Of a stretch of DNA of 64,000 bases, positions 1 to 64,000 are shown piece by piece. A model generated the notes under the pieces. That model saw only the letters and a program-made list of their open reading frames with translations. It did not search any database and was not told the origin of the DNA. Position numbers and translations under genes: made by a program. Numbering within the stretch: position 1 is the stretch's first letter; each line of letters starts with the position of its first letter. The stretch lies in contig NZ_KN234748.1 of the NCBI RefSeq assembly GCF_000764025.1, positions 1-64,000 on the forward strand, in the 5' to 3' direction. Source of the stretch: Pseudohaliea rubra DSM 19751 (GTDB lineage: Bacteria > Pseudomonadota > Gammaproteobacteria > Pseudomonadales > Halieaceae).

Positions 1-381
1 GGCCGCTTCGGCGCGGCGGCCTGGCTGCTGCCGCGGCCTGAGCCCTTCGTCGCGCCGGCGCCCCGATCCCTGGCGCCCGGGGAGGCGTTGGCGGTCCCGG
101 GAGTAGGCACGCTACGCGTCGCCGGTAGCGGCGAAGGCGAGCCCCCGTTGCTGGCCTTCCGCCGTGGCGGGGAGCGTCTGCAGCTGGCCGGAGAAACGCA
201 TCGGCGACGGCTGAAGACGCTGTTCCAGGAGGCCGGCGTGCCGCCCTGGTGGCGGGCGCGGCTGCCCTTGCTGCGAAATAGTGAGGGCCGGGTGCTGGCG
301 GCCGGCGAGCGCTGGCGGGCCGAGGGCTGTCCCTGGGGGCTATGCTGGGATCGGTCGGGGGTTGATTACCGGGACGGCTGA
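1..381 (+). CDS. tilS: tRNA(Ile)-lysidine synthase TilS, C-terminal part (truncated by window edge)
   Basis: The frame is open from base 1 and ends at TGA 379-381, giving 126 residues of a C-terminal domain. The stretch FRRGGERLQLAGETHRRRLK followed by LFQEAGVPPWWRARLPLL is the typical C-terminal tRNA-binding region of TilS, which converts the wobble cytidine of tRNA-Ile(CAU) to lysidine. The catalytic PP-loop domain lies outside the window. Position directly upstream of pyrG matches the usual gammaproteobacterial order. Identification rests only on this domain and the context. Confidence 0.85.
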   Translation, partial: GRFGAAAWLLPRPEPFVAPAPRSLAPGEALAVPGVGTLRVAGSGEGEPPLLAFRRGGERLQLAGETHRRRLKTLFQEAGVPPWWRARLPLLRNSEGRVLAAGERWRAEGCPWGLCWDRSGVDYRDG

Positions 382-608
382 TTCGGGCTGAGGCGCCTTC
401 TCGCGCCGAGGCTCCCGGGCCTGTTGCCGGCTTTGTCGCCGTGGGGACGCCGCGTCCACAGGGCCTCGCAGGCGCCTTTTCAATTGAGCGGCCGGGGTCT
501 TTCTGGTAGCCTTCAACGCCATCTTTTCGCAGGACTTGCGCGGTGAGCGTGGCGACCGGCACGCCGGCCCGTTGCGGTGTTGTGGGCTCCCTGACAACGG
601 CGTACTAA

Positions 609-4449
<3,841 letters not shown>

Positions 4450-4459
4450 GGGCGCGCCC

Positions 4460-4762
4460 TTGCGCTGGCTGCTGCTCGTCCTCGCCTGCCTGGTTCTTGT
4501 CCTCCAGTACCGGCTGTGGTTTGCCGAAGGCAGCCTCGCCGAGCGCCAGCGGCTGCAGCGCCTGGTACAGGACGGCGAGCGCGACAACGCCCGGCTCCGG
4601 GCGCGCAACGAGGAGCTGGCCAGGGAAGTGCTCGACCTGCAGTCGGGCAAGGCCGTGGTCGAGCAGCGGGCGCGGGAGGAGTTGAACCTCGTGGGCGATG
4701 GTGAGGTGTTCTATCAGTTCCTGGAGGAGGGGGCCACGCCGTCCCCGCCGCGCAAGCCGTGA
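4460..4762 (+). CDS. ftsB: Cell division protein FtsB
   Basis: 100 residues starting with TTG. One N-terminal membrane helix (LLLVLACLVLVLQYRLW) is followed by a charged periplasmic coiled coil (RQRLQRLVQDGERDNARLRA onward). This is the FtsB/DivIC architecture, which bridges FtsL and FtsQ in the divisome. It sits 10 bases after eno and its TGA overlaps the ispD GTG by 4 bases, the classic eno-ftsB-ispD order. Identification rests on topology plus strong synteny. Confidence 0.93.
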   Translation: MRWLLLVLACLVLVLQYRLWFAEGSLAERQRLQRLVQDGERDNARLRARNEELAREVLDLQSGKAVVEQRAREELNLVGDGEVFYQFLEEGATPSPPRKP

Positions 4763-5442
4763 ACTGCTGGGGCGTTATCCCCGCTGCTGGCATCGGCAGT
4801 CGCCTCGGCGCCGCCGTCCCCAAGCAGTACCTCGAAATCGCCGGTCGCACCCTGCTAGAACACAGCCTGCGTGCGCTTTTCGCTGACGCGCGGGTGAAAG
4901 GCGTTGCCGTGGCCCTGCGTGCCGGCGACGAGCGGGCCGCTGCCCTCGCATGCCTGCAGGACCCGCGGGTGCTGCGGGTAGAGGGCGGGGCCGAGCGCGC
5001 TGACTCGGTCGCGGCCGGCCTCGCTGCCCTGGGCGAGCGCGCCGCCGAGGACGACTGGGTCTTGGTTCACGATGCGGCGCGCCCCTGCCTCGACGCCAAG
5101 AGCCTCGGCGCCCTTATCGACGCCGTGGCCGCCGGCGGCAGCGGCGCGATCCTTGCCCAGCCGGTCAGTGATACGGTGAAGCGCAGCGATGACGGCAACA
5201 CCGTGGCGGCCACCGTGGACCGCCGCAGTCTGTGGCTCGCGCAGACGCCGCAGTTGTTCCGCCTCGGCGAGCTGACCCGGGCGCTGGCGGGTGCCGGCGC
5301 GGTTACCGACGAGGCCTCGGCTATGGAGGCTGCCGGCCACCCCGTGGGCCTTGTGCCGGGGCCCCGGACTAACTTCAAGGTGACCACCGCAGACGATCTT
5401 TTACTGGCACGCTGCCTGCTGGCGGCGGGGGAGAACAGTTGA
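4759..5442 (+). CDS. ispD: 2-C-methyl-D-erythritol 4-phosphate cytidylyltransferase
   Basis: 227 residues, GTG start overlapping the ftsB stop (GTGA). This is the MEP-pathway step that couples CTP to methylerythritol phosphate. The N-terminal nucleotide-binding loop [18 protein letters not shown] and the segments [10 protein letters not shown] and ADDLLLAR are diagnostic. It is followed by ispF with a 1-base TGATG overlap. The presence of MEP genes matters because an HMG-CoA reductase is also encoded in this window (55471-56655). Confidence 0.97.
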
Positions 5443-5921
5443 TGCGTATCGGCCATGGCTACGATGTCCACCGCTTCTGCGACGGCGATCACGTCATCCT
5501 CGGCGGTGTGCGCATCGATCACGAGCAGGCGCTCGCAGCACACTCTGATGGCGATGTGGTGCTGCACGCGCTCTGCGATGCACTCCTCGGCGCCATTGGC
5601 GCTGGCGATATCGGCCGTCACTTTCCCGATGATGATGCGGCCTGGGCCGGGGCCGACAGCCGCGACCTGCTGCGGCGGGTGATGGCGCAAGTGCAGAGCG
5701 CCGGTTTCCTGCTCGGCAACGCCGATCTCACGGTAATCGCCCAGGCGCCGCGGCTGGCGATGCATATTCCCAGCATGATCGAGCGCATCGCCGCCGACTG
5801 CGCGGCCGATCTGGACGCGGTCAATGTCAAGGCCACCACTACCGAGGGCCTCGGCTTCTGTGGCCGCCGCGAGGGTATCGCGGCCCACGCGGTGGTGCTG
5901 CTGGTCCCCGCAAGCCCGTGA
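5442..5921 (+). CDS. ispF: 2-C-methyl-D-erythritol 2,4-cyclodiphosphate synthase
   Basis: 159 residues from the ATG that shares one base with the ispD stop codon; a TTG one codon earlier is in frame but less likely. It forms the cyclic diphosphate of the MEP isoprenoid pathway. Metal and substrate motifs are GHGYDVHRF (residues 4-12), [19 protein letters not shown] and the C-terminal [20 protein letters not shown]. Separate ispD and ispF genes, not an ispDF fusion. The truD GTG overlaps its stop by 4 bases. Confidence 0.97.
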
Positions 5922-6973
5922 CCGGCCCCTGGCCCTCGCCCCGGGGCGCGGCGGTGGCGACGGCCCGGCTGCGGGTCCTGCCGGAGGATTTCCAGGTCGA
6001 TGAACAGCTCGGCTTCGAACCTGAGGGCGAGGGCGAGCACCTGTTCCTGTCTCTGCGCAAGCGCGGCCTCGACACCGAGGCCGTAGCCCAGCGCCTGGCG
6101 CGCTGGGCGGCGGTAGCGCCGAGTGCCGTGAGTTATGCCGGGCGCAAGGACCGTCACGCGGTAACCACGCAATGGTTCAGCGTACAGCTGCCCGGCCGGG
6201 CTGACCCGGATCCGGCCCTGCTCGCCGAGGACGAGGCGCTGGCGGTGCTGGCGATGGCCCGGCACCCGCGTAAGCTGCGCCGGGGGGTACACCGGGGCAA
6301 TGCCTTCCGTCTGCGCCTGCGCGAGCTCACCCCGGTGGGCGGGGGCGATCTGCGCGGGCCCCTGGAGGCACGGCTGCTCGATCTTTCCCGCCGTGGCGCG
6401 CCGAACTACTTTGGCGAGCAGCGTTTCGGCAGCGGCGGTAGCAATCTCGCTCAGGCGCGGCGCTGGCGCGACGGCGGTCGCCCGCCCGGGGGCCGGGGCC
6501 GACGCGGCATGCTGCTCTCCGCGCTGCGCGCCGAGGCTTTCAATACACTGCTTGCCGAGCGCGTCCGCGCCGGTGACTGGGAGACCGTCGCCCCCGGTGA
6601 CGTGTGTCAGCTCGCTGGCAGCCGCAGCCTCTTTGCCCACGACGGCAGCGATGATCTGGCGGCGCGGGCCGCTGCCGGCGATCTCCACCTGGCGCTGCCG
6701 CTGCCGGGCCGCGGTGAGCGCCGGGAAGGGGCGGACGCCCGCGCCCGGCAGGATGCGGCCTGGTCGTCTCTCGTTACCGATCTTGCCCACCTCGAGCGCG
6801 TCGGCGTGGAGCTCGCGTACCGCGCGGCAAGGGTCCTGCCGGGTGACTTTGCCTGGGAGTTTTGTGATGATGGTTCCCTTATTCTGACCTTCACGCTGGT
6901 CACGGGCAGCTTCGCCACAGCGGTGGTCGCCGAGCTGGTGGATTATTCTCACAAGGAGCAAGCGGGGCCGTGA
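5918..6973 (+). CDS. truD: tRNA pseudouridine(13) synthase TruD
   Basis: 351 residues with GTG start. TruD isomerises U13 of tRNA-Glu. The catalytic aspartate lies in [14 protein letters not shown] (Asp78). [13 protein letters not shown] and the long TruD insertion domain in the middle are visible. It overlaps ispF (GTGA) and the following pcm (GTGA), so ispD-ispF-truD-pcm-DUF368 are translationally coupled. surE, which commonly lies between truD and pcm, is missing. Confidence 0.96.
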
Positions 6974-7632
6974 ACAGTCCGGATCTGGCCGGTATCGGCA
7001 TGACGTCGCAGCGGACCCGTGAGCGGCTCATCGAGCGGCTCCGGGAGCAGGGCATCGATGACTTCGCGGTGCTCGAGGTGATGCGCTCCACGCCCCGGCA
7101 TCTGTTCCTTGACGAGGCCATGGCCCACCGCGCCTACGAAGATACGGCGCTGCCCATCGGCTACCAGCAGACGCTGTCGCAGCCCTATGTTGTCGCCCGC
7201 ATGACATCCCTGCTCCTCGCCGGCGGCAGCCTGGAGCGTGTGCTCGAGGTCGGCAGCGGCTCGGGTTACCAGACGGCGATCCTCGCCCAGCTTGTCGGCC
7301 AGGTTTATGCGGTGGAGCGCATCAAGCCCCTCCTCGAAGCCTCGCGCAAGCGCCTGCGCCGGCTCAAGCTGCGTAACGTGCGCTTGCGCCACGGCGACGG
7401 CATGCTCGGCTGGCCCGAGGAGGGGCCCTTCGATGGCGTGCTCTGCGCTGCGGCGCCGGAACAGGTGCCCGAGGCGCTGCTTGCCCAGCTCGCTCCCGGG
7501 GGGCGTCTGGTCCTTCCGGTGGGGGGGGGCCTGCAGCACCTCAAGGTGATCACCCGCGACGGCGACGACTTTCGCAGCGAGACCTTCGACGCCGTGCGTT
7601 TCGTTCCCCTGCGCCCCGGGGTGCAGCGGTGA
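6970..7632 (+). CDS. pcm: Protein-L-isoaspartate O-methyltransferase
   Basis: 220 residues, GTG start overlapping the truD stop. It methylates isoaspartyl residues in damaged proteins using S-adenosylmethionine. Evidence: [17 protein letters not shown] at the N-terminus, the substrate loop [14 protein letters not shown] and SAM motif [19 protein letters not shown]. Its GTGA end overlaps the next gene. Location next to nlpD-rpoS is conserved and fits a stationary-phase repair role. Confidence 0.96.
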
Positions 7633-8600
7633 CCCATCATTCGCCGACGGCGGATAGCGCCGATGAGCCTGCCGCGGGCCCCGACAACCGGCCTACGCCG
7701 GTCCCGGGGCCCGGTTTGGGCGGTGTTTTCGTGCGCGGCCTGCTCATGGGCGCGGCCGACGTCGTTCCCGGTGTGTCCGGTGGCACCATCGCCTTCATCA
7801 CCGGTATCTACGATCGCCTTCTCGGCGCCCTGAGCGCCTTCGGTCTGCCGGTATTTCGGCTCCTCCTGGCCGGGCGCTTGGCGGGCGCTTTCCGGCGGGT
7901 CGATGGGGCCTTCCTGCTGGTGCTCCTTGCCGGCATTGTCACCAGCGTCGGTACGCTCGCCCATCTCATCGGCTGGCTGCTGGACGCGCATCCGGTGCTG
8001 CTCTGGGCCTTCTTCTTCGGGCTTATCGCCGGCTCGGCGCTCTGGCTGCTGCGGCAGGTGCCGCACTGGAGCAGCGCGATAGTTCTTGCTGTGCTGATCG
8101 GTCTCCTAGCGGCTGCCGCCGTTTCCCTGTCGCCGGCAGTGCGCTTCGACGGCGGCGCCGCGGCGCTGTTCTTCGCGGGCTTTTTCGCCATCTGCGCGAT
8201 GATCCTGCCGGGGGTGTCCGGCAGCTTCATCCTGGTATTGCTCGGCATGTACGACCCCGTGCTGGCTGCCGTGGAGAGCTTCGATCTTGCCGCCCTCGGT
8301 CTGTTCGCGGCCGGTGCTGCCTGCGGTCTGCTTGCCTTCGCGCGGTTTCTGCACTGGCTCCTGGCGCGCTTTCACGGTCCCGCCATGGGCCTGCTCACCG
8401 GCTTTCTCGCCGGTTCGCTCCTCGCCGTCTGGCCCTGGAAGCTGGCAACGGGGGCGGGGCAGCTACTGCCGGTCTTCCCGGACACCTGGTCTGCGGCCCA
8501 GGGCACTTCGGCGCAGCTGCTGCCGTCGCTTCTCTTCATGACCCTTGGTTTCGCGCTTGTGTGGCAGCTGGAGCGGCGCTGGGGCGACCCGGGGACCTGA
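7629..8600 (+). CDS. DUF368 membrane protein (undecaprenyl-phosphate translocase, PopT family)
   Basis: 323 residues, GTG start overlapping the pcm stop. After a roughly 35-residue Pro-rich cytoplasmic N-terminus there are about eight to nine hydrophobic segments. The paired signatures [25 protein letters not shown] and [22 protein letters not shown] define DUF368. Members of this family have been described as undecaprenyl-phosphate translocases that recycle the lipid carrier to the cytoplasmic face; that function is taken from the family and not shown here. The last gene of the coupled run; nlpD begins 3 bases later. Confidence 0.9.
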
Positions 8601-8603
8601 GCC

Positions 8604-9392
8604 ATGGGCCCGGGCCGCGGAAGTGCTGCGCTGGCGGCGGTGCTCGGGCTCCTGCTGGGCCTTGCCGCCTGCGGCGGCAATCCCCCGGCGCCGATCGAAG
8701 ACCGCGGCGCGGCCGGCGGCATCGACCGCGCCGGTCGCTATACGGTCGCGTCCGGCGATACGCTTTACAGTATTGCCTTCCGTTTCGGCCTCGACTTCCG
8801 GGGCCTTGCCGCCGCCAACGGTATCGCCGCCCCGTATACGATCTATCCCGGTCAGCGTCTGGCCCTGAAGACCTCGCCGGCCCCCGCAGCGCAGAAGACG
8901 GCGCGGCCGCCGGTGCCGCGAGAGGTGGCAACCGCCACCCCCAGGGTGACGCCGAAGGCTGCTTCCCGGGCCACAGCGCCGGCGCCGCCTCCGCGACCCA
9001 CAGCGGCCAAGGTGTCCGATGCGCCGGTGGCAAGCTGGCGCTGGCCCGCCGCGGGGAAGGTGGCCCGGGGTTTTTCCAGCACCGTACACAAGGGCATTGA
9101 TATCGCCGGTGCGAAGGGCGACCCGGTGCGGGCCAGCGCCGCCGGGAGCGTGGTCTATGCCGGAGCCGGCATCGCGGGCTACGGTCAGCTGCTGATCGTG
9201 CGCCACAATCCACGCTTCCTCAGTGCCTATGGGCACAACGACCGCCTGCTGGTCGGGGAGGGCGAGCCCGTGGCAGCCGGCCAGCGTATCGCCACCCGCG
9301 GCAGCAGCGGCACCGACAGCGTCAAGCTGCACTTTGAGATCCGTCGCGACGGTAAGCCCGTTGATCCGTTGTCGCTGCTGCCAAAGCGCTAG
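8604..9392 (+). CDS. nlpD: NlpD-like murein hydrolase activator lipoprotein (LysM + M23)
   Basis: 262 residues. The lipoprotein signal LLGLAACGG (Cys about 24) is followed by a LysM domain (RYTVASGDTLYSIAFRFG to YPGQRLAL, about 48-91), a Pro/Ala-rich linker and an M23/LytM domain (about 140-262). The LytM domain keeps the family core, with GIDIAGAKGDPVRAS, YAGAGIAGYGQLLIVRH and KLHFEIRRDGKPVDP. NlpD activates septal amidases such as AmiC. It lies immediately upstream of rpoS, the standard nlpD-rpoS pair, and in relatives an rpoS promoter lies inside nlpD. Confidence 0.94.
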   Translation: MGPGRGSAALAAVLGLLLGLAACGGNPPAPIEDRGAAGGIDRAGRYTVASGDTLYSIAFRFGLDFRGLAAANGIAAPYTIYPGQRLALKTSPAPAAQKTARPPVPREVATATPRVTPKAASRATAPAPPPRPTAAKVSDAPVASWRWPAAGKVARGFSSTVHKGIDIAGAKGDPVRASAAGSVVYAGAGIAGYGQLLIVRHNPRFLSAYGHNDRLLVGEGEPVAAGQRIATRGSSGTDSVKLHFEIRRDGKPVDPLSLLPKR

Positions 9393-9509
9393 GCAGGGCT
9401 GCGGGGGTCAGGTCTTGTGACTGCCGCGCTAACCCGTTCAGGTCGTGTCAAGGCTGGTTGTCACAGCTCCCGGCCTTGGGTAATCTCTTTCAGGGTTCTC
9501 TGAATGCAA

Positions 9510-9534
9510 CCTGATCCGCCACTGTGCGGAAAGG
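9510..9534 (+). promoter_or_regulatory. Hairpin overlapping the rpoS ribosome-binding site
   Basis: TCCGC (9515-9519) pairs perfectly with GCGGA (9526-9530) around a 6-base loop. CCT at 9510-9512 can pair with AGG at 9532-9534, part of the AAGGA that precedes the ATG at 9549. The structure could mask the Shine-Dalgarno sequence. Seen in sequence; regulation is inferred. Confidence 0.4.
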
Positions 9535-9548
9535 ACGCTGGCACTCAT

Positions 9549-10562
9549 ATGGGAAGATCAAAGGTCGCGCACGGTAACGACACTGCGCGCAAAGGGGGGC
9601 CACAGCCCGCGGATGTCTCGGAGTTGTTGTCTGCTGACAATCCCTTTGCTGCTCTGGAGGACGGTGACGGCAACCCCCCTGCCGAGGCTTCCGGAGAAAA
9701 CGAGGTGTTCGAGCCCGGCAGTAACGAACGCAGCCTCGATGCCACGCAGCTTTATCTCAGTGAAATCGGTTTCTCGCCGCTGCTGACGGCGGACGAAGAG
9801 AAGCACTTCGCGCGCCTCGCCCTCGGCGGCGACGAAGCAGCGCGGAAGCGCATGATCGAGAGTAACCTCCGGCTCGTGGTGAAGATCGCGCGCCGCTACC
9901 TGCACCGCGGCCTGTCGCTGCTCGACCTCATTGAGGAAGGCAACCTCGGCCTCATGCGTGCCGTGGAGAAGTTCGACCCCGAGCGGGGCTTCCGCTTCTC
10001 TACCTACGCGACCTGGTGGATCCGCCAGACCATGGAGCGGGCCATCATGAATCAGACCCGCACCATCCGTCTGCCCATCCACGTGGTCAAGGAGCTCAAC
10101 GTCTATCTGCGCGCGGCGCGGGAGCTGACCCAGAAGCTGGACCACGAGCCGAGCGCAGAAGAAATCGCCGATATGCTCGACAAGCCCGTGGAAGATGTCA
10201 TCCGGCTTCTCGGTCTCAACGAGCGCATCGCCTCCATGGATGCACCCCTCGGGCCGGAATCAGAGACCTCGGTGGTCGATACCATTGCCGACGAGGCTGC
10301 CCTGGATCCTTCGGACCTCCTGCAGGACCGGGATGTCGCCGAGGGCATTGTGCTGTGGCTGGATGAACTGAACGAAAAGCAGCGCGAGGTCGTTGCCCGG
10401 CGCTTCGGCCTGCTCGGCCACGAGACGGCGACGCTGGAAGAAGTGGGACAGGAAATCGGCCTGACCCGGGAGCGTGTGCGGCAGATCCAGGTGGAGGCGC
10501 TGAAGCGGCTGCGCCGGATCATGGAGCGCCAGGGTCTCTCCGTCGACGCACTGCTCCACTAG
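9549..10562 (+). CDS. rpoS: RNA polymerase sigma factor RpoS
   Basis: 337 residues from the ATG at 9549, preceded by AAGGA 13 bases upstream; an in-frame ATG at 9504 would add 15 residues. This is the stationary-phase and general stress sigma factor. Visible regions: 1.2 ([20 protein letters not shown]), 2 ([20 protein letters not shown] and [17 protein letters not shown]), 3 ([19 protein letters not shown]) and the region 4 helix-turn-helix ([27 protein letters not shown]). The acidic, variable N-terminus is typical. Located after nlpD and convergent with fdxA. Confidence 0.97.
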
Positions 10563-10578
10563 GGGCGGGGCTTGCGCG

Positions 10579-10598
10579 CCGGGGCGGAGAAGCCCCGG
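10579..10598. terminator. GC-rich hairpin between convergent rpoS and fdxA
   Basis: CCGGGGC (10579-10585) and GCCCCGG (10592-10598) form a perfect 7-bp stem with a 6-base loop, 16 bases after the rpoS stop and 6 bases beyond the fdxA stop. There is no T-run on either strand, so it may be a weak bidirectional terminator or an mRNA 3'-end stabiliser. Confidence 0.45.
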
Positions 10599-10604
10599 AG
10601 ATAC

Positions 10605-10928
10605 TCAGCGCTGAAGCAACTCCAGCTTGTTCGGTTTGCCTGCCCACTCTTCGGCCTCGGGCAGCGCTTCCTTCATTTCCGTGATGTTCGGCCACACCTC
10701 GGAAAGCTCCGCGTTGAGCTCGAGGAAGGCCTGCTGGTCCGCCGGGAGCTCGTCCTCGGAAAAGATGGCGTCGACCGGGCACTCGGGCTCGCAGAGAGCG
10801 CAGTCGATGCACTCGTCCGGGTGTATAACCAGGAAATTCGGTCCCTCGTAGAAGCAGTCCACGGGGCACACCTCGACGCAGTCCGTGTGCTTGCAGTTGA
10901 TGCAGTCCTCACCTACTACGAACGTCAT
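10605..10928 (-). CDS. fdxA: Ferredoxin FdxA (3Fe-4S/4Fe-4S, 7Fe type)
   Basis: 107 residues from the ATG at 10928, chosen because AAGGCGG sits 8 bases upstream; an in-frame GTG at 10937 is also possible. Two cluster motifs are seen: [21 protein letters not shown] (3Fe-4S plus one 4Fe ligand) and [16 protein letters not shown] (4Fe-4S). The C-terminal extension ([20 protein letters not shown]) is typical of the 7Fe FdxA family of Azotobacter and Pseudomonas. The rpoS-fdxA-mutS neighbourhood is conserved. Its electron-transfer partner is not evident here. Confidence 0.95.
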
Positions 10929-11073
10929 AGCTGTCACCGCCTTAATTGCTGGGCAAATCGGAAAACGGCGCTAGTGTAGCGGCCAGGGGGCCTTACGGGA
11001 AGGGCGGCCGGGGGGGGAATAAGCCTACAAAACCTGCAGTTATAGCGTCTTATTGATCTGGCGCAGGTTGTGC

Positions 11074-13653
11074 TCAGCGTAGCCGGTCGCGCAGGGCGTA
11101 GAGCCGTGCCAGTGCCTCCCGGGGGGACAGGGCGTCCACGTCCAGCTCGGCAAGTTCGGCCAGGACCGGGTGCTTCGCCGGGTCCGAGAACAGGTCGTTC
11201 TGTGCCGGTGCCGGTGCCGGGGGCGCCGCGGTGCGGCCGGCCTCCAGCTCCCGGAGCTTATCCGCCGCCGCGGCGAGCACGGCCTGGGGGACGCCGGCGA
11301 GCTTCGCCACCTGCAGTCCGAAGCTCTTGCTCGCCGGGCCGGCCTGGATCTGGTGGAGGAACACCACGTGGTCCCGGTGCTCGGTGGCGTCGAGGTGCAC
11401 GTTGACCATGGTCGGGCAGCTCTCGGGCAGGGCCGTCAGCTCGAAGTAGTGCGTGGCGAAGAAGGTAAAGGCGCGCACGCTGCGGGCGAGGTGCACGGCG
11501 GCGGCCCAGGCCAGGCTGAGGCCGTCGAAGGTGCTGGTACCGCGGCCGATCTCGTCCATGAGCACCAGGCTGCGCGGCGTGGCGTTGTGCAGGATGTTCG
11601 CCGTCTCGGTCATTTCCACCATGAAAGTGGAGCGGCCGCTGGCGAGGTCGTCGGCGGCGCCGATGCGGGTGAAGATCCGGTCCATGACGCCGAGGCGCGC
11701 CGATGCCGCCGGCACCCGGCTGCCGCTGTGGGCGAGCAGGGCGATGATCGCATTCTGGCGCATGTAGGTAGACTTGCCGCCCATGTTTGGCCCGGTAATG
11801 AGCAGCATGCGCCGCTCGTCATTGAGCAGCGCATCGTTGGCGATGAAGGGCTCATCGATCACCTGTTCCACCACCAGGTGCCGGCCCTGGCTGACCTCGA
11901 AAACGGCCTCCTCGACGAGCTCAGGGCGGCTGAGTTCGAGGGCGTCGGCGCGCTCGGCGAGGTTGGCGAGCACATCCAGCTCGGCGATGGCGGCGGCCGA
12001 GGTCTTGAGGGGGGCGAGGGCCTCGTTCAACTGGTCCAGCAGGCCATCGTAGAGGGCCTTTTCCCGCGCCAGGGCCCGGCTCTTGCTCGACAGGGCCTTG
12101 TCTTCGAAGGTCTTCAGCTCCGGGGTGATGAAGCGCTCGGCGTTTTTCAGCGTCTGCCGCCGGGTGTAGCGCTCCGGGGCGTCCTTCGCCTGGGCGCGGC
12201 TGATCTCGATGTAGTAGCCGTGCACCCGGTTGTAGCCCACCTTGAGCGTGGACAGGCCCGTGGCCTCGCGCTCGCGCTGCTCGATGGCCACCAGCGTGTC
12301 GCCGGCGTTGCTGGAGATGGCGCGCAGCTCGTCGAGCTCGCTGTCGAAGCCGTCGGCGATGACGCCGCCATCGCGGATCACCGCCGGCGGGTTCTCCACC
12401 AGCGCGCGACCGAGGGTGTCGCGCAGCGCCGGGAACTCACCGAGGGCCGTGCGCAGGGCGGCGAGCCGCGTTGCGTCCCGGTCGGCGAGGTCCGCCGCCA
12501 GCCCGGGCACCGCGTCGAGGGCGACCTGCAGCCGGGTGAGATCCCGGGGGCGCGCGGAGCGCAGGGCGATGCGGGTGAGAATGCGCTCGACGTCGCCGAT
12601 AGGCTTCAGACGCTCCCGCAGGCTCTCGTAGCGATGCCCGCTGAGGAGGACGTCTACCGCGTCCTGGCGCGCCGTAAGCTCCTCACGGTCCGTGAGCGGC
12701 CGGTGCAGCCAGCGGCGCAGCAGCCGGCTGCCCATGACCGTGGCGCAGCGGTCCATGACCCAGCGCAGCGTGTGCTCCTCGCCGCCGGCGAGGTTGCGGT
12801 CGATCTCCAGGTTGCGGCGTGTGGCAGCATCGAGAACGACGCTGTCGCTGCGCCGCTCCACGGCAAGCGCCGTGATGTGCGGCAGGTTCGAGCGCTGCGT
12901 ATCCTTCACGTACTGCAGCAGGCAGCCGGCGGCGCCTACGGCGAGGGTGAGGCCCTCGCAGCCGAAGCCGGCGAGGTCCCGGGTCTGGAACTGCTCGTTC
13001 AGGGCGCGGCGGGCGCTCTCCGGGTCGAACTCCCAGGCCGGCTGCGAGCGGGCCCCGCGGCGGCCGGTGACGGCGGCGTTGCCCAGCTTCTCGTCGTAGA
13101 GGACCTCTGCCGGGTCCAGGCGCTCCAGCTCGCCGCACAGGGCCTCTTCGCCGGCGACCTCCAGAACCCGGAAGGTCCCGCTGGACAGGTCCAGGTGTGC
13201 GATACCGTAATCCTCGCCGCGGGTCGTGATGGCGAGGATGAGCTGGTCCGTGCGCTCGTCCAGCAGCGCTTCGTCCGAGAGCGTGCCCGGGGTGACGATG
13301 CGTACGACCCGCCGCTCCACGGGGCCCTTGCTCTCGGCCGGGTCGCCGATCTGCTCGGCGATCGCCACGGCTACGCCGGCCTTGACCAGCCGGGCAAGAT
13401 AGCCTTCGGCGGCGTGATAGGGCACGCCGGCCATGGGAATGGCTTCCCCGGCGGACTTGCCGCGGGCCGTGAGGGTGATATCCAGCAGCTTCGCCGCCTG
13501 CTTCGCATCGTCGTAGAACAGCTCGTAGAAGTCACCCATGCGGTAGAACAGCAGCTCGTTCGGGTGCTCGCGCTTGATGCGCAGGTACTGCCGCATCATC
13601 GGGGTGTGCTGGTCGTTGCCGCTGCTGGCCGCCACGGGGGTCACTCGCTGCAA
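11074..13653 (-). CDS. mutS: DNA mismatch repair protein MutS
   Basis: 859 residues. The start shown is TTG; a GTG three codons later is possible. It recognises mismatches and recruits MutL. Phe42 and Glu44 in [13 protein letters not shown] are the mismatch-wedging residues. The ATPase domain carries Walker [14 protein letters not shown], Walker [17 protein letters not shown] and the signature [13 protein letters not shown]. The C-terminal tail ends [30 protein letters not shown]. Transcribed away from the toxin-antitoxin genes' upstream side but on the same strand as them and fdxA. Confidence 0.98.
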
Positions 13654-13716
13654 AACGGTGGATTGTAGGTTAGGGCCCCGGCGCTGTGCCAGCGAGCGCG
13701 GTGCCGGTTAAGGACA

Positions 13717-14196
13717 CTAGCGCCCGGGCGTAATCAGCCTCGGGTCAAAATCGAAGGGTAGAGGCTTGTCATAGGTGATGTATTGATAGTCCTCGTGCTC
13801 CGGGTTGAGCAGGACATTGAATTCCGAGGGAAGCACAGCGCTCGGGACGAGCAGCGCTACAGACTCGTGACTGCTCAGCCACCCGTCACCGTAGGCTCTT
13901 GCAGCCAGTGGCTCCCCGTCCCGCTCGTTCCAGTCCCCGGGCAGATCGTCCGCTGCGGGCGCCGCGACCAGTTCGTCGGGGACCTCCACCCGCATGACCC
14001 AGTACAGCTGCAACTTATCGGTCTGCTGCAGGTTGGCAAGCACCTCAAGCACAGCCAGCGGCAGTGACGTTGAGGTGTAGACGATGCGGTGACCTTTGCT
14101 ATGCCAGCGCTGTGAGCTGTGCAGTCCGCCGATACCGGACATCATCTGTTTGCCGTTCCTCGCATGCTGCGCCTGAGCAATGCGGTGCACGACCAT
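13717..14196 (-). CDS. RES-domain toxin (NAD+-consuming) of a RES-Xre toxin-antitoxin pair
   Basis: 159 residues. The three hallmark residues of the RES family are visible: Arg in GGLHSSQRWHSKGHRIVYTS, Glu in LPLAVLEVLANL and Ser in VPSAVLPSEFNVLLNPEH. Characterised RES toxins deplete cellular NAD+ by phosphorolysis or glycohydrolysis; this is family knowledge. The ATG (14194-14196) shares one base with the TGA of the upstream antitoxin gene (TGATG), so translation is coupled. Lower-GC codons near the N-terminus and the position between mutS and recA suggest acquisition by transfer. Confidence 0.9.
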   Translation of the reverse strand: MVVHRIAQAQHARNGKQMMSGIGGLHSSQRWHSKGHRIVYTSTSLPLAVLEVLANLQQTDKLQLYWVMRVEVPDELVAAPAADDLPGDWNERDGEPLAARAYGDGWLSSHESVALLVPSAVLPSEFNVLLNPEHEDYQYITYDKPLPFDFDPRLITPGR

Positions 14197-14816
14197 CAGC
14201 TGAACATACCGTAACTCAGGCCACTGATGACATCCTCTACCCGCCTTGCGCCGGCCTCCGTCGCAGCCACCTCGAGCGGTGTCTTATGGCCAAGCGCGGG
14301 GAGCTTCGAGTTCATCCATCGGCGAGCCGCCTCCTCATCGCCGTCCATCAGCCTGGTGGCGAATACCAGAAGCCGGGCGAACCGGACGACCTTGTCGGAC
14401 TCCTCCGTGGTCAGCGTCTTGTCAGTGGATTTCTTCCGTCGAGCGAGGGTCGAGGGTGAGTAGCCCAGAAGGACTTCCCAGAGCCGGGCAGGCTTGATGT
14501 CCATATGCGCAGACAGAGCTTCGAGCGTCCGCACCTTGAGGCCGCTAGCCACCAGCTCCCACTCGGCCTTCGGGCTTCCTTCAAGGCCAAGGACACCGTA
14601 GACGGTGTGCGCCGATCCTTTCGTAGACCGCGCCTTGGCGCTGTATGTTCTGGCTGCTGCCGGCATCTCAACGGTGGACGACCTATGGTCAGCATCCGGC
14701 TTCTTTTTTGTTTTTCTAGCCCGCGACTTGCGTTCGCCATGGGGCGAGTTGGAGGGATTGTCAGCTGCGATAGTCGAGGTCATGAGAGGCACCGCCGTTG
14801 GTCGGTTCTGTGTCAT
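14196..14816 (-). CDS. MbcA/ParS/Xre-type antitoxin partnered with the RES toxin
   Basis: 206 residues if the first ATG is used. A strongly basic, low-complexity N-terminus (KSRARKTKKKPD, about 30-42) precedes an Xre-like helical domain (VYGVLGLEGSPKAEWELVAS, LKVRTLEALSAHMDIKPARL, GYSPSTLARRKKS). The C-terminal toxin-binding DUF2384 domain ends in RRWMNSKLPALGHKTPLEVA and GARRVEDVISGLSYGMFS. Antitoxins of this family neutralise the RES protein and usually repress their own operon. A second in-frame ATG at 14783 is an alternative start; an AT-rich promoter-like stretch and a palindrome lie just upstream. Confidence 0.88.
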   Translation of the reverse strand: MTQNRPTAVPLMTSTIAADNPSNSPHGERKSRARKTKKKPDADHRSSTVEMPAAARTYSAKARSTKGSAHTVYGVLGLEGSPKAEWELVASGLKVRTLEALSAHMDIKPARLWEVLLGYSPSTLARRKKSTDKTLTTEESDKVVRFARLLVFATRLMDGDEEAARRWMNSKLPALGHKTPLEVAATEAGARRVEDVISGLSYGMFS

Positions 14817-15151
14817 TTGGTATATTTTTGCAAATCATTTGACAAGTATAGGTCAGTCGCTGGGCGGCGACCACAGCAAGCGTGACTCGGGGCAGCCCCC
14901 GGTCTTCCATCCGCCTGGACTGTCTTGGATCGTAAAGGACAATGAAGTGGAATGCCCCGGCTTCGCGCCGGGGTCTCATTGACGCGGGAAGGGCCAAGTG
15001 CCTTGTTTCGCGCGCGATAAGCGTTTCCCACGTTTATGCGCGAGAGCGGCCGCGGTGGGCCGGGCGCACGCCACTGCCATTGGCGCAGCGCGCCCAACTC
15101 TCTATGATCCGGTGTTCCCGCCTTCCGTTTTACAGCAAAGGAACCGCTTCC
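14817..15151. other. Intergenic region between the antitoxin gene and adhC
   Basis: 335 bases without a convincing gene. It holds the AT-rich toxin-antitoxin promoter at its left end and a perfect hairpin at 14955-14973 (CCCCGGC, loop TTCGC, GCCGGGG) with no T-run. The promoter region of adhC lies at the right, ending in AAAGGAACC before the ATG at 15152. The adhC frame stays open leftward to an ATG at 14942, but that N-terminus does not resemble the enzyme family. Confidence 0.6.
14831..14841. promoter_or_regulatory. Palindrome in the toxin-antitoxin promoter (candidate antitoxin operator)
   Basis: CAAATCATTTG is a perfect palindrome around one central base, within an AT-rich island 15 bases upstream of the antitoxin ATG. 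TATACT and TATACC elements on the minus strand flank it and could serve as -10 boxes. Autorepression at this site is inferred from how the family behaves. Confidence 0.4.
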
Positions 15152-16258
15152 ATGAAAACACGTGCAGCAGTCGCCTTCGGCGCCGGCAAGCCCCTGGAAA
15201 TCTGCGAGGTGGACCTCGAGGGCCCCCGCGCCGGTGAGGTCATGGTGGAGCTCAAGGCGACGGGTGTCTGTCATACCGATGCCTTCACCCTGTCCGGGGA
15301 TGACCCGGAGGGCGCCTTCCCGACGATCCTGGGCCACGAGGGGGCCGGGGTTGTGGTCGAGGTGGGCGAGGGGGTGACCTCGTTGAAGCCCGGCGACCAC
15401 GTGATCCCGCTGTACACGCCGGAGTGCCGGGAGTGCGACTTCTGCCTGCATCCGCGCACCAACCTCTGCCAGGCGATTCGTGAGACCCAGGGCCAGGGCG
15501 TCATGCCGGACGGCTCGAGCCGCTTCACCCTCGACGGCAAGCCGCTCCTTCACTACATGGGCTGCTCCACCTTCGCCAACCACACGGTGCTGCCGGAAAT
15601 CGCCCTGGCGAAGGTGCGTGAGGACGCGCCCTTCGACAAGATCTGCTACATCGGCTGCGGCGTGACCACGGGTATTGGCGCCGTCGCTTTCACCATGAAG
15701 GTCGAGGCCGGGGCCACGGTCGCTGTCTTCGGCCTCGGCGGCATCGGCCTCAATGTTATCCAGGGGGCGCGCATGGTCGGCGCCTCGCGCATCATCGGCG
15801 TGGATATGAACCCGGCCAAGGAGGCCCTGGGCCGGCAGTTCGGCATGACCGACTTCGTCAATCCGAAGGAGGTGGACGACGTCACCCAGCACCTCATCGC
15901 CATGACCGGCGGCGGCGTGGACTACAGTTTCGAGTGCATCGGCAACGTGAATGTCATGCGCCAGGCGCTCGAGTGCACGCACAAGGGCTGGGGTCAGAGC
16001 TGTATCATCGGCGTTGCCGGCGCGGGCCAGGAGATCAGCACCCGGCCCTTCCAGCTGGTCACGGGCCGCACCTGGAAGGGCACCGCCTTCGGCGGCGCCC
16101 GCGGGCGCACGGACGTGCCGAAGATCGTCGACTGGTACATGGAAGGGCAGATCAACATCGATGACCTGATCACCCACACCATGCCCCTGGAGGAGATCAA
16201 TACGGCCTTTGATCTGATGCACGCGGGCGAGAGCATCCGCTCCGTGGTCCTCTACTGA
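15152..16258 (+). CDS. adhC: S-(hydroxymethyl)glutathione dehydrogenase / class III alcohol dehydrogenase
   Basis: 368 residues from the ATG with AAAGGAA upstream. It oxidises the formaldehyde-glutathione adduct (also reduces S-nitrosoglutathione). Catalytic zinc ligands lie in [14 protein letters not shown] and GHEGAGVV. The structural zinc set is in [17 protein letters not shown]. The NAD+ fold is [15 protein letters not shown] with [10 protein letters not shown]. The end is [14 protein letters not shown], typical of the family (FrmA/AdhC). No S-formylglutathione hydrolase gene follows; a GCS2-type ligase does instead. Confidence 0.96.
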
Positions 16259-16282
16259 CGGTCGCGCAAGGGCCTCGGCGCC

Positions 16283-17746
16283 GTGGGTATCGAGATCGAC
16301 CGCACCGCCTTCGGCCCGGAGGACTTCCGTGCCTTCGAGGCGCGGCTGGAGGCCAATCTCGCGGACCTTGAGGCGCTGCTCGCCGACCCGGCTTTCGGCG
16401 CCGGGCCGGCCACCCTTGGTGCCGAGCTCGAGCTCTATCTGGTCGATGGTGACGGCAATCCGCTGCACGTGAACCAGGAGCTCCACGCCGCGGCGGCCGA
16501 CCCGCGGCTCACGCTGGAGCTCAACCGCTACAACCTCGAGTACAACCTGACCCCGGGCCCGGTGGCCGGCGGTGCCTTTTCAGCTACGGAGCGGGAGATT
16601 CTCGGCTGCCTCCGGGACCTGCAGGGCCATGCCGCGACCCACGGCGGCAAGGTGGTGGCCATCGGCATCCTGCCCACGCTGCGCGAGGTGGACTTCGGCC
16701 CGGGCTCCATCACCGACCGCCGCCGCTACCACGCCCTGGTGGCGCAGCTCATCGAGCGCCGGGGCAGCAACTTTCGCATCGACATCAACGGCCGCAACCC
16801 GCTGCAGCTCGACATGGCGGATATCACCCTGGAGGGGGCGAACACCTCCTTCCAGGTGCACTACCGGGTGGCGCCGGCCGTCTATGCGGACAGCTACAAC
16901 GCGCTGCAGCTCGCCACGCCCCTGGCGCTGGCGCTCGCCGGCAACTCGCCGACGCTCTTCGGCCATGCGCTGTGGCGGGAAACACGCATTCCCCTGTTCA
17001 AGCAGTCCATCGACTGCCGGCAGCGCGACCGCTACAGCTGGAGCGAGCCGGCGCGGGTGAACTTCGGCCGTGGCTGGGTGCGCCACGGCGCCCACGAACT
17101 GTTCGCCGAGCAGGTGCGCCTCTATCCGCCGCTGCTGCCTCTGTGTGGACAGCGTGAGCCGGGAGCCGCGCCGTCCCTCGACGAACTGCGCCTTCACCTG
17201 TCTACGGTGTGGCTGTGGAACCGGCCGGTCTACGACCCGGTGGACGGAGGCCACCTGCGCATCGAGCTGCGCTCGCTGCCGGCCGGGCCCACGGCGGTGG
17301 ACATGGTTGCCAACGCCGCCTTTCTGGTGGGCCTTGCCGAGGGCCTACGCCCCCGGATCAATCGCCTGTTGCCGGCGCTGCCTTTTCACATTGCCGAATA
17401 CAATTTCTACCGCGCCGCTCAGCACGGCCTGGAGGCGAAGCTCGTCTGGCCCCGGGAGCAGCAGCACGGGCTGGCGGAAACGCCGGTGACGGAGCTCCTC
17501 GAAGCGTGCCTGCCGCTGGCCGCTGAGGGGCTCGCGGCTATTGGTACGCCGGCGGAGGAAATCAGCCACTACCTCGGCGTTATCGGCGCCCGGCTGGCGT
17601 CGCGGCAGACGGGGGCTACCTGGCAGCTCGACACCCTGCACGGCCTCGATGGCGGTCTGCCGACCCCCGATGCACTGCACGAGATGCTCAAGCGCTTCAT
17701 GGCCCTGGCCGACAGCAACCGGCCGGTGGCGGAGTGGCCTCTGTGA
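16283..17746 (+). CDS. Glutamate-cysteine ligase family 2 (GCS2)-like carboxylate-amine ligase
   Basis: 487 residues, GTG start. The fold signature TLGAELELYLVDGDGNPLHV (about 45-64) with LELNRYNLEYNLTPGP carries the Glu/Asn metal and substrate ligands of GCS2 ligases. RRGSNFRIDINGRNPLQLDMADITLEGANTS and HLRIELRSLPAGPTAVDMVANA support it. GCS2 enzymes join the glutamate carboxylate to an amine (cysteine in GshA/EgtA relatives). The amine substrate here is unknown. It lies 24 bases after the glutathione-dependent dehydrogenase and overlaps the hydrolase gene (GTGA), so a thiol- or peptide-related role is inferred. Confidence 0.8.
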   Translation: MGIEIDRTAFGPEDFRAFEARLEANLADLEALLADPAFGAGPATLGAELELYLVDGDGNPLHVNQELHAAAADPRLTLELNRYNLEYNLTPGPVAGGAFSATEREILGCLRDLQGHAATHGGKVVAIGILPTLREVDFGPGSITDRRRYHALVAQLIERRGSNFRIDINGRNPLQLDMADITLEGANTSFQVHYRVAPAVYADSYNALQLATPLALALAGNSPTLFGHALWRETRIPLFKQSIDCRQRDRYSWSEPARVNFGRGWVRHGAHELFAEQVRLYPPLLPLCGQREPGAAPSLDELRLHLSTVWLWNRPVYDPVDGGHLRIELRSLPAGPTAVDMVANAAFLVGLAEGLRPRINRLLPALPFHIAEYNFYRAAQHGLEAKLVWPREQQHGLAETPVTELLEACLPLAAEGLAAIGTPAEEISHYLGVIGARLASRQTGATWQLDTLHGLDGGLPTPDALHEMLKRFMALADSNRPVAEWPL

Positions 17747-18777
17747 GGCGCTTTCGTTTTCTCCGCGACCCGGATCCGGCCGCCGTCGGTGACAGCGTTG
17801 AGGCCTTTCTGAGCTGGCTCGACGGCCCGGCATGTCTCTACGTCTCGGGCGCTGACGATAGCCGCTGCCGCGCCTTCGTGACCCTTCTGCACGGTAATGA
17901 GCCCTCCGGCGCCATGGCGCTCTGGCGCTGGCTGCGGCATGGTGAACGCCCGGCGGTGAACCTGGTCTGCATCGTCGCCTCGGTGACCGCGGCCCTCACG
18001 GAGCCGCTGTTCACCCATCGCATGCTGCCCCGGGCCCGGGACCTGAACCGCTGCTTCCGCCCGCCCTTCGACGATGCCCAGGGCCGGCTGGCGGAGGAGA
18101 TCCTCGAGCTGCTGCGCCTGCACCGGCCGGAGGCGGTGGTGGACATGCACAATACGTCCGGCTCCGGGCCGTCCTTTGCCGTGTGCACCTTTCCGGACCG
18201 GCAGCACGATGCGCTGGCGGCGCTGTTCACCGGGCGCCTGATCATTTCCCACCTGGACCTGGGCGCGCTCATGGAGCGCAGCGACCAGCGCTGCCCCACG
18301 GTGACCATCGAGGTGGGCGGCCGCCTCGATGACGCCGCCCACTGCTGCGCCTGGGAGGGCCTCTGCCGCTATGCCGCGGCCGGGGATATCTTCAGTGCCG
18401 GTGCCCGCGAGGGCGGGCTCGAGCGCCTGACCGATCCGGTGCGCCTCGAACTGCGCGCGGGCGTCAGCCTCACCTATGCGCAGCGGCCCTGCGCCGGGCA
18501 CGACATCACGCTGCGGCCGGATATCGAGCAGCATAACTTCGGCAACGTCGGTCCCCAGGTCGTCCTTGGCTGGACCGGCGGTATCCCCGGTCGTCTCTTC
18601 CGGGCCGTGGATGCCTCGGGGGCCTGTGCCGTGGATCGTCTCGTGCGCATCGAGGCGGGCGAACTGCGCCCGGCGGGGCCGCTGAAGCTGTTCATGGTCA
18701 CCACCAACGCCGCCATAGCTCAGGATGACTGTCTGTTCTACGCCGTTGCCGACGATGGCCGCCCGATCTCAGCCTGA
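17743..18777 (+). CDS. Succinylglutamate desuccinylase/aspartoacylase-family (M14-like) zinc hydrolase
   Basis: 344 residues from the GTG that overlaps the previous stop; a GTG three codons upstream is possible. Zinc ligands are His and Glu in LLHGNEPSG and His in VVDMHNTSGSG; PRARDLNRCFRPP gives the substrate arginine and PTVTIEVGG the catalytic glutamate. AstE/AspA enzymes cleave N-acyl amino acids. Translational coupling to a GCS2-type ligase suggests the two make and break the same amide bond, or act in sequence. The substrate is not evident. Confidence 0.82.
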   Translation: MRRFRFLRDPDPAAVGDSVEAFLSWLDGPACLYVSGADDSRCRAFVTLLHGNEPSGAMALWRWLRHGERPAVNLVCIVASVTAALTEPLFTHRMLPRARDLNRCFRPPFDDAQGRLAEEILELLRLHRPEAVVDMHNTSGSGPSFAVCTFPDRQHDALAALFTGRLIISHLDLGALMERSDQRCPTVTIEVGGRLDDAAHCCAWEGLCRYAAAGDIFSAGAREGGLERLTDPVRLELRAGVSLTYAQRPCAGHDITLRPDIEQHNFGNVGPQVVLGWTGGIPGRLFRAVDASGACAVDRLVRIEAGELRPAGPLKLFMVTTNAAIAQDDCLFYAVADDGRPISA

Positions 18778-18884
18778 CCGGCCTGCACGCGTGACCTGTC
18801 GCTTTTTCAGGCCGGTTCGGGCGACAGGGCCTGATTTTGCCCGGATTTGAGGTCGCGAACCTCTTGCAATCGCTGGAGAAAGCA

Positions 18885-18900
18885 CTGAGGATATATACAG
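18885..18900 (+). promoter_or_regulatory. LexA (SOS) box upstream of recA
   Basis: CTG-N10-CAG with an AT-rich centre (GGATATATA), 52 bases upstream of the recA ATG. It matches the gammaproteobacterial LexA consensus. A TTGCAA element lies at 18864-18869. Confidence 0.85.
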
Positions 18901-18951
18901 TAGTCAACAACGGCAGACGGCTTCGGCCATCGGGAGCGACGGAGAGTGGAC

Positions 18952-20004
18952 ATGAACGCGAACAAGGAAAAGGCACTGGCAGCCGCCCTCAGCCAGATCG
19001 ACCGGCAGTTCGGCAAGGGCACGGTCATGCGCATGGGCGATACCGAGCGGGTTGCCATCCCGGCCATTTCCACCGGCTCCCTCGGCCTCGACGTTGCCCT
19101 CGGCATCGGCGGCCTGCCCAAGGGCCGCATCTGTGAGATTTACGGCCCGGAGTCGTCCGGCAAGACCACGCTGACGCTGCAGGTCATCGCCGAGGCCCAG
19201 AAGGCCGGCGGAACCGCTGCGTTTATCGACGCCGAGCACGCGCTGGATCCGAGCTACGCCGAGAAGCTCGGGGTGCAGGTAGATGACTTGATTGTGTCGC
19301 AGCCGGATACCGGCGAGCAGGCGCTGGAAGTTGCAGAGATGCTGGTTCGCTCCGGCGCTGTCGACGTACTCGTCATCGACTCCGTCGCCGCGCTCACGCC
19401 GAAGGCAGAGATCGAAGGCGAAATGGGCGACAGTCATGTTGGCCTCCAGGCACGGCTGCTGAGCCAGGCCATGCGCAAACTTACGGGCACCATCAAGCAG
19501 ACCAACTGCCTGGTGATCTTCATCAACCAGATCCGCATGAAGATCGGCGTCATGTTCGGTTCGCCGGAGACCACCACGGGGGGTAATGCTCTCAAGTTCT
19601 ACTCCTCCGTCCGCCTCGACATCCGCCGTATCGGCGCGGTGAAGGAGGGCGATGAGGTCGTCGGCAATGAGACCCGGGTCAAGGTGGTGAAGAACAAGGT
19701 GTCGCCGCCGTTCAAACAGGCCGAGTTCCAGATTACCTATGGCCGCGGTATCAATCGCATGGCAGAGATCATTGACTGGGGCGTGAAGCTCAACCTGGTT
19801 GAGAAGTCGGGCGCCTGGTACGCCTACAAGGGTGACAAGATCGGCCAGGGCAAGGCTAACGCATCGAAGTTCCTCGAGGACAATCCCGCGCTGGCCAGTG
19901 AGATCGAGACGCTCGTTCGCGATCAGGTGCTCGATATCAAGAAGCCTGCCGCAGAGGCCCCCGCCGAAGCGCCGGAAGCCGGTGAAGGCGACGACGAGGC
20001 GTAA
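18952..20004 (+). CDS. recA: Recombinase RecA
   Basis: 350 residues from the ATG with GGAG 7-10 bases upstream; a GTG two codons earlier is in frame. It handles homologous recombination and LexA cleavage. Walker A is [13 protein letters not shown], with [42 protein letters not shown], loop L2 [18 protein letters not shown] and the acidic tail [18 protein letters not shown] control is indicated by the upstream LexA box. pncC/cinA, often between mutS and recA, is absent from that position. Confidence 0.99.
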
Positions 20005-20045
20005 ACACCGCCTTCGCGGTGCCTCTCGGGGCGCCGCCTGACTTC

Positions 20046-20094
20046 AGGGTGCCGGGACCCACATCACCCACTCTCATCCCCGGCACCCTTTTTT
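20046..20094 (+). terminator. Rho-independent terminator between recA and recX
   Basis: AGGGTGCCGGG (20046-20056) pairs perfectly with CCCGGCACCCT (20079-20089) across a 22-base loop, followed by a run of T. It sits 41 bases after the recA stop and 24 bases before recX. Partial read-through would give low RecX relative to RecA, as in E. coli. Confidence 0.88.
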
Positions 20095-20117
20095 CTTTCT
20101 CGACTATCCTTTCTTCC

Positions 20118-20588
20118 ATGGTTGCCGCAGATAACGACACCGAGCGTAACCCCGTGGCGGCCCGCAAGGCCGCTATGGACCTGCTTGCGCGCCGGGAGCA
20201 CAGCCGGCGGGAGCTTTTGCGCAAGCTGGGGCGCCGCTTCGCGCCGCAGGTGCTCGAGGGCGCTCTGGAGCAGTTGGTGCGGGATGGCCTGCAGAGTGAT
20301 GGGCGCTTTGCGGAAAGCTACGTCCGTCACCGCAGCGAGCGCGGCTACGGGCCTCTGCGCCTGGTGCGGGAACTGCGCGAACGGGGGATCGACAACGACC
20401 TCGCCGACCGCGCTGTGGCGGGTGCCGATTGCGACTGGTCCCGCCTGGCACGCCGGGTGGCGGATAAGAAATTCGGCGTCCGGCCACCGGCGGATCGCCG
20501 GGAGCTGGCCCGGCGGCTGCGCTTTCTGCACTACCGCGGTTTCGACACCGGGGCCCTTGATGACCCCTGGGGCTCAGGGCTCGAGTAA
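20118..20588 (+). CDS. recX: Regulatory protein RecX
   Basis: 156 residues from the ATG at 20118. It inhibits RecA filament extension. The three-helix repeats of the family are visible: ARKAAMDLLARREHSRRELLRKL, QLVRDGLQSDGRFAESYVRHRSERGYGPLRLVRELRERGI and LARRLRFLHYRGFDTGAL. The frame is open upstream through the terminator, but the N-terminus after VAADNDTERNP fits the family. Its 3' end overlaps the convergent DUF3014 gene by 15 bases. Confidence 0.94.
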   Translation: MVAADNDTERNPVAARKAAMDLLARREHSRRELLRKLGRRFAPQVLEGALEQLVRDGLQSDGRFAESYVRHRSERGYGPLRLVRELRERGIDNDLADRAVAGADCDWSRLARRVADKKFGVRPPADRRELARRLRFLHYRGFDTGALDDPWGSGLE

Positions 20589-21476
20589 GGCCCGGCGTAG
20601 TTCGCGGGCGTGGTCCTGGAGGCGCCGCAGGTTGTCAGGCCCGGTGCGCAGAAGTTGCTTGTCCAGAGGCTTCAGGCCCTCCAAGTCCTCGTCCACGTAG
20701 GCGTAAATGGCTTCCACCTTCATCACCTCGATGTCGCCCTCGGGAACGGGCAGGGCGATGATGCGGTCCAGGGCGGCCACGAGCGCGTTATCCACCTTGT
20801 TCGGCGCATAGCCCAGGGCTCCGTAGGCCGTTTCGAGGAGAGAGCGATAGTCCTGGAAGGCTGTCGCCAGAGGCTCGACCGGCGTCGCCACGATGGCGTC
20901 GACGACACCGTCGTAGCGCCGGTAGCTCATCGGGTCGATAACCGTGCGGCCGTCTACTTCGTGCACACGGAAGTCGCCACGCGGCTTCGGCAGATTGAAT
21001 ACCTTGGTCGGTACCACGCCGCGGCGCACCGCATCCATGGCGGCCACGCCGCGCTCCAGCAGGTTGCTGTGGCCGAGGAGCTGCGCGGGCAGACCCCTGG
21101 CGGCATAGGGAGCGAGAGCGTCGCGGACCACGGGGTCGCTGTTGTCCAGGCTGAGCGGCGGTTCCTCGGGTTCTGCCGGGGGTTCCGGCTCGGGCGCCGG
21201 TTCGTCGTCGGCTTCCCCGGTGGCGGGCTCAGGCTCCGCGGGCACCGGCCGCTCGGGGATGTCCGGGGCAACGGGTTCGGCGACGCGGGGAGGTGTGGGG
21301 TCCGGCGTTTGCGGGACGACCATCGTCGCCGGTTCTTCCGGCGGTGCGTCATCCGGGCCCAGCAGGAGCCAGGCAATGCCTGCAACGATGAACAGCGCGG
21401 CGGCAGTAACGAGGACCGGCGAGCCGCCGCGGCGGCCTGCCGTGTTGGTAAGGCGGTCATTCTGCTTGGCCTGCAT
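20574..21476 (-). CDS. DUF3014 membrane-anchored protein
   Basis: 300 residues. There is one N-terminal membrane helix (VLVTAAALFIVAGIAWLLLG, about 21-40), a long Pro/Glu-rich periplasmic linker (about 41-108) and a globular C-terminal domain (LDNSDPVVRDALAPYAARGL to the end). The C-terminal part with NLLERGVAAMDAVRRGVVP and YRRYDGVVDAI is the DUF3014 domain, whose function is unknown. The linker length suggests reach through the peptidoglycan. Convergent with recX. Confidence 0.85.
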   Translation of the reverse strand: MQAKQNDRLTNTAGRRGGSPVLVTAAALFIVAGIAWLLLGPDDAPPEEPATMVVPQTPDPTPPRVAEPVAPDIPERPVPAEPEPATGEADDEPAPEPEPPAEPEEPPLSLDNSDPVVRDALAPYAARGLPAQLLGHSNLLERGVAAMDAVRRGVVPTKVFNLPKPRGDFRVHEVDGRTVIDPMSYRRYDGVVDAIVATPVEPLATAFQDYRSLLETAYGALGYAPNKVDNALVAALDRIIALPVPEGDIEVMKVEAIYAYVDEDLEGLKPLDKQLLRTGPDNLRRLQDHARELRRALLEP

Positions 21477-21545
21477 CGTGTCCTCCGGGAACCCAGGGTA
21501 GACCGTGGACGTTAGCAGATTCCGGGGCTGCCGGTAACGGCCGGG

Positions 21546-22193
21546 TCAGTCGTCTCCGGGAGCCCCGACAACCCTGGGCGGCTGCTCCGCTTTGGCGTAA
21601 GCCATGCGCTTGGGGTCCCGGGGGCGGTAGTAGCGGTCGAGGCCGGCGAGAGCGACGGTATCGGCTGCAGCCAGGTCGACGCTGCCGTCCTCGTGCAGGC
21701 AAGCGTCGGGGAGTTCGAGAAAAACCACTTCGCCGATGACCAGATGGGTGCCGTTGATCGCGAGTGGCTGGTGGTCACGCAGGGCCATGCCCAGACGTAC
21801 CGAAGCTTCTTCGACGAAGGGCGCCGGGAAGTCGTCCCGCCAGTGCTCGCCGAGGCCTACGGCGGCGAACTCGGAGACTTCCCGCGGGTAGCGCGCCGCG
21901 GTCTGGTGGGCCTGCTCAATAAAGGCTCCGCCGACGTGGTTCACCGTGTAATGGCCCGTGGCAAGAATGTTGTCCAGCGTGTGCCGGGGAACACTGTCCG
22001 GGCGCATCACCAGAGCCAGCAGCGGCGGGTTCGAGCCGAGGTGGACCAGGGAGCTCATGATCGCCAGGTTGCTGCGCCTGGCAGCATCGACGGTACCGAT
22101 CAGGTTGGCGGGCTTGTAGCCGGTGATCCCGTTGACCAGGGCCGCCCGATAGCGGCGCTCCAGCGCCGCCAGCTCAGTGCTCTTCAGGAACAT
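21546..22193 (-). CDS. Flavin reductase-like (FMN-binding split-barrel) protein
   Basis: 215 residues from the ATG at 22193, chosen for the GGGAG five bases upstream; it overlaps the preceding DCC gene by 20 bases. YKPANLIGTVDAARRSNLAIMSS, LLALVMRPDSVPRHTLDNIL and HYTVNHVGGAFIEQAHQTAARYP are the FMN-binding and core segments of the flavin reductase DIM6/NTAB-type family. Last gene of the glk-DUF2892-DCC operon. Substrate unknown; relatives are annotated as oxidoreductases or FMN reductases. Confidence 0.82.
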   Translation of the reverse strand: MFLKSTELAALERRYRAALVNGITGYKPANLIGTVDAARRSNLAIMSSLVHLGSNPPLLALVMRPDSVPRHTLDNILATGHYTVNHVGGAFIEQAHQTAARYPREVSEFAAVGLGEHWRDDFPAPFVEEASVRLGMALRDHQPLAINGTHLVIGEVVFLELPDACLHEDGSVDLAAADTVALAGLDRYYRPRDPKRMAYAKAEQPPRVVGAPGDD

Positions 22194-22557
22194 GGCAGCT
22201 CCCGGTGGCGCAGCCATCACCATAGAGGCGCCGGTAGCGCCAGGCTGCCCAGTGCGCGTACACGGGGTCGACGAGGCGCCGCAGCAGCGGCCAGCGGAGC
22301 CAGCCCCAGAGCCAGCCGTAGCGGGTATGGCGCCAGGCTGCCACGTTGGCGTCTGCCCCGGTGAGCCAGCGTCCGTCGTCGGTGCGCAGGTGGAGCGTTC
22401 GCAGCAACGTGTCGCGGTCCGGCTCACCGGGCTCGGGCTCGGCGTCAAGGGTGTGGATATCGCACAGGGCTAGCCCGTCGTCACGCAGGCGTTCGAGGCG
22501 GGCAATTTCCCGGGCGCAGAGGCCGCAGCGCCCGTCGTAGTAGAGAATAGCGGTCAT
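22174..22557 (-). CDS. DCC-family (DUF393) thiol-disulfide oxidoreductase-like protein
   Basis: 127 residues from the ATG that shares a base with the upstream stop (TGATG). The N-terminal YYDGRCGLCAREIARLERL contains the CxxC that names the DCC family. The C-terminus RYGWLWGWLRWPLLRRLVDPVYAHWAAWRYRRLYG is the typical aromatic, basic, membrane-facing part. A redox role is inferred from the CxxC; no substrate is known. It lies between DUF2892 and the flavin reductase. Confidence 0.88.
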   Translation of the reverse strand: MTAILYYDGRCGLCAREIARLERLRDDGLALCDIHTLDAEPEPGEPDRDTLLRTLHLRTDDGRWLTGADANVAAWRHTRYGWLWGWLRWPLLRRLVDPVYAHWAAWRYRRLYGDGCATGSCHVPEEH

Positions 22558-22805
22558 CAGGATCCCCGGGGCGGTGCCCCGCAATGTTCGTCCTTCGGGT
22601 CGCAGCTATTGAGCCCCAGCAATGCCCAGAGGTAGCAGCGGGAAAAAATGGCGTTGGCGAAAAGGGCGAGCGCAGCGACCGCGGCCACTGCACTCAGCAG
22701 GTCGTGACTGCCTCGCGTAAAGAGCCAGCCCGTGAGGATCACGGCGCCGAGCAGGCGGAGCAGGCGTTCTATGGTTCCAAGGTTGCGGTTGATCATGTTC
22801 CCCAC
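22557..22805 (-). CDS. DUF2892 inner-membrane protein (YgaP-like transmembrane domain)
   Basis: 82 residues. MINRNLGTIERLLRLLGAVIL is the DUF2892 signature and is followed by a second hydrophobic segment (SAVAAVAALALFANAIF) and GLNSCDPK. Short two-helix proteins of this family often pair with sulfurtransferase or thiol proteins, which fits the adjacent CxxC protein. It starts 27 bases after glk and overlaps the DCC gene by 1 base. Confidence 0.85.
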   Translation of the reverse strand: MGNMINRNLGTIERLLRLLGAVILTGWLFTRGSHDLLSAVAAVAALALFANAIFSRCYLWALLGLNSCDPKDEHCGAPPRGS

Positions 22806-22831
22806 CGTTGCGCAGGAGAATTCATCTGTAC

Positions 22832-23827
22832 CTACGCTGCACTGTGCCGGTCAGATGCATGCCGCGCTGCGATCGCGGCACCACCTGCGGCTGCCGCGGG
22901 CTCGGTGACCAGGCGCACGGGGATGGCGCGGGCGTAATCCGCCAGGGGACCGCGGTCGTTGAAGCCGTCGAGGAACCCGCTCCCGGGGAGAGTCCCGGCG
23001 AGGCGTGGCAGTACGCCCCCGGCCAGGTAGACGCCGCCGGTGGCGCCGAGGGTGACCGCAAGGCTCCCGGCGAAACGCCCGAGCAGCTGCAGGTACCAGC
23101 TGAGCGCCTCGTCCGCCAGGGGATCGTCGCCGGCCCCAGCGCAGACGGCGGCAGTTGTGCGCTTGCCGCCACCGAGGGCCAGATAAAGTTGTGCGATGCC
23201 ATCGCCGCGAAGCACCTGCTCGGCGGTAACCGGCGCAGCGGTGGCGGTGAGGGCCTGCTGCAGCGCCCAGTCCCGCGGCGCCACCGGAGCGAAATCGGCA
23301 TGGCCGGCCTCCGTGGGCACTACCTGCTGCTGCTCGCCCGGCTGGAGCACCAGCGCAGCGCCCAGGCCCGTTCCGGGGCCGAGCACTGCCAGCGGCCCCC
23401 TTGCCCCGGCAGCACCCGCCTGCAGGACGGTGCTGCCAGCCGGGGGCAGGAAGGCCAGGGCATGGGCGAGGGCTGCGAAGTCGTTGAGCAGCGTTACGCG
23501 GCGCAAGGCCAGGGCGTTTTCGAGGGCCGTGCTGTCGATGGTCCAGGGTCGGTTGGTGAGCCGGGCACGCCGGCCACGGATGGGCCCGGCGATGGCCAGG
23601 CATGCCGCCGTGGGCGCCGCACCGGGCAACGCCTGGAGGTAGCGCCGGAGCTGGTCTTCCAGCCCGTCGGCGCCGTCATTGGGCAGCTCCCGCCAATGCT
23701 CCAGCAGGGGCCAGCCGGCACCGCCGGCGGCGATGGCGAAGCGGCTGTTGGTGCCGCCGATGTCCCCGACCAGCAGGGCTCCGTCGCTATGCTCCGCCAC
23801 CGCTTGCGTTTCGTTGTCTCTTCGCAC
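22832..23827 (-). CDS. glk: Glucokinase
   Basis: 331 residues from the GTG at 23827 (GGGG upstream); the frame is open a further 24 codons to 23899. It phosphorylates glucose with ATP. The phosphate-1 loop is LLVGDIGGTNSRFAIA, with LLNDFAALAHALAFLPP, LGPGTGLGAALVL and GHADFAPVAPRDWALQ of the bacterial Glk family (ROK-unrelated). First gene of a four-gene minus-strand operon with DUF2892, DCC and flavin reductase proteins, an unusual set of partners. Confidence 0.92.
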   Translation of the reverse strand: MRRDNETQAVAEHSDGALLVGDIGGTNSRFAIAAGGAGWPLLEHWRELPNDGADGLEDQLRRYLQALPGAAPTAACLAIAGPIRGRRARLTNRPWTIDSTALENALALRRVTLLNDFAALAHALAFLPPAGSTVLQAGAAGARGPLAVLGPGTGLGAALVLQPGEQQQVVPTEAGHADFAPVAPRDWALQQALTATAAPVTAEQVLRGDGIAQLYLALGGGKRTTAAVCAGAGDDPLADEALSWYLQLLGRFAGSLAVTLGATGGVYLAGGVLPRLAGTLPGSGFLDGFNDRGPLADYARAIPVRLVTEPAAAAGGAAIAARHASDRHSAA

Positions 23828-24204
23828 CTCAAACCCCGCCACGTCAGTGACTTTTGCCGATTGACCGCAGTACCGGGCAATGGCGGACCGTCCGGGCAAG
23901 GATAACCCCGGGAAAGGTGCGCATCATGCCCCAGCTCCCCGCCACTCCCAAGCGCCGCGCTTCCCCGGTGCCCTCGCTACGCGTCACCCAGCTACAGATC
24001 AGCGCGCAGAGCAAGGTCGTCATCCGCGGCTTCGGTAATGGTGCTAACAAGCTGGTGTTCCGAGTCAGGAGCTCGCGGCCTGTCAAAGGCTGCCACGCTC
24101 AGAGGCTGCTGAGGAGCTACGATGAACCCTTTTTTTATAAGGTTTTATTCCCTTGACGATTGCCATACTATGTTTTTGGCTTCTCTTCCGGAGACAGGTC
24201 GCTT
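23828..24204. other. Intergenic region between divergent glk and the DUF4136 lipoprotein gene
   Basis: 377 bases. A 100-codon plus-strand frame at 23854-24156 has no recognisable features and is probably not a gene. The right half turns AT-rich (T7 run and TATAA near 24130) and contains TTGACG at 24152-24157, so promoters for the plus-strand lipoprotein gene are likely here. No clear operator seen. Confidence 0.5.
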
Positions 24205-24801
24205 ATGGCAGGTACGGCAGTTTCAATGCTTTCAGTCGCCTCGCGCAGGGGGCTACTGGCGGTCACGGCACTTTTGGCCCTGGTGGCCTGCAGTGGTCTC
24301 GATGTGACCGCCGACGGCACTGATGCTTTTGCAGCCACTCAGTACTCCCGTTACGCCTGGCGCAGCGAGCCTCCGTCGCAGCCCCGGTTCAGCAAAGACA
24401 TGACCACAAGGAAGAGCCCCTCGATCCGCGCGGGTGTGGAAGAAAAAATGTCTGAACTCGGCTACCAGCGCGTCGACAAGGCGAGTGCCCAGTTCCTGCT
24501 GGAATATTTTGCCATGCCGGGCTTCAACGACGGGCAGCTGGTGTCAGGGGGTTCGAACGAGGAGCTCTACGGCAGCTCCGTAAACCGGCAAATTGACGGG
24601 GCGGCACTTGATAATGCCTATGCGCTCAGCGGCCCGGTGGAAATCGGGAAGATCAAGCTGGTGTTCTTCGATGCAAGAACAGCCGACGTCCTCTGGCGGG
24701 TCCAGGTCAGTATGGTTGTGGAGGATTCCAACCGTATCGACCACGACAAAGTTCGCGAGGCTATGCGAGAAGCCATAGCGAAACTACCGCCTGCGTCCTG
24801 A
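24205..24801 (+). CDS. DUF4136 lipoprotein
   Basis: 198 residues from the ATG with GGAGACAGG upstream. The signal sequence ends in the lipobox LLALVACSG (Cys about 30). It is followed by the conserved DUF4136 pattern SRYAWRSEPPS, RAGVEEKMSELGYQRVDKASAQFLLEYF and KLVFFDARTADVLWRVQVSMVVED. An outer-membrane or periplasmic lipoprotein of unknown function. Convergent with the dehydrogenase gene at 24917. Confidence 0.88.
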   Translation: MAGTAVSMLSVASRRGLLAVTALLALVACSGLDVTADGTDAFAATQYSRYAWRSEPPSQPRFSKDMTTRKSPSIRAGVEEKMSELGYQRVDKASAQFLLEYFAMPGFNDGQLVSGGSNEELYGSSVNRQIDGAALDNAYALSGPVEIGKIKLVFFDARTADVLWRVQVSMVVEDSNRIDHDKVREAMREAIAKLPPAS

Positions 24802-24872
24802 GGCCGGGTTGCCTCGCTCTATCCTGTTCTTGTCCCTGCCCCGGGCCCTGGGCTGCTGAGCGGTCGGCGCCC

Positions 24873-24890
24873 CGGGCCGGCTTCGGCCCG
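24873..24890. terminator. Hairpin between convergent genes
   Basis: CGGGCCG and CGGCCCG form a 7-bp stem with a GCTT loop, 71 bases after the DUF4136 stop and 26 bases past the end of the dehydrogenase gene. It lacks a T-run; a bidirectional terminator is possible. Confidence 0.4.
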
Positions 24891-24916
24891 CGCGCAACCG
24901 CCACGGTGCCGGGGTT

Positions 24917-25858
24917 TCAGTAGCCCCGACTGAAATCGACTACATCGCTCAGCCCGATGCCCTTCCGGTAGCGGGCCAGGTTGGCGAGAAACAGCTCGAC
25001 AATGGCGCCGGGATCCGTGGGCGCCGCGGTGTGCGAGGTGATGTAGAGGTTGTCCACCGCCCAGAGGGGATCGTCATCCTCCAGGGGTTCTTTCGGGAAT
25101 ACGTCCAGCACCGCTGCGCGCAGCTGTCCAGCGTGGAGCGCCGCCACCACTGCATCCGTCTGTACCGTACTGCCACGGCCGCCGTTCAGGAAGACAGCCC
25201 CGCGGGGCAGGGCGCCCAGTAAGCCGTCATCGACCAGTCCGGTACTTGCCGGGGTGTCCGGCAGCAGGGCCAGCAGATAGTCGCACCCCGCGGCGAAGCG
25301 CCGTAGATCGGCCAGAGCAAAGGTCTCTGCGAACGCCTCGACCGGGTTGCCATCGCGGTTCAGGCCGCGGCAGGCCATGCCGAGGACCGCGGCGCGCCGG
25401 GCCACGGCGCAGCCGATGGCGCCGGTGCCGAGGATGCCCAGGCGCTTGCCGGCAACAGTGCCGTCCGGGCAGCCCTCCCAGTGCGCCGCCCGGCTGCGGC
25501 GCAGAATCCCGCGCTCGATGGCCAGCAACCACCCCAGTACCCATTCGCTCATGGCCTGGCCGAAGATGCCGCGCACACCTGTGAGCGTATAGTCCCGCCT
25601 GGGATGATCCACGAGGGGGCGCACGCCGGCCCAGGTGGACTGAGCCCAGCGCAGGGCCGGCAGATCGTCCAGCACCTCGGCAAGCAGCGCGGGGCTGGCA
25701 AGGGCCAGGGTAGCCCCGGTGCCGCGCCGGCGGGCGCTGTCGGCATCGCTGCAGCTGATGAGCGCGAGCTCCGGGGGCAGGCGCTCTGCGAGGCGCCGTG
25801 CCAGCGCGTCGGCATCGTCTGCCAGCAGCAGCAGTGCCTCACCGCCGCCGGAACTCAT
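24917..25858 (-). CDS. D-isomer-specific 2-hydroxyacid dehydrogenase (GhrA-like)
   Basis: 313 residues. The NAD(P) fold is KRLGILGTGAIGCAVARRAAVLGM (about 138-161). The catalytic triad positions are Arg in FLNGGRGSTVQTD, Glu in FPKEPLEDDDPLW and His in YITSHTAAPTDP. Relatives reduce glyoxylate or hydroxypyruvate. It follows the thiolase stop by 3 bases, so it is co-transcribed with the beta-oxidation genes; a role on a 2-keto acid from that pathway is possible but not shown. Confidence 0.88.
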   Translation of the reverse strand: MSSGGGEALLLLADDADALARRLAERLPPELALISCSDADSARRRGTGATLALASPALLAEVLDDLPALRWAQSTWAGVRPLVDHPRRDYTLTGVRGIFGQAMSEWVLGWLLAIERGILRRSRAAHWEGCPDGTVAGKRLGILGTGAIGCAVARRAAVLGMACRGLNRDGNPVEAFAETFALADLRRFAAGCDYLLALLPDTPASTGLVDDGLLGALPRGAVFLNGGRGSTVQTDAVVAALHAGQLRAAVLDVFPKEPLEDDDPLWAVDNLYITSHTAAPTDPGAIVELFLANLARYRKGIGLSDVVDFSRGY

Positions 25859-25861
25859 GCG

Positions 25862-27094
25862 CTAGACCCGTTCGATGATAACCGCCGGAGCCATGCCGCC
25901 GGCAGCACACATGGTCACGAGGCCCACCTGCTTATCCTGGCGCTCAAGCTCGTCGAGGAGCGTGCCGATCAGGATGGAGCCGGTAGCGCCGATCGGATGC
26001 CCGAGCGCCATGGCGCCGCCATTGACGTTCACCCGCTCACGGTCGAGGCCCAGATCGCGGATGAACTTCTCGGCAACGACGGCGAAGGCCTCGTTGATCT
26101 CGAAGAGATCGATGTCGTCGAGGGTCATGCCGGCCTTGGCCAGAACTTTCCTCGCCGCCGGAACCGGGGCGTTGAGCATCAGCACCGGGGAATCGCCGAC
26201 GTTGGCCATGGCCCGCACCCGTGCCCGGGGCTTCAGACCGTGGGCCCGGGCGTAGTCCGGTGAAGCGAGCAGCAGGGCAGCAGCGCCGTCGACCACGCCG
26301 GAGGAGTTCCCCGCGTGGTGCACGTGGTTGATAGCCAGGTCCGGATAGGCCTGCAGCACCAGGCTGCGGAAGGTGGTGCCCGCGTCATTGAGCGGGTAGT
26401 CCGCGAGGGCTTCGAAGGCCGGCTTCAGGCCCGCCAGGCTCTCGATGGTCGTATCCGGCCGCGGGAATTCCTCGTGGTCGAGGGCGAGGCTGCCGTCGGG
26501 GTTGTGCACCGGCACCAGGCTGCGGCTGAAGCGGCCTTCCGTTATGGCGCGGGCTGCCCGCTGCTGGGAGCTGAGGGCGAGCTGATCAAGGGCGTCCCGG
26601 TCAATGCCCTCGAGCGTAGCGATGGTGTCGGCGCAGAGCCCCTGGTGCGGCTGCGGGTGCTTCGCGCGCAGGTGCAGGTTATCGCTATCGATAAAGGGCG
26701 ACTGGGTCGGGTCGGAGCCGAAGGTCGACATCATCTCGCAGCCACCGGCAACCACCAGGTCCTCCATGCCGCTCATGATTGATGCGGCGGCGAAGTTTAC
26801 GCTGGTGATGCCGGAGCCGCAGAAGCGGTCCAGGGTGACACCGGAGGAGCGTATATCGTAGCCGGCGTCCAGGGCCGCCATGCGGGCGAGGTCACCCCCT
26901 TGCTGGCCGCGTTGGGTACTGGTCCCGAAAATGACGTCGTCCACTTCGGCGGTGTCGATGCCCGTGCGTTCGGCAAGGGCCGCGAGCACCGTCGCCCCGA
27001 GGTGCTGTGGATGCAGGTGGGCCAGCGCCCCCTTGCCTTTTTTGCCGATGCCGCGGGGGGTGCGGCAGGCGTCGATAAGCCAGGCTTCATTCAT
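25862..27094 (-). CDS. Acetyl-CoA C-acyltransferase (thiolase)
   Basis: 410 residues from the ATG at 27094, 8 bases after GAGGGT; an in-frame ATG two codons upstream is too close to the SD. The frame is open further upstream over the next gene. Catalytic Cys92 is in TLDRFCGSGITSVNFAA. INEAFAVV, GGAMALGHPIGATG and the second cysteine in MCAAGGMAP complete the set. It performs the thiolytic step of beta-oxidation. Ten bases separate it from the enoyl-CoA hydratase gene. Confidence 0.94.
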   Translation of the reverse strand: MNEAWLIDACRTPRGIGKKGKGALAHLHPQHLGATVLAALAERTGIDTAEVDDVIFGTSTQRGQQGGDLARMAALDAGYDIRSSGVTLDRFCGSGITSVNFAAASIMSGMEDLVVAGGCEMMSTFGSDPTQSPFIDSDNLHLRAKHPQPHQGLCADTIATLEGIDRDALDQLALSSQQRAARAITEGRFSRSLVPVHNPDGSLALDHEEFPRPDTTIESLAGLKPAFEALADYPLNDAGTTFRSLVLQAYPDLAINHVHHAGNSSGVVDGAAALLLASPDYARAHGLKPRARVRAMANVGDSPVLMLNAPVPAARKVLAKAGMTLDDIDLFEINEAFAVVAEKFIRDLGLDRERVNVNGGAMALGHPIGATGSILIGTLLDELERQDKQVGLVTMCAAGGMAPAVIIERV

Positions 27095-27104
27095 GGTCAT
27101 ACCC

Positions 27105-27872
27105 TCACTTGCCTTTCCAGACGGGGGCGCGCTTCTCGGCGAAGGCCGTGGCCCCCTCGATGGCGTCCTCGCTGGTGAGCACGTCCTTGAGCACCGCGTT
27201 CTGGCGGTCGAACATCTCTTCTGTGCTCCAGTCCTGGGCTGCTGCGATGACCTGCTTGCTGCGGGCCACCGCCAGGGGGCCGTTGGCTGCGATTTTTGCC
27301 GCCAGGGTTTTCGCAGCCTCCAGAGCTGTGCCCGGGGCGACAACGCTGTTGATGAGACCGATCTCGGCGGCACGGGCAGCGCTGATGAAGTCGCCGGTAA
27401 GGGCAAGCTCCATGGCCAGCCTCGGGGGTACCTGCTTCGGCAGCTTGACCAGGCCGCCGGCGGCGGCTGCCAGGCCACGTTTTACCTCGGGGATGCCGAA
27501 CTGGCCGTCCTCGGCGGCAACGATCAGGTCGCAGCTGATGGCCACCTCGAAGCCGCCGGCCAGCGCGTAGCCCTCGACCGCAGCAATGAGCGGCTTGCTC
27601 AGCGTGCGCTCGACCAGGCCGGCAAAGCCATGGCCTTCCACCATAGGCATCTCGCCGGTAACAAAAGCTTTCAGATCCATGCCGGAGCAGAAGGTGCCGC
27701 CGGCGCCGGTAATAATGCCCACGCGCAGGCTGTCGTCGCTTTCAAGCCGGTCCAGCGCCGCGCTTACGGCCTCGGCGGTGGCCTTGTTGACGGCATTCTT
27801 CGCCTTCGGGCGGTTCAGGGTGATGACCAGGACGCCGTCCTGGGCGTCCGTCAGGACTTCCGCTTCGCTCAC
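27105..27872 (-). CDS. Enoyl-CoA hydratase/isomerase (crotonase family)
   Basis: 255 residues, GTG start with AAAGGAG 7-8 bases upstream. Oxyanion-hole segments are GTFCSGMDLKAFVTG and IAAVEGYALAGGFEVAISCDLIVAAED. The first catalytic Glu is in the QFGIPEVKRGL region. It likely hydrates the enoyl-CoA made by the neighbouring acyl-CoA dehydrogenase. Crotonases vary widely in reaction, so the exact chemistry is inferred from the operon. Confidence 0.9.
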   Translation of the reverse strand: MSEAEVLTDAQDGVLVITLNRPKAKNAVNKATAEAVSAALDRLESDDSLRVGIITGAGGTFCSGMDLKAFVTGEMPMVEGHGFAGLVERTLSKPLIAAVEGYALAGGFEVAISCDLIVAAEDGQFGIPEVKRGLAAAAGGLVKLPKQVPPRLAMELALTGDFISAARAAEIGLINSVVAPGTALEAAKTLAAKIAANGPLAVARSKQVIAAAQDWSTEEMFDRQNAVLKDVLTSEDAIEGATAFAEKRAPVWKGK

Positions 27873-27922
27873 TGTTGTTCTCCTTTAAGCTTGTGGGTGG
27901 TCGCGGGGGATTCCGTCGTCGT

Positions 27923-29149
27923 TCAGTCGGGATCGCTATAGCGCTCGATAACCTGCTTGCCGAGGGCCATCATGTGGACTTCGTCCGGGCCGTCGGCCTG
28001 GCGGCACCAGCGGGCATAGCTGAAGGCCTCGGCCATCATGTAGTCCTCCGTGAGTCCGCCGGCGCCATGCACCTGCATGCAGCGGTCGATGACGGTCTGG
28101 GCCATGAGCGGCACGGCGATCTTGGCGGCTGCGATCATGTCGCGCGCCGCCTGGGCGCCGACCTCATCCATGCGCTTGCAGGCCTTGAGCACCAGCATGC
28201 GCATCATCTCGATCTCGGCAAAGCTCTGCGCGATGCTCTCACGGATGGACTGGTGCTTGGCCAGGGGCCGGCCGAAGGTCTCGCGGCGGGTTACCCGCTG
28301 ACAGGCGAGCTCCAGGGAGCGCTGGGCGGCACCGACCAGGCGCATGCAGTGGTGCATACGGCCCGGGCCCAGGCGGCCCTGAGCGATTTCAAAACCGCGG
28401 CCTTCACCGAGGAGAATGTTCTCCAGGGGGACGCGGACATCGGTGAAACGCAGTTCGGCATGGCCGTGCGGGGCGTCATCGTAGCCGAGGGTGGTCAGCG
28501 GCCGCACGATCTCAAGCCCGGGGGTGCCCCGCGGCACCAGTACCTGTGACTGCTGCTGGTGCCGGTTGGCGTTGTCCGGATCCGACTTGCCCATGACGAT
28601 GAAGATAGCCGTGCGCTCGTACATGGCGCCGGTGATGAACCACTTGCGCCCGTTGAGGACCCACTCATCGCCGTCACGCTCGATAGAAAGTTCCACGTTG
28701 GTGGCGTCGGAAGAAGCTACCTGTGGTTCGGTCATGGCGTAGGCCGAGCGGATCTCCCCGTCGAGGAGAGGGCGCAGCCAGCGCTCCTGTTGTGCTTCGG
28801 TGCCATATTTCATGAACACCTCCATGTTGCCGGTGTCCGGGGCATTGCAGTTGAAGACCTCCGGCGACCAGAGCACCCGGCCCATGATTTCGGCGAGGGG
28901 CGCGTAATCGAAATTACCAATGCCCTCGTGGTCACAGAATGCCGCCAGGGATGGCGGGATGAACAGGTTCCAGAGCCCGGCCTCCCGGGCCTTGAGCTTG
29001 AGCTCCTCAACGATGGGTACCGGGGCGAAGCGGTTGCTCGCGCCGGCGAGCTGCTCGGCAAAGGTGTGCTCGTTGGGGTGGATGTAGTCGTCCATGAAGG
29101 CCTGCAGCCGTACCTGCAGGTCCCGGGACTGCTCGCTGAACTCGAACAT
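27923..29149 (-). CDS. Acyl-CoA dehydrogenase (FAD)
   Basis: 408 residues, ATG with AAGGACG upstream. The acyl-CoA dehydrogenase pattern is clear: YAMTEPQVASSDATNVE, WVLNGRKWFITGA, the C-terminal VHGAGGLTEDYMMAEAFSYARWCRQADGPDEVH, and LAKHQSIRESIAQSFAEIEM. First gene of the minus-strand beta-oxidation unit. It is divergent from the ectoine operon; the 208-base gap between them must hold both promoters. Confidence 0.93.
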   Translation of the reverse strand: MFEFSEQSRDLQVRLQAFMDDYIHPNEHTFAEQLAGASNRFAPVPIVEELKLKAREAGLWNLFIPPSLAAFCDHEGIGNFDYAPLAEIMGRVLWSPEVFNCNAPDTGNMEVFMKYGTEAQQERWLRPLLDGEIRSAYAMTEPQVASSDATNVELSIERDGDEWVLNGRKWFITGAMYERTAIFIVMGKSDPDNANRHQQQSQVLVPRGTPGLEIVRPLTTLGYDDAPHGHAELRFTDVRVPLENILLGEGRGFEIAQGRLGPGRMHHCMRLVGAAQRSLELACQRVTRRETFGRPLAKHQSIRESIAQSFAEIEMMRMLVLKACKRMDEVGAQAARDMIAAAKIAVPLMAQTVIDRCMQVHGAGGLTEDYMMAEAFSYARWCRQADGPDEVHMMALGKQVIERYSDPD

Positions 29150-29357
29150 GAAGACGTCCTTGTGTGATTCGTTTTCTTTGGGTGGTCCTTGCGGAGCGCA
29201 TACCTTAGCGCGGCGCGGCCGCCAAGGCCACGGTGTGATGAGCGGTCCGTCCGGTGCGACACTTGCAGTGCCCCGCCCGGGTCCCTAGGGTAGGGGGCAT
29301 GTGTAGCGCTCCTCACAGGACCCGCCGGGTCTTGAGTCGGGCCCGGCGAGGCGCGCG

Positions 29358-30569
29358 ATGAGCGCAGCTTCCTGGGATAGCGCCGTGGCTCGGGCGATCG
29401 AGCTGCGCCGGGTGCTGCATGCCGAGCCGGAGCTGACCTGGGCCGAACATGACACGGCGGCCCGCGTCCGCGCCATCCTTGACGACCTGGGGCTTGCCTG
29501 GCGACCTTGCGCAGAGACCGGTACGGTCGCCACCCTCGCACCCGACGCGCCAGGCCGACACCTGGCCCTGCGCGCCGACCTCGACGCCCTCCCGATTACG
29601 GAGCAGACAGCGCTGCCCTGGCATTCGCGGCGCGACGGCTGCATGCATGCCTGCGGTCACGACGGGCACACGGCCACGCTTGTTGCGGCGGCTTTGTGGC
29701 TGGCGCGGGTGCAGGGCGAACTTCCGGGTCCGGTGACGCTGCTTTTCCAGCCCGCAGAAGAGGGCGGTCATGGCGCCCGGCGAATGATCGCCGATGGCGC
29801 CCTCGACGACGTCGATGCCGTTTTCGGCTGGCATAACTGGCCGGCGATTCCCTTTGGTCAGGCAGCCTGCCCCGATGGGGTGGTGATGGCCGGCAATGGT
29901 ACCTATCGCCTCACGCTCCGCGGTGCCGGTGGCCATGCCAGCCAGCCGGAACTCTGCCGGGACCCGGTGCTGGCCTCGGCCGCGGTGGTGCAGGCGCTGC
30001 AGCAGGTGGTGAGCCGGCGTCTCCCGGCGCAGGCAGCAACGGTGCTCAGTGTCACGTCCATCGACGCCCGCAGCACGCCGACGGTCATTCCCGACAATGC
30101 GGTGATCGAGGGCAGCTTCCGCATTGCGGACGATCGCGATCGCGCCCGACTCGGCGAACTCATGACGGAGATAGCCAGCGGTACAGCGGCGGGGTACGGC
30201 GTTGGCTGCGAGGTCGAGCTGTTCCCGCGCTATGGCCCGACCGTCAACCATGCCCGGGAGGCAGCCTGCTACCGCGGTGCGCTGGCCGCGGAGTTCGGCC
30301 CGGGGGTTTTCAGTGGCGACACGCGTCTGCCGATCATGGCGTCCGAAGACTTCAGCTATTACCTGAGGGAGCGGCCCGGTGCCTTCGCACTGGTCGGCGC
30401 CGGCGGAGAAGAAAGCTGCCACCAGGTGCCCTGCCACAGCGCCCGCTACGACTTCAACGATGCGCTTATCGCGCCCATGGCGCGGGTCTACGCGCGCCTC
30501 GTCGGCGCACCGCTGCCGGGGGCGATGCCGCCGCAGGATGACAACGCAAAAACAGAGGAAAGGCAATGA
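29358..30569 (+). CDS. doeB2: M20-family N2-acetyl-L-2,4-diaminobutyrate deacetylase (DoeB2-type)
   Basis: 403 residues. M20D peptidase features are the metal motifs MHACGHDGHTATL, PAEEGGHGARRM and FGWHNWP, the dimerisation-domain GHASQPELCRDPVLA and the C-terminal CHSARYDFNDALI. By itself it would be called an amidohydrolase (hippurate or IAA-amino acid hydrolase type). The following genes encode DoeD, DoeA and DoeC, so it most likely hydrolyses N-alpha-acetyl-diaminobutyrate, the product of ectoine ring opening. Its stop overlaps the next ATG by 4 bases. Confidence 0.78.
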   Translation: MSAASWDSAVARAIELRRVLHAEPELTWAEHDTAARVRAILDDLGLAWRPCAETGTVATLAPDAPGRHLALRADLDALPITEQTALPWHSRRDGCMHACGHDGHTATLVAAALWLARVQGELPGPVTLLFQPAEEGGHGARRMIADGALDDVDAVFGWHNWPAIPFGQAACPDGVVMAGNGTYRLTLRGAGGHASQPELCRDPVLASAAVVQALQQVVSRRLPAQAATVLSVTSIDARSTPTVIPDNAVIEGSFRIADDRDRARLGELMTEIASGTAAGYGVGCEVELFPRYGPTVNHAREAACYRGALAAEFGPGVFSGDTRLPIMASEDFSYYLRERPGAFALVGAGGEESCHQVPCHSARYDFNDALIAPMARVYARLVGAPLPGAMPPQDDNAKTEERQ

Positions 30570-31870
30570 ATACAGCCATGAATGCTCCGGAGGGAGCCGA
30601 CGTTTTTCACCAGTGGGAGTCAGAGCTTCGCGGTTACTGCCGCCTCTATCCCACGGTGTTCAAGTCTGCGTCCAACGCTCGACAGGTCGATGAGGCAGGT
30701 AAGTCCTATATCGACTTCTTTGCGGGTGCCGGCGTGCTCAATTTCGGGCATAACAACCCGCGCATGAAAAAGGCGATCATCGACTATATCGAGGCCGACG
30801 GCGTGGCCCACAGCCTCGACATGCATACGACGGCAAAGCGCGACTTCCTCGAGGCTTTTGTCGCTACGATCCTCAAGCCCCGGGGCATGAACCACCGCAT
30901 GACCTTCATGGGGCCCACGGGCACTAACGCCGTCGAGACGGCGCTGAAGCTCGCCCGCCGGGTAACCGGTCGCCAGTCGGTGGTCGCCTACACCTCCGGT
31001 TTTCACGGCATGACGCTGGGCTCCCTGGCTGCCACCGCCAACAGTTATTTCCGCAATGCCGCCGGTGTGCCTCTGGAGCATGTGCTGCGCCAGCCCTTTG
31101 GCTGCGAGAAGGTGTGCCTTGGCTGCCACAAGGGCTGTGGCATGGGCTCCGTGGAAGCGCTGCGTGGCCAGCTGGAAAACACCTCCTCCGGCCTGGAGCC
31201 GCCGGCGGCGTTCCTGGTGGAGGCGATCCAGGCCGAGGGCGGTGTGCACGTGGCCAGCGAGGAGTGGCTGCGCGCGGTAGAGAAGCTTGCCCGGGATGTG
31301 GGGGCTCTTTTCATCATCGACGATATCCAGGCCGGCTGCGGCCGCACCGGCTCTTATTTCAGTTTCGACGGCATGGGGCTGGACCCGGACATCATTACCC
31401 TCGCCAAAGGCATCGGCGGCTTCGGCACACCGCTCGCCATGAATCTGGTCAAGCCCGAGCATGACGATCACTGGCAGCCGGGTGAACACACGGGAACCTT
31501 CCGCGGCCAAGGCCTGTCCTTTGTTGCCGGTCGCGAGGCCCTCGCCTACTTCGATGACGATGTACTCATGACGGAGGTCGCAGGGAAGGGTAAGCGCATG
31601 GCCGCGCGGCTGCAGGCCTTCGCCGACAGCAGGGATCATCCCATGCAGGTGCGCGGCAAGGGCATGATGCAGGCCCTTGACGTAGGCGATGGTGCCATCA
31701 CCAAGGAGGTCTGCGCGCGCTGTTTTCAGGATGGTCTGCTGATCGGTGCCAGCGGTACCGGCGGTTCCACCTTCAAACTTATCCCCCCGCTGACCATTTC
31801 CGAAGCGGATCTCGACGAGGGCCTCGACACGCTTCTGCGCAACCTGGAGGCCGTCCTGGAGGAACAATGA
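30566..31870 (+). CDS. doeD: L-2,4-diaminobutyrate transaminase (ectoine catabolism)
   Basis: 434 residues, class III aminotransferase close to EctB. PLP-binding features are MGPTGTNAVETALKLARRVTGR, IIDDIQAGCGRTGSYFSFDG and the Schiff-base lysine in ITLAKGIGGFGTPLAM. It converts diaminobutyrate to aspartate semialdehyde. No ectA or ectC is adjacent, and it sits with ectoine hydrolase and semialdehyde dehydrogenase genes, which argues for the degradative DoeD role and not biosynthetic EctB. Overlaps doeB2 and doeA by 4 bases each. Confidence 0.88.
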   Translation: MNTAMNAPEGADVFHQWESELRGYCRLYPTVFKSASNARQVDEAGKSYIDFFAGAGVLNFGHNNPRMKKAIIDYIEADGVAHSLDMHTTAKRDFLEAFVATILKPRGMNHRMTFMGPTGTNAVETALKLARRVTGRQSVVAYTSGFHGMTLGSLAATANSYFRNAAGVPLEHVLRQPFGCEKVCLGCHKGCGMGSVEALRGQLENTSSGLEPPAAFLVEAIQAEGGVHVASEEWLRAVEKLARDVGALFIIDDIQAGCGRTGSYFSFDGMGLDPDIITLAKGIGGFGTPLAMNLVKPEHDDHWQPGEHTGTFRGQGLSFVAGREALAYFDDDVLMTEVAGKGKRMAARLQAFADSRDHPMQVRGKGMMQALDVGDGAITKEVCARCFQDGLLIGASGTGGSTFKLIPPLTISEADLDEGLDTLLRNLEAVLEEQ

Positions 31871-33117
31871 GACAGCGCGATGACATGACCTTTCCCTTCG
31901 AGGAGTACGAGCGCCGGCTGAGCGAGCTTCGCGGTCGCATGGCGGCCCGGCTGCTCGATGCGGTGGTGATCACGGACCCGGAAAACCTCATGTACCTCAC
32001 GGACTACCAGACCACCGGGTACTCCTTCTTCCAGGCCCTGGTCGTGCCGCTCGAGGACGAGCCTTTCATGATCACCCGGCACCTGGAGGAGTCGAACATC
32101 CACGCCCGGACCTGGGTGGAGAAGACCCGGCCCTATCCGGATACGGGCGATGCGATTCAGATGCTGGTAGAGGCACTGCGCGAGTTCGGGCTCAGCAAGA
32201 AAACCGTGGGTTATGAGCGCAACAGCTACTTTTTTCCGGCGTACCACCAGGACGCCATCCACACCACTTTCCGCGACGGCCGACTTATCGACTGCTTCGG
32301 CATCGTGGAGGAGGGGCGCGTCTGCAAGTCAGCGGCGGAAATCGAGATCATGCGCCGCGCGGCCAGGGCCACGGAGGCCGGCATGCGCGCAGGCTTCGAG
32401 GCCTGCGAGGCCGGCGTTACGGAGAATGAAATCGGCGCCGCCATCTCCGCGGCCATGTTTCGCGCGGGGGGGGAGCCGCCGGCGGTGATGCCCTATGTGG
32501 TTTCCGGCCCCCGTTCCATGATCGGTCACGCCACCTGGGAGGGGCGTACCGTGCAGCCCGGGGAGCATGTGTTCATGGAGGTGGGCGGCTGTTTCCGTCG
32601 CTACCACACGGCGATGATGCGCACGGCGGTCTGCGGTGAGTTGACGGATGCCATGTACCAGGCGCAGGAGCGCATGAAGTTCGCCCTTGATGAGGTGCAC
32701 GCGCAGGTGCAGCCGGGGCTGACGGTATCCGACGTGGATAACCTCGTACGCAACATCATTACCGACAATATGGTCGGTGCGAGCCTGATCACGCGCTCGG
32801 GCTATTCCATCGGTATCGCCTTCCCGCCGTCCTGGGACGAGGGCTACATCGTCAGCCTGAAGCAGGGAGATTCCCGGGTGCTGCGCGAGGGCATGACCTT
32901 CCACCTGCTGCCCTGGATGTGGGGCGTGGAGGGCGACAAGACCGTCGGCATCTCTGACACCTTCCGGGTGACCGCGGACGGGTGCGAGAGTTTCTTCACC
33001 CTCGACCGGGACTTCGTCGTGAAGCCCTCGAAGGAAAAAGCTGCCGGTAAGGCACCGTTGCGCGCAGAGAAAGCCCATGGCAAGGACGAAGGAGTTGCCC
33101 ATGCAGAGAGTGATTGA
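31867..33117 (+). CDS. doeA: Ectoine hydrolase (M24 creatinase-like)
   Basis: 416 residues. It opens the ectoine ring to N-acetyl-diaminobutyrate. N-terminal creatinase domain (DAVVITDPENLMYLTDYQTTGYSFFQALVV) and C-terminal pita-bread domain (EIEIMRRAARATEAGMRAGFEAC onward). The two aspartate metal ligands of M24 peptidases are replaced (VFMEVGGCFRRYHTAMMRTA), consistent with a creatinase-type, metal-poor active site. YVVSGPRSMIGHATWEGRTV is typical of DoeA. Overlaps doeD (ATGA) and doeC (17 bases). Confidence 0.9.
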   Translation: MRQRDDMTFPFEEYERRLSELRGRMAARLLDAVVITDPENLMYLTDYQTTGYSFFQALVVPLEDEPFMITRHLEESNIHARTWVEKTRPYPDTGDAIQMLVEALREFGLSKKTVGYERNSYFFPAYHQDAIHTTFRDGRLIDCFGIVEEGRVCKSAAEIEIMRRAARATEAGMRAGFEACEAGVTENEIGAAISAAMFRAGGEPPAVMPYVVSGPRSMIGHATWEGRTVQPGEHVFMEVGGCFRRYHTAMMRTAVCGELTDAMYQAQERMKFALDEVHAQVQPGLTVSDVDNLVRNIITDNMVGASLITRSGYSIGIAFPPSWDEGYIVSLKQGDSRVLREGMTFHLLPWMWGVEGDKTVGISDTFRVTADGCESFFTLDRDFVVKPSKEKAAGKAPLRAEKAHGKDEGVAHAESD

Positions 33118-34474
33118 CCCGACCACCGGTCGCCTGCTGCGGGAAGTGCCCTACGCGGATGGGCCCACCGTGGAGGCGGCGCTCGCCGCGAGCCACCGCT
33201 GTTTCGAGGACTGGCGCCGCGCGGGTTTTGCTGAGCGCGGGGAGGTACTGCGCGCGGTCGCGGCGTTGCTCCGGGAGGATGTGGAACAGCTTGCGCCGCT
33301 CATGACCGAAGAGATGGGCAAGCCCATCCGTGAGGCCCGTGGAGAGGTGGAAAAGGCCGCCTGGGCGGCCGAGCACTATGCCGAGCATGCGGAAGCTTAT
33401 CTGGCGACCCAGGTGCTGCCCTCGGACGCGAGCCACAGCTACGTACAGCACCTCCCCCTCGGTACCGTGCTCGGGGTGCTGCCCTGGAATGCGCCCTTCT
33501 GGCTGGCGTTCCGCTTCGCAGCACCGGCCCTCATGGCGGGCAACACCTGTCTGATGAAACACGACGCCCACGTGCCCGCCTGCGCGGCGGCCATCGGTGC
33601 GCTCTTCGAGCGGGTCGGTGCCCCGGCGGGGCTATTCCAGGACCTGGCCATGGATCACGCCGCCGTGGCCGAGGTCATCCGCGATGACCGCGTTCGCGCG
33701 ATTTCCTTCACCGGTTCTGAGCGGGGTGGCAGTGCTCTGGCAGCGCTCGCGGCCGCCGAGATCAAGCCTGCGGTGCTGGAGCTCGGCGGCTCGGATCCAT
33801 GCATTGTCCTTGCGGACGCGGACCTCGAGGCCGCCGCCGATGTGATCACCCTGTCCCGCATCATCAACGCCGGGCAGAGCTGCATCGCGGCCAAGCGCAT
33901 CATCGTAGAGGAGGCAGTGCACGACCGGCTGGTCGGTCTTCTCGAGGAGCGCCTGTCGGCGCTCACGGTGGGCGACCCCCGGGAAGAGGCAACGGATGTC
34001 GGCCCCATCGCCCGGGAGGACCTTCGGGAAAACCTGCACCGGCAGGTACAGGAGACCGTTGCCGCCGGCGCCCGCTGCCGCCTCGGCGGCGAGCTGCCCG
34101 GTGGCGACGGGTTCTTCTACCCGGTAACCCTGCTGACGGAGGTGACCCAGGCCATGACGGCGGCCCGGGAAGAGACCTTCGGCCCCGTCATGGTGGTGCT
34201 CCGCGCCGCGGACGCCGGGGAAGCGGTGACCATGGCCAACGACACCCGCTACGGTCTCGCCGCCTCGGTGTGGAGCGCAGCGGGACGGGCGGAGGCCCTT
34301 GCGGCGGAGCTCGACACCGGTCAGGTGGCGGTCAACGGCATCGTCAAGACGGACCCGCGCCTACCCAGTGGCGGCGTGAAGCGCTCCGGCTATGGCCGGG
34401 AGCTCGGGCCTCACGGCATCCATGCTTTCGTCAATGCGCAGCAGGTCTGGGTGGGGCCGAAGCAGAGCGCCTAG
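33101..34474 (+). CDS. doeC: Aspartate-semialdehyde dehydrogenase of ectoine degradation
   Basis: 457 residues from the ATG at 33101, preceded by AAGGAG 7 bases upstream; an ATG eight codons earlier lacks a good SD. Aldehyde dehydrogenase family: VLPWNAPFWLAFRFAAPALMAGNTCLMKH, FTGSERGG, ELGGSDPCIVLADADL (general base Glu) and INAGQSCIAAKRIIVEE (nucleophile Cys). It oxidises the semialdehyde from DoeD to aspartate. Alone it would resemble succinate-semialdehyde dehydrogenases; the operon decides. Confidence 0.88.
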   Translation: MQRVIDPTTGRLLREVPYADGPTVEAALAASHRCFEDWRRAGFAERGEVLRAVAALLREDVEQLAPLMTEEMGKPIREARGEVEKAAWAAEHYAEHAEAYLATQVLPSDASHSYVQHLPLGTVLGVLPWNAPFWLAFRFAAPALMAGNTCLMKHDAHVPACAAAIGALFERVGAPAGLFQDLAMDHAAVAEVIRDDRVRAISFTGSERGGSALAALAAAEIKPAVLELGGSDPCIVLADADLEAAADVITLSRIINAGQSCIAAKRIIVEEAVHDRLVGLLEERLSALTVGDPREEATDVGPIAREDLRENLHRQVQETVAAGARCRLGGELPGGDGFFYPVTLLTEVTQAMTAAREETFGPVMVVLRAADAGEAVTMANDTRYGLAASVWSAAGRAEALAAELDTGQVAVNGIVKTDPRLPSGGVKRSGYGRELGPHGIHAFVNAQQVWVGPKQSA

Positions 34475-34561
34475 GCGGCTGGCGTAAGCGGTCAAAGTTG
34501 GCAAAAAATGCCGGTACGATGCGCAGGCGTAGCTGCTATCCTCGAGTTGGTTGCATAACCA

Positions 34562-34577
34562 GACTGCAGCAGCAGTC
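34562..34577 (+). other. Short hairpin in the leader of the TonB receptor gene
   Basis: GACTGC and GCAGTC pair around AGCA, 34 bases before the receptor ATG. An operator half-site pair or leader hairpin is possible; no known motif is recognised. Confidence 0.25.
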
Positions 34578-34610
34578 AGATCTAATAATGAAAAGTATGA
34601 GGTACCTGCA

Positions 34611-37073
34611 ATGCCAACGACAGCACAAGTCCGTCTTTTTTCTCTTCAACGCCGCCCGCTTGCTGCCGGTCTGACGCTGGCTCTTGCGGCCGGGGCTCAG
34701 GGCCAGGAGCAGGGCCTCACCCTTGAGGAGGTGATCGTCACCGCCCAGCTGCGGGCCGAGAGCCTGCAGGACGTGCCGATTTCCGTCAGTGCCGTCAGCG
34801 GTGACAAGCTTATCGAGGCCAATATCACTAACCTCGAGGCGCTGACGACCTACGTGCCGAACTTCTCCATGAACCAGAGCGGTATCTCAAACAACATTAC
34901 CATCCGCGGCGTCAGCTCGGGGATCAATCCCGGCTTTGAACAATCTACGGGCATGTACGTCGATAACATCTACTACGGCCGCGGCCAGCTCGCGCGCTCG
35001 CCACTGTTCGACCTGGAGCGCATCGAGGTGCTGCGGGGGCCGCAGCCGATTCTTTTCGGCAAGAACAGCATCGCCGGTGCCGTGAGCATGGTGAGCGCGA
35101 AGCCTACACGCGAGTTCGAGGGTTCGTTCACAGCGCTCTACGAAGTCGAGGAGGAGCGCCAGGACTACCGGCTCGTGCTTTCCGGGCCGCTCACGGACAC
35201 GCTGTCCGGGCGCCTCTCGCTCATGTATCGCGATGTGGAGGGGCCCTACACGAACACCTTTACCGGGGACGATGAAAAGCAGGAAGAGGAAATGGTCTAT
35301 CGCGGCTCGCTGCTCTGGGAGCCCACGGAGCAGCTCTCAGTGTGGGCCAAATACGAGCGCTCGGACTTCGATGACAACGGGCGCAACGTGGAACTGCACC
35401 AGAGCATTGTCCGGGAGGACCTGGTCGGCACGGGCCAGGGCACGGACTACATCACGGCCCTCGACAACTTTGTCGGCCTGGCCAACGGTGTTCTCGGCCT
35501 GCAGCCGCCGGTCGACTACTCCGGTGATGATGGTGAACTCAACCGGGTGCGCGGTGGCAACAGTGATTTCCACGATAACCAGTCCGATGTCTTCGTCCTC
35601 AAGATCGACTACGACCTCGGCGGGCTGACCCTGACGTCCACTACCGGTTACCTGGAGTATGAGTTTCAGCAGGACTGTGATTGCGACTTCACCAGCGCGA
35701 CCGTATTCAATGCGCTGCAGGATGAGGCCTTCGAACAGTTCAGCCAGGAAATCCGCGTGACCTCACCGGGCGGTGAAACCATCGACTACATTGCCGGCCT
35801 GTACTACCAGACCAACGAGCTGGATTTCGAGGATTCCATTAATGTGATGGACAACAGCCTGCTCCGGATCCTGAACCCGAACTTTTCCGATATCCGCACC
35901 CGGCGCTTCGCGGACCAGGAGAGCGACATGTGGGCGGCCTTCGCCCAGGTGACCTGGAACATCTCCGATACCTTCCGCCTGGTGCTCGGTGGTCGCTACA
36001 GCGAGGAAGACAAGAAAGCGACCAAGACGCAGGTGCATTTCGGGCCTGATGATCAGCCCACGCCGGCCACGGACCCGACCGGCCAGACGCCGAACGTGCT
36101 CTGGGGCCTTAACCCGCTCTTCGGCGCCTTCAGCATCGAGCCTTACGACACGATCTCCGGGAACCGCAAGGAGGAGGAGTTCAACCCGCTGGTGACGCTG
36201 CAGTGGGATGCCACCGACGACATGATGCTTTACGCGACCTACGTCGAGGGCTTCAAGGCCGGCGGTTTTGATATACGCTCCAACGGTCACCCGGACCCGA
36301 ACGTGGTCAACGCCCAGAATCTTGGCCGGGGGCTCGATATCCGCGGTGTTTTCGAGTTTGAGGATGAGTCTGCCGAGAGCTTCGAGGTCGGCGCGAAGAT
36401 GCGCATCGGCGACACGGCTGAGCTCAATGTCGCGGCTTTTTACACCGAGTACACCAACCTCCAGACGAGCCAGTTCGACGGCGTCCTCGGCTTCAATGTG
36501 CAGAATGCCGGCGAGGCGGAGATTTCCGGGGTGGAGCTTGATGGCCGCTGGCTGGTGACCGGGGGGCTGACGCTCAGCGCTGCCGTGGCGTATCTGGACT
36601 TCGAGTACACGGACTTCAAGAACAACCAGTGTTACTTCGGTCAGCAGGTGCTGGATCCCGGCTCGGTGCAGCCGGATGGCGTCACCTGCGATGCAACCGG
36701 TCAGCGTAAAGAGTACACGCCGGAATGGACCGGTTCGTTGATCGCCGATTACGTGATGCCGCTGGGCGACAGCCTGGAACTGCGTACGACGCTGGACCTC
36801 AATTATAGCGACCCCTATACCTACAACCCCACGCTGGACCCGCGCAGCGAGCAGGATGCCTTCACCCGGGTGAATCTGCGCGTGGCGCTCGGCGCGGCGT
36901 CGGGCCAGTGGGAACTCGCCTTTGTCGGCCAGAACCTCACCGACGAAGATGTGGTGATCTACGGCGGCGAGGCGCCGCTGGCGGGCACGCTCACCGGCGG
37001 CACGGGCATCGCCTACTACAAGTTCCTCGACCGCCCGGCGACCTACGCCCTCCAGGGCACCTACCGGTTCTAG
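34611..37073 (+). CDS. TonB-dependent outer-membrane receptor
   Basis: 820 residues from the ATG at 34611 (GAGGT 7 bases upstream). The signal peptide ends near AAGAQG/QEQ and is followed by the TonB box LEEVIVTAQ. The plug domain contains NITIRGVSSGINPG and IEVLRGPQPILFGKNSIAGAVSMVSAKP. The 22-strand-type barrel ends in ...RPATYALQGTYRF with the C-terminal Phe of outer-membrane proteins. It resembles the carbohydrate/aromatic-uptake group, not classic siderophore receptors. Ligand unknown; it lies 136 bases after doeC. Confidence 0.93.
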   Translation: MPTTAQVRLFSLQRRPLAAGLTLALAAGAQGQEQGLTLEEVIVTAQLRAESLQDVPISVSAVSGDKLIEANITNLEALTTYVPNFSMNQSGISNNITIRGVSSGINPGFEQSTGMYVDNIYYGRGQLARSPLFDLERIEVLRGPQPILFGKNSIAGAVSMVSAKPTREFEGSFTALYEVEEERQDYRLVLSGPLTDTLSGRLSLMYRDVEGPYTNTFTGDDEKQEEEMVYRGSLLWEPTEQLSVWAKYERSDFDDNGRNVELHQSIVREDLVGTGQGTDYITALDNFVGLANGVLGLQPPVDYSGDDGELNRVRGGNSDFHDNQSDVFVLKIDYDLGGLTLTSTTGYLEYEFQQDCDCDFTSATVFNALQDEAFEQFSQEIRVTSPGGETIDYIAGLYYQTNELDFEDSINVMDNSLLRILNPNFSDIRTRRFADQESDMWAAFAQVTWNISDTFRLVLGGRYSEEDKKATKTQVHFGPDDQPTPATDPTGQTPNVLWGLNPLFGAFSIEPYDTISGNRKEEEFNPLVTLQWDATDDMMLYATYVEGFKAGGFDIRSNGHPDPNVVNAQNLGRGLDIRGVFEFEDESAESFEVGAKMRIGDTAELNVAAFYTEYTNLQTSQFDGVLGFNVQNAGEAEISGVELDGRWLVTGGLTLSAAVAYLDFEYTDFKNNQCYFGQQVLDPGSVQPDGVTCDATGQRKEYTPEWTGSLIADYVMPLGDSLELRTTLDLNYSDPYTYNPTLDPRSEQDAFTRVNLRVALGAASGQWELAFVGQNLTDEDVVIYGGEAPLAGTLTGGTGIAYYKFLDRPATYALQGTYRF

Positions 37074-37093
37074 CCGCGACGGTAGCTATTGAG

Positions 37094-37118
37094 GCCGGGC
37101 GCTCCCTGGGCCCCCGGC
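37094..37118 (+). terminator. Hairpin after the TonB receptor gene
   Basis: GCCGGG (37094-37099) pairs with CCCGGC (37113-37118), followed by a T-rich TTCTTCCT stretch, 20 bases after the stop. A modest intrinsic terminator candidate. Confidence 0.45.
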
Positions 37119-37188
37119 TTCTTCCTGCTTATCGCAGACTGCCCCTACCCGTGGTGGCACGTCGAGCGAGTTGAAAGCACGCGAGGCG

Positions 37189-37268
37189 CCAGGGGGCAGG
37201 GCGGGCTACTTCTCTCACAAAGCGTGTATCGGGGAGCGACTGAGAGAAGTAGCCCGCCCTGACCCCGG
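37189..37268. repeat. Long perfect inverted repeat, REP/MITE-like
   Basis: A 21-base arm at 37197-37217 is the exact reverse complement of 37241-37261, with a 23-base loop. The pairing continues outward with GGGG (37192-37195) against CCCC (37263-37266) and CC/GG beyond. Each end reads as GGGGTCAGGGCGGG-like from outside, reminiscent of REP palindromes mobilised by RAYT (TnpA-REP) transposases. No transposase gene is nearby. Other copies cannot be checked from this window. Confidence 0.75.
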
Positions 37269-37318
37269 AACAGTGCGATGGTTTCTTTCTGTGACCGGTG
37301 CTGAGCTAAGATTCGCGC

Positions 37319-38428
37319 ATGAGCGAGGAAGCGTGCGGCGTGCCGCGCAAGATCATTCACGTCGACATGGACGCCTTCTACGCCAGCGTAGAGCAGCGGG
37401 ACGATCCGTCGCTGCGTGGCCGGCCCGTGGCGGTGGGCGGATCGGCGCGCCGCGGGGTCGTGGCGGCGGCGAGTTATGAGGCGCGGGTGTTCGGGGTGCG
37501 TTCGGCGATGCCGTCCGTCACCGCGAAGCGCCGCTGTCCGGAGCTCGTTTTCATCACGCCGCGCTTCGACCACTACCGGGCTATCTCCCGCCAGCTCCGC
37601 GCCATCTTTGCCCGTTACAGTGCGCTCGTGGAGCCGCTGTCTCTGGACGAAGCCTACCTCGATGTCACCGACGACCGCGCCGGCCTCGGCAGCGCCACCG
37701 CGACCGCCCGGGCCATCCGTGCGGCCATCCGCGAAGAGACAGGGCTCACGGCCAGTGCCGGGGTGAGCTACAACAAGTTCCTCGCCAAGATCGCCTCGGA
37801 CCAGCACAAGCCCGATGGCCTCTGCGTCATTACACCGCAGCAGGGGCCCGCCTTTGTTGCCGACCTCCCGGTGCGCCGTTTTCACGGCGTCGGCCCGCGT
37901 ACCGCCGAGCGCATGGCGCGCCTGGGGATTCACACGGGTGCTGAGCTGCGGGCCTGTGAGCTTGTTTTCCTGGAAAAGCATTTCGGCAAATTTGCCGCCT
38001 ATCTTCATGGCGCTGCGCGAGGACTCGACGGACGGCCGGTGCGGCCGGAGCGGCAGCGCAAGTCCATCGGCGCGGAGCGTACTTTCGGTGAGGATCTCAA
38101 GGACAGCCCGTCGGTGCTTGCGGCCCTGGACCGGATTGCCGGCACACTCTGGGCACGGGTCGAAGGGCAGCCGCTGCGAGGGCGGACCGTGACGGTGAAA
38201 GTGAAATACTCGGATTTCCGTCTGCTGACCCGGGCGCGCTCCGTGGCTGCGCCGGTGGAGACGCAGGAGCAGCTGCGCGATTTGGCGGCTATGGCCCTTG
38301 CGTCCCTGCTGCCGCCGGCGCAGGGGGTTCGGCTGCTCGGTATCGCGCTCTCGGCGCTGGCAGCACCAGAGCCACCGGCTGTCAGGGTCGGGGAGCCGCC
38401 GCCGGCGCAGCAAACCCTCGCTTTCTGA
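37319..38428 (+). CDS. dinB: DNA polymerase IV (Y-family)
   Basis: 369 residues. Error-prone translesion polymerase. The catalytic carboxylates are in IIHVDMDAFYASVEQRD and VEPLSLDEAYLDVT, with ASYEARVFGVRSAMPS and AGVSYNKFLAKIASDQHKPDG. The little-finger domain contains RKSIGAERTFGEDL. The C-terminal QQTLAF is a beta-clamp binding motif. No CTG-N10-CAG LexA box is seen in the 57 bases between the inverted repeat and the ATG. Confidence 0.96.
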   Translation: MSEEACGVPRKIIHVDMDAFYASVEQRDDPSLRGRPVAVGGSARRGVVAAASYEARVFGVRSAMPSVTAKRRCPELVFITPRFDHYRAISRQLRAIFARYSALVEPLSLDEAYLDVTDDRAGLGSATATARAIRAAIREETGLTASAGVSYNKFLAKIASDQHKPDGLCVITPQQGPAFVADLPVRRFHGVGPRTAERMARLGIHTGAELRACELVFLEKHFGKFAAYLHGAARGLDGRPVRPERQRKSIGAERTFGEDLKDSPSVLAALDRIAGTLWARVEGQPLRGRTVTVKVKYSDFRLLTRARSVAAPVETQEQLRDLAAMALASLLPPAQGVRLLGIALSALAAPEPPAVRVGEPPPAQQTLAF

Positions 38429-38507
38429 GCCGACGTTCCGTGCGTCCTTGCTCGCGCCCGCGGGAAGGCCTCATGATGACAACACCGACGTAACGAGTCT
38501 TTGAGCT

Positions 38508-39479
38508 ATGGATACCCTCTACCCTCCGATCGAGCCCTATGACCACGGCTGGCTGACGGTCGGCGATGGCCATGAGGTCTATTACGAGCAGTGCGGTAAC
38601 CCGGTGGGCAAGCCCTGCCTCTTTGTCCACGGTGGTCCCGGTGGCGGGGCGGGCAAGGATGCACGGCGCTTCTTTGATCCCGAGCGCTATCGCATCGTGC
38701 TCTTCGACCAGCGTGGCTGCGGGCGCTCCCGGCCGCATGCTTCTCTCGAGGCCAACACCACCTGGGACCTGGTCGCAGATATGGAGCGTCTGCGGGAGAC
38801 ACTGCGCATCGAGCGCTGGCTGGTCTTCGGCGGTTCCTGGGGCAGCACGCTTTCTCTTGCCTATGCTCAGGCACATCCGGAGGTGGTCAGCGAACTCGTG
38901 TTACGCGGTATTTTTCTTCTGCGCGAGCGGGAAATCCGCTGGTTTTACCAGCATGGCGCCAGCGAGCTGTACCCGGACGCCTGGGAAGCGTACCTGGCGC
39001 CGATTCCGGAAGACGAACGCGACGATCTCGTGCAGGCGTTTCATCGCCGGCTGACCGGGCCCGATGAGGACGAGCGTCTGGCGGCGGCGCGGGCCTGGTC
39101 GGTCTGGGAGGCGTCAACCAGCTTCCTGCGACCGCGAGCGGCTTTCGTGGCTGAGCTCGGTACACCAGCGGCGGCCCTGGCCATGGCGCGTATCGAATGC
39201 CACTACTTCGTCAACGGAGGTTTTCTCGAGCATCCGGACCAGTTGCTGGAAGGCATTGATCGCATTCGTCATATTCCGGCGGTGATTGTGCAGGGACGCT
39301 ACGATGTGGTCTGTCCACCGGTTACAGCCTGGTCTCTCCACCGCGCCTGGCCGGAGGCCGAGTTCCATCTTGTGGCCGACGCCGGACACTCGGCCTTCGA
39401 TGGGGGCAATGCCGCCGCGCTCGTGGCGGCGACGGATCGCCTGGCGCGCGAGTGTCCCGAGCTCAACGCCGGGCGCTAG
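38508..39479 (+). CDS. pip: Proline iminopeptidase (alpha/beta hydrolase, S33)
   Basis: 323 residues. It removes N-terminal proline from peptides. The oxyanion segment HGGPGGGAGKDARRFFDPERYRIVLFDQRGCGRS, nucleophile elbow GGSWGSTLSLAYAQ, and the Asp and His of QGRYDVVCPP and DAGHSAFD are all present. Length fits the family (about 310-320). Its TAG interlocks with the TAG of the convergent DUF2474 gene (CTAG), so the two genes overlap by 4 bases. Confidence 0.95.
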   Translation: MDTLYPPIEPYDHGWLTVGDGHEVYYEQCGNPVGKPCLFVHGGPGGGAGKDARRFFDPERYRIVLFDQRGCGRSRPHASLEANTTWDLVADMERLRETLRIERWLVFGGSWGSTLSLAYAQAHPEVVSELVLRGIFLLREREIRWFYQHGASELYPDAWEAYLAPIPEDERDDLVQAFHRRLTGPDEDERLAAARAWSVWEASTSFLRPRAAFVAELGTPAAALAMARIECHYFVNGGFLEHPDQLLEGIDRIRHIPAVIVQGRYDVVCPPVTAWSLHRAWPEAEFHLVADAGHSAFDGGNAAALVAATDRLARECPELNAGR

Positions 39480-39601
39480 CCGGGCAGGAGCAGCGCGCGC
39501 AGCCCGAAAGCCACGGTTCCCACAGCCAGCACGCCGGCAGCCCAGAGTACAAGAAACCAGAGGACGCGCCGCAGCGCCGGCGGCAGGGGCGGAGCTGCCA
39601 T
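39476..39601 (-). CDS. DUF2474 small membrane subunit of the bd-type oxidase
   Basis: 41 residues beginning MAAPPLPPALRRVLWFLVLW, with a single membrane helix (about 13-35). The ATG shares one base with the cioB stop (TGATG). Small single-helix proteins of this family follow cyanide-insensitive bd oxidase genes and probably act like CydX in stabilising the complex. Too short for many gene callers. The position and topology support the call more than sequence does. Confidence 0.8.
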   Translation of the reverse strand: MAAPPLPPALRRVLWFLVLWAAGVLAVGTVAFGLRALLLPG

Positions 39602-40602
39602 CAGTGGTAGCCCTCGTCCGGATCCAGTTTGCCGCGGAACACCCAGTAGGCGTAGCCCGTGTAGCCAAGGATCAGGGGCAGCATCACCATGGCGCCGACC
39701 AGCATGAACCACTGGCTGGACGGTGGCGCGGCGGCCTCCCAGAGGGTTACCGAGGTGGGGATGATATAGGGCCAGAGGGAGATACAGAGGCCAGCGAAGC
39801 AAAGGGCGAAGAGCCCGAGAGTCAGCAGGAAGGGTGCCAGGTCATGGCCATCGCGGGTTAGCGAGCGATAGAGCCAGAGGCTGAGGGCGGCTACTGCCAC
39901 AGGGACCGGCGCGGCCACCAGGGCCGTGGGCATGGTGAACCAGCGCGTCCAGTAAGCGGCCTCCAGGAATGGCGTGGCAAGGCTGACAGCGCCGATCATG
40001 GCTACGGTGATGCCCGCGGCGCCCACAGCGATACGCCGCGCCCGGTCATGGACCTCGCCCTCCGTTTTCAGCACCAGCCAGCAGGCACCGAGCAGCACAT
40101 AGCCAATGGCCACAGCCACGCCGGTGAGCAGTGTGAAGGGCGTCAGCCAGTCCCACCATCCGCCGCCATAGCTGCGGCCGTCCACGGTAATGCCCTGGAG
40201 GACGGCACCGAGCGCGATACCCTGGGCCAGCGCCGCCACGGCCGACCCGAGGATGAAGGCCCGATCCCACCAGCGGCGCCAGCGCTCCGTACGCCAGCGG
40301 TATTCGAAGGCCACGCCACGGAATACCAGGGCCAGCAGCATGGCGATGATCGGGGCATAGAGCGCGGTCATATAAATGCCGTAGGCCATAGGAAAGGCGG
40401 CGAAGAGACCGCCTCCACCGAGGACCAGCCAGGTCTCATTACCATCCCAGACGGGTGCTACCGAGTTCATGAGCAGGTCACGGTCCCGGCGGGCGGGGAA
40501 CAGGGCGAAGAGCATGCCGATGCCGAGGTCAAAGCCATCGAGCACAACGTAGATGAACACGGCAAGCACCAGCAGGCCGGCCCAGGCGAGTGTCAGGTCC
40601 AT
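39601..40602 (-). CDS. cioB: Cytochrome bd-type (cyanide-insensitive) quinol oxidase subunit II
   Basis: 333 residues. Multi-helix membrane protein with WAGLLVLAVFIYVVLDGFDLGIG at the N-terminus and NSVAPVWDGNETWLVLGGGGLFAAFP, the conserved core of CydB/CioB. The end is GYTGYAYWVFRGKLDPDEGYH. Its start shares the last base of the cioA stop. Together with subunit I it forms a quinol:O2 oxidoreductase with high oxygen affinity. Confidence 0.94.
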   Translation of the reverse strand: MDLTLAWAGLLVLAVFIYVVLDGFDLGIGMLFALFPARRDRDLLMNSVAPVWDGNETWLVLGGGGLFAAFPMAYGIYMTALYAPIIAMLLALVFRGVAFEYRWRTERWRRWWDRAFILGSAVAALAQGIALGAVLQGITVDGRSYGGGWWDWLTPFTLLTGVAVAIGYVLLGACWLVLKTEGEVHDRARRIAVGAAGITVAMIGAVSLATPFLEAAYWTRWFTMPTALVAAPVPVAVAALSLWLYRSLTRDGHDLAPFLLTLGLFALCFAGLCISLWPYIIPTSVTLWEAAAPPSSQWFMLVGAMVMLPLILGYTGYAYWVFRGKLDPDEGYH

Positions 40603-42026
40603 TAGCCAGCACTCCCCCTGGCTATGGTCTGGAACTGCGCCAGGGGGACCGTGCCGGCGGTGCGCAGAGGGCCTTCCGGCGCGGACCCTTCAGGATCCTC
40701 AGGCCGTTCGGGCCCCTGTGCCATGAGCCGGATCAGGTAAAAGACGCCGGCGCCGAAGACCAGGAAATAGACCACCGCGAACACCAGCAGGGAGGTCGCC
40801 ACGGCCGGCGCGGCAATCGGTGAAACGGAGGCAGCAGTGGTCAGTTCGCCATAAATCGTCCAGGGTTGGCGGCCGACCTCAGTGGTGACCCAGCCGGCGA
40901 TGACCGCGACCAGGCCCGAGGGCCCGAGGGCCACCGCAGCGCGCTGCAGCCAGCGGTCCTCGTAGAGATGACCCCGGTAGCGGACCCAGAGGCTCCAGAG
41001 TCCCAGTAGTGCCATGGCGAGGCCGAGACCGACCATGATGCGGAAGGACCAGAACACGATGCCGACCGGCGGGTGCTCGGCCGGAGGTATTGTGTCGAGC
41101 CCAGCTAGGGGCGCGTTGAGGTCGTGCTTGAGGATCAGCGACGAGAGTTTGGGTATGGCGATAGCGTGGCGCACCTGGCCTGCATCCGAATCCGGTATGC
41201 CGAAGAAGAAGAGCGGTGCGCCTTCCGGGTAGCTCTGGTAGTGCCCCTCCATGGCCATCACTTTCACCGGCTGGTGTTCGAGCGTGTTGAGGCCGTGCAG
41301 GTCGCCGATGACGACCTGTAGGGGCGCCACCAGGGCGGCCATCCACAGCGCCATGGAGTACATGCGCCGCACCGGTGCACTGTGGCCGCGGCCGCGCAGT
41401 AAATGCCAGGCCCCCACACCGCCCACCATGAAGGCGGTGGTGAGATAGGCCGCGGTGAGCGTATGCGCCAGGCGGTAGGGGAAGCTCGGGTTGAAGATGA
41501 TCGCTACCCAGTCCGTCGGCAGAAACTGGCCGTTGGCTGCAAGCTCGTAGCCGGCCGGCGTCTGCATCCAGCTGTTCACGGATAGTATCCAGGTCGCCGA
41601 GAGCGCCGTGCCGAAGGCGACCATGGCGCAGGCAAACATGTGCAGCCGTTCACCGACACGTTCCCGACCGAAGAGCATGATCCCGAGAAAACCGGCCTCG
41701 AGAAAGAAGGCCGTGAGTACTTCGTAGGCCATGAGCGGGCCGATGACCGGGCCGGCACGATCGGAGAAGACGGACCAGTTGGTGCCAAACTGGTATGACA
41801 TGGTGATCCCTGAGACCACGCCCATGGCGAAAATGAGCGCAAAGATGCGTACCCAGAACTGGAAAAGCTCAAAGTAGCTCCGGTCGCGGGTCCGGAGCCA
41901 CAAGCCGTTGAGTACGGCAAGATAGCTCGCCAACCCGATCGACAGGGACGGGAAAATGAAATGGAACGCGACCGTGAAGGCGAACTGGGCGCGGGCCAGA
42001 AGCAGAGCATCGAGGGCGTCAAACAT
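40602..42026 (-). CDS. cioA: Cytochrome bd-type (cyanide-insensitive) quinol oxidase subunit I
   Basis: 474 residues, shorter than E. coli CydA (about 520), matching the short Q-loop of CioA. N-terminal ARAQFAFTVAFHFIFPSLSIGLA carries a heme ligand His; GRQPWTIYGELTT is the conserved quinol-side motif. EGHYQSYPEGAPLFFFGIPD is typical of the Cio subgroup. It is followed by cioB and DUF2474, the full three-gene set. Terminal oxidase of the inner membrane, insensitive to cyanide in characterised relatives. Confidence 0.93.
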   Translation of the reverse strand: MFDALDALLLARAQFAFTVAFHFIFPSLSIGLASYLAVLNGLWLRTRDRSYFELFQFWVRIFALIFAMGVVSGITMSYQFGTNWSVFSDRAGPVIGPLMAYEVLTAFFLEAGFLGIMLFGRERVGERLHMFACAMVAFGTALSATWILSVNSWMQTPAGYELAANGQFLPTDWVAIIFNPSFPYRLAHTLTAAYLTTAFMVGGVGAWHLLRGRGHSAPVRRMYSMALWMAALVAPLQVVIGDLHGLNTLEHQPVKVMAMEGHYQSYPEGAPLFFFGIPDSDAGQVRHAIAIPKLSSLILKHDLNAPLAGLDTIPPAEHPPVGIVFWSFRIMVGLGLAMALLGLWSLWVRYRGHLYEDRWLQRAAVALGPSGLVAVIAGWVTTEVGRQPWTIYGELTTAASVSPIAAPAVATSLLVFAVVYFLVFGAGVFYLIRLMAQGPERPEDPEGSAPEGPLRTAGTVPLAQFQTIARGSAG

Positions 42027-42171
42027 GGTTAACAGCCGTGTGATTTGGCGTTGTTACGCGGTGTGGGTTGCGGCAGACCAGCCGGAACAGCGCCCAATGA
42101 GCAAAGCCCGCCTGCGATGCGGCACGGCTTGAACGATCGTATGCAAGCGCCCGGAAAGGACCGTGTAAGGA

Positions 42172-42247
<76 letters not shown>

Positions 42248-42307
42248 CCGGAAGAGGGCGCGATTTTATGCCATCACCCGGATGCCGGCAAGCGTGCGGT
42301 CGCTGTC

Positions 42308-42583
42308 TCAGCGCAGGGAGGCGACGTAATCAGCGTCCAGACCCGGCGCATCGTCCTGGGGAGCCAGCTGCAGTTCCAGTGCACGGTCCAGCTCGTCGGT
42401 GATGCGCTTGAGCGGTGTGCCGAGTGCCTCAGCTGCTGCGGCATCGTGCTCGATCCCGAACACAGCCGTAGTAACAGCCGCAGTAACAGCCATGGTACCC
42501 GCCGGGACGTCTCGCGCCGAGGCCGGCGGCTGGGCGGCGACCATAGCGCTGGCAAGGACGGCCAGCCAGGTGAAGTGTTTCAC
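42308..42583 (-). CDS. Small secreted protein of unknown function
   Basis: 91 residues, GTG start with GGAGG 5-6 bases upstream. A clear signal peptide (MKHFTWLAVLASAMVAAQPPASA, cleavage near ASA/RD). The mature part is acidic, without cysteines: GIEHDAAAAEALGTPLKRIT and LDRALELQLAPQDDAPGLDA. No family recognised. A 17-base palindrome lies 35 bases upstream of the start, within an AT-rich promoter-like region. Real-gene support comes from the SD and signal peptide. Confidence 0.7.
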   Translation of the reverse strand: MKHFTWLAVLASAMVAAQPPASARDVPAGTMAVTAAVTTAVFGIEHDAAAAEALGTPLKRITDELDRALELQLAPQDDAPGLDADYVASLR

Positions 42584-42617
42584 AATTTCCTCCAGGTCTA
42601 TCCAAGTGTGTATTTAA

Positions 42618-42634
42618 GTAACATTAAATGTTAC
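42618..42634. promoter_or_regulatory. Palindrome upstream of the small secreted protein gene (candidate operator)
   Basis: GTAACATT-A-AATGTTAC is a perfect palindrome with 8-base arms around one base. It lies in an AT-rich stretch of an otherwise GC-rich window, 35 bases before the GTG of the secreted-protein gene. It looks like a repressor site; the cognate protein is unknown. Confidence 0.5.
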
Positions 42635-42788
42635 GTACTGGATAATAGTGCCAAAGTGAAATTATTCAAGTCCCGATAGGAAATTTTCACAGATTAAAAG
42701 CGCTGACGACAGCTGGTGTCGCCGCATTATGGTTTCAAAAGGGAATCAATGTTGGGCCCCGGTATTCAGAGGCGTGCCGGCTTACGGT

Positions 42789-43439
42789 CTAGAGCGAGGC
42801 GATTTTCAGGAGTGTGTCGCGGAAAATGCGGTGCGCGCTGGCCAGGTCCATGGCCTGGTCAAAATAAACAGCGGAGCGGAGGCCGATCATCATCGCGTAG
42901 GCAACTTCCGCAGCATCGCGATCATCACCCAGGTAGCAGGCCGGCGCGGCCTCGAAGATGGCGGCAAGGTGATCCTTGCAGCGGAGGTCGAACTCGGCTT
43001 TGGTGACGCGCAGTACCTCGTCGTGTACCGCCGCGCCGAAACACTCGAGCATGAAGCCGATCTCGGTTCGCGTGCTGGCTTCGCCTCGAAACCAGAGATC
43101 TGCGAGGTGTTCGATGCGGCTCCGGACCGGGGCGTCGCCCTGGCCGCCGATGCGGGCCAGGAATTTCTCCGAGACGTTTTCGAAGTATTGCTCGAGAATA
43201 TCTTCTTTACCGCGAAAGTAATAAAGCAGGTGGCTTGCGGACATGCCCGCGCCGGCGGCGACATCCGCCAGGGTGGTGCGCGTGTAGCCCTTGTCGATGA
43301 CGCAGTCGTGGAGGGCCTGAAAAATACGGCGGCGGCGCTCTGCGCTCCGTGCCTGACGGGTGTTGCGGGGGGGCGTTTGCGCTGGGGCGGTACTATCCAA
43401 AGGGGCGGCTTCCTTGCATTCGCGGCGTAAAGCTAGCAA
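42789..43439 (-). CDS. TetR-family transcriptional regulator
   Basis: 216 residues if the TTG at 43439 is used; a later TTG at codon 14 is possible. The N-terminal helix-turn-helix is RRRRIFQALHDCVIDKGYTRTTLADVAAGAGMSASHLLYYFRGKEDIL (written in parts: the recognition helix is MSASHLLYYF). The C-terminal ligand domain is variable. It is divergent from the SnoaL-headed catabolic operon, with a palindrome in the shared 77-base gap, so it likely controls that operon in response to a pathway intermediate, perhaps an acyl-CoA. Confidence 0.9.
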   Translation of the reverse strand: MLALRRECKEAAPLDSTAPAQTPPRNTRQARSAERRRRIFQALHDCVIDKGYTRTTLADVAAGAGMSASHLLYYFRGKEDILEQYFENVSEKFLARIGGQGDAPVRSRIEHLADLWFRGEASTRTEIGFMLECFGAAVHDEVLRVTKAEFDLRCKDHLAAIFEAAPACYLGDDRDAAEVAYAMMIGLRSAVYFDQAMDLASAHRIFRDTLLKIASL

Positions 43440-43448
43440 AATTTTTCG

Positions 43449-43465
43449 TTTGAATCTTCTTCAAA
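43449..43465. promoter_or_regulatory. Inverted repeat between tetR and the catabolic operon (candidate TetR operator)
   Basis: TTTGAA-TCTTC-TTCAAA, 6-base arms, starts 10 bases upstream of the regulator start and 52 bases before the operon's first ATG. A second, wider inverted repeat (TTCGTTT at 43445-43451 and AAACGAA at 43488-43494) overlaps it. Operator function is inferred from position. Confidence 0.5.
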
Positions 43466-43516
43466 TAGATCGTAGGCTTCCGCCATAAAACGAATACCTC
43501 ATACGAGGACTTGCGT

Positions 43517-43963
43517 ATGCCCGTCGCTTCGCTGACCCCGGATACTACCGCGCGCGCTGCCATCGAGGAACTGCTTTCCCGCTCGGCCTATGCGCTGGAT
43601 GAGCGTGAGGACGCCATGCTCGCCGCATGCTTCGCTGAGGATGCCCTGTTTTCGCTGCGGATTGCCGGCGGAGATCTCGTCGGTCCCTTCGAGGGTCGGG
43701 ACGCTATCATGGGGCTCATGCGCGGCGCCTGGGCCGAGCAGACCGACAAGCGCCGGCATGTGGTGGCGAATGTGTTCTATCCGCCGGCCGACGCAGCGAC
43801 CGTCGCCGGTGCTGTCCCCGTTAGGTCCTATCTTGCGCTTATGGCAACGGAAGACGGTGTCGTGCAGCTTCTATGTACCGGGGTCTATCACGACGAGGCC
43901 CTGTGGAACGGGGAGCGTTGGGAGCTGGTGCGTCGCCATCTCGATCTCGACAAGTCCTACTGA
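43517..43963 (+). CDS. SnoaL-like / NTF2-fold protein
   Basis: 148 residues from the ATG with GAGGA 8 bases upstream; an ATG two codons earlier is weaker. Pattern of the SnoaL_4 group: AAIEELLSRSAYALDEREDAMLAACFAEDALFSL, FEGRDAIMGLMR, RRHVVANVFY and GVYHDEALWNGERWELVRRHLDLD. The fold covers isomerases, cyclases and small subunits of ring hydroxylases. It is the first gene of the operon and could be a Rieske beta-subunit analogue or an isomerase. Exact role unknown. Confidence 0.78.
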   Translation: MPVASLTPDTTARAAIEELLSRSAYALDEREDAMLAACFAEDALFSLRIAGGDLVGPFEGRDAIMGLMRGAWAEQTDKRRHVVANVFYPPADAATVAGAVPVRSYLALMATEDGVVQLLCTGVYHDEALWNGERWELVRRHLDLDKSY

Positions 43964-43973
43964 GGCGCGGCGC

Positions 43974-45524
43974 ATGAATATCGGACTCATCCCGGCAAAG
44001 ACGGCGCGCATGCAGCCGCAGCAGCCCGCCCTTATCGACATTCCCAATGATCGTCGCATCAGCTACGGGGAGCTGGATGAGCGTGTACGGCGCCTCGCTA
44101 ATGGGTTGCTTGCAGGGCTCCAGGTCGAGAAGGGCGACCGGGTTGCGGTGCTGTCCAAGAACTGCATCGAGTACATGGAGCTCTATTTTGCCTGTGCCCG
44201 CATCGGCCTCGTGCTGCAGCCCCTGAACTGGCGCCTCGGTACTGCGGAGCTCGCGCGTATCATCGAAGACGGTGAGCCCCGCGCCCTGGCTTACGCCGGT
44301 GACTTTGACGAGGTCGTCGATGCCCTCGGTACCCAGGTGACGATTCCGCACTGGCTTCGTTTCGGATCCGACGGTACCTACGAGCAGCTTCTTGCCGGTG
44401 CGAGCAGTGAAGAGCCTGCCGTTGCCGCCAGCGTCGGTGACCACGACCCGGTGCTGATTCTCTACACCGGGGGCACCACCGGCCGCTCCAAAGGGGCTTT
44501 GCACACTCACCGCTCCCTGTTTACGGGTATGGTTAACCAGACCGTTGCTGAACGGGTACAGCGCGACGACGTCTATATGCTCACCGGTCAGATGTTTCAT
44601 ATTCCGGTGGTGCTGGCGATGAACTACATGGCCCACGGCTGCCCGGTGGTTCTTATCAATTTTGAAGCCCGGCTCGCTCTCGAGGTTATCCAGCGTGAGC
44701 GTGTTTCCGCCTTCCTGGGTGTTACCACGATGCTGAACTGGATGATGGCGGTGGAGGACTTTGATCGCTTTGATCTGTCCAGCCTGCGCAACATCCAGTA
44801 CGGCGGCGGGCCCATGCCGCGCAAGGTGGTGGAGGCGGCCCTGCAGGCCTTCCCCTGCACCATAATTCAGGGCTACGGGCAGACCGAGGGTATGACCATG
44901 AGCTTCCTGTCGCAGGAGGATCACAGTGCCGCGGTCGATGGCAGGCACTCCGGTCGTTTGTCCTCCTGTGGCCGGGAGGCTTTTATGACCACCCTGCGCG
45001 TGGTCGACGGGCAGGGGGGCGATGTGCCCCGGGATGGCATGACTCCCGGAGAGATTATCGTCAGCTCCGAGGCGAACATGGTCGGCTACTGGCGCCAGCC
45101 CGAGCAGACCGCCGAGACCCTGCGCGACGGCTGGCTTCGTACCGGCGATGTCGCCACCTGGGATGAGGCGAGCTATGTCTATATCGTCGACCGCGCGAAG
45201 GACATGATCATCTCTGGCGGCGAGAATATCTTCAGCACCCAGGTAGAGGCGGCGATTCACCAGCACCCGGCGGTGCTGGAGTCTGCCGTGTTCGGCATCC
45301 CCGATGATGAATGGGGTGAGGCCGTGAAGGCGGTGGTGGTGCTGAAGCCCGGCATGAGCGCCACGGAGGCGGAGCTTATCAAGGCCGCCAGCGAACACCT
45401 GGCGTCCTACCAGAAACCGCGCTCCGTAGACTTCGTCGACAGCCTGCCCAAGGCGCCGACAGGCAAGATCCTCAAGCGCGACCTGCGCGAACCTTACTGG
45501 CGGGAGCACGAGAAGAATGTCTAG
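43974..45524 (+). CDS. Acyl-CoA synthetase (AMP-forming)
   Basis: 516 residues from the ATG at 43974; the frame is open upstream. ANL superfamily motifs: phosphate loop LILYTGGTTGRSKGALHTH, IIQGYGQTEGMT, GWLRTGDVATWDEASYVYIVDRAKDMIISGGENI and the C-terminal lysine in PKAPTGKILKRDLRE. It activates a carboxylic acid as its CoA thioester, the entry step of the operon's pathway. The acid is unknown. Overlaps the following MaoC gene by 8 bases. Confidence 0.93.
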   Translation: MNIGLIPAKTARMQPQQPALIDIPNDRRISYGELDERVRRLANGLLAGLQVEKGDRVAVLSKNCIEYMELYFACARIGLVLQPLNWRLGTAELARIIEDGEPRALAYAGDFDEVVDALGTQVTIPHWLRFGSDGTYEQLLAGASSEEPAVAASVGDHDPVLILYTGGTTGRSKGALHTHRSLFTGMVNQTVAERVQRDDVYMLTGQMFHIPVVLAMNYMAHGCPVVLINFEARLALEVIQRERVSAFLGVTTMLNWMMAVEDFDRFDLSSLRNIQYGGGPMPRKVVEAALQAFPCTIIQGYGQTEGMTMSFLSQEDHSAAVDGRHSGRLSSCGREAFMTTLRVVDGQGGDVPRDGMTPGEIIVSSEANMVGYWRQPEQTAETLRDGWLRTGDVATWDEASYVYIVDRAKDMIISGGENIFSTQVEAAIHQHPAVLESAVFGIPDDEWGEAVKAVVVLKPGMSATEAELIKAASEHLASYQKPRSVDFVDSLPKAPTGKILKRDLREPYWREHEKNV

Positions 45525-45999
45525 TTCCACCAACATGGCCGCCGCGGAATCGCTTCTTACGCCCGAGCTGCTGGCTAACATCGGCCGACAGGATACGCCC
45601 CGGCGCGAGCTGGTGACGCGGCGGGATATCCGCAAATACGCTGTGGCCACCGGTAACCGGCAGCAGCGTTACCTGGATGGCGACGTGGCGCCGCCGATGT
45701 TTCACGTGCCCCTGTTCTGGGACGTGGTTACTATGGACGAGCTGTCCCCGGATGGCGTTTTCATTGACAAGCTGCTGCCGAAATTCCCGCTGGAGAAGGC
45801 CATGGCCGGGGGGCTCGACATCGAGTACCTGGCACCGATCCACCCCGGCGACTGGCTCACGGCGACGCGTACTCTCACCGACATCTACGAAAAGCACGGC
45901 CGTTCCGGACCGCTCATCTTCTACGAGCTGGTCATGGAAATACGCAATGACGAGGGTGAGCTCGTCATCCGGGAAAAGACGACGAGGATCCTGCGGTGA
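45517..45999 (+). CDS. MaoC-type hot-dog dehydratase, N-terminal (FAS1-like) subunit
   Basis: 160 residues. Matches the FAS1-like dehydratase group: DIRKYAVATGNRQQRYLDGDVAPPMFHVPLFW, AMAGGLDIEYLAPIHPGDWLTATRTLTDIYEKHG and LIFYELVMEIRNDEGELVIREKTTRIL. The catalytic His/Asp motif is weak here and strong in the next protein, so the two probably form one heteromeric hydratase, as in ChsH1-ChsH2. Overlaps both neighbours (8 and 4 bases). Confidence 0.85.
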   Translation: MSSSTNMAAAESLLTPELLANIGRQDTPRRELVTRRDIRKYAVATGNRQQRYLDGDVAPPMFHVPLFWDVVTMDELSPDGVFIDKLLPKFPLEKAMAGGLDIEYLAPIHPGDWLTATRTLTDIYEKHGRSGPLIFYELVMEIRNDEGELVIREKTTRILR

Positions 46000-46430
46000 A
46001 TACGGCGACGGCGAACAGGCAGCTCAAGGTCGGTGATGCTCTGCCGGGCTTTACCCGCAGCTGTGACGAGATCCAGCTTTTCCTCTATAACGCGGTGCTC
46101 TACAACGCGCACCGCATCCATTTTGACTATCCCTATGCCAGGGACGTAGAAGGTTATCCCGGGCTTGTGGTGGCCGGGCCATTGCTCGGCGACTGGCTTC
46201 ACCAGTGCGTTGAGGAATGGCTCGACGGTGAAGGAGAGCTGGCCCGCATCAGCTATTCGAACCGCGGTGCGGCCTATGTCGGCGATGCGCTGCATGTCGG
46301 CGGCGAGGTCACGGCCGTCAATGAAGACGCCGGGACCGCCGCGCTCGTGCTCTGGGTACGTAATGACGACGGTGCCACGCTGGTACCGGGCGAGGCGACC
46401 GTGCAGCTTGGCGGGGGCCTACGCCCATGA
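45996..46430 (+). CDS. MaoC-type enoyl-CoA hydratase, catalytic subunit
   Basis: 144 residues, GTG start overlapping the previous stop. The hydratase-2 motif is seen as YNAHRIHFDYPYARDVEGYPGLVVAGPLLGDWL (given in part), with the Asp and His pair of (R)-type hydratases. RISYSNRGAAYVGDALHVGGEV follows. Together with the FAS1-like partner it should hydrate an alpha,beta-unsaturated CoA ester, giving the hydroxyacyl-CoA that the downstream thiolase-like protein can cleave. Confidence 0.87.
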   Translation: MNTATANRQLKVGDALPGFTRSCDEIQLFLYNAVLYNAHRIHFDYPYARDVEGYPGLVVAGPLLGDWLHQCVEEWLDGEGELARISYSNRGAAYVGDALHVGGEVTAVNEDAGTAALVLWVRNDDGATLVPGEATVQLGGGLRP

Positions 46431-47590
46431 GCCTGCGGGCCGCGACAGCCCTCGTGGGCGCCTATGACACAACAGTGGGCGTTGTCCCCGGTGTCACTCC
46501 CACGGAACTGTGCGCCGAGGCAATCCGCGGCGCCGTCGCCGATGCGGGTCTTGAGCTGGGGCAGGTCGACGGTCTCATTACCTGCAACGCCATGGCGCAG
46601 CCCATCATGTATCACGCGGAGGCCATGGCGGAGTACCTGCAGCTGTTTCCGAAGCTCTGTCTTACGCTGCCCACGGGCGGGGGAACGACCGTGTCAGCCC
46701 TGGCTCACGCGGCAGCAGCCATTCTCGCCGGCGAGGTGGAAACGGTGGTGCTGGCGATGGCTGACAGCTTGCGCAGCGGTCTCAGCCGGGACCAGGCCAT
46801 GCGGATGCAGTCCGCAACGGGTCACCCGGACTTTGAGCAGCCCTACGGTCCGACAGTGCCGGCCTACTATGCGCTCATCGCCCAGGCGCACATGGCCCGC
46901 TACGGCACCCTGCCGGAGCATTTCGCCCGCGTTGCCGTGGATACGCGGGCCCATGCGGCGCGCAATGAAACGGCGCAGAAGCGCGAACCTGTCACCATCG
47001 ACGACGTGCTCTCGTCGCGGCCCATCGCTGATCCACTGCACCTCCTCGACTGCTCCCTGGTCTCCGACGGCGGCGCGGCCGTAGTGCTGACGCGGGCCGA
47101 TCGCGCCCGCGACTTCGCGCGGCCGCCGGTGTACTGCCTTGGCTTTGGCGAGGGGCACAGCCATGAACACATCAGTCAGGCCCGCGACCTCACAAGCTCC
47201 GCGGCGCGTGAGTCCGGCGCGGCGGCCTACGCCATGGCGGGTGTGGGTCCCGGGGATCTCGCCTTCGCCCAGCTCTATGACTGTTTCACGCCGACGGTCC
47301 TTGCAGAGCTCGAGGACCTCGGCTTTTGCGCCAAGGGTGAGGGCGGTGCCTATCTGGCAAGCGAAGGCATGGGCCCCGGGGCCCGGCTGCCCGTAAACAC
47401 CCATGGCGGCATGCTATCGCACTGCCATCCGGGCAACCCTGGGGCGATGTTTGCACTCACCGAGGCGGTACGCCAGCTCCGGGGGGAGTGCGGCGAACGC
47501 CAGGTGAAAAACGCCGAGGCAGGGCTTGTTCACGCCCAGGGCGGTATCATGTCGAGCCACGCGACGCTCGTGCTGGGCAGGGAGGTGTAG
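46427..47590 (+). CDS. Thiolase-like lipid-transfer/retro-aldolase protein (Ltp2-like) lacking the thiolase cysteine
   Basis: 387 residues. Thiolase fold by GVTPTELCAEAIRGAVADAG, HAAAAILAGEVETVVLAMAD, LDCSLVSDGGAAVVLT and the C-terminal HGGMLSHCHPGNPGA. Where thiolases have the nucleophilic cysteine (CASG) this protein has LPTGGGTTVSA (about 81-91), so a Claisen thiolysis is unlikely. A tyrosine in YDCFTPTVLAELE (about 284) matches the position of the catalytic region in Ltp2-type aldolases. With the adjacent DUF35 protein it resembles the steroid side-chain retro-aldolase. Confidence 0.82.
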   Translation: MSLRAATALVGAYDTTVGVVPGVTPTELCAEAIRGAVADAGLELGQVDGLITCNAMAQPIMYHAEAMAEYLQLFPKLCLTLPTGGGTTVSALAHAAAAILAGEVETVVLAMADSLRSGLSRDQAMRMQSATGHPDFEQPYGPTVPAYYALIAQAHMARYGTLPEHFARVAVDTRAHAARNETAQKREPVTIDDVLSSRPIADPLHLLDCSLVSDGGAAVVLTRADRARDFARPPVYCLGFGEGHSHEHISQARDLTSSAARESGAAAYAMAGVGPGDLAFAQLYDCFTPTVLAELEDLGFCAKGEGGAYLASEGMGPGARLPVNTHGGMLSHCHPGNPGAMFALTEAVRQLRGECGERQVKNAEAGLVHAQGGIMSSHATLVLGREV

Positions 47591-47591
47591 C

Positions 47592-48005
47592 TTGGAACGG
47601 ATTCAGCCCCAGCGTACCGATGGTCTGGCCGCGCCGTATTTCAACGGTTGCCGGGAGGGCGAGCTGCGCCTGCAGCACTGCGCCGCCTGCGGCCACTGGC
47701 AATTCTATCCGCGCCCCTTTTGCACCGCCTGCGGCGCCGATGCGCCGGCCTGGGAGGTCGCGAGCGGGCAGGGCACCATTGCCAGTTTCTCGGTCGTGCG
47801 ACGCGCCCTCTCTGACGCCTACGCGGCGCCGTACACGGTCGCCCTCATCGACCTTGTCGAGGGGCCCCGCATGATGTCAGCCATCGTCGACTGTGACCCC
47901 GCCGCCGTGCGCGTCGGCGCGCCGGTCTCGGTGTGCTTTGAACAGTGGTCGCAAGACCTTTCTCTGCCGGTGTTCCGGCTGGATGAAAAAGGAGGTGAAA
48001 AATGA
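47592..48005 (+). CDS. DUF35 OB-fold protein with zinc ribbon (partner of the thiolase-like protein)
   Basis: 137 residues from the TTG with GGGAGG 6 bases upstream; the frame is open upstream. Zinc ribbon cysteines in LQHCAACGHWQFYPRPFCTACG (two CxxC pairs, about 30-50), then an OB-fold (GTIASFSVVRRAL to FEQW). DUF35 proteins bind thiolase-superfamily enzymes and are needed for Ltp2 activity; in archaea one links thiolase and HMG-CoA synthase. Overlaps the Rieske gene by 4 bases. Confidence 0.9.
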   Translation: MERIQPQRTDGLAAPYFNGCREGELRLQHCAACGHWQFYPRPFCTACGADAPAWEVASGQGTIASFSVVRRALSDAYAAPYTVALIDLVEGPRMMSAIVDCDPAAVRVGAPVSVCFEQWSQDLSLPVFRLDEKGGEK

Positions 48006-49360
48006 ATGCCGATGTCATACCCGTCGCCATCATCAACCCCGACGCCTCAGCGGACTCGCTGGAAGCCAAGCAGCCCTACATCGACAACGGTGTCGAGCGG
48101 GCGGGCAAGGAGGGTTATTTCAGTCGCGAGTACATGCACAAAGAATGGGATCGTCTGTGGACCCGCAGCTGGCTGATCGCCGGTGTCACCGCAGATCTTG
48201 AGAAGGTCGGGGACTATTTCCTGTTCAACATCGGTGACGAGTCCATCATCGTCAAGCAGACCGAGGAAGGTGTCCGCGCGTTCTACAACGTTTGCAGTCA
48301 TCGCGGGTCACGGCTGCTGTCGGAAGAGCGGGGCCATCGCAAGGTCATCGTCTGTCCCTTCCACAGCTGGAGCTTCAATAACGATGGCAGCCTGCGTCGG
48401 ATTACGGACGAGGAGACCTTCCGCCCCGAGGTGGTAGCGCACCGGCCGGGCCTCAAGGCCGTGCACTGCGAGGTGCTGGCGGGCATCATTTTCATAAACA
48501 TGTGCGAGGGTGACGCGCCGCCGCTCGCCGAAGCCATCGGCCTGCCTGAGGGTTACCTCGAGGCGTATCGTATCGACCGGATGCGGGTCGTCCGCCATGT
48601 GCGCAGTGAGTGGGGTGCCAACTGGAAGGTCGGTGTGGAGGCGTTCTACGAGAGCTACCACCTGCACGCCGTGCACCCGGAAACCCGCGGCGTCATGGGC
48701 GATCTCAACGTGCAGTACGATCTCTACCCCAACGGGGCAAGCCGGATGATCGTTCCCCTGGGTCAGCCGAGCCCCCGCATAGCGGATCAGTCCACCGTCA
48801 ACGAGGGCCTGAAGGCCATGCTCAAGGATGCGGGCATCGATCCCACGGGTTTCGATGGCACTGCCGCCGATGTACGCCGGACGATCCAGCAGGCCAAGCG
48901 CGAGCGCTCCGAACGGCTTGGCCTTGAGTACGAGCGCTTTGCTGACGGCCAGCTGTCGGACAGCTGGGCCACGGGTATTTTCCCGAACGTGCAGATCGGC
49001 TGCCACCCCGAGGCGGTCTTCCTCATGCGCTTCATCCCGCACGAGACGGACCCGGAGCGCTTCTACTACGACACCATGACCCTCATGCTGCCGGCGGAAG
49101 ATCCGGATTACTGTCCGCCGGACTGGATGGGCCTTCCCGAGAGCACGGATGTGACCGGTGCGGTGCGTCCGGCTACCGAACACTACACCCTGGAAGAAGA
49201 TCCGCAGCTCGGTCTCGTGCTGAGTCAGGATGCCTCGCTGCTGCCGGTGGTACAGCAGGGCATGCGCTCCCGCGGCTTCGAAGGCCAGCTCTGGGGTGAG
49301 CAGGAACAGCGGCTGCGCCACTTCCACGTGGAACTGGAGCGCCGGCTGGTCGCGCCCTAG
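48002..49360 (+). CDS. Rieske non-heme iron oxygenase, alpha subunit
   Basis: 452 residues, ATG after a very strong AAAGGAGGTG. Rieske ligands are Cys98, His100 (VCSHRGSRLL), Cys118 and His121 (VCPFHSWSF). The mononuclear iron site is EAFYESYHLHAVHPETRG (His220, His225). C-terminal catalytic domain of aromatic-ring or steroid/terpenoid hydroxylases. No ferredoxin, reductase or classical beta subunit is encoded nearby, so electrons must come from elsewhere. Last gene of the coupled operon. Confidence 0.93.
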   Translation: MNADVIPVAIINPDASADSLEAKQPYIDNGVERAGKEGYFSREYMHKEWDRLWTRSWLIAGVTADLEKVGDYFLFNIGDESIIVKQTEEGVRAFYNVCSHRGSRLLSEERGHRKVIVCPFHSWSFNNDGSLRRITDEETFRPEVVAHRPGLKAVHCEVLAGIIFINMCEGDAPPLAEAIGLPEGYLEAYRIDRMRVVRHVRSEWGANWKVGVEAFYESYHLHAVHPETRGVMGDLNVQYDLYPNGASRMIVPLGQPSPRIADQSTVNEGLKAMLKDAGIDPTGFDGTAADVRRTIQQAKRERSERLGLEYERFADGQLSDSWATGIFPNVQIGCHPEAVFLMRFIPHETDPERFYYDTMTLMLPAEDPDYCPPDWMGLPESTDVTGAVRPATEHYTLEEDPQLGLVLSQDASLLPVVQQGMRSRGFEGQLWGEQEQRLRHFHVELERRLVAP

Positions 49361-49470
49361 GCGCGCTATTGCGGTAGATGAGCAGGTAGGAGCACAGACA
49401 AGTCGTAACGGTATAACGCACGCAAGACACGCAGTTGCATTATAGGCATAGCCCATAAAGGAGCATAACA

Positions 49471-51957
49471 ATGCAAGCCCAAGCCCCGAAGACCCGCTGC
49501 CGCAACTGGCAGCGCACGAAACTTGCCCTGGCTGTTGCCATGGCGCCGGCTCTGTCCCTCACGGGCCAGGCAGCCCATGCTCAGGCATCAAGCGACAGCA
49601 GGCTGGAAGAGGTCCTGGTAACGGCCACCCGCCGGGCAGAGACGGACATTCAGACCACGCCGGTTGCCGTAACGGCCATTACCGGAGCGGAGGTCGACCG
49701 GCTGGTACCGACGGACCTCGGCGACGTGCTGGTGTACGCACCGAACGTCGTCAATGGCAAACAGCCCGGCTTCAACTCGGCCAACTTCGCTATTCGCGGC
49801 GTCGGTCAGAACGGGATCATTCTCTACTTCGAGAACCAGGTCGGCGTGATCGTCGATGACATGGTGATTCCGCATATCCAGACGGCGAACGTCGACATGC
49901 TCGACATCCAGAGCGTGGAGATTCTCCGCGGTCCGCAGGGCACGCTGTTCGGCAAGAACACCACCGGCGGTGTGGTCAACGTCAAGACCAACCGGCCAGA
50001 GATCGGCGCCAATACGTTGAGCGTCCGCGGCCAGGTGGCCGAGTTCGGGCGCGTGGAAGGGCGCGCCGTGGCCAACCTCGCCCTCGGTGAAACGGCGGCC
50101 TTCCGCGCGGCCGTCATGCAGACGGAATCAGACGGCTATTACGAAAACGGCGCTTCCTTCGGCCCGGTGGCCGACTTCGGCGTCAACTACCCGCTCGCCG
50201 GTGCCACCGGTCAGGGCGATGGCAGCGACCTTGGCGGTTCCGATATCTTCTCCGGCCGCTTCAAGTTCCGCTGGCAGCCCACGGACGGCCTGGACATCAA
50301 CCTGGCCTACGAGATGGTACGGGACCGGGGCGACACACCGCCTTCGGTCAACGAGACTCCGGATGGCGACTACGTGTTCAATGCCCTCGGTTTCACCCGC
50401 GATCCGGGCGGCGACCGGGTAAAGGTGGCTGGCGTGAGCAACCGCGAGGGCGCTCTCATGCGGATGGGCAGCCGGGGTCATGAGATCGATGTGGACGGCC
50501 TCTACCTGAACGTCGACTGGGAGATGAACGACGCTTACACCCTGAGTTTCTTCGGTGGCCGGCGTGAAACCGACTCCTGGCTCTCCAATACCTACACCGG
50601 CGAGGTCGGCCCGGTTTCGCTCTTTGATGCGACGCGCCAGGACGAGCGCGAGACCACACAGTTCGAGGCGCGTATTGCCTCTGATCTTTCCGGCCCCTTC
50701 AACTTTGTCGCCGGCGCATTCTATCAGGAAGACGAGACGGTCTTCTCTGTGGCTCAGGTGCTCGGCTTCGTGGATATGACCCTGGATTCGGCCGCGCTTT
50801 TCGGCGATCCGCTGTTCTTCAATAACAACCCGCAGGTGCTGTCAAACGCCCAGGACGGCGAGGCCATGGCCATCTATTTCGACGGCACCTGGCAGCTCAA
50901 TGACGCCTGGTCCCTCGGTGCGGGCGTGCGCTACACCGAAGAGGAGAAGGAGTGGACCGGCCGTAACCAGGTATTCGTGCAGGCGCTCGGTGGAAGCTTC
51001 GATCCGTCCTTCACCTGGGAGCAACTGGGAGAGCCACTCGCTGCGGCAGACTTCGAGCGCTTCCCCACAGGGGTCGTCAGCGACAACGAGAAATGGGAAG
51101 AGCCCACCTGGCGGGTCACCCTGGGCTACGAGCCCACCGACGATCTGTACTTCTACGGTACCTACTCGCGCGGCTTCAAGAGCGGCGGTTACAACGACCA
51201 GACCGGAACCGGCGGCAACCCCATCGAGCCGATTCAGGCCCGGCCGACAGACCCGGAAACCGCCGATTCCTATGAGATCGGCATGCGCTCGGAGTGGCTT
51301 GACGGTGGCCTGCGTCTCAACCTGACAGGCTTTTACGTCATCTACGATGACTCCCAGCAGCAGCTGCTTGCGGAGATCGAGGCGGACCGTGACGGCGACG
51401 GCGTCAACGAGAGCACGTTCCAGGAGACGCGCTTCTTCAATGCGGCCGAGATCGAGGTCTACGGCCTCGAGCTGGAGACCGCCTGGCGCGTCAGCAACAA
51501 TTTCCGCATTCAGGGCAGCCTCGGCTGGCTTGAGTCGGAATTCAACGAGTTCCAGGCGGACACGGATTTTGACGGCAGCATCGACACAGTCCTCGACGGT
51601 AATCCGGTAGCCCGGGCGCCGGAGTGGACTTACAACCTGGACTTCCTCTACGACCACCGCTTCATGGGCGGTAATCTGGACTGGAATCTCAACGTTAACT
51701 ACGTCGATGAGGCGACCTATGCCTACACGGCGGTACCGAATACGCCGGACGGTATCACCGACGAGCGCACGCTGGTGAACGCCGCGGTGACCTTCCGCCC
51801 GGACAACGGTGCCTGGTGGGTTCGCGCCTTCGGCAAGAACCTCACCGACGAGGAGTACCGTCTCGGGGAGCTGCCTGTGGCCAACCTATGGGTCATGTCC
51901 TACTACGGCCAGCCGGTCACCTTCGGTATCGAGGGTGGCATGGACTTCAGCTGGTAA
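49471..51957 (+). CDS. TonB-dependent outer-membrane receptor (second)
   Basis: 828 residues, ATG with AAGGAG upstream. Signal peptide ends near AAHAQA. TonB box EEVLVTATRR, plug motifs SANFAIRGVGQNGI and VEILRGPQGTLFGKNTTGGVVNV, barrel end GIEGGMDFSW with terminal Trp. Placed between the Rieske operon and the GST/PQQ genes, so it probably imports the catabolic substrate. 110-base upstream gap probably carries its own promoter. A UUCG hairpin follows. Confidence 0.93.
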   Translation: MQAQAPKTRCRNWQRTKLALAVAMAPALSLTGQAAHAQASSDSRLEEVLVTATRRAETDIQTTPVAVTAITGAEVDRLVPTDLGDVLVYAPNVVNGKQPGFNSANFAIRGVGQNGIILYFENQVGVIVDDMVIPHIQTANVDMLDIQSVEILRGPQGTLFGKNTTGGVVNVKTNRPEIGANTLSVRGQVAEFGRVEGRAVANLALGETAAFRAAVMQTESDGYYENGASFGPVADFGVNYPLAGATGQGDGSDLGGSDIFSGRFKFRWQPTDGLDINLAYEMVRDRGDTPPSVNETPDGDYVFNALGFTRDPGGDRVKVAGVSNREGALMRMGSRGHEIDVDGLYLNVDWEMNDAYTLSFFGGRRETDSWLSNTYTGEVGPVSLFDATRQDERETTQFEARIASDLSGPFNFVAGAFYQEDETVFSVAQVLGFVDMTLDSAALFGDPLFFNNNPQVLSNAQDGEAMAIYFDGTWQLNDAWSLGAGVRYTEEEKEWTGRNQVFVQALGGSFDPSFTWEQLGEPLAAADFERFPTGVVSDNEKWEEPTWRVTLGYEPTDDLYFYGTYSRGFKSGGYNDQTGTGGNPIEPIQARPTDPETADSYEIGMRSEWLDGGLRLNLTGFYVIYDDSQQQLLAEIEADRDGDGVNESTFQETRFFNAAEIEVYGLELETAWRVSNNFRIQGSLGWLESEFNEFQADTDFDGSIDTVLDGNPVARAPEWTYNLDFLYDHRFMGGNLDWNLNVNYVDEATYAYTAVPNTPDGITDERTLVNAAVTFRPDNGAWWVRAFGKNLTDEEYRLGELPVANLWVMSYYGQPVTFGIEGGMDFSW

Positions 51958-51969
51958 GGCCGGCGTCCG

Positions 51970-51991
51970 GTGGCGGCCTTCGGGCCGCCAC
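51970..51991 (+). terminator. Stable UUCG-tetraloop hairpin after the TonB receptor gene
   Basis: GTGGCGGCC and GGCCGCCAC form a perfect 9-bp stem closed by TTCG, 12 bases past the stop codon. No T-run. Likely an mRNA 3' stabiliser or terminator that lowers expression of the following GST gene. Confidence 0.6.
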
Positions 51992-52077
51992 GCACCCGAT
52001 TCCCCGCCGGCCGGGGTCGCCCCGCGTGGCGACCGCCGGCGGCTTCAGCCACCTTCGACCCGCGCGGGGAACAGCCC

Positions 52078-53010
52078 TTGAGCGACACTATTCTCCATCA
52101 CCACGATCCGTCCCCCTTCGCCGAGAAGGTGCGCCTGGCGCTGGGCCTCAAGGGCCTCGCCTGGCAGTCTGTACAGATCCCCATGGTCATGCCCAAGCCG
52201 GCCCTGACTGCGCTGACCGGCGGTTACCGCAAGACGCCGGTGCTGCAGCTAGGCGCCGACGTCTACTGCGATACCCGCCGCATCGCTCAGGAGCTGGAGC
52301 GTCGCTTTGCGGGTCCGAGCCTGTTTCCCCACGGGAGTGAGGGTACCGCGCTGGCCCTGGGCTATTGGGCTGATACCGCACTCTTCCAGCCCGGTGCCGC
52401 CTTGTCCATGGGCACGAACGATCAGATACCGGCGCCGGTCCTCGCCGACCGCATGGCATTTTTCGACTTTCTCGAGGACGAGGATCTGTGCGCGCCGCCG
52501 GACCACTTTTTCGCGCAGTTCACCGCGGGACTTCGGCAGCTCGATCGAATGCTTGCTGACGGCCGCCCCTGGCTACTCGGTGACGCGGCCAGCTGGGCAG
52601 ACGTCGCTTGCTACAGCCCCGTCTGGATGTGTCGCGGCAATATCGCCGGTGGCGATGAACTGCTGGCACCGCTCGGGCGACTTCTCGCCTGGGAGGCCCG
52701 GGTAGCTGCGCTCGGTCACGGTGACCGCAGCGAACTCGACGCCGAGGCGGCGCTGACTGTTGCGAAGGAGGCAGAGCCGGTCACGAACCCTGCGGTTGCC
52801 GATGACGCCTGGCCCCGGCTCGCAGCGGGCACGCCGGTGCAGGTAGCGCCGGACGACTACGGGCGCGATCCCACCCCCGGCGAGCTGCTGGTGCTGAACG
52901 GCGATCAGATCGCTATCGTCCGCAAGGACGGGCCCCTCGGACGGTTGGTGGTCCACTTCCCGCGGGCGGGGTATCGCGTGGCACCGCTGCCATTGACTGA
53001 ACAGCCATAA
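52078..53010 (+). CDS. Glutathione S-transferase-like protein with extra C-terminal domain
   Basis: 310 residues from the TTG at 52078 (MSDTILHHHDPSPFAEKVRL), with GGGGA upstream; the frame is open further upstream through the hairpin. N-terminal thioredoxin-fold GST domain (PSPFAEKVRLALGLKGL, YRKTPVLQLGADVYCDTRRIAQ, about 10-75), helical domain to about 210, then about 100 additional residues with a short beta-rich part (TPVQVAPDDYGRDPTPGELLVLNGDQIAIVR). Typical GSTs are near 210. Glutathione conjugation or reductive ring chemistry is possible. Confidence 0.85.
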   Translation: MSDTILHHHDPSPFAEKVRLALGLKGLAWQSVQIPMVMPKPALTALTGGYRKTPVLQLGADVYCDTRRIAQELERRFAGPSLFPHGSEGTALALGYWADTALFQPGAALSMGTNDQIPAPVLADRMAFFDFLEDEDLCAPPDHFFAQFTAGLRQLDRMLADGRPWLLGDAASWADVACYSPVWMCRGNIAGGDELLAPLGRLLAWEARVAALGHGDRSELDAEAALTVAKEAEPVTNPAVADDAWPRLAAGTPVQVAPDDYGRDPTPGELLVLNGDQIAIVRKDGPLGRLVVHFPRAGYRVAPLPLTEQP

Positions 53011-53022
53011 GAGGACAACACG

Positions 53023-54900
53023 ATGTTCCAAGCCCTTTCCCCCTTGCGTTTTCACCGGCGCTGCGCCCTGGCGCTGCTCGCCGCCGGCCTGGCCGCGGGC
53101 CCGCTGCCCGCGGCGGCGAAAACGGCCGATGGTGCCGATGTGTACGAGCGCCACTGCGCCGCCTGCCATGGCGGTTCGGTGAAGAAGGCGCCGGAGAAAA
53201 CCATGCTCCAGCTCATGTCGGCCCGGGTCATCCTGGCTGCCATGGAAGAGGGCATCATGCAGCCGCAGGCTTTGCCCCTTTCCCGCACCGAGCGCGAAGC
53301 CGTTGCGGAGTATCTCTCCGGCCAGGACCTCGCGGCGGCGCCGGCGGAGGTCGCTCCGCGCTGTGAGGCGGACACCATCGAGCCCGGCGCGGTGCGCGTC
53401 GGTGCCTGGGGCGTGAGCAAGGACAACCAGCGCTACTTTCCGCCGTCGCTTGCCGGTCTCACCGCCGGTGACCTTGCTGACCTCGAACTGAAGTGGGCGG
53501 TGCGTTTTCCGGACGCCATCCGCGCGCGCTCGCAGCCCGCCGTGGCGCACGGTAATGTTTACCTCGGCAGCCAGAGCAGCGGTGTTATCGCTCTGGATGC
53601 AAAACGCGGCTGCCTGCGCTGGCAGTTTCCCACGGTCGCCGAGGTGCGCACGGGCATCGTTGCCGACCCGGACCCCGCCACGCCCTATCTCTACTTCGGT
53701 GACCTCGTGGGCTATGTCTACGCCATCGATGCGCGCACCGGCACGCTGCTCTGGCGCGACCGCCCTGACGACCACCCGAGTCTGACGATCACGGCCGCCC
53801 CGGCGTTCCACGACGGCGCGCTCTACGTCTCCCTGTCCTCGCTGGAGGTCACAGCGGCAGCAGACCCCGCCTACGAGTGCTGCTCCTTCCGCGGCGCTGT
53901 TGTGCGGTACGATGCCCGCAGCGGCGAGCGGCGCTGGACCGCCTACACCATTCCGGAGGTGCCGGCGCCCGCCGGCACCAACCGCGCGGGAACGACAATC
54001 CTTGCGCCCTCCGGCGCACCGGTCTGGAATACCCCGAGTATCGACGCCGCCCGGGGACGACTTTATGTCGGTACCGGGGAAAACTACTCTTCACCGTCGG
54101 AGGGTCACTCCGATGCAATTATCGCCATGGACCTGGAAACCGGGGCGGTGGCCTGGGTCACGCAGGTGACCGAGGGCGATGCCTGGAACATCGCCTGCGA
54201 GCTGGAGGACGATGCCAACTGCCCGGTGGAAGATGGCCCCGACTACGACTTCGGTGCGGCGACGATCGTTGCCCGCACCGGCAGTGGTCGCGACGTGGTG
54301 CTCGCCGGGCAGAAGTCCGGCAAGGTCTATGCGCTGGATCCGGACGAGGAGGGCGCTGTGCTCTGGGCGCGCAAGCTTGGCCGCGGCGGCATTCAGGGCG
54401 GCGTCCATTTCGGCATGGCGGTAGCCGGCGACGCCTTCTACGTGCCCATGTCCGACTTCTACGGCGGTCCGCGCTGGCCCGGGGAAGCGCGCCCTGGCAT
54501 GTTCCGGCTGGATGTGTCGACCGGTGAGACGGCGTGGTTCCACGGTCACGAAAATAACTGCGGTGAGCGCATGCACTGTCAGCCCGGAATTTCCGCCCCG
54601 GCCTCTGCCATCGAGGGCGCGGTATTGGCCGGCGCCATGGACGGCGTGTTGCGGGCCTACGACACCGACAGCGGTGAGCTGATCTGGTCCTTCGACACCG
54701 TGCGCTCCTTCCAGGCCCTCGGTGGCTACGAGGGCCGCGGCGGCTCCTTCGGCGGTGCTGCGGGCCCGGTCTTCGCCGACGGTATGCTCTACGTCAACTC
54801 CGGTTACGGCATCTACGAGCACATGCCCGGCAACGTCCTGCTGGCCTTCGGTCGCAGAGCGACGGTCAGTGACGCCGATCCCGAGGCAGCTGCGCCGTGA
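53023..54900 (+). CDS. Cytochrome c-PQQ beta-propeller dehydrogenase (polyvinyl-alcohol-dehydrogenase-like)
   Basis: 625 residues. Signal peptide ends near PAAAA. A cytochrome c domain follows with heme motif CAACH (45-49). The PQQ-propeller repeats run from about 120 to 615 (e.g. GSQSSGVIALDAKRGCLRWQF, YVYAIDARTGTLLW, IAMDLETGAVAWV, LRAYDTDSGELIWSF). Vicinal cysteines 286-287 (ECCSF) could form the disulfide ring seen in quinoprotein alcohol dehydrogenases. A periplasmic alcohol oxidation feeding electrons to its own heme is inferred. Follows the GST by 12 bases. Confidence 0.88.
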   Translation: MFQALSPLRFHRRCALALLAAGLAAGPLPAAAKTADGADVYERHCAACHGGSVKKAPEKTMLQLMSARVILAAMEEGIMQPQALPLSRTEREAVAEYLSGQDLAAAPAEVAPRCEADTIEPGAVRVGAWGVSKDNQRYFPPSLAGLTAGDLADLELKWAVRFPDAIRARSQPAVAHGNVYLGSQSSGVIALDAKRGCLRWQFPTVAEVRTGIVADPDPATPYLYFGDLVGYVYAIDARTGTLLWRDRPDDHPSLTITAAPAFHDGALYVSLSSLEVTAAADPAYECCSFRGAVVRYDARSGERRWTAYTIPEVPAPAGTNRAGTTILAPSGAPVWNTPSIDAARGRLYVGTGENYSSPSEGHSDAIIAMDLETGAVAWVTQVTEGDAWNIACELEDDANCPVEDGPDYDFGAATIVARTGSGRDVVLAGQKSGKVYALDPDEEGAVLWARKLGRGGIQGGVHFGMAVAGDAFYVPMSDFYGGPRWPGEARPGMFRLDVSTGETAWFHGHENNCGERMHCQPGISAPASAIEGAVLAGAMDGVLRAYDTDSGELIWSFDTVRSFQALGGYEGRGGSFGGAAGPVFADGMLYVNSGYGIYEHMPGNVLLAFGRRATVSDADPEAAAP

Positions 54901-54987
54901 GGCCTGAGAGGGCGAGCACGTCGTCCCGGGACCGATGGCCCGCGAATTCGTTGTGGGGCACCGACACACTTCGCCCTGAGTCAGCGC

Positions 54988-55437
54988 TTAGCGTCTGTCG
55001 GTGCTGCGTCTCCCCCGCGGGCCGGCACGACGCTCCGGCTCCCCGTTGAGCTTGTAGAGCTCGCTTTTCAGTCCTTGTGCAAGGCGGCGCTCACTGTCAC
55101 TCTGGCGACGCTCACGGTGCTTTTTCATGAAGCAGTGGCAGCGGGTAAGACTGCAGTCTTCCAGCGGCAGCGTGACGCCTTCCGTGGCCAGAAAGCGTTT
55201 GCCCTGTACTGCTTTGGCAGCTGAGCATGACCCCGGTGCCGCAACGATAGAGACGGCCGCATAGGGCGATGCTCCGCTCGCCGTGTCGTGCTTCGCGCTA
55301 TGCCGGTTGCTCTCCGCTCTGCGAGCGGCGCCTTTCGAGAGCCTGGTCGCCTCGTGACGACCGCGCCGCGCGCCCGGTCGCCAGTAAAAATAGGCAATCA
55401 GAGCGACGCCCAGCACAAGTATCAGGCCTCCGATCAT
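54988..55437 (-). CDS. Conserved hypothetical membrane-anchored protein
   Basis: 149 residues. One N-terminal membrane helix (MIGGLILVLGVALIAYFYW), a basic linker (about 20-50), then a small domain with PYAAVSIVAAPGSCSAAKAV, GKRFLATEGVTLPLEDCSLTRCHCF and a highly basic C-terminus (EPERRAGPRGRRSTDRR). The DCSLTRCHC cysteine cluster and the following HRERR are recurrent features of related uncharacterised proteobacterial proteins. Function unknown; redox or metal binding is possible. Downstream of HMG-CoA reductase. Confidence 0.75.
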   Translation of the reverse strand: MIGGLILVLGVALIAYFYWRPGARRGRHEATRLSKGAARRAESNRHSAKHDTASGASPYAAVSIVAAPGSCSAAKAVQGKRFLATEGVTLPLEDCSLTRCHCFMKKHRERRQSDSERRLAQGLKSELYKLNGEPERRAGPRGRRSTDRR

Positions 55438-55470
55438 GATCTCGCCCTCCCTCGGCGATCTGCCGTTGTG

Positions 55471-56655
55471 CTAACGGTTGCGACCCAGACGCTCGTGGGC
55501 ATTTACCCATTCGTTCTGCCGCGTTTCCTTGTCAACGCGGGTAGCGGCGCCCAGTGACAGTTCCCCGGCCACCACGAGGCCGGCGGCAAGCTCCGCCAGC
55601 TTGAGGGCTTTGCCTTTGCCATGGCAGCCCATGATCTCGAGGCACTCCCGTTGGGTGGGCAGGTTGGTGCCGCCGCCGTAGGTGGCCACAATCAGCGCGG
55701 GCAGGGTGACTGAGAAAAAATAGTCACCCTCCCGGGTGACCCGGTTATAGGTCGTGCACTGGTTGGACTCGCCGATATTGGCGATATCCTGGCCGGTCGC
55801 CAGGTACAGGGCTGCCAGGCCGTTGGCGGGGTGCGCTGCGTTGTTCGACGAGTGCGTGAGGAAGGAGGCGAGGGTGGTGATGCCCTGGCCGTAGTGCATG
55901 GCTTCCGGCGTGATCCGCAGGTTGCGCTCGAGGACTTCGCGGGGAATGGTGATCTCCGCGGTCACCCGGCGGCCCCGTCCCTTCAGGGAGTTCACCGCGG
56001 AGGTGCGCTTCTCGGTATCGAAATTACCCGAGAGCAGGTAGTTCTTCAGCTTCGGGTACTGTTCGCGGATCCATTCGCAGGCGACGAAGGTAGCCCGGCT
56101 GGTCATATTCTGCCCTGCGGCATCGCCGGTCGAGTAGTCGAAGCGCGTGAATACGAAGTTGTGCGCGTTGTAGTGCTCGATTTCAAGCAGCTTGCCCACG
56201 GAGGTCGTGCTTTCAGCCACGGCACGGATCTCGGGCTCGTGCTCGACCAGCCAAAGCTCGAAATCGCGGGCATCCCGCGCATCGCGGAAGACGAAGCAGG
56301 GTGCCCGCTGCATGGCCTCGCCGATGACCGTGGTGGTGACCCCGCCGGCCTCGCGGATCACCTTCATGCCGCGGTTGTAGCTCGCCAGCATGGTGCCCTC
56401 GACGGTCGCCATGGGCACGTAGAACTCGCCCCGGGCGTGTTCGCCGTTGACCAGCAGGGGGCCGGCGAGGCCGATGGGAACCTGCGCCACCCCGAAGAAG
56501 TTTTCTATGTTCCCGGCCATCTCCGGCGGGTCGAAAGAATAGCGCCGGGTGTGCTCGAGGTGTGCGGGCGTATTGGCCTCGATAAAGGCCTGGCGCTCGG
56601 CGATGATCTCGTCGCTGTAGTCGTTGTCAGCGGAGCGTGGTATGCGTTTGCTCAC
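55471..56655 (-). CDS. Hydroxymethylglutaryl-CoA reductase
   Basis: 394 residues. HMG-CoA signature AQVPIGLAGPLLVNGEHARG and VPMATVEGTMLASYNRG with catalytic Glu86. NADPH segment STGDAAGQNMTSRA; Lys216 in NFDTEKRTSAVN; Asp290 in ATGQDIANIGESNQC; His387 in NAHERLGRNR. All four catalytic positions are present, so it should be active. The pattern (GQDIANIGES, AHxxLGR end) is class I-like, as in archaea. It makes mevalonate from HMG-CoA, yet isoprenoids here should come from the MEP pathway. Transcribed after the VOC gene. Confidence 0.94.
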   Translation of the reverse strand: MSKRIPRSADNDYSDEIIAERQAFIEANTPAHLEHTRRYSFDPPEMAGNIENFFGVAQVPIGLAGPLLVNGEHARGEFYVPMATVEGTMLASYNRGMKVIREAGGVTTTVIGEAMQRAPCFVFRDARDARDFELWLVEHEPEIRAVAESTTSVGKLLEIEHYNAHNFVFTRFDYSTGDAAGQNMTSRATFVACEWIREQYPKLKNYLLSGNFDTEKRTSAVNSLKGRGRRVTAEITIPREVLERNLRITPEAMHYGQGITTLASFLTHSSNNAAHPANGLAALYLATGQDIANIGESNQCTTYNRVTREGDYFFSVTLPALIVATYGGGTNLPTQRECLEIMGCHGKGKALKLAELAAGLVVAGELSLGAATRVDKETRQNEWVNAHERLGRNR

Positions 56656-56733
56656 GGGTTTCTCCTTGCGTGATTCGGAGCGATGCGCTGGGGGCTTTGC
56701 TGCCCGGCGCCGCCGGCGCCGGGTGGGCCGGCT

Positions 56734-57105
56734 TCAGCCGAAAACGAAGAAGGCGAGCTTGTTTCCGTCCGGGTCGCGGACATAGGCGCCGTAGAACATA
56801 TCGGGGATGCGTTGGCCGGGCTCCCCGTCGCAGCTCGCGCCCAGCTCAATGGCCCTGTGGTAGAGCTCGTCGACCTTTTCCTTGGTGCCGGCCTTGATCG
56901 CCGCCATGCCACCGTTCCCCGGGTGCGCGGGCTCGCCATCATAGGGTACGCACACCGCCACCATGGGTTCGTCCATGCTGGTGCCGATCATGGCGATCCG
57001 TTCCATATCGAAGAGCACCTTTGCGCCGAGGCCGGCCAGCAGTTCGCCGTAAAAGGCCTTGGCGGCGTCCATGTCCTTTACGCCGAGGGTCACGTATCCA
57101 AGCAT
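56734..57105 (-). CDS. VOC-family (glyoxalase/bleomycin-resistance fold) protein
   Basis: 123 residues from the ATG at 57105, chosen for AGGAG about 8 bases upstream. Starts MLGYVTLGVKDMDAAKAFYGEL; C-terminal metal ligand segment MFYGAYVRDPDGNKLAFFVFG is typical of VOC proteins. Such proteins bind a metal and act as lyases, dioxygenases, isomerases or resistance proteins. Upstream of the HMG-CoA reductase gene on the same strand with a 78-base gap. Confidence 0.9.
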   Translation of the reverse strand: MLGYVTLGVKDMDAAKAFYGELLAGLGAKVLFDMERIAMIGTSMDEPMVAVCVPYDGEPAHPGNGGMAAIKAGTKEKVDELYHRAIELGASCDGEPGQRIPDMFYGAYVRDPDGNKLAFFVFG

Positions 57106-57221
57106 CCGTTGTTCTCCTGTTATCGACTCGATCCCGGGTTTGCGGGTCCACAGTCTAGCGCAAAAGCGACTGCCGTCATCCCGCGATGGACTTGAACGCT
57201 TACTGCGGTGAGACTGCACCC

Positions 57222-58499
57222 ATGGACAGCCTGGACCCGGACTTTCTTCACCTTGCGGTAGCCCTCGGTATCGGTCTTCTTTTCGGTGCCGAGCGGGGCT
57301 GGCAGCAGCGTTCTGCGCCCGATGGCGGGCGCGTTGCCGGCATTCGCACCTTCGGTCTCATGGGCCTTCTCGGCGGGGCCGCAGGGATGCTCACGGGGGA
57401 GGGTGGCGCCCTGGTGCTGGGCTTCGTCTTCCTCGGCCTCGTGGCCATGCTCACGGTGGCTCATGTGCTGGAGGCGCAGCAAACGCCGGACATCAGCATC
57501 ACCAGCCTCGCGGCGGGCCTGCTTGTCTTCCTTCTCGGTGCACTGGCTACCCGAGGGGAACCGGGCCTCGCGGCGGCGGCGGCCGTGGTGGCGACGTTGC
57601 TGCTGAGCTACAAGCCGACGCTGCATCGCTGGCTCGGTGCGCTGGATGTCAAGGAGCTGCGTGCCGGTCTTCTGATGCTCCTCATTACCGTCGTGGTGCT
57701 GCCGGTACTGCCGGATCGCGGTTTCGGACCCTGGCAGGCGCTCAATCCCTATGCGATCTGGTGGATGGTGGTCCTCATCGCCGGGATTTCCTTCGTCGGT
57801 TATTTCGCCGTGCGTCTTGCGGGCACGCGCCGCGGCCTTCTGGTTACCGGCCTTGCCGGCGGGCTGGCGTCGTCCACGGCACTCACGCTGCAGTTGTCCC
57901 GGGCAGCCCGCGGTAACGGCGAGGCCGTGCCGTCCCTGGCAAGCGGTGTGCTTCTCGCCTGCGGCACCATGCTGCCGCGCATGGTTCTCGTGGCCACGCT
58001 CCTGAACGGCGCGCTGCTTGAATTTCTTCTTTTGCCAGCGCTTGCCATGGGCCTGGTCGTCTACCTGCCGATCCTTTTCTATTGGCACCGGGCACGGTCT
58101 GCCCGGGTCGACCTGCCCTCGCCGCTCAAAAATCCCTTCGAGTGGCGTGCGGCACTCGGCTTCGGCGCTCTCCTTGCGCTTATCATGCTCCTCGGCGAGG
58201 CCCTGCGGCAGGCCTTTGGTGAGCGGGGCATCATCGCTCTTGCGGCGGCGTCCGGAATCACTGACGTGGACGCGATCACCCTGTCTCTTGCGCGCATGAG
58301 CGGCAGCGAGCTGGCGACAGAGGTAGCGGCCTTTGCCATGATTCTGGCGGCGGCGGCCAACAATGCAGCGAAGGGCTTGCTGGCCTGGGGCCTTGGCGGC
58401 CGGGCCCTCGGGCTGCGCGTCGGCACGGTGCTGCTTGCCAGTTCCCTGGTGGGGCTGGCGGCAGCGCTGCCGCTGCTCGGGGGGCGTGTGCTCCCTTGA
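57222..58499 (+). CDS. MgtC/SapB-DUF4010 membrane protein
   Basis: 425 residues from the ATG at 57222; an in-frame ATG at 57186 would add 12 residues. N-terminal MgtC-like part (LAVALGIGLLFGAERGWQQR, RTFGLMGLLGGAAG) and a C-terminal DUF4010 region (ASGITDVDAITLSLARMSGSELA, AANNAAKGLLAWGLGG). About 12 membrane helices. MgtC relatives affect magnesium homeostasis and ATPase activity; the DUF4010 fusions are uncharacterised. Followed at 55 bases by an SLC13 permease on the same strand. Confidence 0.88.
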   Translation: MDSLDPDFLHLAVALGIGLLFGAERGWQQRSAPDGGRVAGIRTFGLMGLLGGAAGMLTGEGGALVLGFVFLGLVAMLTVAHVLEAQQTPDISITSLAAGLLVFLLGALATRGEPGLAAAAAVVATLLLSYKPTLHRWLGALDVKELRAGLLMLLITVVVLPVLPDRGFGPWQALNPYAIWWMVVLIAGISFVGYFAVRLAGTRRGLLVTGLAGGLASSTALTLQLSRAARGNGEAVPSLASGVLLACGTMLPRMVLVATLLNGALLEFLLLPALAMGLVVYLPILFYWHRARSARVDLPSPLKNPFEWRAALGFGALLALIMLLGEALRQAFGERGIIALAAASGITDVDAITLSLARMSGSELATEVAAFAMILAAAANNAAKGLLAWGLGGRALGLRVGTVLLASSLVGLAAALPLLGGRVLP

Positions 58500-58553
58500 G
58501 CCCCGGTGCCGCGACCGCGTATCCTTGCTGCTTCTTCCAGGGTCACGGGTCGT

Positions 58554-60287
58554 ATGCTCGAGCAAGTCGCGATCGCCGCCATCTTCCTGTGTCTTTTTTC
58601 CGGTCTCGTGCTCACCAGCGTCAGGCCCGTCGCCCTGTTTACCGGGGCCATGGCATTGGCTTATCTCCTGGGGCTCGTTGATACCGCGCAGCTTCTCGAC
58701 AAGGCCTCGAACACGGGCCTCGTGACCCTCGTACTGCTGCTCCTGGTCTCCGTGGGGCTGGAAAAACTCAGCTGGCTCGAGCGCCTGTCTTCTCGTCTGG
58801 TCAGCGGTAGCTACCCGCTCAGCCTGCTGCGTTTGTGCACGGTGACGGCTGTCTTTTCGGCTTTCGTTAACAATACAGCGGTGGTGGCGACCCTCGCACA
58901 CACAGTGCGCGCCAGCCGCGAACACCTGCCGTCGCGCCTGCTTATGCCGCTGTCCTATGCGGCGATCCTCGGCGGCACCATGACGCTCATCGGTACCTCC
59001 ACCAACCTGATCGTCAGCAGCTTCCTCGAGGACGTCAGCGGCGAGGGACTGGCGTTCTTCGCCTTCCTCCCGGTCGGCGGCTGCGCGGCGCTGGTCGGCC
59101 TGCTGGTGATCCTGCTGACGTCCCGGCTTCTGCCGTCGCACCGCCGCGAGCCGGTGCGGGTAGACGAATACCTGGTAGAAGCGGAGGTTGGCGCGTCGTC
59201 AGCCCTGGTCGGGCGGAGTATCGCAGAGAATGGGCTGCGTGAGCTTGAAGAGCTGTTCCTGGTAGAGATTGTTCGTGGCGACCACCTCATCTCCCCGGTG
59301 GCACCGCAGGAATACATCGAGGCCGGCGACAAGCTGATCTTTTCAGGAGATATATCCCGGGTCAGTGTGCTCGAGCGCTTTCCCGGCCTTTCGCTTTTTG
59401 CCGTGGAGGAGGGGCTGCTGCGGGGGAATCTCACCGAGGTGATCCTGCTGCCCGGCGCCACGGTGGAAGGACGGACGATCAAGGACAGTGGTTTCCGCTC
59501 GCTCTTTGATGCGGCGGTGGTTGGCCTGCGGCGCGGCGGCAAGCGGCTTTCGGGCAAGCTCGGCAGCATCACGCTGCAGGCGGGCGACAGTCTCATGCTC
59601 GCCGTCGGCGCGGATTTCGCCGCGCGCCGCAACGTTGACAAGAATTTCCTGGTGGTTGATCAGAACGCTCTTCGCCGGCCGACGAGCCCCTGGCAGGATC
59701 TGTTCATGTGCAGCTGCCTGCTGCTCGCGGTGGCTCTCGCCGCCCTTGAGCTGGTGCCGCTGATCAAGAGCCTGGCCCTGCTGCTTGTGGCCATGGTGGG
59801 CCTGAAGATCGTGCGTGCCAGCGAGCTGCGACGCCGGTTCCCCTTCGGCCTGTGGCTCATCATTGCCTCGGCCCTGACCCTGTCTCAGGCCCTGACGAAT
59901 ACGGGGCTTGTGGCCGTATTGGCCGACGGCCTCCACGACGCGGTGGCGGGCCGTGGTCCGCTTATCGCCCTGGCCGGGATCTACCTTGCTACGCTGGTGA
60001 TGACCGAGGTGATGACCAACAATGCGGCGGCGGCGCTTGCCTTCCCGATAGCCTACGGCCTGGCGACCAGCTACGGGCTGGACCCTACACCCTTCGCCCT
60101 TGCTGTCGCTTTCGGAGCCAGCGCGAGCTTTCTTACGCCCTACGGCTATACCACCAACCTGATGGTGCAGAACCTAGGCAGCTACGCCTTCGGCGATTAC
60201 CTGCGCTTTGGCCTGCCCATGTCCCTGGCCTATTCGGCTACGGTGTTGCTGCTGCTGCCGGTTTTTTATCCGCTTCAGCCCGCTTGA
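58554..60287 (+). CDS. SLC13-family permease with two TrkA-C domains
   Basis: 577 residues from the ATG at 58554. Two membrane halves with the family's repeated re-entrant motifs: SAFVNNTAVVATLAH and GTMTLIGTSTNLIVSSFLEDVSG in the first, EVMTNNAAAALAFPIA and GASASFLTPYGYTTNLMVQ in the second. Two cytoplasmic TrkA-C domains lie between (about 195-375; VEAEVGASSALVGRSI, EVILLPGATVEGRTI). Relatives move sulfate, citrate/dicarboxylates or other anions. Substrate unknown. Paired with the MgtC/DUF4010 gene. Confidence 0.9.
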   Translation: MLEQVAIAAIFLCLFSGLVLTSVRPVALFTGAMALAYLLGLVDTAQLLDKASNTGLVTLVLLLLVSVGLEKLSWLERLSSRLVSGSYPLSLLRLCTVTAVFSAFVNNTAVVATLAHTVRASREHLPSRLLMPLSYAAILGGTMTLIGTSTNLIVSSFLEDVSGEGLAFFAFLPVGGCAALVGLLVILLTSRLLPSHRREPVRVDEYLVEAEVGASSALVGRSIAENGLRELEELFLVEIVRGDHLISPVAPQEYIEAGDKLIFSGDISRVSVLERFPGLSLFAVEEGLLRGNLTEVILLPGATVEGRTIKDSGFRSLFDAAVVGLRRGGKRLSGKLGSITLQAGDSLMLAVGADFAARRNVDKNFLVVDQNALRRPTSPWQDLFMCSCLLLAVALAALELVPLIKSLALLLVAMVGLKIVRASELRRRFPFGLWLIIASALTLSQALTNTGLVAVLADGLHDAVAGRGPLIALAGIYLATLVMTEVMTNNAAAALAFPIAYGLATSYGLDPTPFALAVAFGASASFLTPYGYTTNLMVQNLGSYAFGDYLRFGLPMSLAYSATVLLLLPVFYPLQPA

Positions 60288-60290
60288 GGT

Positions 60291-60938
60291 TCACAGCCGG
60301 GCGAGACGGTTGAGGTAGGGCAGATGCTCCCGGCCCACGTCGGCGTTCTCGCCGGTGCCCCCGGGTCGATTGTCTGCGCCGAGAGTGAACAGGCGGTAAT
60401 CGCGCTGCGTGCGCCCGCCGAGCCCCACCTCGAAGCGGTAGCTGTTACCCCAGGGATCCCGGGGCAGCGCCGGCAGGTAAGCCGCCGCCGGTGGGACAAG
60501 TTCCTGCAGACCCTGAAGGGGCACGTCGCCGGTCTCCGTTATGTGCGCCTGCACGGCGGCCTCCAGGGCACGCAAGTCTGCGTGGATCTGACCGAGGGTG
60601 CCGCTGCCGCCCTGCCAGGGTGGCATGCCCAGCTCCTTTTCCAGTGCTGTCGCCGGCTTATCGGTGCAGAACAGCGCCAGCTGTTCCGCCGTGGGTCGCC
60701 GGTAGCTTTTACCCCCGCTGTAGATGAAATCGTGCGTTTCGACGCGGAAGCCCTGAAGGTCTGTGGCCGTGTAGCGCCCGCAGATGACCTCCCCGGGAAA
60801 CCGGTGCAGGGCACTGAAGCTGGTGCCGTAGGGCGACGGCAACTCGGCGATGATCGCGTCCCGGGCGTCCCGCTCGAGGGAAGCGCAGCCTGCCAGCAGA
60901 GTGGCGGCCAGGGTCAGCGGGGCGATAGGTCGGAGCAT
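60291..60938 (-). CDS. Lipoprotein with GspG-like (major pseudopilin) C-terminal domain
   Basis: 215 residues. Lipobox LAATLLAGCAS (Cys about 18). The C-terminal half matches the type II secretion GspG periplasmic domain: IHADLRALEAAVQAHITETGDVP, GLQELVPPAAAYLPALPRDPWGNSYRFEV and the calcium-loop-like FTLGADNRPGGTGENADV. The N-terminal prepilin helix and GFTLxE methylation site of GspG are absent, replaced by lipidation. Function unknown; no other secretion genes are nearby. Confidence 0.85.
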   Translation of the reverse strand: MLRPIAPLTLAATLLAGCASLERDARDAIIAELPSPYGTSFSALHRFPGEVICGRYTATDLQGFRVETHDFIYSGGKSYRRPTAEQLALFCTDKPATALEKELGMPPWQGGSGTLGQIHADLRALEAAVQAHITETGDVPLQGLQELVPPAAAYLPALPRDPWGNSYRFEVGLGGRTQRDYRLFTLGADNRPGGTGENADVGREHLPYLNRLARL

Positions 60939-61103
60939 GGGGCTTTCCTTACCGGGTAAGTCGGCTGCGGCAGAAGTATGGCGCTGGCAGGCGGAACCGA
61001 CAAGCCCGGCCGGATCAGGCTGAACGTCGGCCGGAACGGACGTCCCCGCAGGCGACCGCTTCTGCCACGCTGACGGTCCTGTCAGAGAAAGGGAGAGCCC
61101 CGG

Positions 61104-61949
61104 ATGGCGCCGCCAAGCCTGCCTTCACTGCCGCCGCTGGCCGTGGTACTCCTCGCCGGCCTGTCGCTGCCGGCACGCGCGCAGCTTCCGCTGAGCATCG
61201 AGGCGCTGCTGGTACAGGACCACCGGCTCAGTGCCACGGTGATCGCCGGCCGCAGCAGTCATCGCGAGCCGGTGCTGGCCCGGGGCCCTGCGGGCGCCTC
61301 GCTTGCCTGGCGCGAGTTCACCGTCGACCAGAGCGGCTTCGGCCTGCGCTATGGCGTGTCACCGCGGCTTGAGCTGAATGCCCGCTACGAGCACAACAGC
61401 CTGCACTGGACCCTGGATGGGGGTAGCGCGGGCCGGGACAGCGGTGCGCGTGTCGTCGCCGGCGCCAACTGGCTCGCGCTCCGGGGCAGCGCCGGTTCGC
61501 TGCTCCTCGATGTGCGTCTCGATGCGGCGGCGCGTACCCTCGGCAGCCTGGATGGCTGGCAGGCCGCGGCCGGGGGCAGCCTCGGCGCAACCTGGTACCG
61601 GCCGCTCGATCCGGTGGTGCTTGCCGTTGCCGCGCGCTATCGCGAGGTACGCAGCCGGCGGACCCCCCTCGGCACGCTGCAGCCCGCACCGGCGACCACC
61701 GTTGATGCGTCGGTAAATTTTGCCCTGAATCAACAGGTAACGCTGCTTGGCGGTGTCGCGCTGGTGCACCAGGATGAGGGCGGCACGCCGCTCCCCCGGG
61801 CGTCGGGCGGCAGCCTGCGTGCCAGCCTGATGACGGGGCTGGCCTATCAACCGGTGGCTCCGGCCACGCTGTTCCTTCGTGCCCGCCTGCCGGTGGGCGC
61901 CAGTGAGGGCGGGGGCGGTATTACCGCCGAATTGCTTTACGAGTTTTGA
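61104..61949 (+). CDS. Outer-membrane beta-barrel protein of the C39 peptidase locus
   Basis: 281 residues, ATG with GGGAGAG upstream. Signal peptide ends near LPARA/QLP. The mature protein shows alternating polar/hydrophobic strands (FGLRYGVSPRLELNARYEH, ASVNFALNQQVTLLGGVALVHQ, ASLMTGLAYQPVAPATLFLRARLPVG) and ends ITAELLYEF with the terminal Phe of barrels. About 12 strands are expected. In Fap-type loci a barrel (FapF) exports the fibril protein; a similar export role is inferred. First gene of a four-gene unit. Confidence 0.75.
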   Translation: MAPPSLPSLPPLAVVLLAGLSLPARAQLPLSIEALLVQDHRLSATVIAGRSSHREPVLARGPAGASLAWREFTVDQSGFGLRYGVSPRLELNARYEHNSLHWTLDGGSAGRDSGARVVAGANWLALRGSAGSLLLDVRLDAAARTLGSLDGWQAAAGGSLGATWYRPLDPVVLAVAARYREVRSRRTPLGTLQPAPATTVDASVNFALNQQVTLLGGVALVHQDEGGTPLPRASGGSLRASLMTGLAYQPVAPATLFLRARLPVGASEGGGGITAELLYEF

Positions 61950-61999
61950 TGAGGGTGGAAACCGGTGCTGTGGCGCCGTTACACAAGGAGGTGTTGACC

Positions 62000-62302
62000 A
62001 TGAAAAAACTGAAGAGCCTGCTCCTGGCAGGTATGTTTGCTACGCTGGCAGCGGGCCCTGGACAGGCAGCTGCCGGCCCGGACCCGGTAGCGGTCGCGTT
62101 CGGCGGTGTGAGTCCGCAACTCGAGCGGATGCCGGACAGCGAGCTGGACGGCTATCGCGGGCGTCTGGCGCCGATGCTGGCACTGCCGCTGACCATCGTC
62201 GCTGCGGACCTCGCCCTGATCGGCGCGTTCTGGGGCGTTTATGTGCCGATGTATGGCGGCGGCGCCTGCCTGAGCTGCAGCAAAAGCCCCGATCTGCACT
62301 GA
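62000..62302 (+). CDS. Small secreted peptide precursor with C-terminal CxxC
   Basis: 100 residues from the ATG behind AAGGAGG; an ATG at 61946 overlapping the barrel stop is less likely. Signal peptide MKKLKSLLLAGMFATLAAGPGQAAA. Then GVSPQLERMPDSELDGYRGR (36-55), which looks like a leader or recognition motif, a hydrophobic segment (56-84) and a Cys pair at 90 and 93 (ACLSCSKSPDLH). The CxxC end recalls Fap fibril proteins, and the leader-like motif recalls bacteriocin precursors. Proposed C39 substrate; no family recognised. Confidence 0.75.
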   Translation: MKKLKSLLLAGMFATLAAGPGQAAAGPDPVAVAFGGVSPQLERMPDSELDGYRGRLAPMLALPLTIVAADLALIGAFWGVYVPMYGGGACLSCSKSPDLH

Positions 62303-62306
62303 CCGT

Positions 62307-62333
62307 GGGCCCGCGGCGTTCTGCCGCGGGCCC
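62307..62333 (+). terminator. Strong hairpin after the peptide gene (attenuator)
   Basis: GGGCCCGCGGC and GCCGCGGGCCC form an 11-bp stem with a 5-base loop, 5 bases past the stop. There is no T-run. It probably stabilises the peptide mRNA and limits expression of the downstream membrane protein and peptidase, a common arrangement for abundant secreted peptides. Confidence 0.65.
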
Positions 62334-62365
62334 CATCAAGCTACTGAGCGGGAGCGTATGGAAAA

Positions 62366-62662
62366 ATGAAAAAATCTCTGCGTGACCTCGCCGCGCGCCG
62401 CGCCCGCGACAACCGTTACCGGGCTCTTTTGAACCGCTATCTGTGGCCCTGGCTGGGCGGTCTTCTTTTACTCGTCACTGGCCTTGCGGTCGCAGCCCTG
62501 CGCATCGCCGGCACGGTGCCGGCGCCGTTGCTGGTGTCACTCTGCGCCGTCTACGTCACGGGCACCGTCCTTGCCTATCAGCGCGCGCAGCACCGGGCCC
62601 GGCGGGAAGTTGCCAGCGAGAACGATCTCGATGCCTACGAGCCGCCGGAGGACCTGCTCTGA
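62366..62662 (+). CDS. Two-helix membrane protein of the C39 locus
   Basis: 98 residues. A basic N-terminus (MKKSLRDLAARRARDNRYRALLNRY) precedes two hydrophobic helices (LWPWLGGLLLLVTGLAVAAL and PAPLLVSLCAVYVTGTVLAY) and a charged acidic tail. No family recognised. A 3-codon reading frame (ATG GAA AAA TGA, 62358-62369) overlaps its start codon and carries the better-spaced SD, suggesting translational coupling. Topology suggests an inner-membrane accessory. Confidence 0.7.
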   Translation: MKKSLRDLAARRARDNRYRALLNRYLWPWLGGLLLLVTGLAVAALRIAGTVPAPLLVSLCAVYVTGTVLAYQRAQHRARREVASENDLDAYEPPEDLL

Positions 62663-63264
62663 GCGCGCGAAGGGCAATCCCGCCAGTACTACTGTCCCTG
62701 CTGGCGTTCGCGCCGGCATCAGCGCCGGCCTTCGAGCACTGGCAGGCCTTGCGCGACAAGGGGCTGATCAAGCAGCAGCGCGATTACAGCTGCGGCCTGG
62801 CTGCGCTGGCGACGGTGTTGACCCACTACTTTCTCACGCCGACTTCAGAGGAGGCTCTTCTCGAAGCACTGGCTTCCAACGGGGAGCGCGAGGCGCGGTG
62901 GATCGAAGAGGGGGTGTCGCTGGCGGCCCTGGCGCGTCTGGCGCGGGATCGCGGTTTCGCCGCGGCTGGTGTTGCCGTGGCACCGGGCGCACTTGATCGC
63001 CTGGGAGTGCCCGCCATTGCCTATCTCGAGCTGGGCGAGGATGCGCACTTTACCGTGCTGCGCGGCGTTGCCGCCGAAGCAGTGGAATTGGCGGACCCGT
63101 CCTGGGGAAATACCCGCATGGTGCGCGCGACCTTCGAAGCCGCTTTCCTGCGCGAGGACGGCCGCGGCCGCCTGCTCGTGCTCGCGGGAACACCGGGCAA
63201 ACCGGTGGCTGCCGATTATTTCGGGCTCCGGCGGCCGTTGCCACTGTTGCGTCCGCCCCGCTAG
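62659..63264 (+). CDS. Periplasmic C39-family cysteine peptidase (FapD-like)
   Basis: 201 residues. The only plausible start is CTG at 62659, overlapping the previous stop (CTGA) and 8-9 bases after GGAGG; no ATG, GTG or TTG lies near. A signal peptide (ARRAIPPVLLSLLAFAPASAPA) follows. Catalytic residues are visible: QQRDYSCGLAALATVL (Cys45, oxyanion Gln), His130 in EDAHFTVLRG and Asp147 in ELADPSWG. It lacks the ABC-transporter domains of double-glycine exporters, like FapD. It probably trims the locus peptide in the periplasm. Confidence 0.85.
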   Translation: MSARRAIPPVLLSLLAFAPASAPAFEHWQALRDKGLIKQQRDYSCGLAALATVLTHYFLTPTSEEALLEALASNGEREARWIEEGVSLAALARLARDRGFAAAGVAVAPGALDRLGVPAIAYLELGEDAHFTVLRGVAAEAVELADPSWGNTRMVRATFEAAFLREDGRGRLLVLAGTPGKPVAADYFGLRRPLPLLRPPR

Positions 63265-63312
63265 CGGTGCCCGGGCACCGGAAGGCGCCCCGGCCGGCGC
63301 GAGCGTTGCTGC

Positions 63313-64000
63313 CTAAAGCTCGCAGAGCGTCAGGCCGAGGGCTTCGCGGAGGCCTGCGGTGGCATCGCGCTGCGCGGTGCCGGTGATCACGGCAGTGCTG
63401 GCGCGCTCCGGTACCAGGTATTCACTCGCGACGCGCACGAGGTCGTCATGGCTGATTGCCAGGACCTGCTGTCGGAAGGCCATGCGGCGCTCGTGGTTGC
63501 GCCCGAAGCGGCGGTTGTGGAAATCCTGCCGCGCTTCCCCGGCGGGGGAGCCGGGTTTATCGAAGCTGGCGATTACCCCGAGGACAGCCTCCTCAAGCGC
63601 CGTCGGGTCCGGGGCTCGTTCGAGGAGCCAGCGTATGGAGGCGTCGAAATCATCCAGGGTTTCCTCGAGTCGCGGGTCCCGGTAAGAAAAGAAGCGGAAG
63701 GCTGCAATGCTCGAGTCCTGCGATGCGCCGCCGCCGTAGGCGCCGCCCTGCTCGCGAATCGCCCGGTGCAGGAAGCCGTTGCGAAGGTAGGCTGCCAGCA
63801 CAGTGAGGGCCGCGGCATCCGGGTGGCCGACGGGTACCGTCGGGTAGGCCCGGGCGCAGAAATTCACCTGCGTATTGGTGAGCCAGCACTCGCCCCGGCG
63901 CTCCTGCACCGCTGCAAGGGCAAGGCCGCTGCCGCCGTCGGCCGACAGCTGCGCCGCCAGCGTTCGCGCTGCAGCGAGCAGCTCCGCCCGGGTACCCGGC
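63313..64000 (-). CDS. M16-family zinc metallopeptidase (PreP-like), C-terminal part
   Basis: 229 residues visible; the frame runs off the right edge. FLHRAIREQGGAYGGGAS is the C-terminal M16C signature, with DPRLEETLDDFDASIRWLLE and ALEEAVLGVIASFDKPGSPAGEARQDFHNRR. This inactive half of PreP/pitrilysin-like enzymes closes over the substrate chamber; the HxxEH active site is beyond the window. Convergent with the C39 gene, 48 bases apart, so co-transcription is excluded. Confidence 0.88.
   Translation of the reverse strand, partial: PGTRAELLAAARTLAAQLSADGGSGLALAAVQERRGECWLTNTQVNFCARAYPTVPVGHPDAAALTVLAAYLRNGFLHRAIREQGGAYGGGASQDSSIAAFRFFSYRDPRLEETLDDFDASIRWLLERAPDPTALEEAVLGVIASFDKPGSPAGEARQDFHNRRFGRNHERRMAFRQQVLAISHDDLVRVASEYLVPERASTAVITGTAQRDATAGLREALGLTLCEL

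Follow-up and report, generated by a model that had tools for sequence, protein, structure and literature searches.

A four-gene unit conserved in Halieaceae predicted to mature a small envelope peptide by Sec export and a stand-alone C39 peptidase

Genes and features of the unit

Toward the end of the window, by which we mean the whole 64,000-nucleotide stretch of DNA that was analyzed, four open reading frames (ORFs) were confirmed on the plus strand, encoding a barrel, a peptide, a two-helix protein, and a C39 peptidase. The compact same-strand unit described in an earlier note on this DNA was therefore present, and its gene order and peptide proved to be conserved across Halieaceae. The unit, its sequence features, and its conserved neighbors are as follows.

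60291-60938, minus strand: lipoprotein-like protein carrying the pseudopilin G domain of type II secretion systems (PF08334), a neighbor conserved in many Halieaceae
61104-61949, plus strand: FapF-like outer-membrane beta-barrel of 281 aa without a coiled coil, assigned from fold and profile matches
62000-62302, plus strand, ATG start: 100-aa precursor with Sec signal peptide, spacer with an AFGG block, double-glycine-type leader, hydrophobic helix, and CxxC tail
62129-62164, plus strand: leader motif MPDSELDGYRGR, precursor residues 44-55, with conserved Gly and spacing and a predicted C39 cut nearby
62165-62299, plus strand: predicted mature peptide of 45 residues, LAPMLALPLTIVAADLALIGAFWGVYVPMYGGGACLSCSKSPDLH, the most conserved part of the precursor
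62307-62333, plus strand: perfect 11-bp inverted repeat, GC-rich, just after the peptide stop codon
62366-62662, plus strand: two-helix inner-membrane protein of 98 aa, whose gene is kept between those for peptide and C39 in four-gene loci
62659-63264, plus strand: stand-alone, Sec-exported C39 peptidase (PF03412; Cys45/His130/Asp146)
63313-63999, minus strand: PreP-type M16 peptidase, a conserved neighbor on the opposite strand

When compared with Pfam and NCBIfam, the peptide, barrel, and two-helix protein gave no match above any curated cut-off. Elsewhere in the window, we note an HMG-CoA reductase gene at 55474-56655 on the minus strand (PF00368, 376 bits), an enzyme uncommon among gammaproteobacteria.

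The barrel has a signal peptide ending in ARA before Q27. Its AlphaFold2 model contains about 12 strands (pLDDT 80.5), and the best fold matches in the PDB were FapF structures 5o65/5o67 (E 5e-11, TM 0.68), bearing out the initial assignment as an outer-membrane barrel. Alignment to FapF homologues with hhalign gave 98.5% over 245 columns, and the barrel sequence matched FapF in the PDB weakly (E 0.3). The N-terminal coiled coil of FapF is missing; the start of the 281-aa protein aligns with FapF from residue 106 onward, and the sole helix ahead of the barrel in the model spans residues 32-35. Assignment as a TonB receptor (E 0.05) was dropped in favor of FapF.

The C39 domain scored 66.8 bits against PF03412 (cut-off 22). 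Cys45 and His130 had been correctly named as catalytic residues, and the Asp, given as 147, is residue 146. No ATG, GTG, or TTG lies at the proper place to start this gene. Judged from the sequence around it, the start is most likely CTG at 62659, coupled to the two-helix stop codon, which it overlaps, with GGAGGA six bases upstream. Against the FapD model, the peptidase reached 63.6 bits, below the equivalog cut-off of 330. In a C39 tree, the Fap and Fil peptidases formed two clades (each 100/98), and the window peptidase fell outside the supported clade (100/97) that holds both, as did a group from a class-level relative (G103). Owing to long branches, the tree does not settle monophyly of the Halieaceae C39 group. 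The closest solved C39 relatives were 7n87, 6mpz, 4ry2, and 8hf4. PA2778/PA2779 may be an analogous C39 pair, for which a literature search gave no support.

A double-glycine-type leader behind a Sec signal peptide

The sequence ahead of the peptide ATG is AAGGAGGTG. The ELDGYRGR stretch, described earlier as leader-like, is part of a double-glycine-type C39 leader directly behind the Sec signal peptide. Across the family, L or M occupies position -12, often E or A position -8, L or M position -7, and G position -2, the leader Gly being invariant in all 35 different peptides. This L/E/L-M/G spacing is the canonical double-glycine leader consensus of C39 substrates. The window peptide had a leader score of 18.3, compared to a family median of 20.3. 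Whereas cytoplasmic C39 substrates carry G, A, or S at -1, the residue here is not strictly so: the window peptide has Arg and thus departs from the double-glycine rule, other members have R, K, E, G, or another residue, and in much of a barrel-less genus (see below) the site is literally RGG, with Gly at -1. We predict from the motif that the peptidase would cut after GR (residues 54-55) or after the leader Gly.

Because residues other than Gly and Ala also occur at -1, we considered whether the motif could instead be a conserved part of the mature protein with a function of its own, with the C39 protein serving as a non-cleaving chaperone, as inactive C39-like domains of some type 1 secretion systems do (PMC5557850). 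This seems improbable. The catalytic Cys, His, and Asp are conserved in the C39 proteins; in FapD, which is periplasmic, the catalytic Cys is required, and its change to Ala abolishes secretion (PMC5557850). Moreover, among the relatives described below, similar leaders give way to unrelated sequence exactly at the motif.

The predicted mature part is the better conserved portion, with a mean major-residue frequency of 0.69 versus 0.38 upstream of it and with invariant Asp, Gly, and Tyr residues. A hydrophobic helix comes first, then YVPxY and, usually, GGGxCxxC; a low-confidence structure model (pLDDT 59.9) places the helix at precursor residues 57-78. The C-terminal CxxC recorded earlier is real in the window and absent in two other loci (L018 and L060) and in the barrel-less genus.

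An inverted repeat as good as that at 62307-62333 occurred in 0 of 100 shuffles, and most of the other four-gene loci also have a hairpin after the peptide gene, of differing sequence and in some cases with a T run. The hairpin is likely mRNA-stabilizing or attenuating, which suggests that substrate would be made in excess over the peptidase.

Conservation across Halieaceae

Relatives of the peptide are encoded in 62 of 140 Halieaceae genomes, so the peptide is conserved well outside the strain, a point on which the earlier note had made its proposal depend. Profile searches of the class and order gave nearly no matches beyond Halieaceae. A genome-contig scan, for which a narrower alignment was used as the ten-row peptide alignment was too diverse, yielded as named carriers Haliea salexigens, H. 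alexandrii, Kineobactrum sediminis, strain HTCC2080, and Luminiphilus metagenome-assembled genomes (MAGs), all Halieaceae; the same kind of scan with a single peptide sequence as query gave no matches. The apparent absence of the peptide from a same-genus genome (G001) is uninformative because the barrel of that genome sits at a contig end. That gene order and peptide are kept across a bacterial family places the unit beyond chance.

The C39 gene adjoins the peptide gene in every checked family locus whose contig extends far enough, the single exception, L058, being cut by a contig end. In one MAG (L056/L190, G433), the C39 frame is seemingly split over two frames, through a frameshift or a sequencing error. 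Barrel and two-helix genes were found in the Haliea, Kineobactrum, and window types. In a Luminiphilus-type genus (g13), both are mostly absent, while peptide and C39 are mostly kept; no barrel relative was found anywhere in ten g13 genomes searched, and one member of the genus (G509) retains a diverged barrel. Conserved co-occurrence, as sought at the outset, therefore holds for the C39 gene in all checkable loci and fails for the barrel in most of g13. Such barrel-less loci had been named in advance as counting against the system, an objection that is borne out in part, and they show that export through a barrel is not essential to the role of the peptide. Two g13 loci (L019 and L020) have a fatty-acid desaturase-like gene immediately ahead of the peptide gene and in the same orientation.

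Except for the Haliea and Kineobactrum types, most of the family has the unit in a single chromosomal slot, flanked by a CitMHS-type transporter on one side and the PreP-type M16 peptidase on the other, and there is one copy per genome. This single slot points to mainly vertical inheritance. The PreP-type M16 family degrades small peptides, and a link between this neighbor and the removed leader is conceivable.

These data bear on the suggestion, raised from the sequence at first, that the locus encodes a bacteriocin. A Sec-dependent class II-type bacteriocin would have its leader removed by the C39 peptidase and be released as a membrane-active peptide by the barrel, with the two-helix protein providing immunity. 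A double-glycine leader, a short hydrophobic cargo, and an adjacent small membrane protein all suit that arrangement, and a leader-bearing protein at another C39 locus (L125) gave a weak match to the class IIb lactobin/cerein model, and one family peptide gave a weaker one still. Bacteriocins, however, are usually patchy and variable, whereas this unit keeps a fixed slot in most of the family and one copy per genome, with the mature region its most conserved part, and g13 mostly retains peptide and C39 while losing the barrel and often the two-helix gene. The fixed position and the strongly conserved mature part weaken the bacteriocin option to an unlikely one and speak for a function in the envelope of the producer itself and against a weapon.

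The same leader beside other C39 genes

As the peptide profile was nearly blank outside Halieaceae, the leader was traced via C39. A position matrix trained on the Halieaceae peptides alone was used to score Sec-like ORFs from 52 further C39 loci; the signal-peptide filter behind this ORF set was crude and missed even the window peptide. A score of at least 10 was reached by 38 of 216 ORFs near C39 and by 4 of 204 ORFs taken as controls from these loci (p 2e-8); the four controls that reached it themselves resemble possible substrates on the other strand. Counting unique near-C39 ORFs, 36 of 214 matched the motif, compared to 2 after reversal and 1.7 after shuffling of the sequences. Most loci (38 of 52) held a protein scoring at least 8; the other 14 had no match at that score, and some of these show visible SAG/TAG-type motifs.

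The class-level relative G103 carries, over six loci (L071, L073, L126, L127, L128, and L129), at least seven stand-alone C39 genes, most of them near a barrel and a precursor. Its precursors, of 82-352 aa, combine a similar leader with unrelated cargo, as if cargo had been swapped behind a fixed export leader. For six of them, the first 54-64 residues are 44-86% identical and the cargo is 13-39% identical over 60 residues, with the sequence switching at the motif. Each of the six adjoins its own C39 gene, and most also adjoin a barrel.

Further short cargoes behind the leader were found in G329, L125, L126, and L122. In the L122 precursor (2535-2822), which adjoins a FapF-like barrel, the site is a literal GG, and the mature peptide is predicted to have 24 residues, ACYYLMYIAGRYYQISLPNSYCS. 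That of L125 (6132-6518) is a Sec-exported, glycine-rich small protein whose leader region scored 16.8 bits against the class IIb lactobin/cerein model, below its cut-off of 21.5. FilA-type proteins (DUF6160) carry the motif as MDDAALSGVTGQ.

FapE carries the leader

A genuine Pseudomonas fap locus (L164) encodes FapD at 401.5 bits (cut-off 330) and, beside it, FapE at 348 bits (cut-off 250). At residues 29-40 of this FapE, the matrix found the motif LKDQELAQLRGK; the stretch around the candidate FapD site is LKDQELAQLRGKYVMPG. Among eight FapE homologues, the first Leu, the Arg-Gly, and a later Phe-Gly are invariant. When the peptide family was compared with FapE using hhalign, the alignment covered the motif only (18 columns, probability 27%, E 7e-4). 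The window peptide thus has the FapE-type leader behind its signal peptide and does not share the remainder of FapE.

The target of FapD has been stated to be unclear (PMC5557850), and periplasmic C39 peptidases are described as uncharacterized in that study and in PMC6173800. The leader common to peptide and FapE suggests what FapD may cut. The N-terminal ~70 residues of FapE yielded no observed peptides (PMC5557850), which fits a cut near residue 40 without proving one.

Leader logic common to FapE and to cargoes beside FapD-like peptidases marks the unit, as far as sequence can tell, as one variant of a wider Sec-plus-C39 class. Taken further, a general and undescribed maturation route may operate in Gammaproteobacteria, in which a Sec signal is followed by a portable leader that a dedicated periplasmic C39 peptidase cuts, often beside a FapF-type pore. 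This route would serve FapE, FilA-type proteins, small hydrophobic peptides, and the swapped-cargo family, and the FapD substrate would be FapE, with the cut directly behind RG[KR] at about residue 40. We lean slightly toward this joint proposal. A sequence rule derived from the window peptide then names a likely substrate and cut site in Fap, Fil, and many unnamed loci.

Proposed two-step maturation

We favor, at a probability of roughly 0.7, a reading in which the product of the unit is a small envelope peptide matured in two steps, Sec export being followed by a periplasmic C39 cut at the leader. To judge from its signal peptide, the precursor would first be exported by Sec. The motif, its conservation, and its co-occurrence with C39 genes suggest that the periplasmic stand-alone peptidase would then recognize the leader and cut near R-G-R, freeing a peptide of ~45 residues with the hydrophobic helix at its very start. 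Where a barrel is present, the peptide would most likely be passed to or through the FapF-like pore, and the CxxC would form a disulfide; in the barrel-less genus, it would stay in the envelope. After maturation, membrane insertion or export via the barrel reads best as the endpoint. For the two-helix protein, the probable task is to hold the hydrophobic peptide in the inner membrane or to hand it over there. The original description of the locus as an undescribed secreted-peptide system appears right, and the unit reveals a conserved, unstudied envelope peptide of a marine bacterial family.

Comparison with known systems

Like Pseudomonas Fap (fapABCDEF), the unit combines a periplasmic C39 peptidase, a 12-strand FapF-type pore, and a secreted substrate, and the leader motif recurs in FapE, again following the signal peptide. 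It differs in that no FapA, FapB, FapC, or amyloid repeats were found and in having an extra two-helix gene. Because its barrel has no coiled coil and its C39 peptidase falls outside the FapD clade, the unit is not a Fap operon, yet it works like part of Fap. The parallel drawn earlier holds to this extent, with a FapF-homologous barrel, a FapD-related peptidase, and a FapE leader.

The same three likenesses, with a C-terminal CxxC as in FapC (PMC6173800), are what a minimal functional-amyloid or surface-fiber locus would show, the peptide being a fiber subunit secreted by a reduced Fap machine. No FapB or FapC with amyloid repeats is encoded in the unit, however, and the genome gave no match to FapC of L164 in a search run without a positive control. 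The mature part has neither repeats nor an Asn/Gln-rich core and is a predicted hydrophobic helix (at low confidence), and CxxC is missing in some members. The minimal-amyloid option of the earlier note is thus unsupported, and we regard it as very improbable beside two-step maturation of an envelope peptide.

Homologues of fapD and fapF are co-localized in five further phyla, likewise pairing a C39 peptidase with a FapF-type barrel without a full fap operon; the sections of PMC6173800 on which this rests describe neither a small substrate nor a common leader, in which the present unit differs.

The putative pilus system Fil also places a stand-alone C39 peptidase (FilB) beside a Sec-exported protein, FilA/DUF6160, with the matching motif MDDAALSGVTGQ; its cargo belongs to another family, and its C39 forms a clade of its own. 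Finally, the peptidase-containing ABC transporters PCAT1 and ComA, which handle double-glycine peptides, share the C39 fold and the leader spacing. No transporter is fused to the window C39, and as both precursor and peptidase carry Sec signals, cleavage here, unlike that by PCAT1 and ComA, would be periplasmic.
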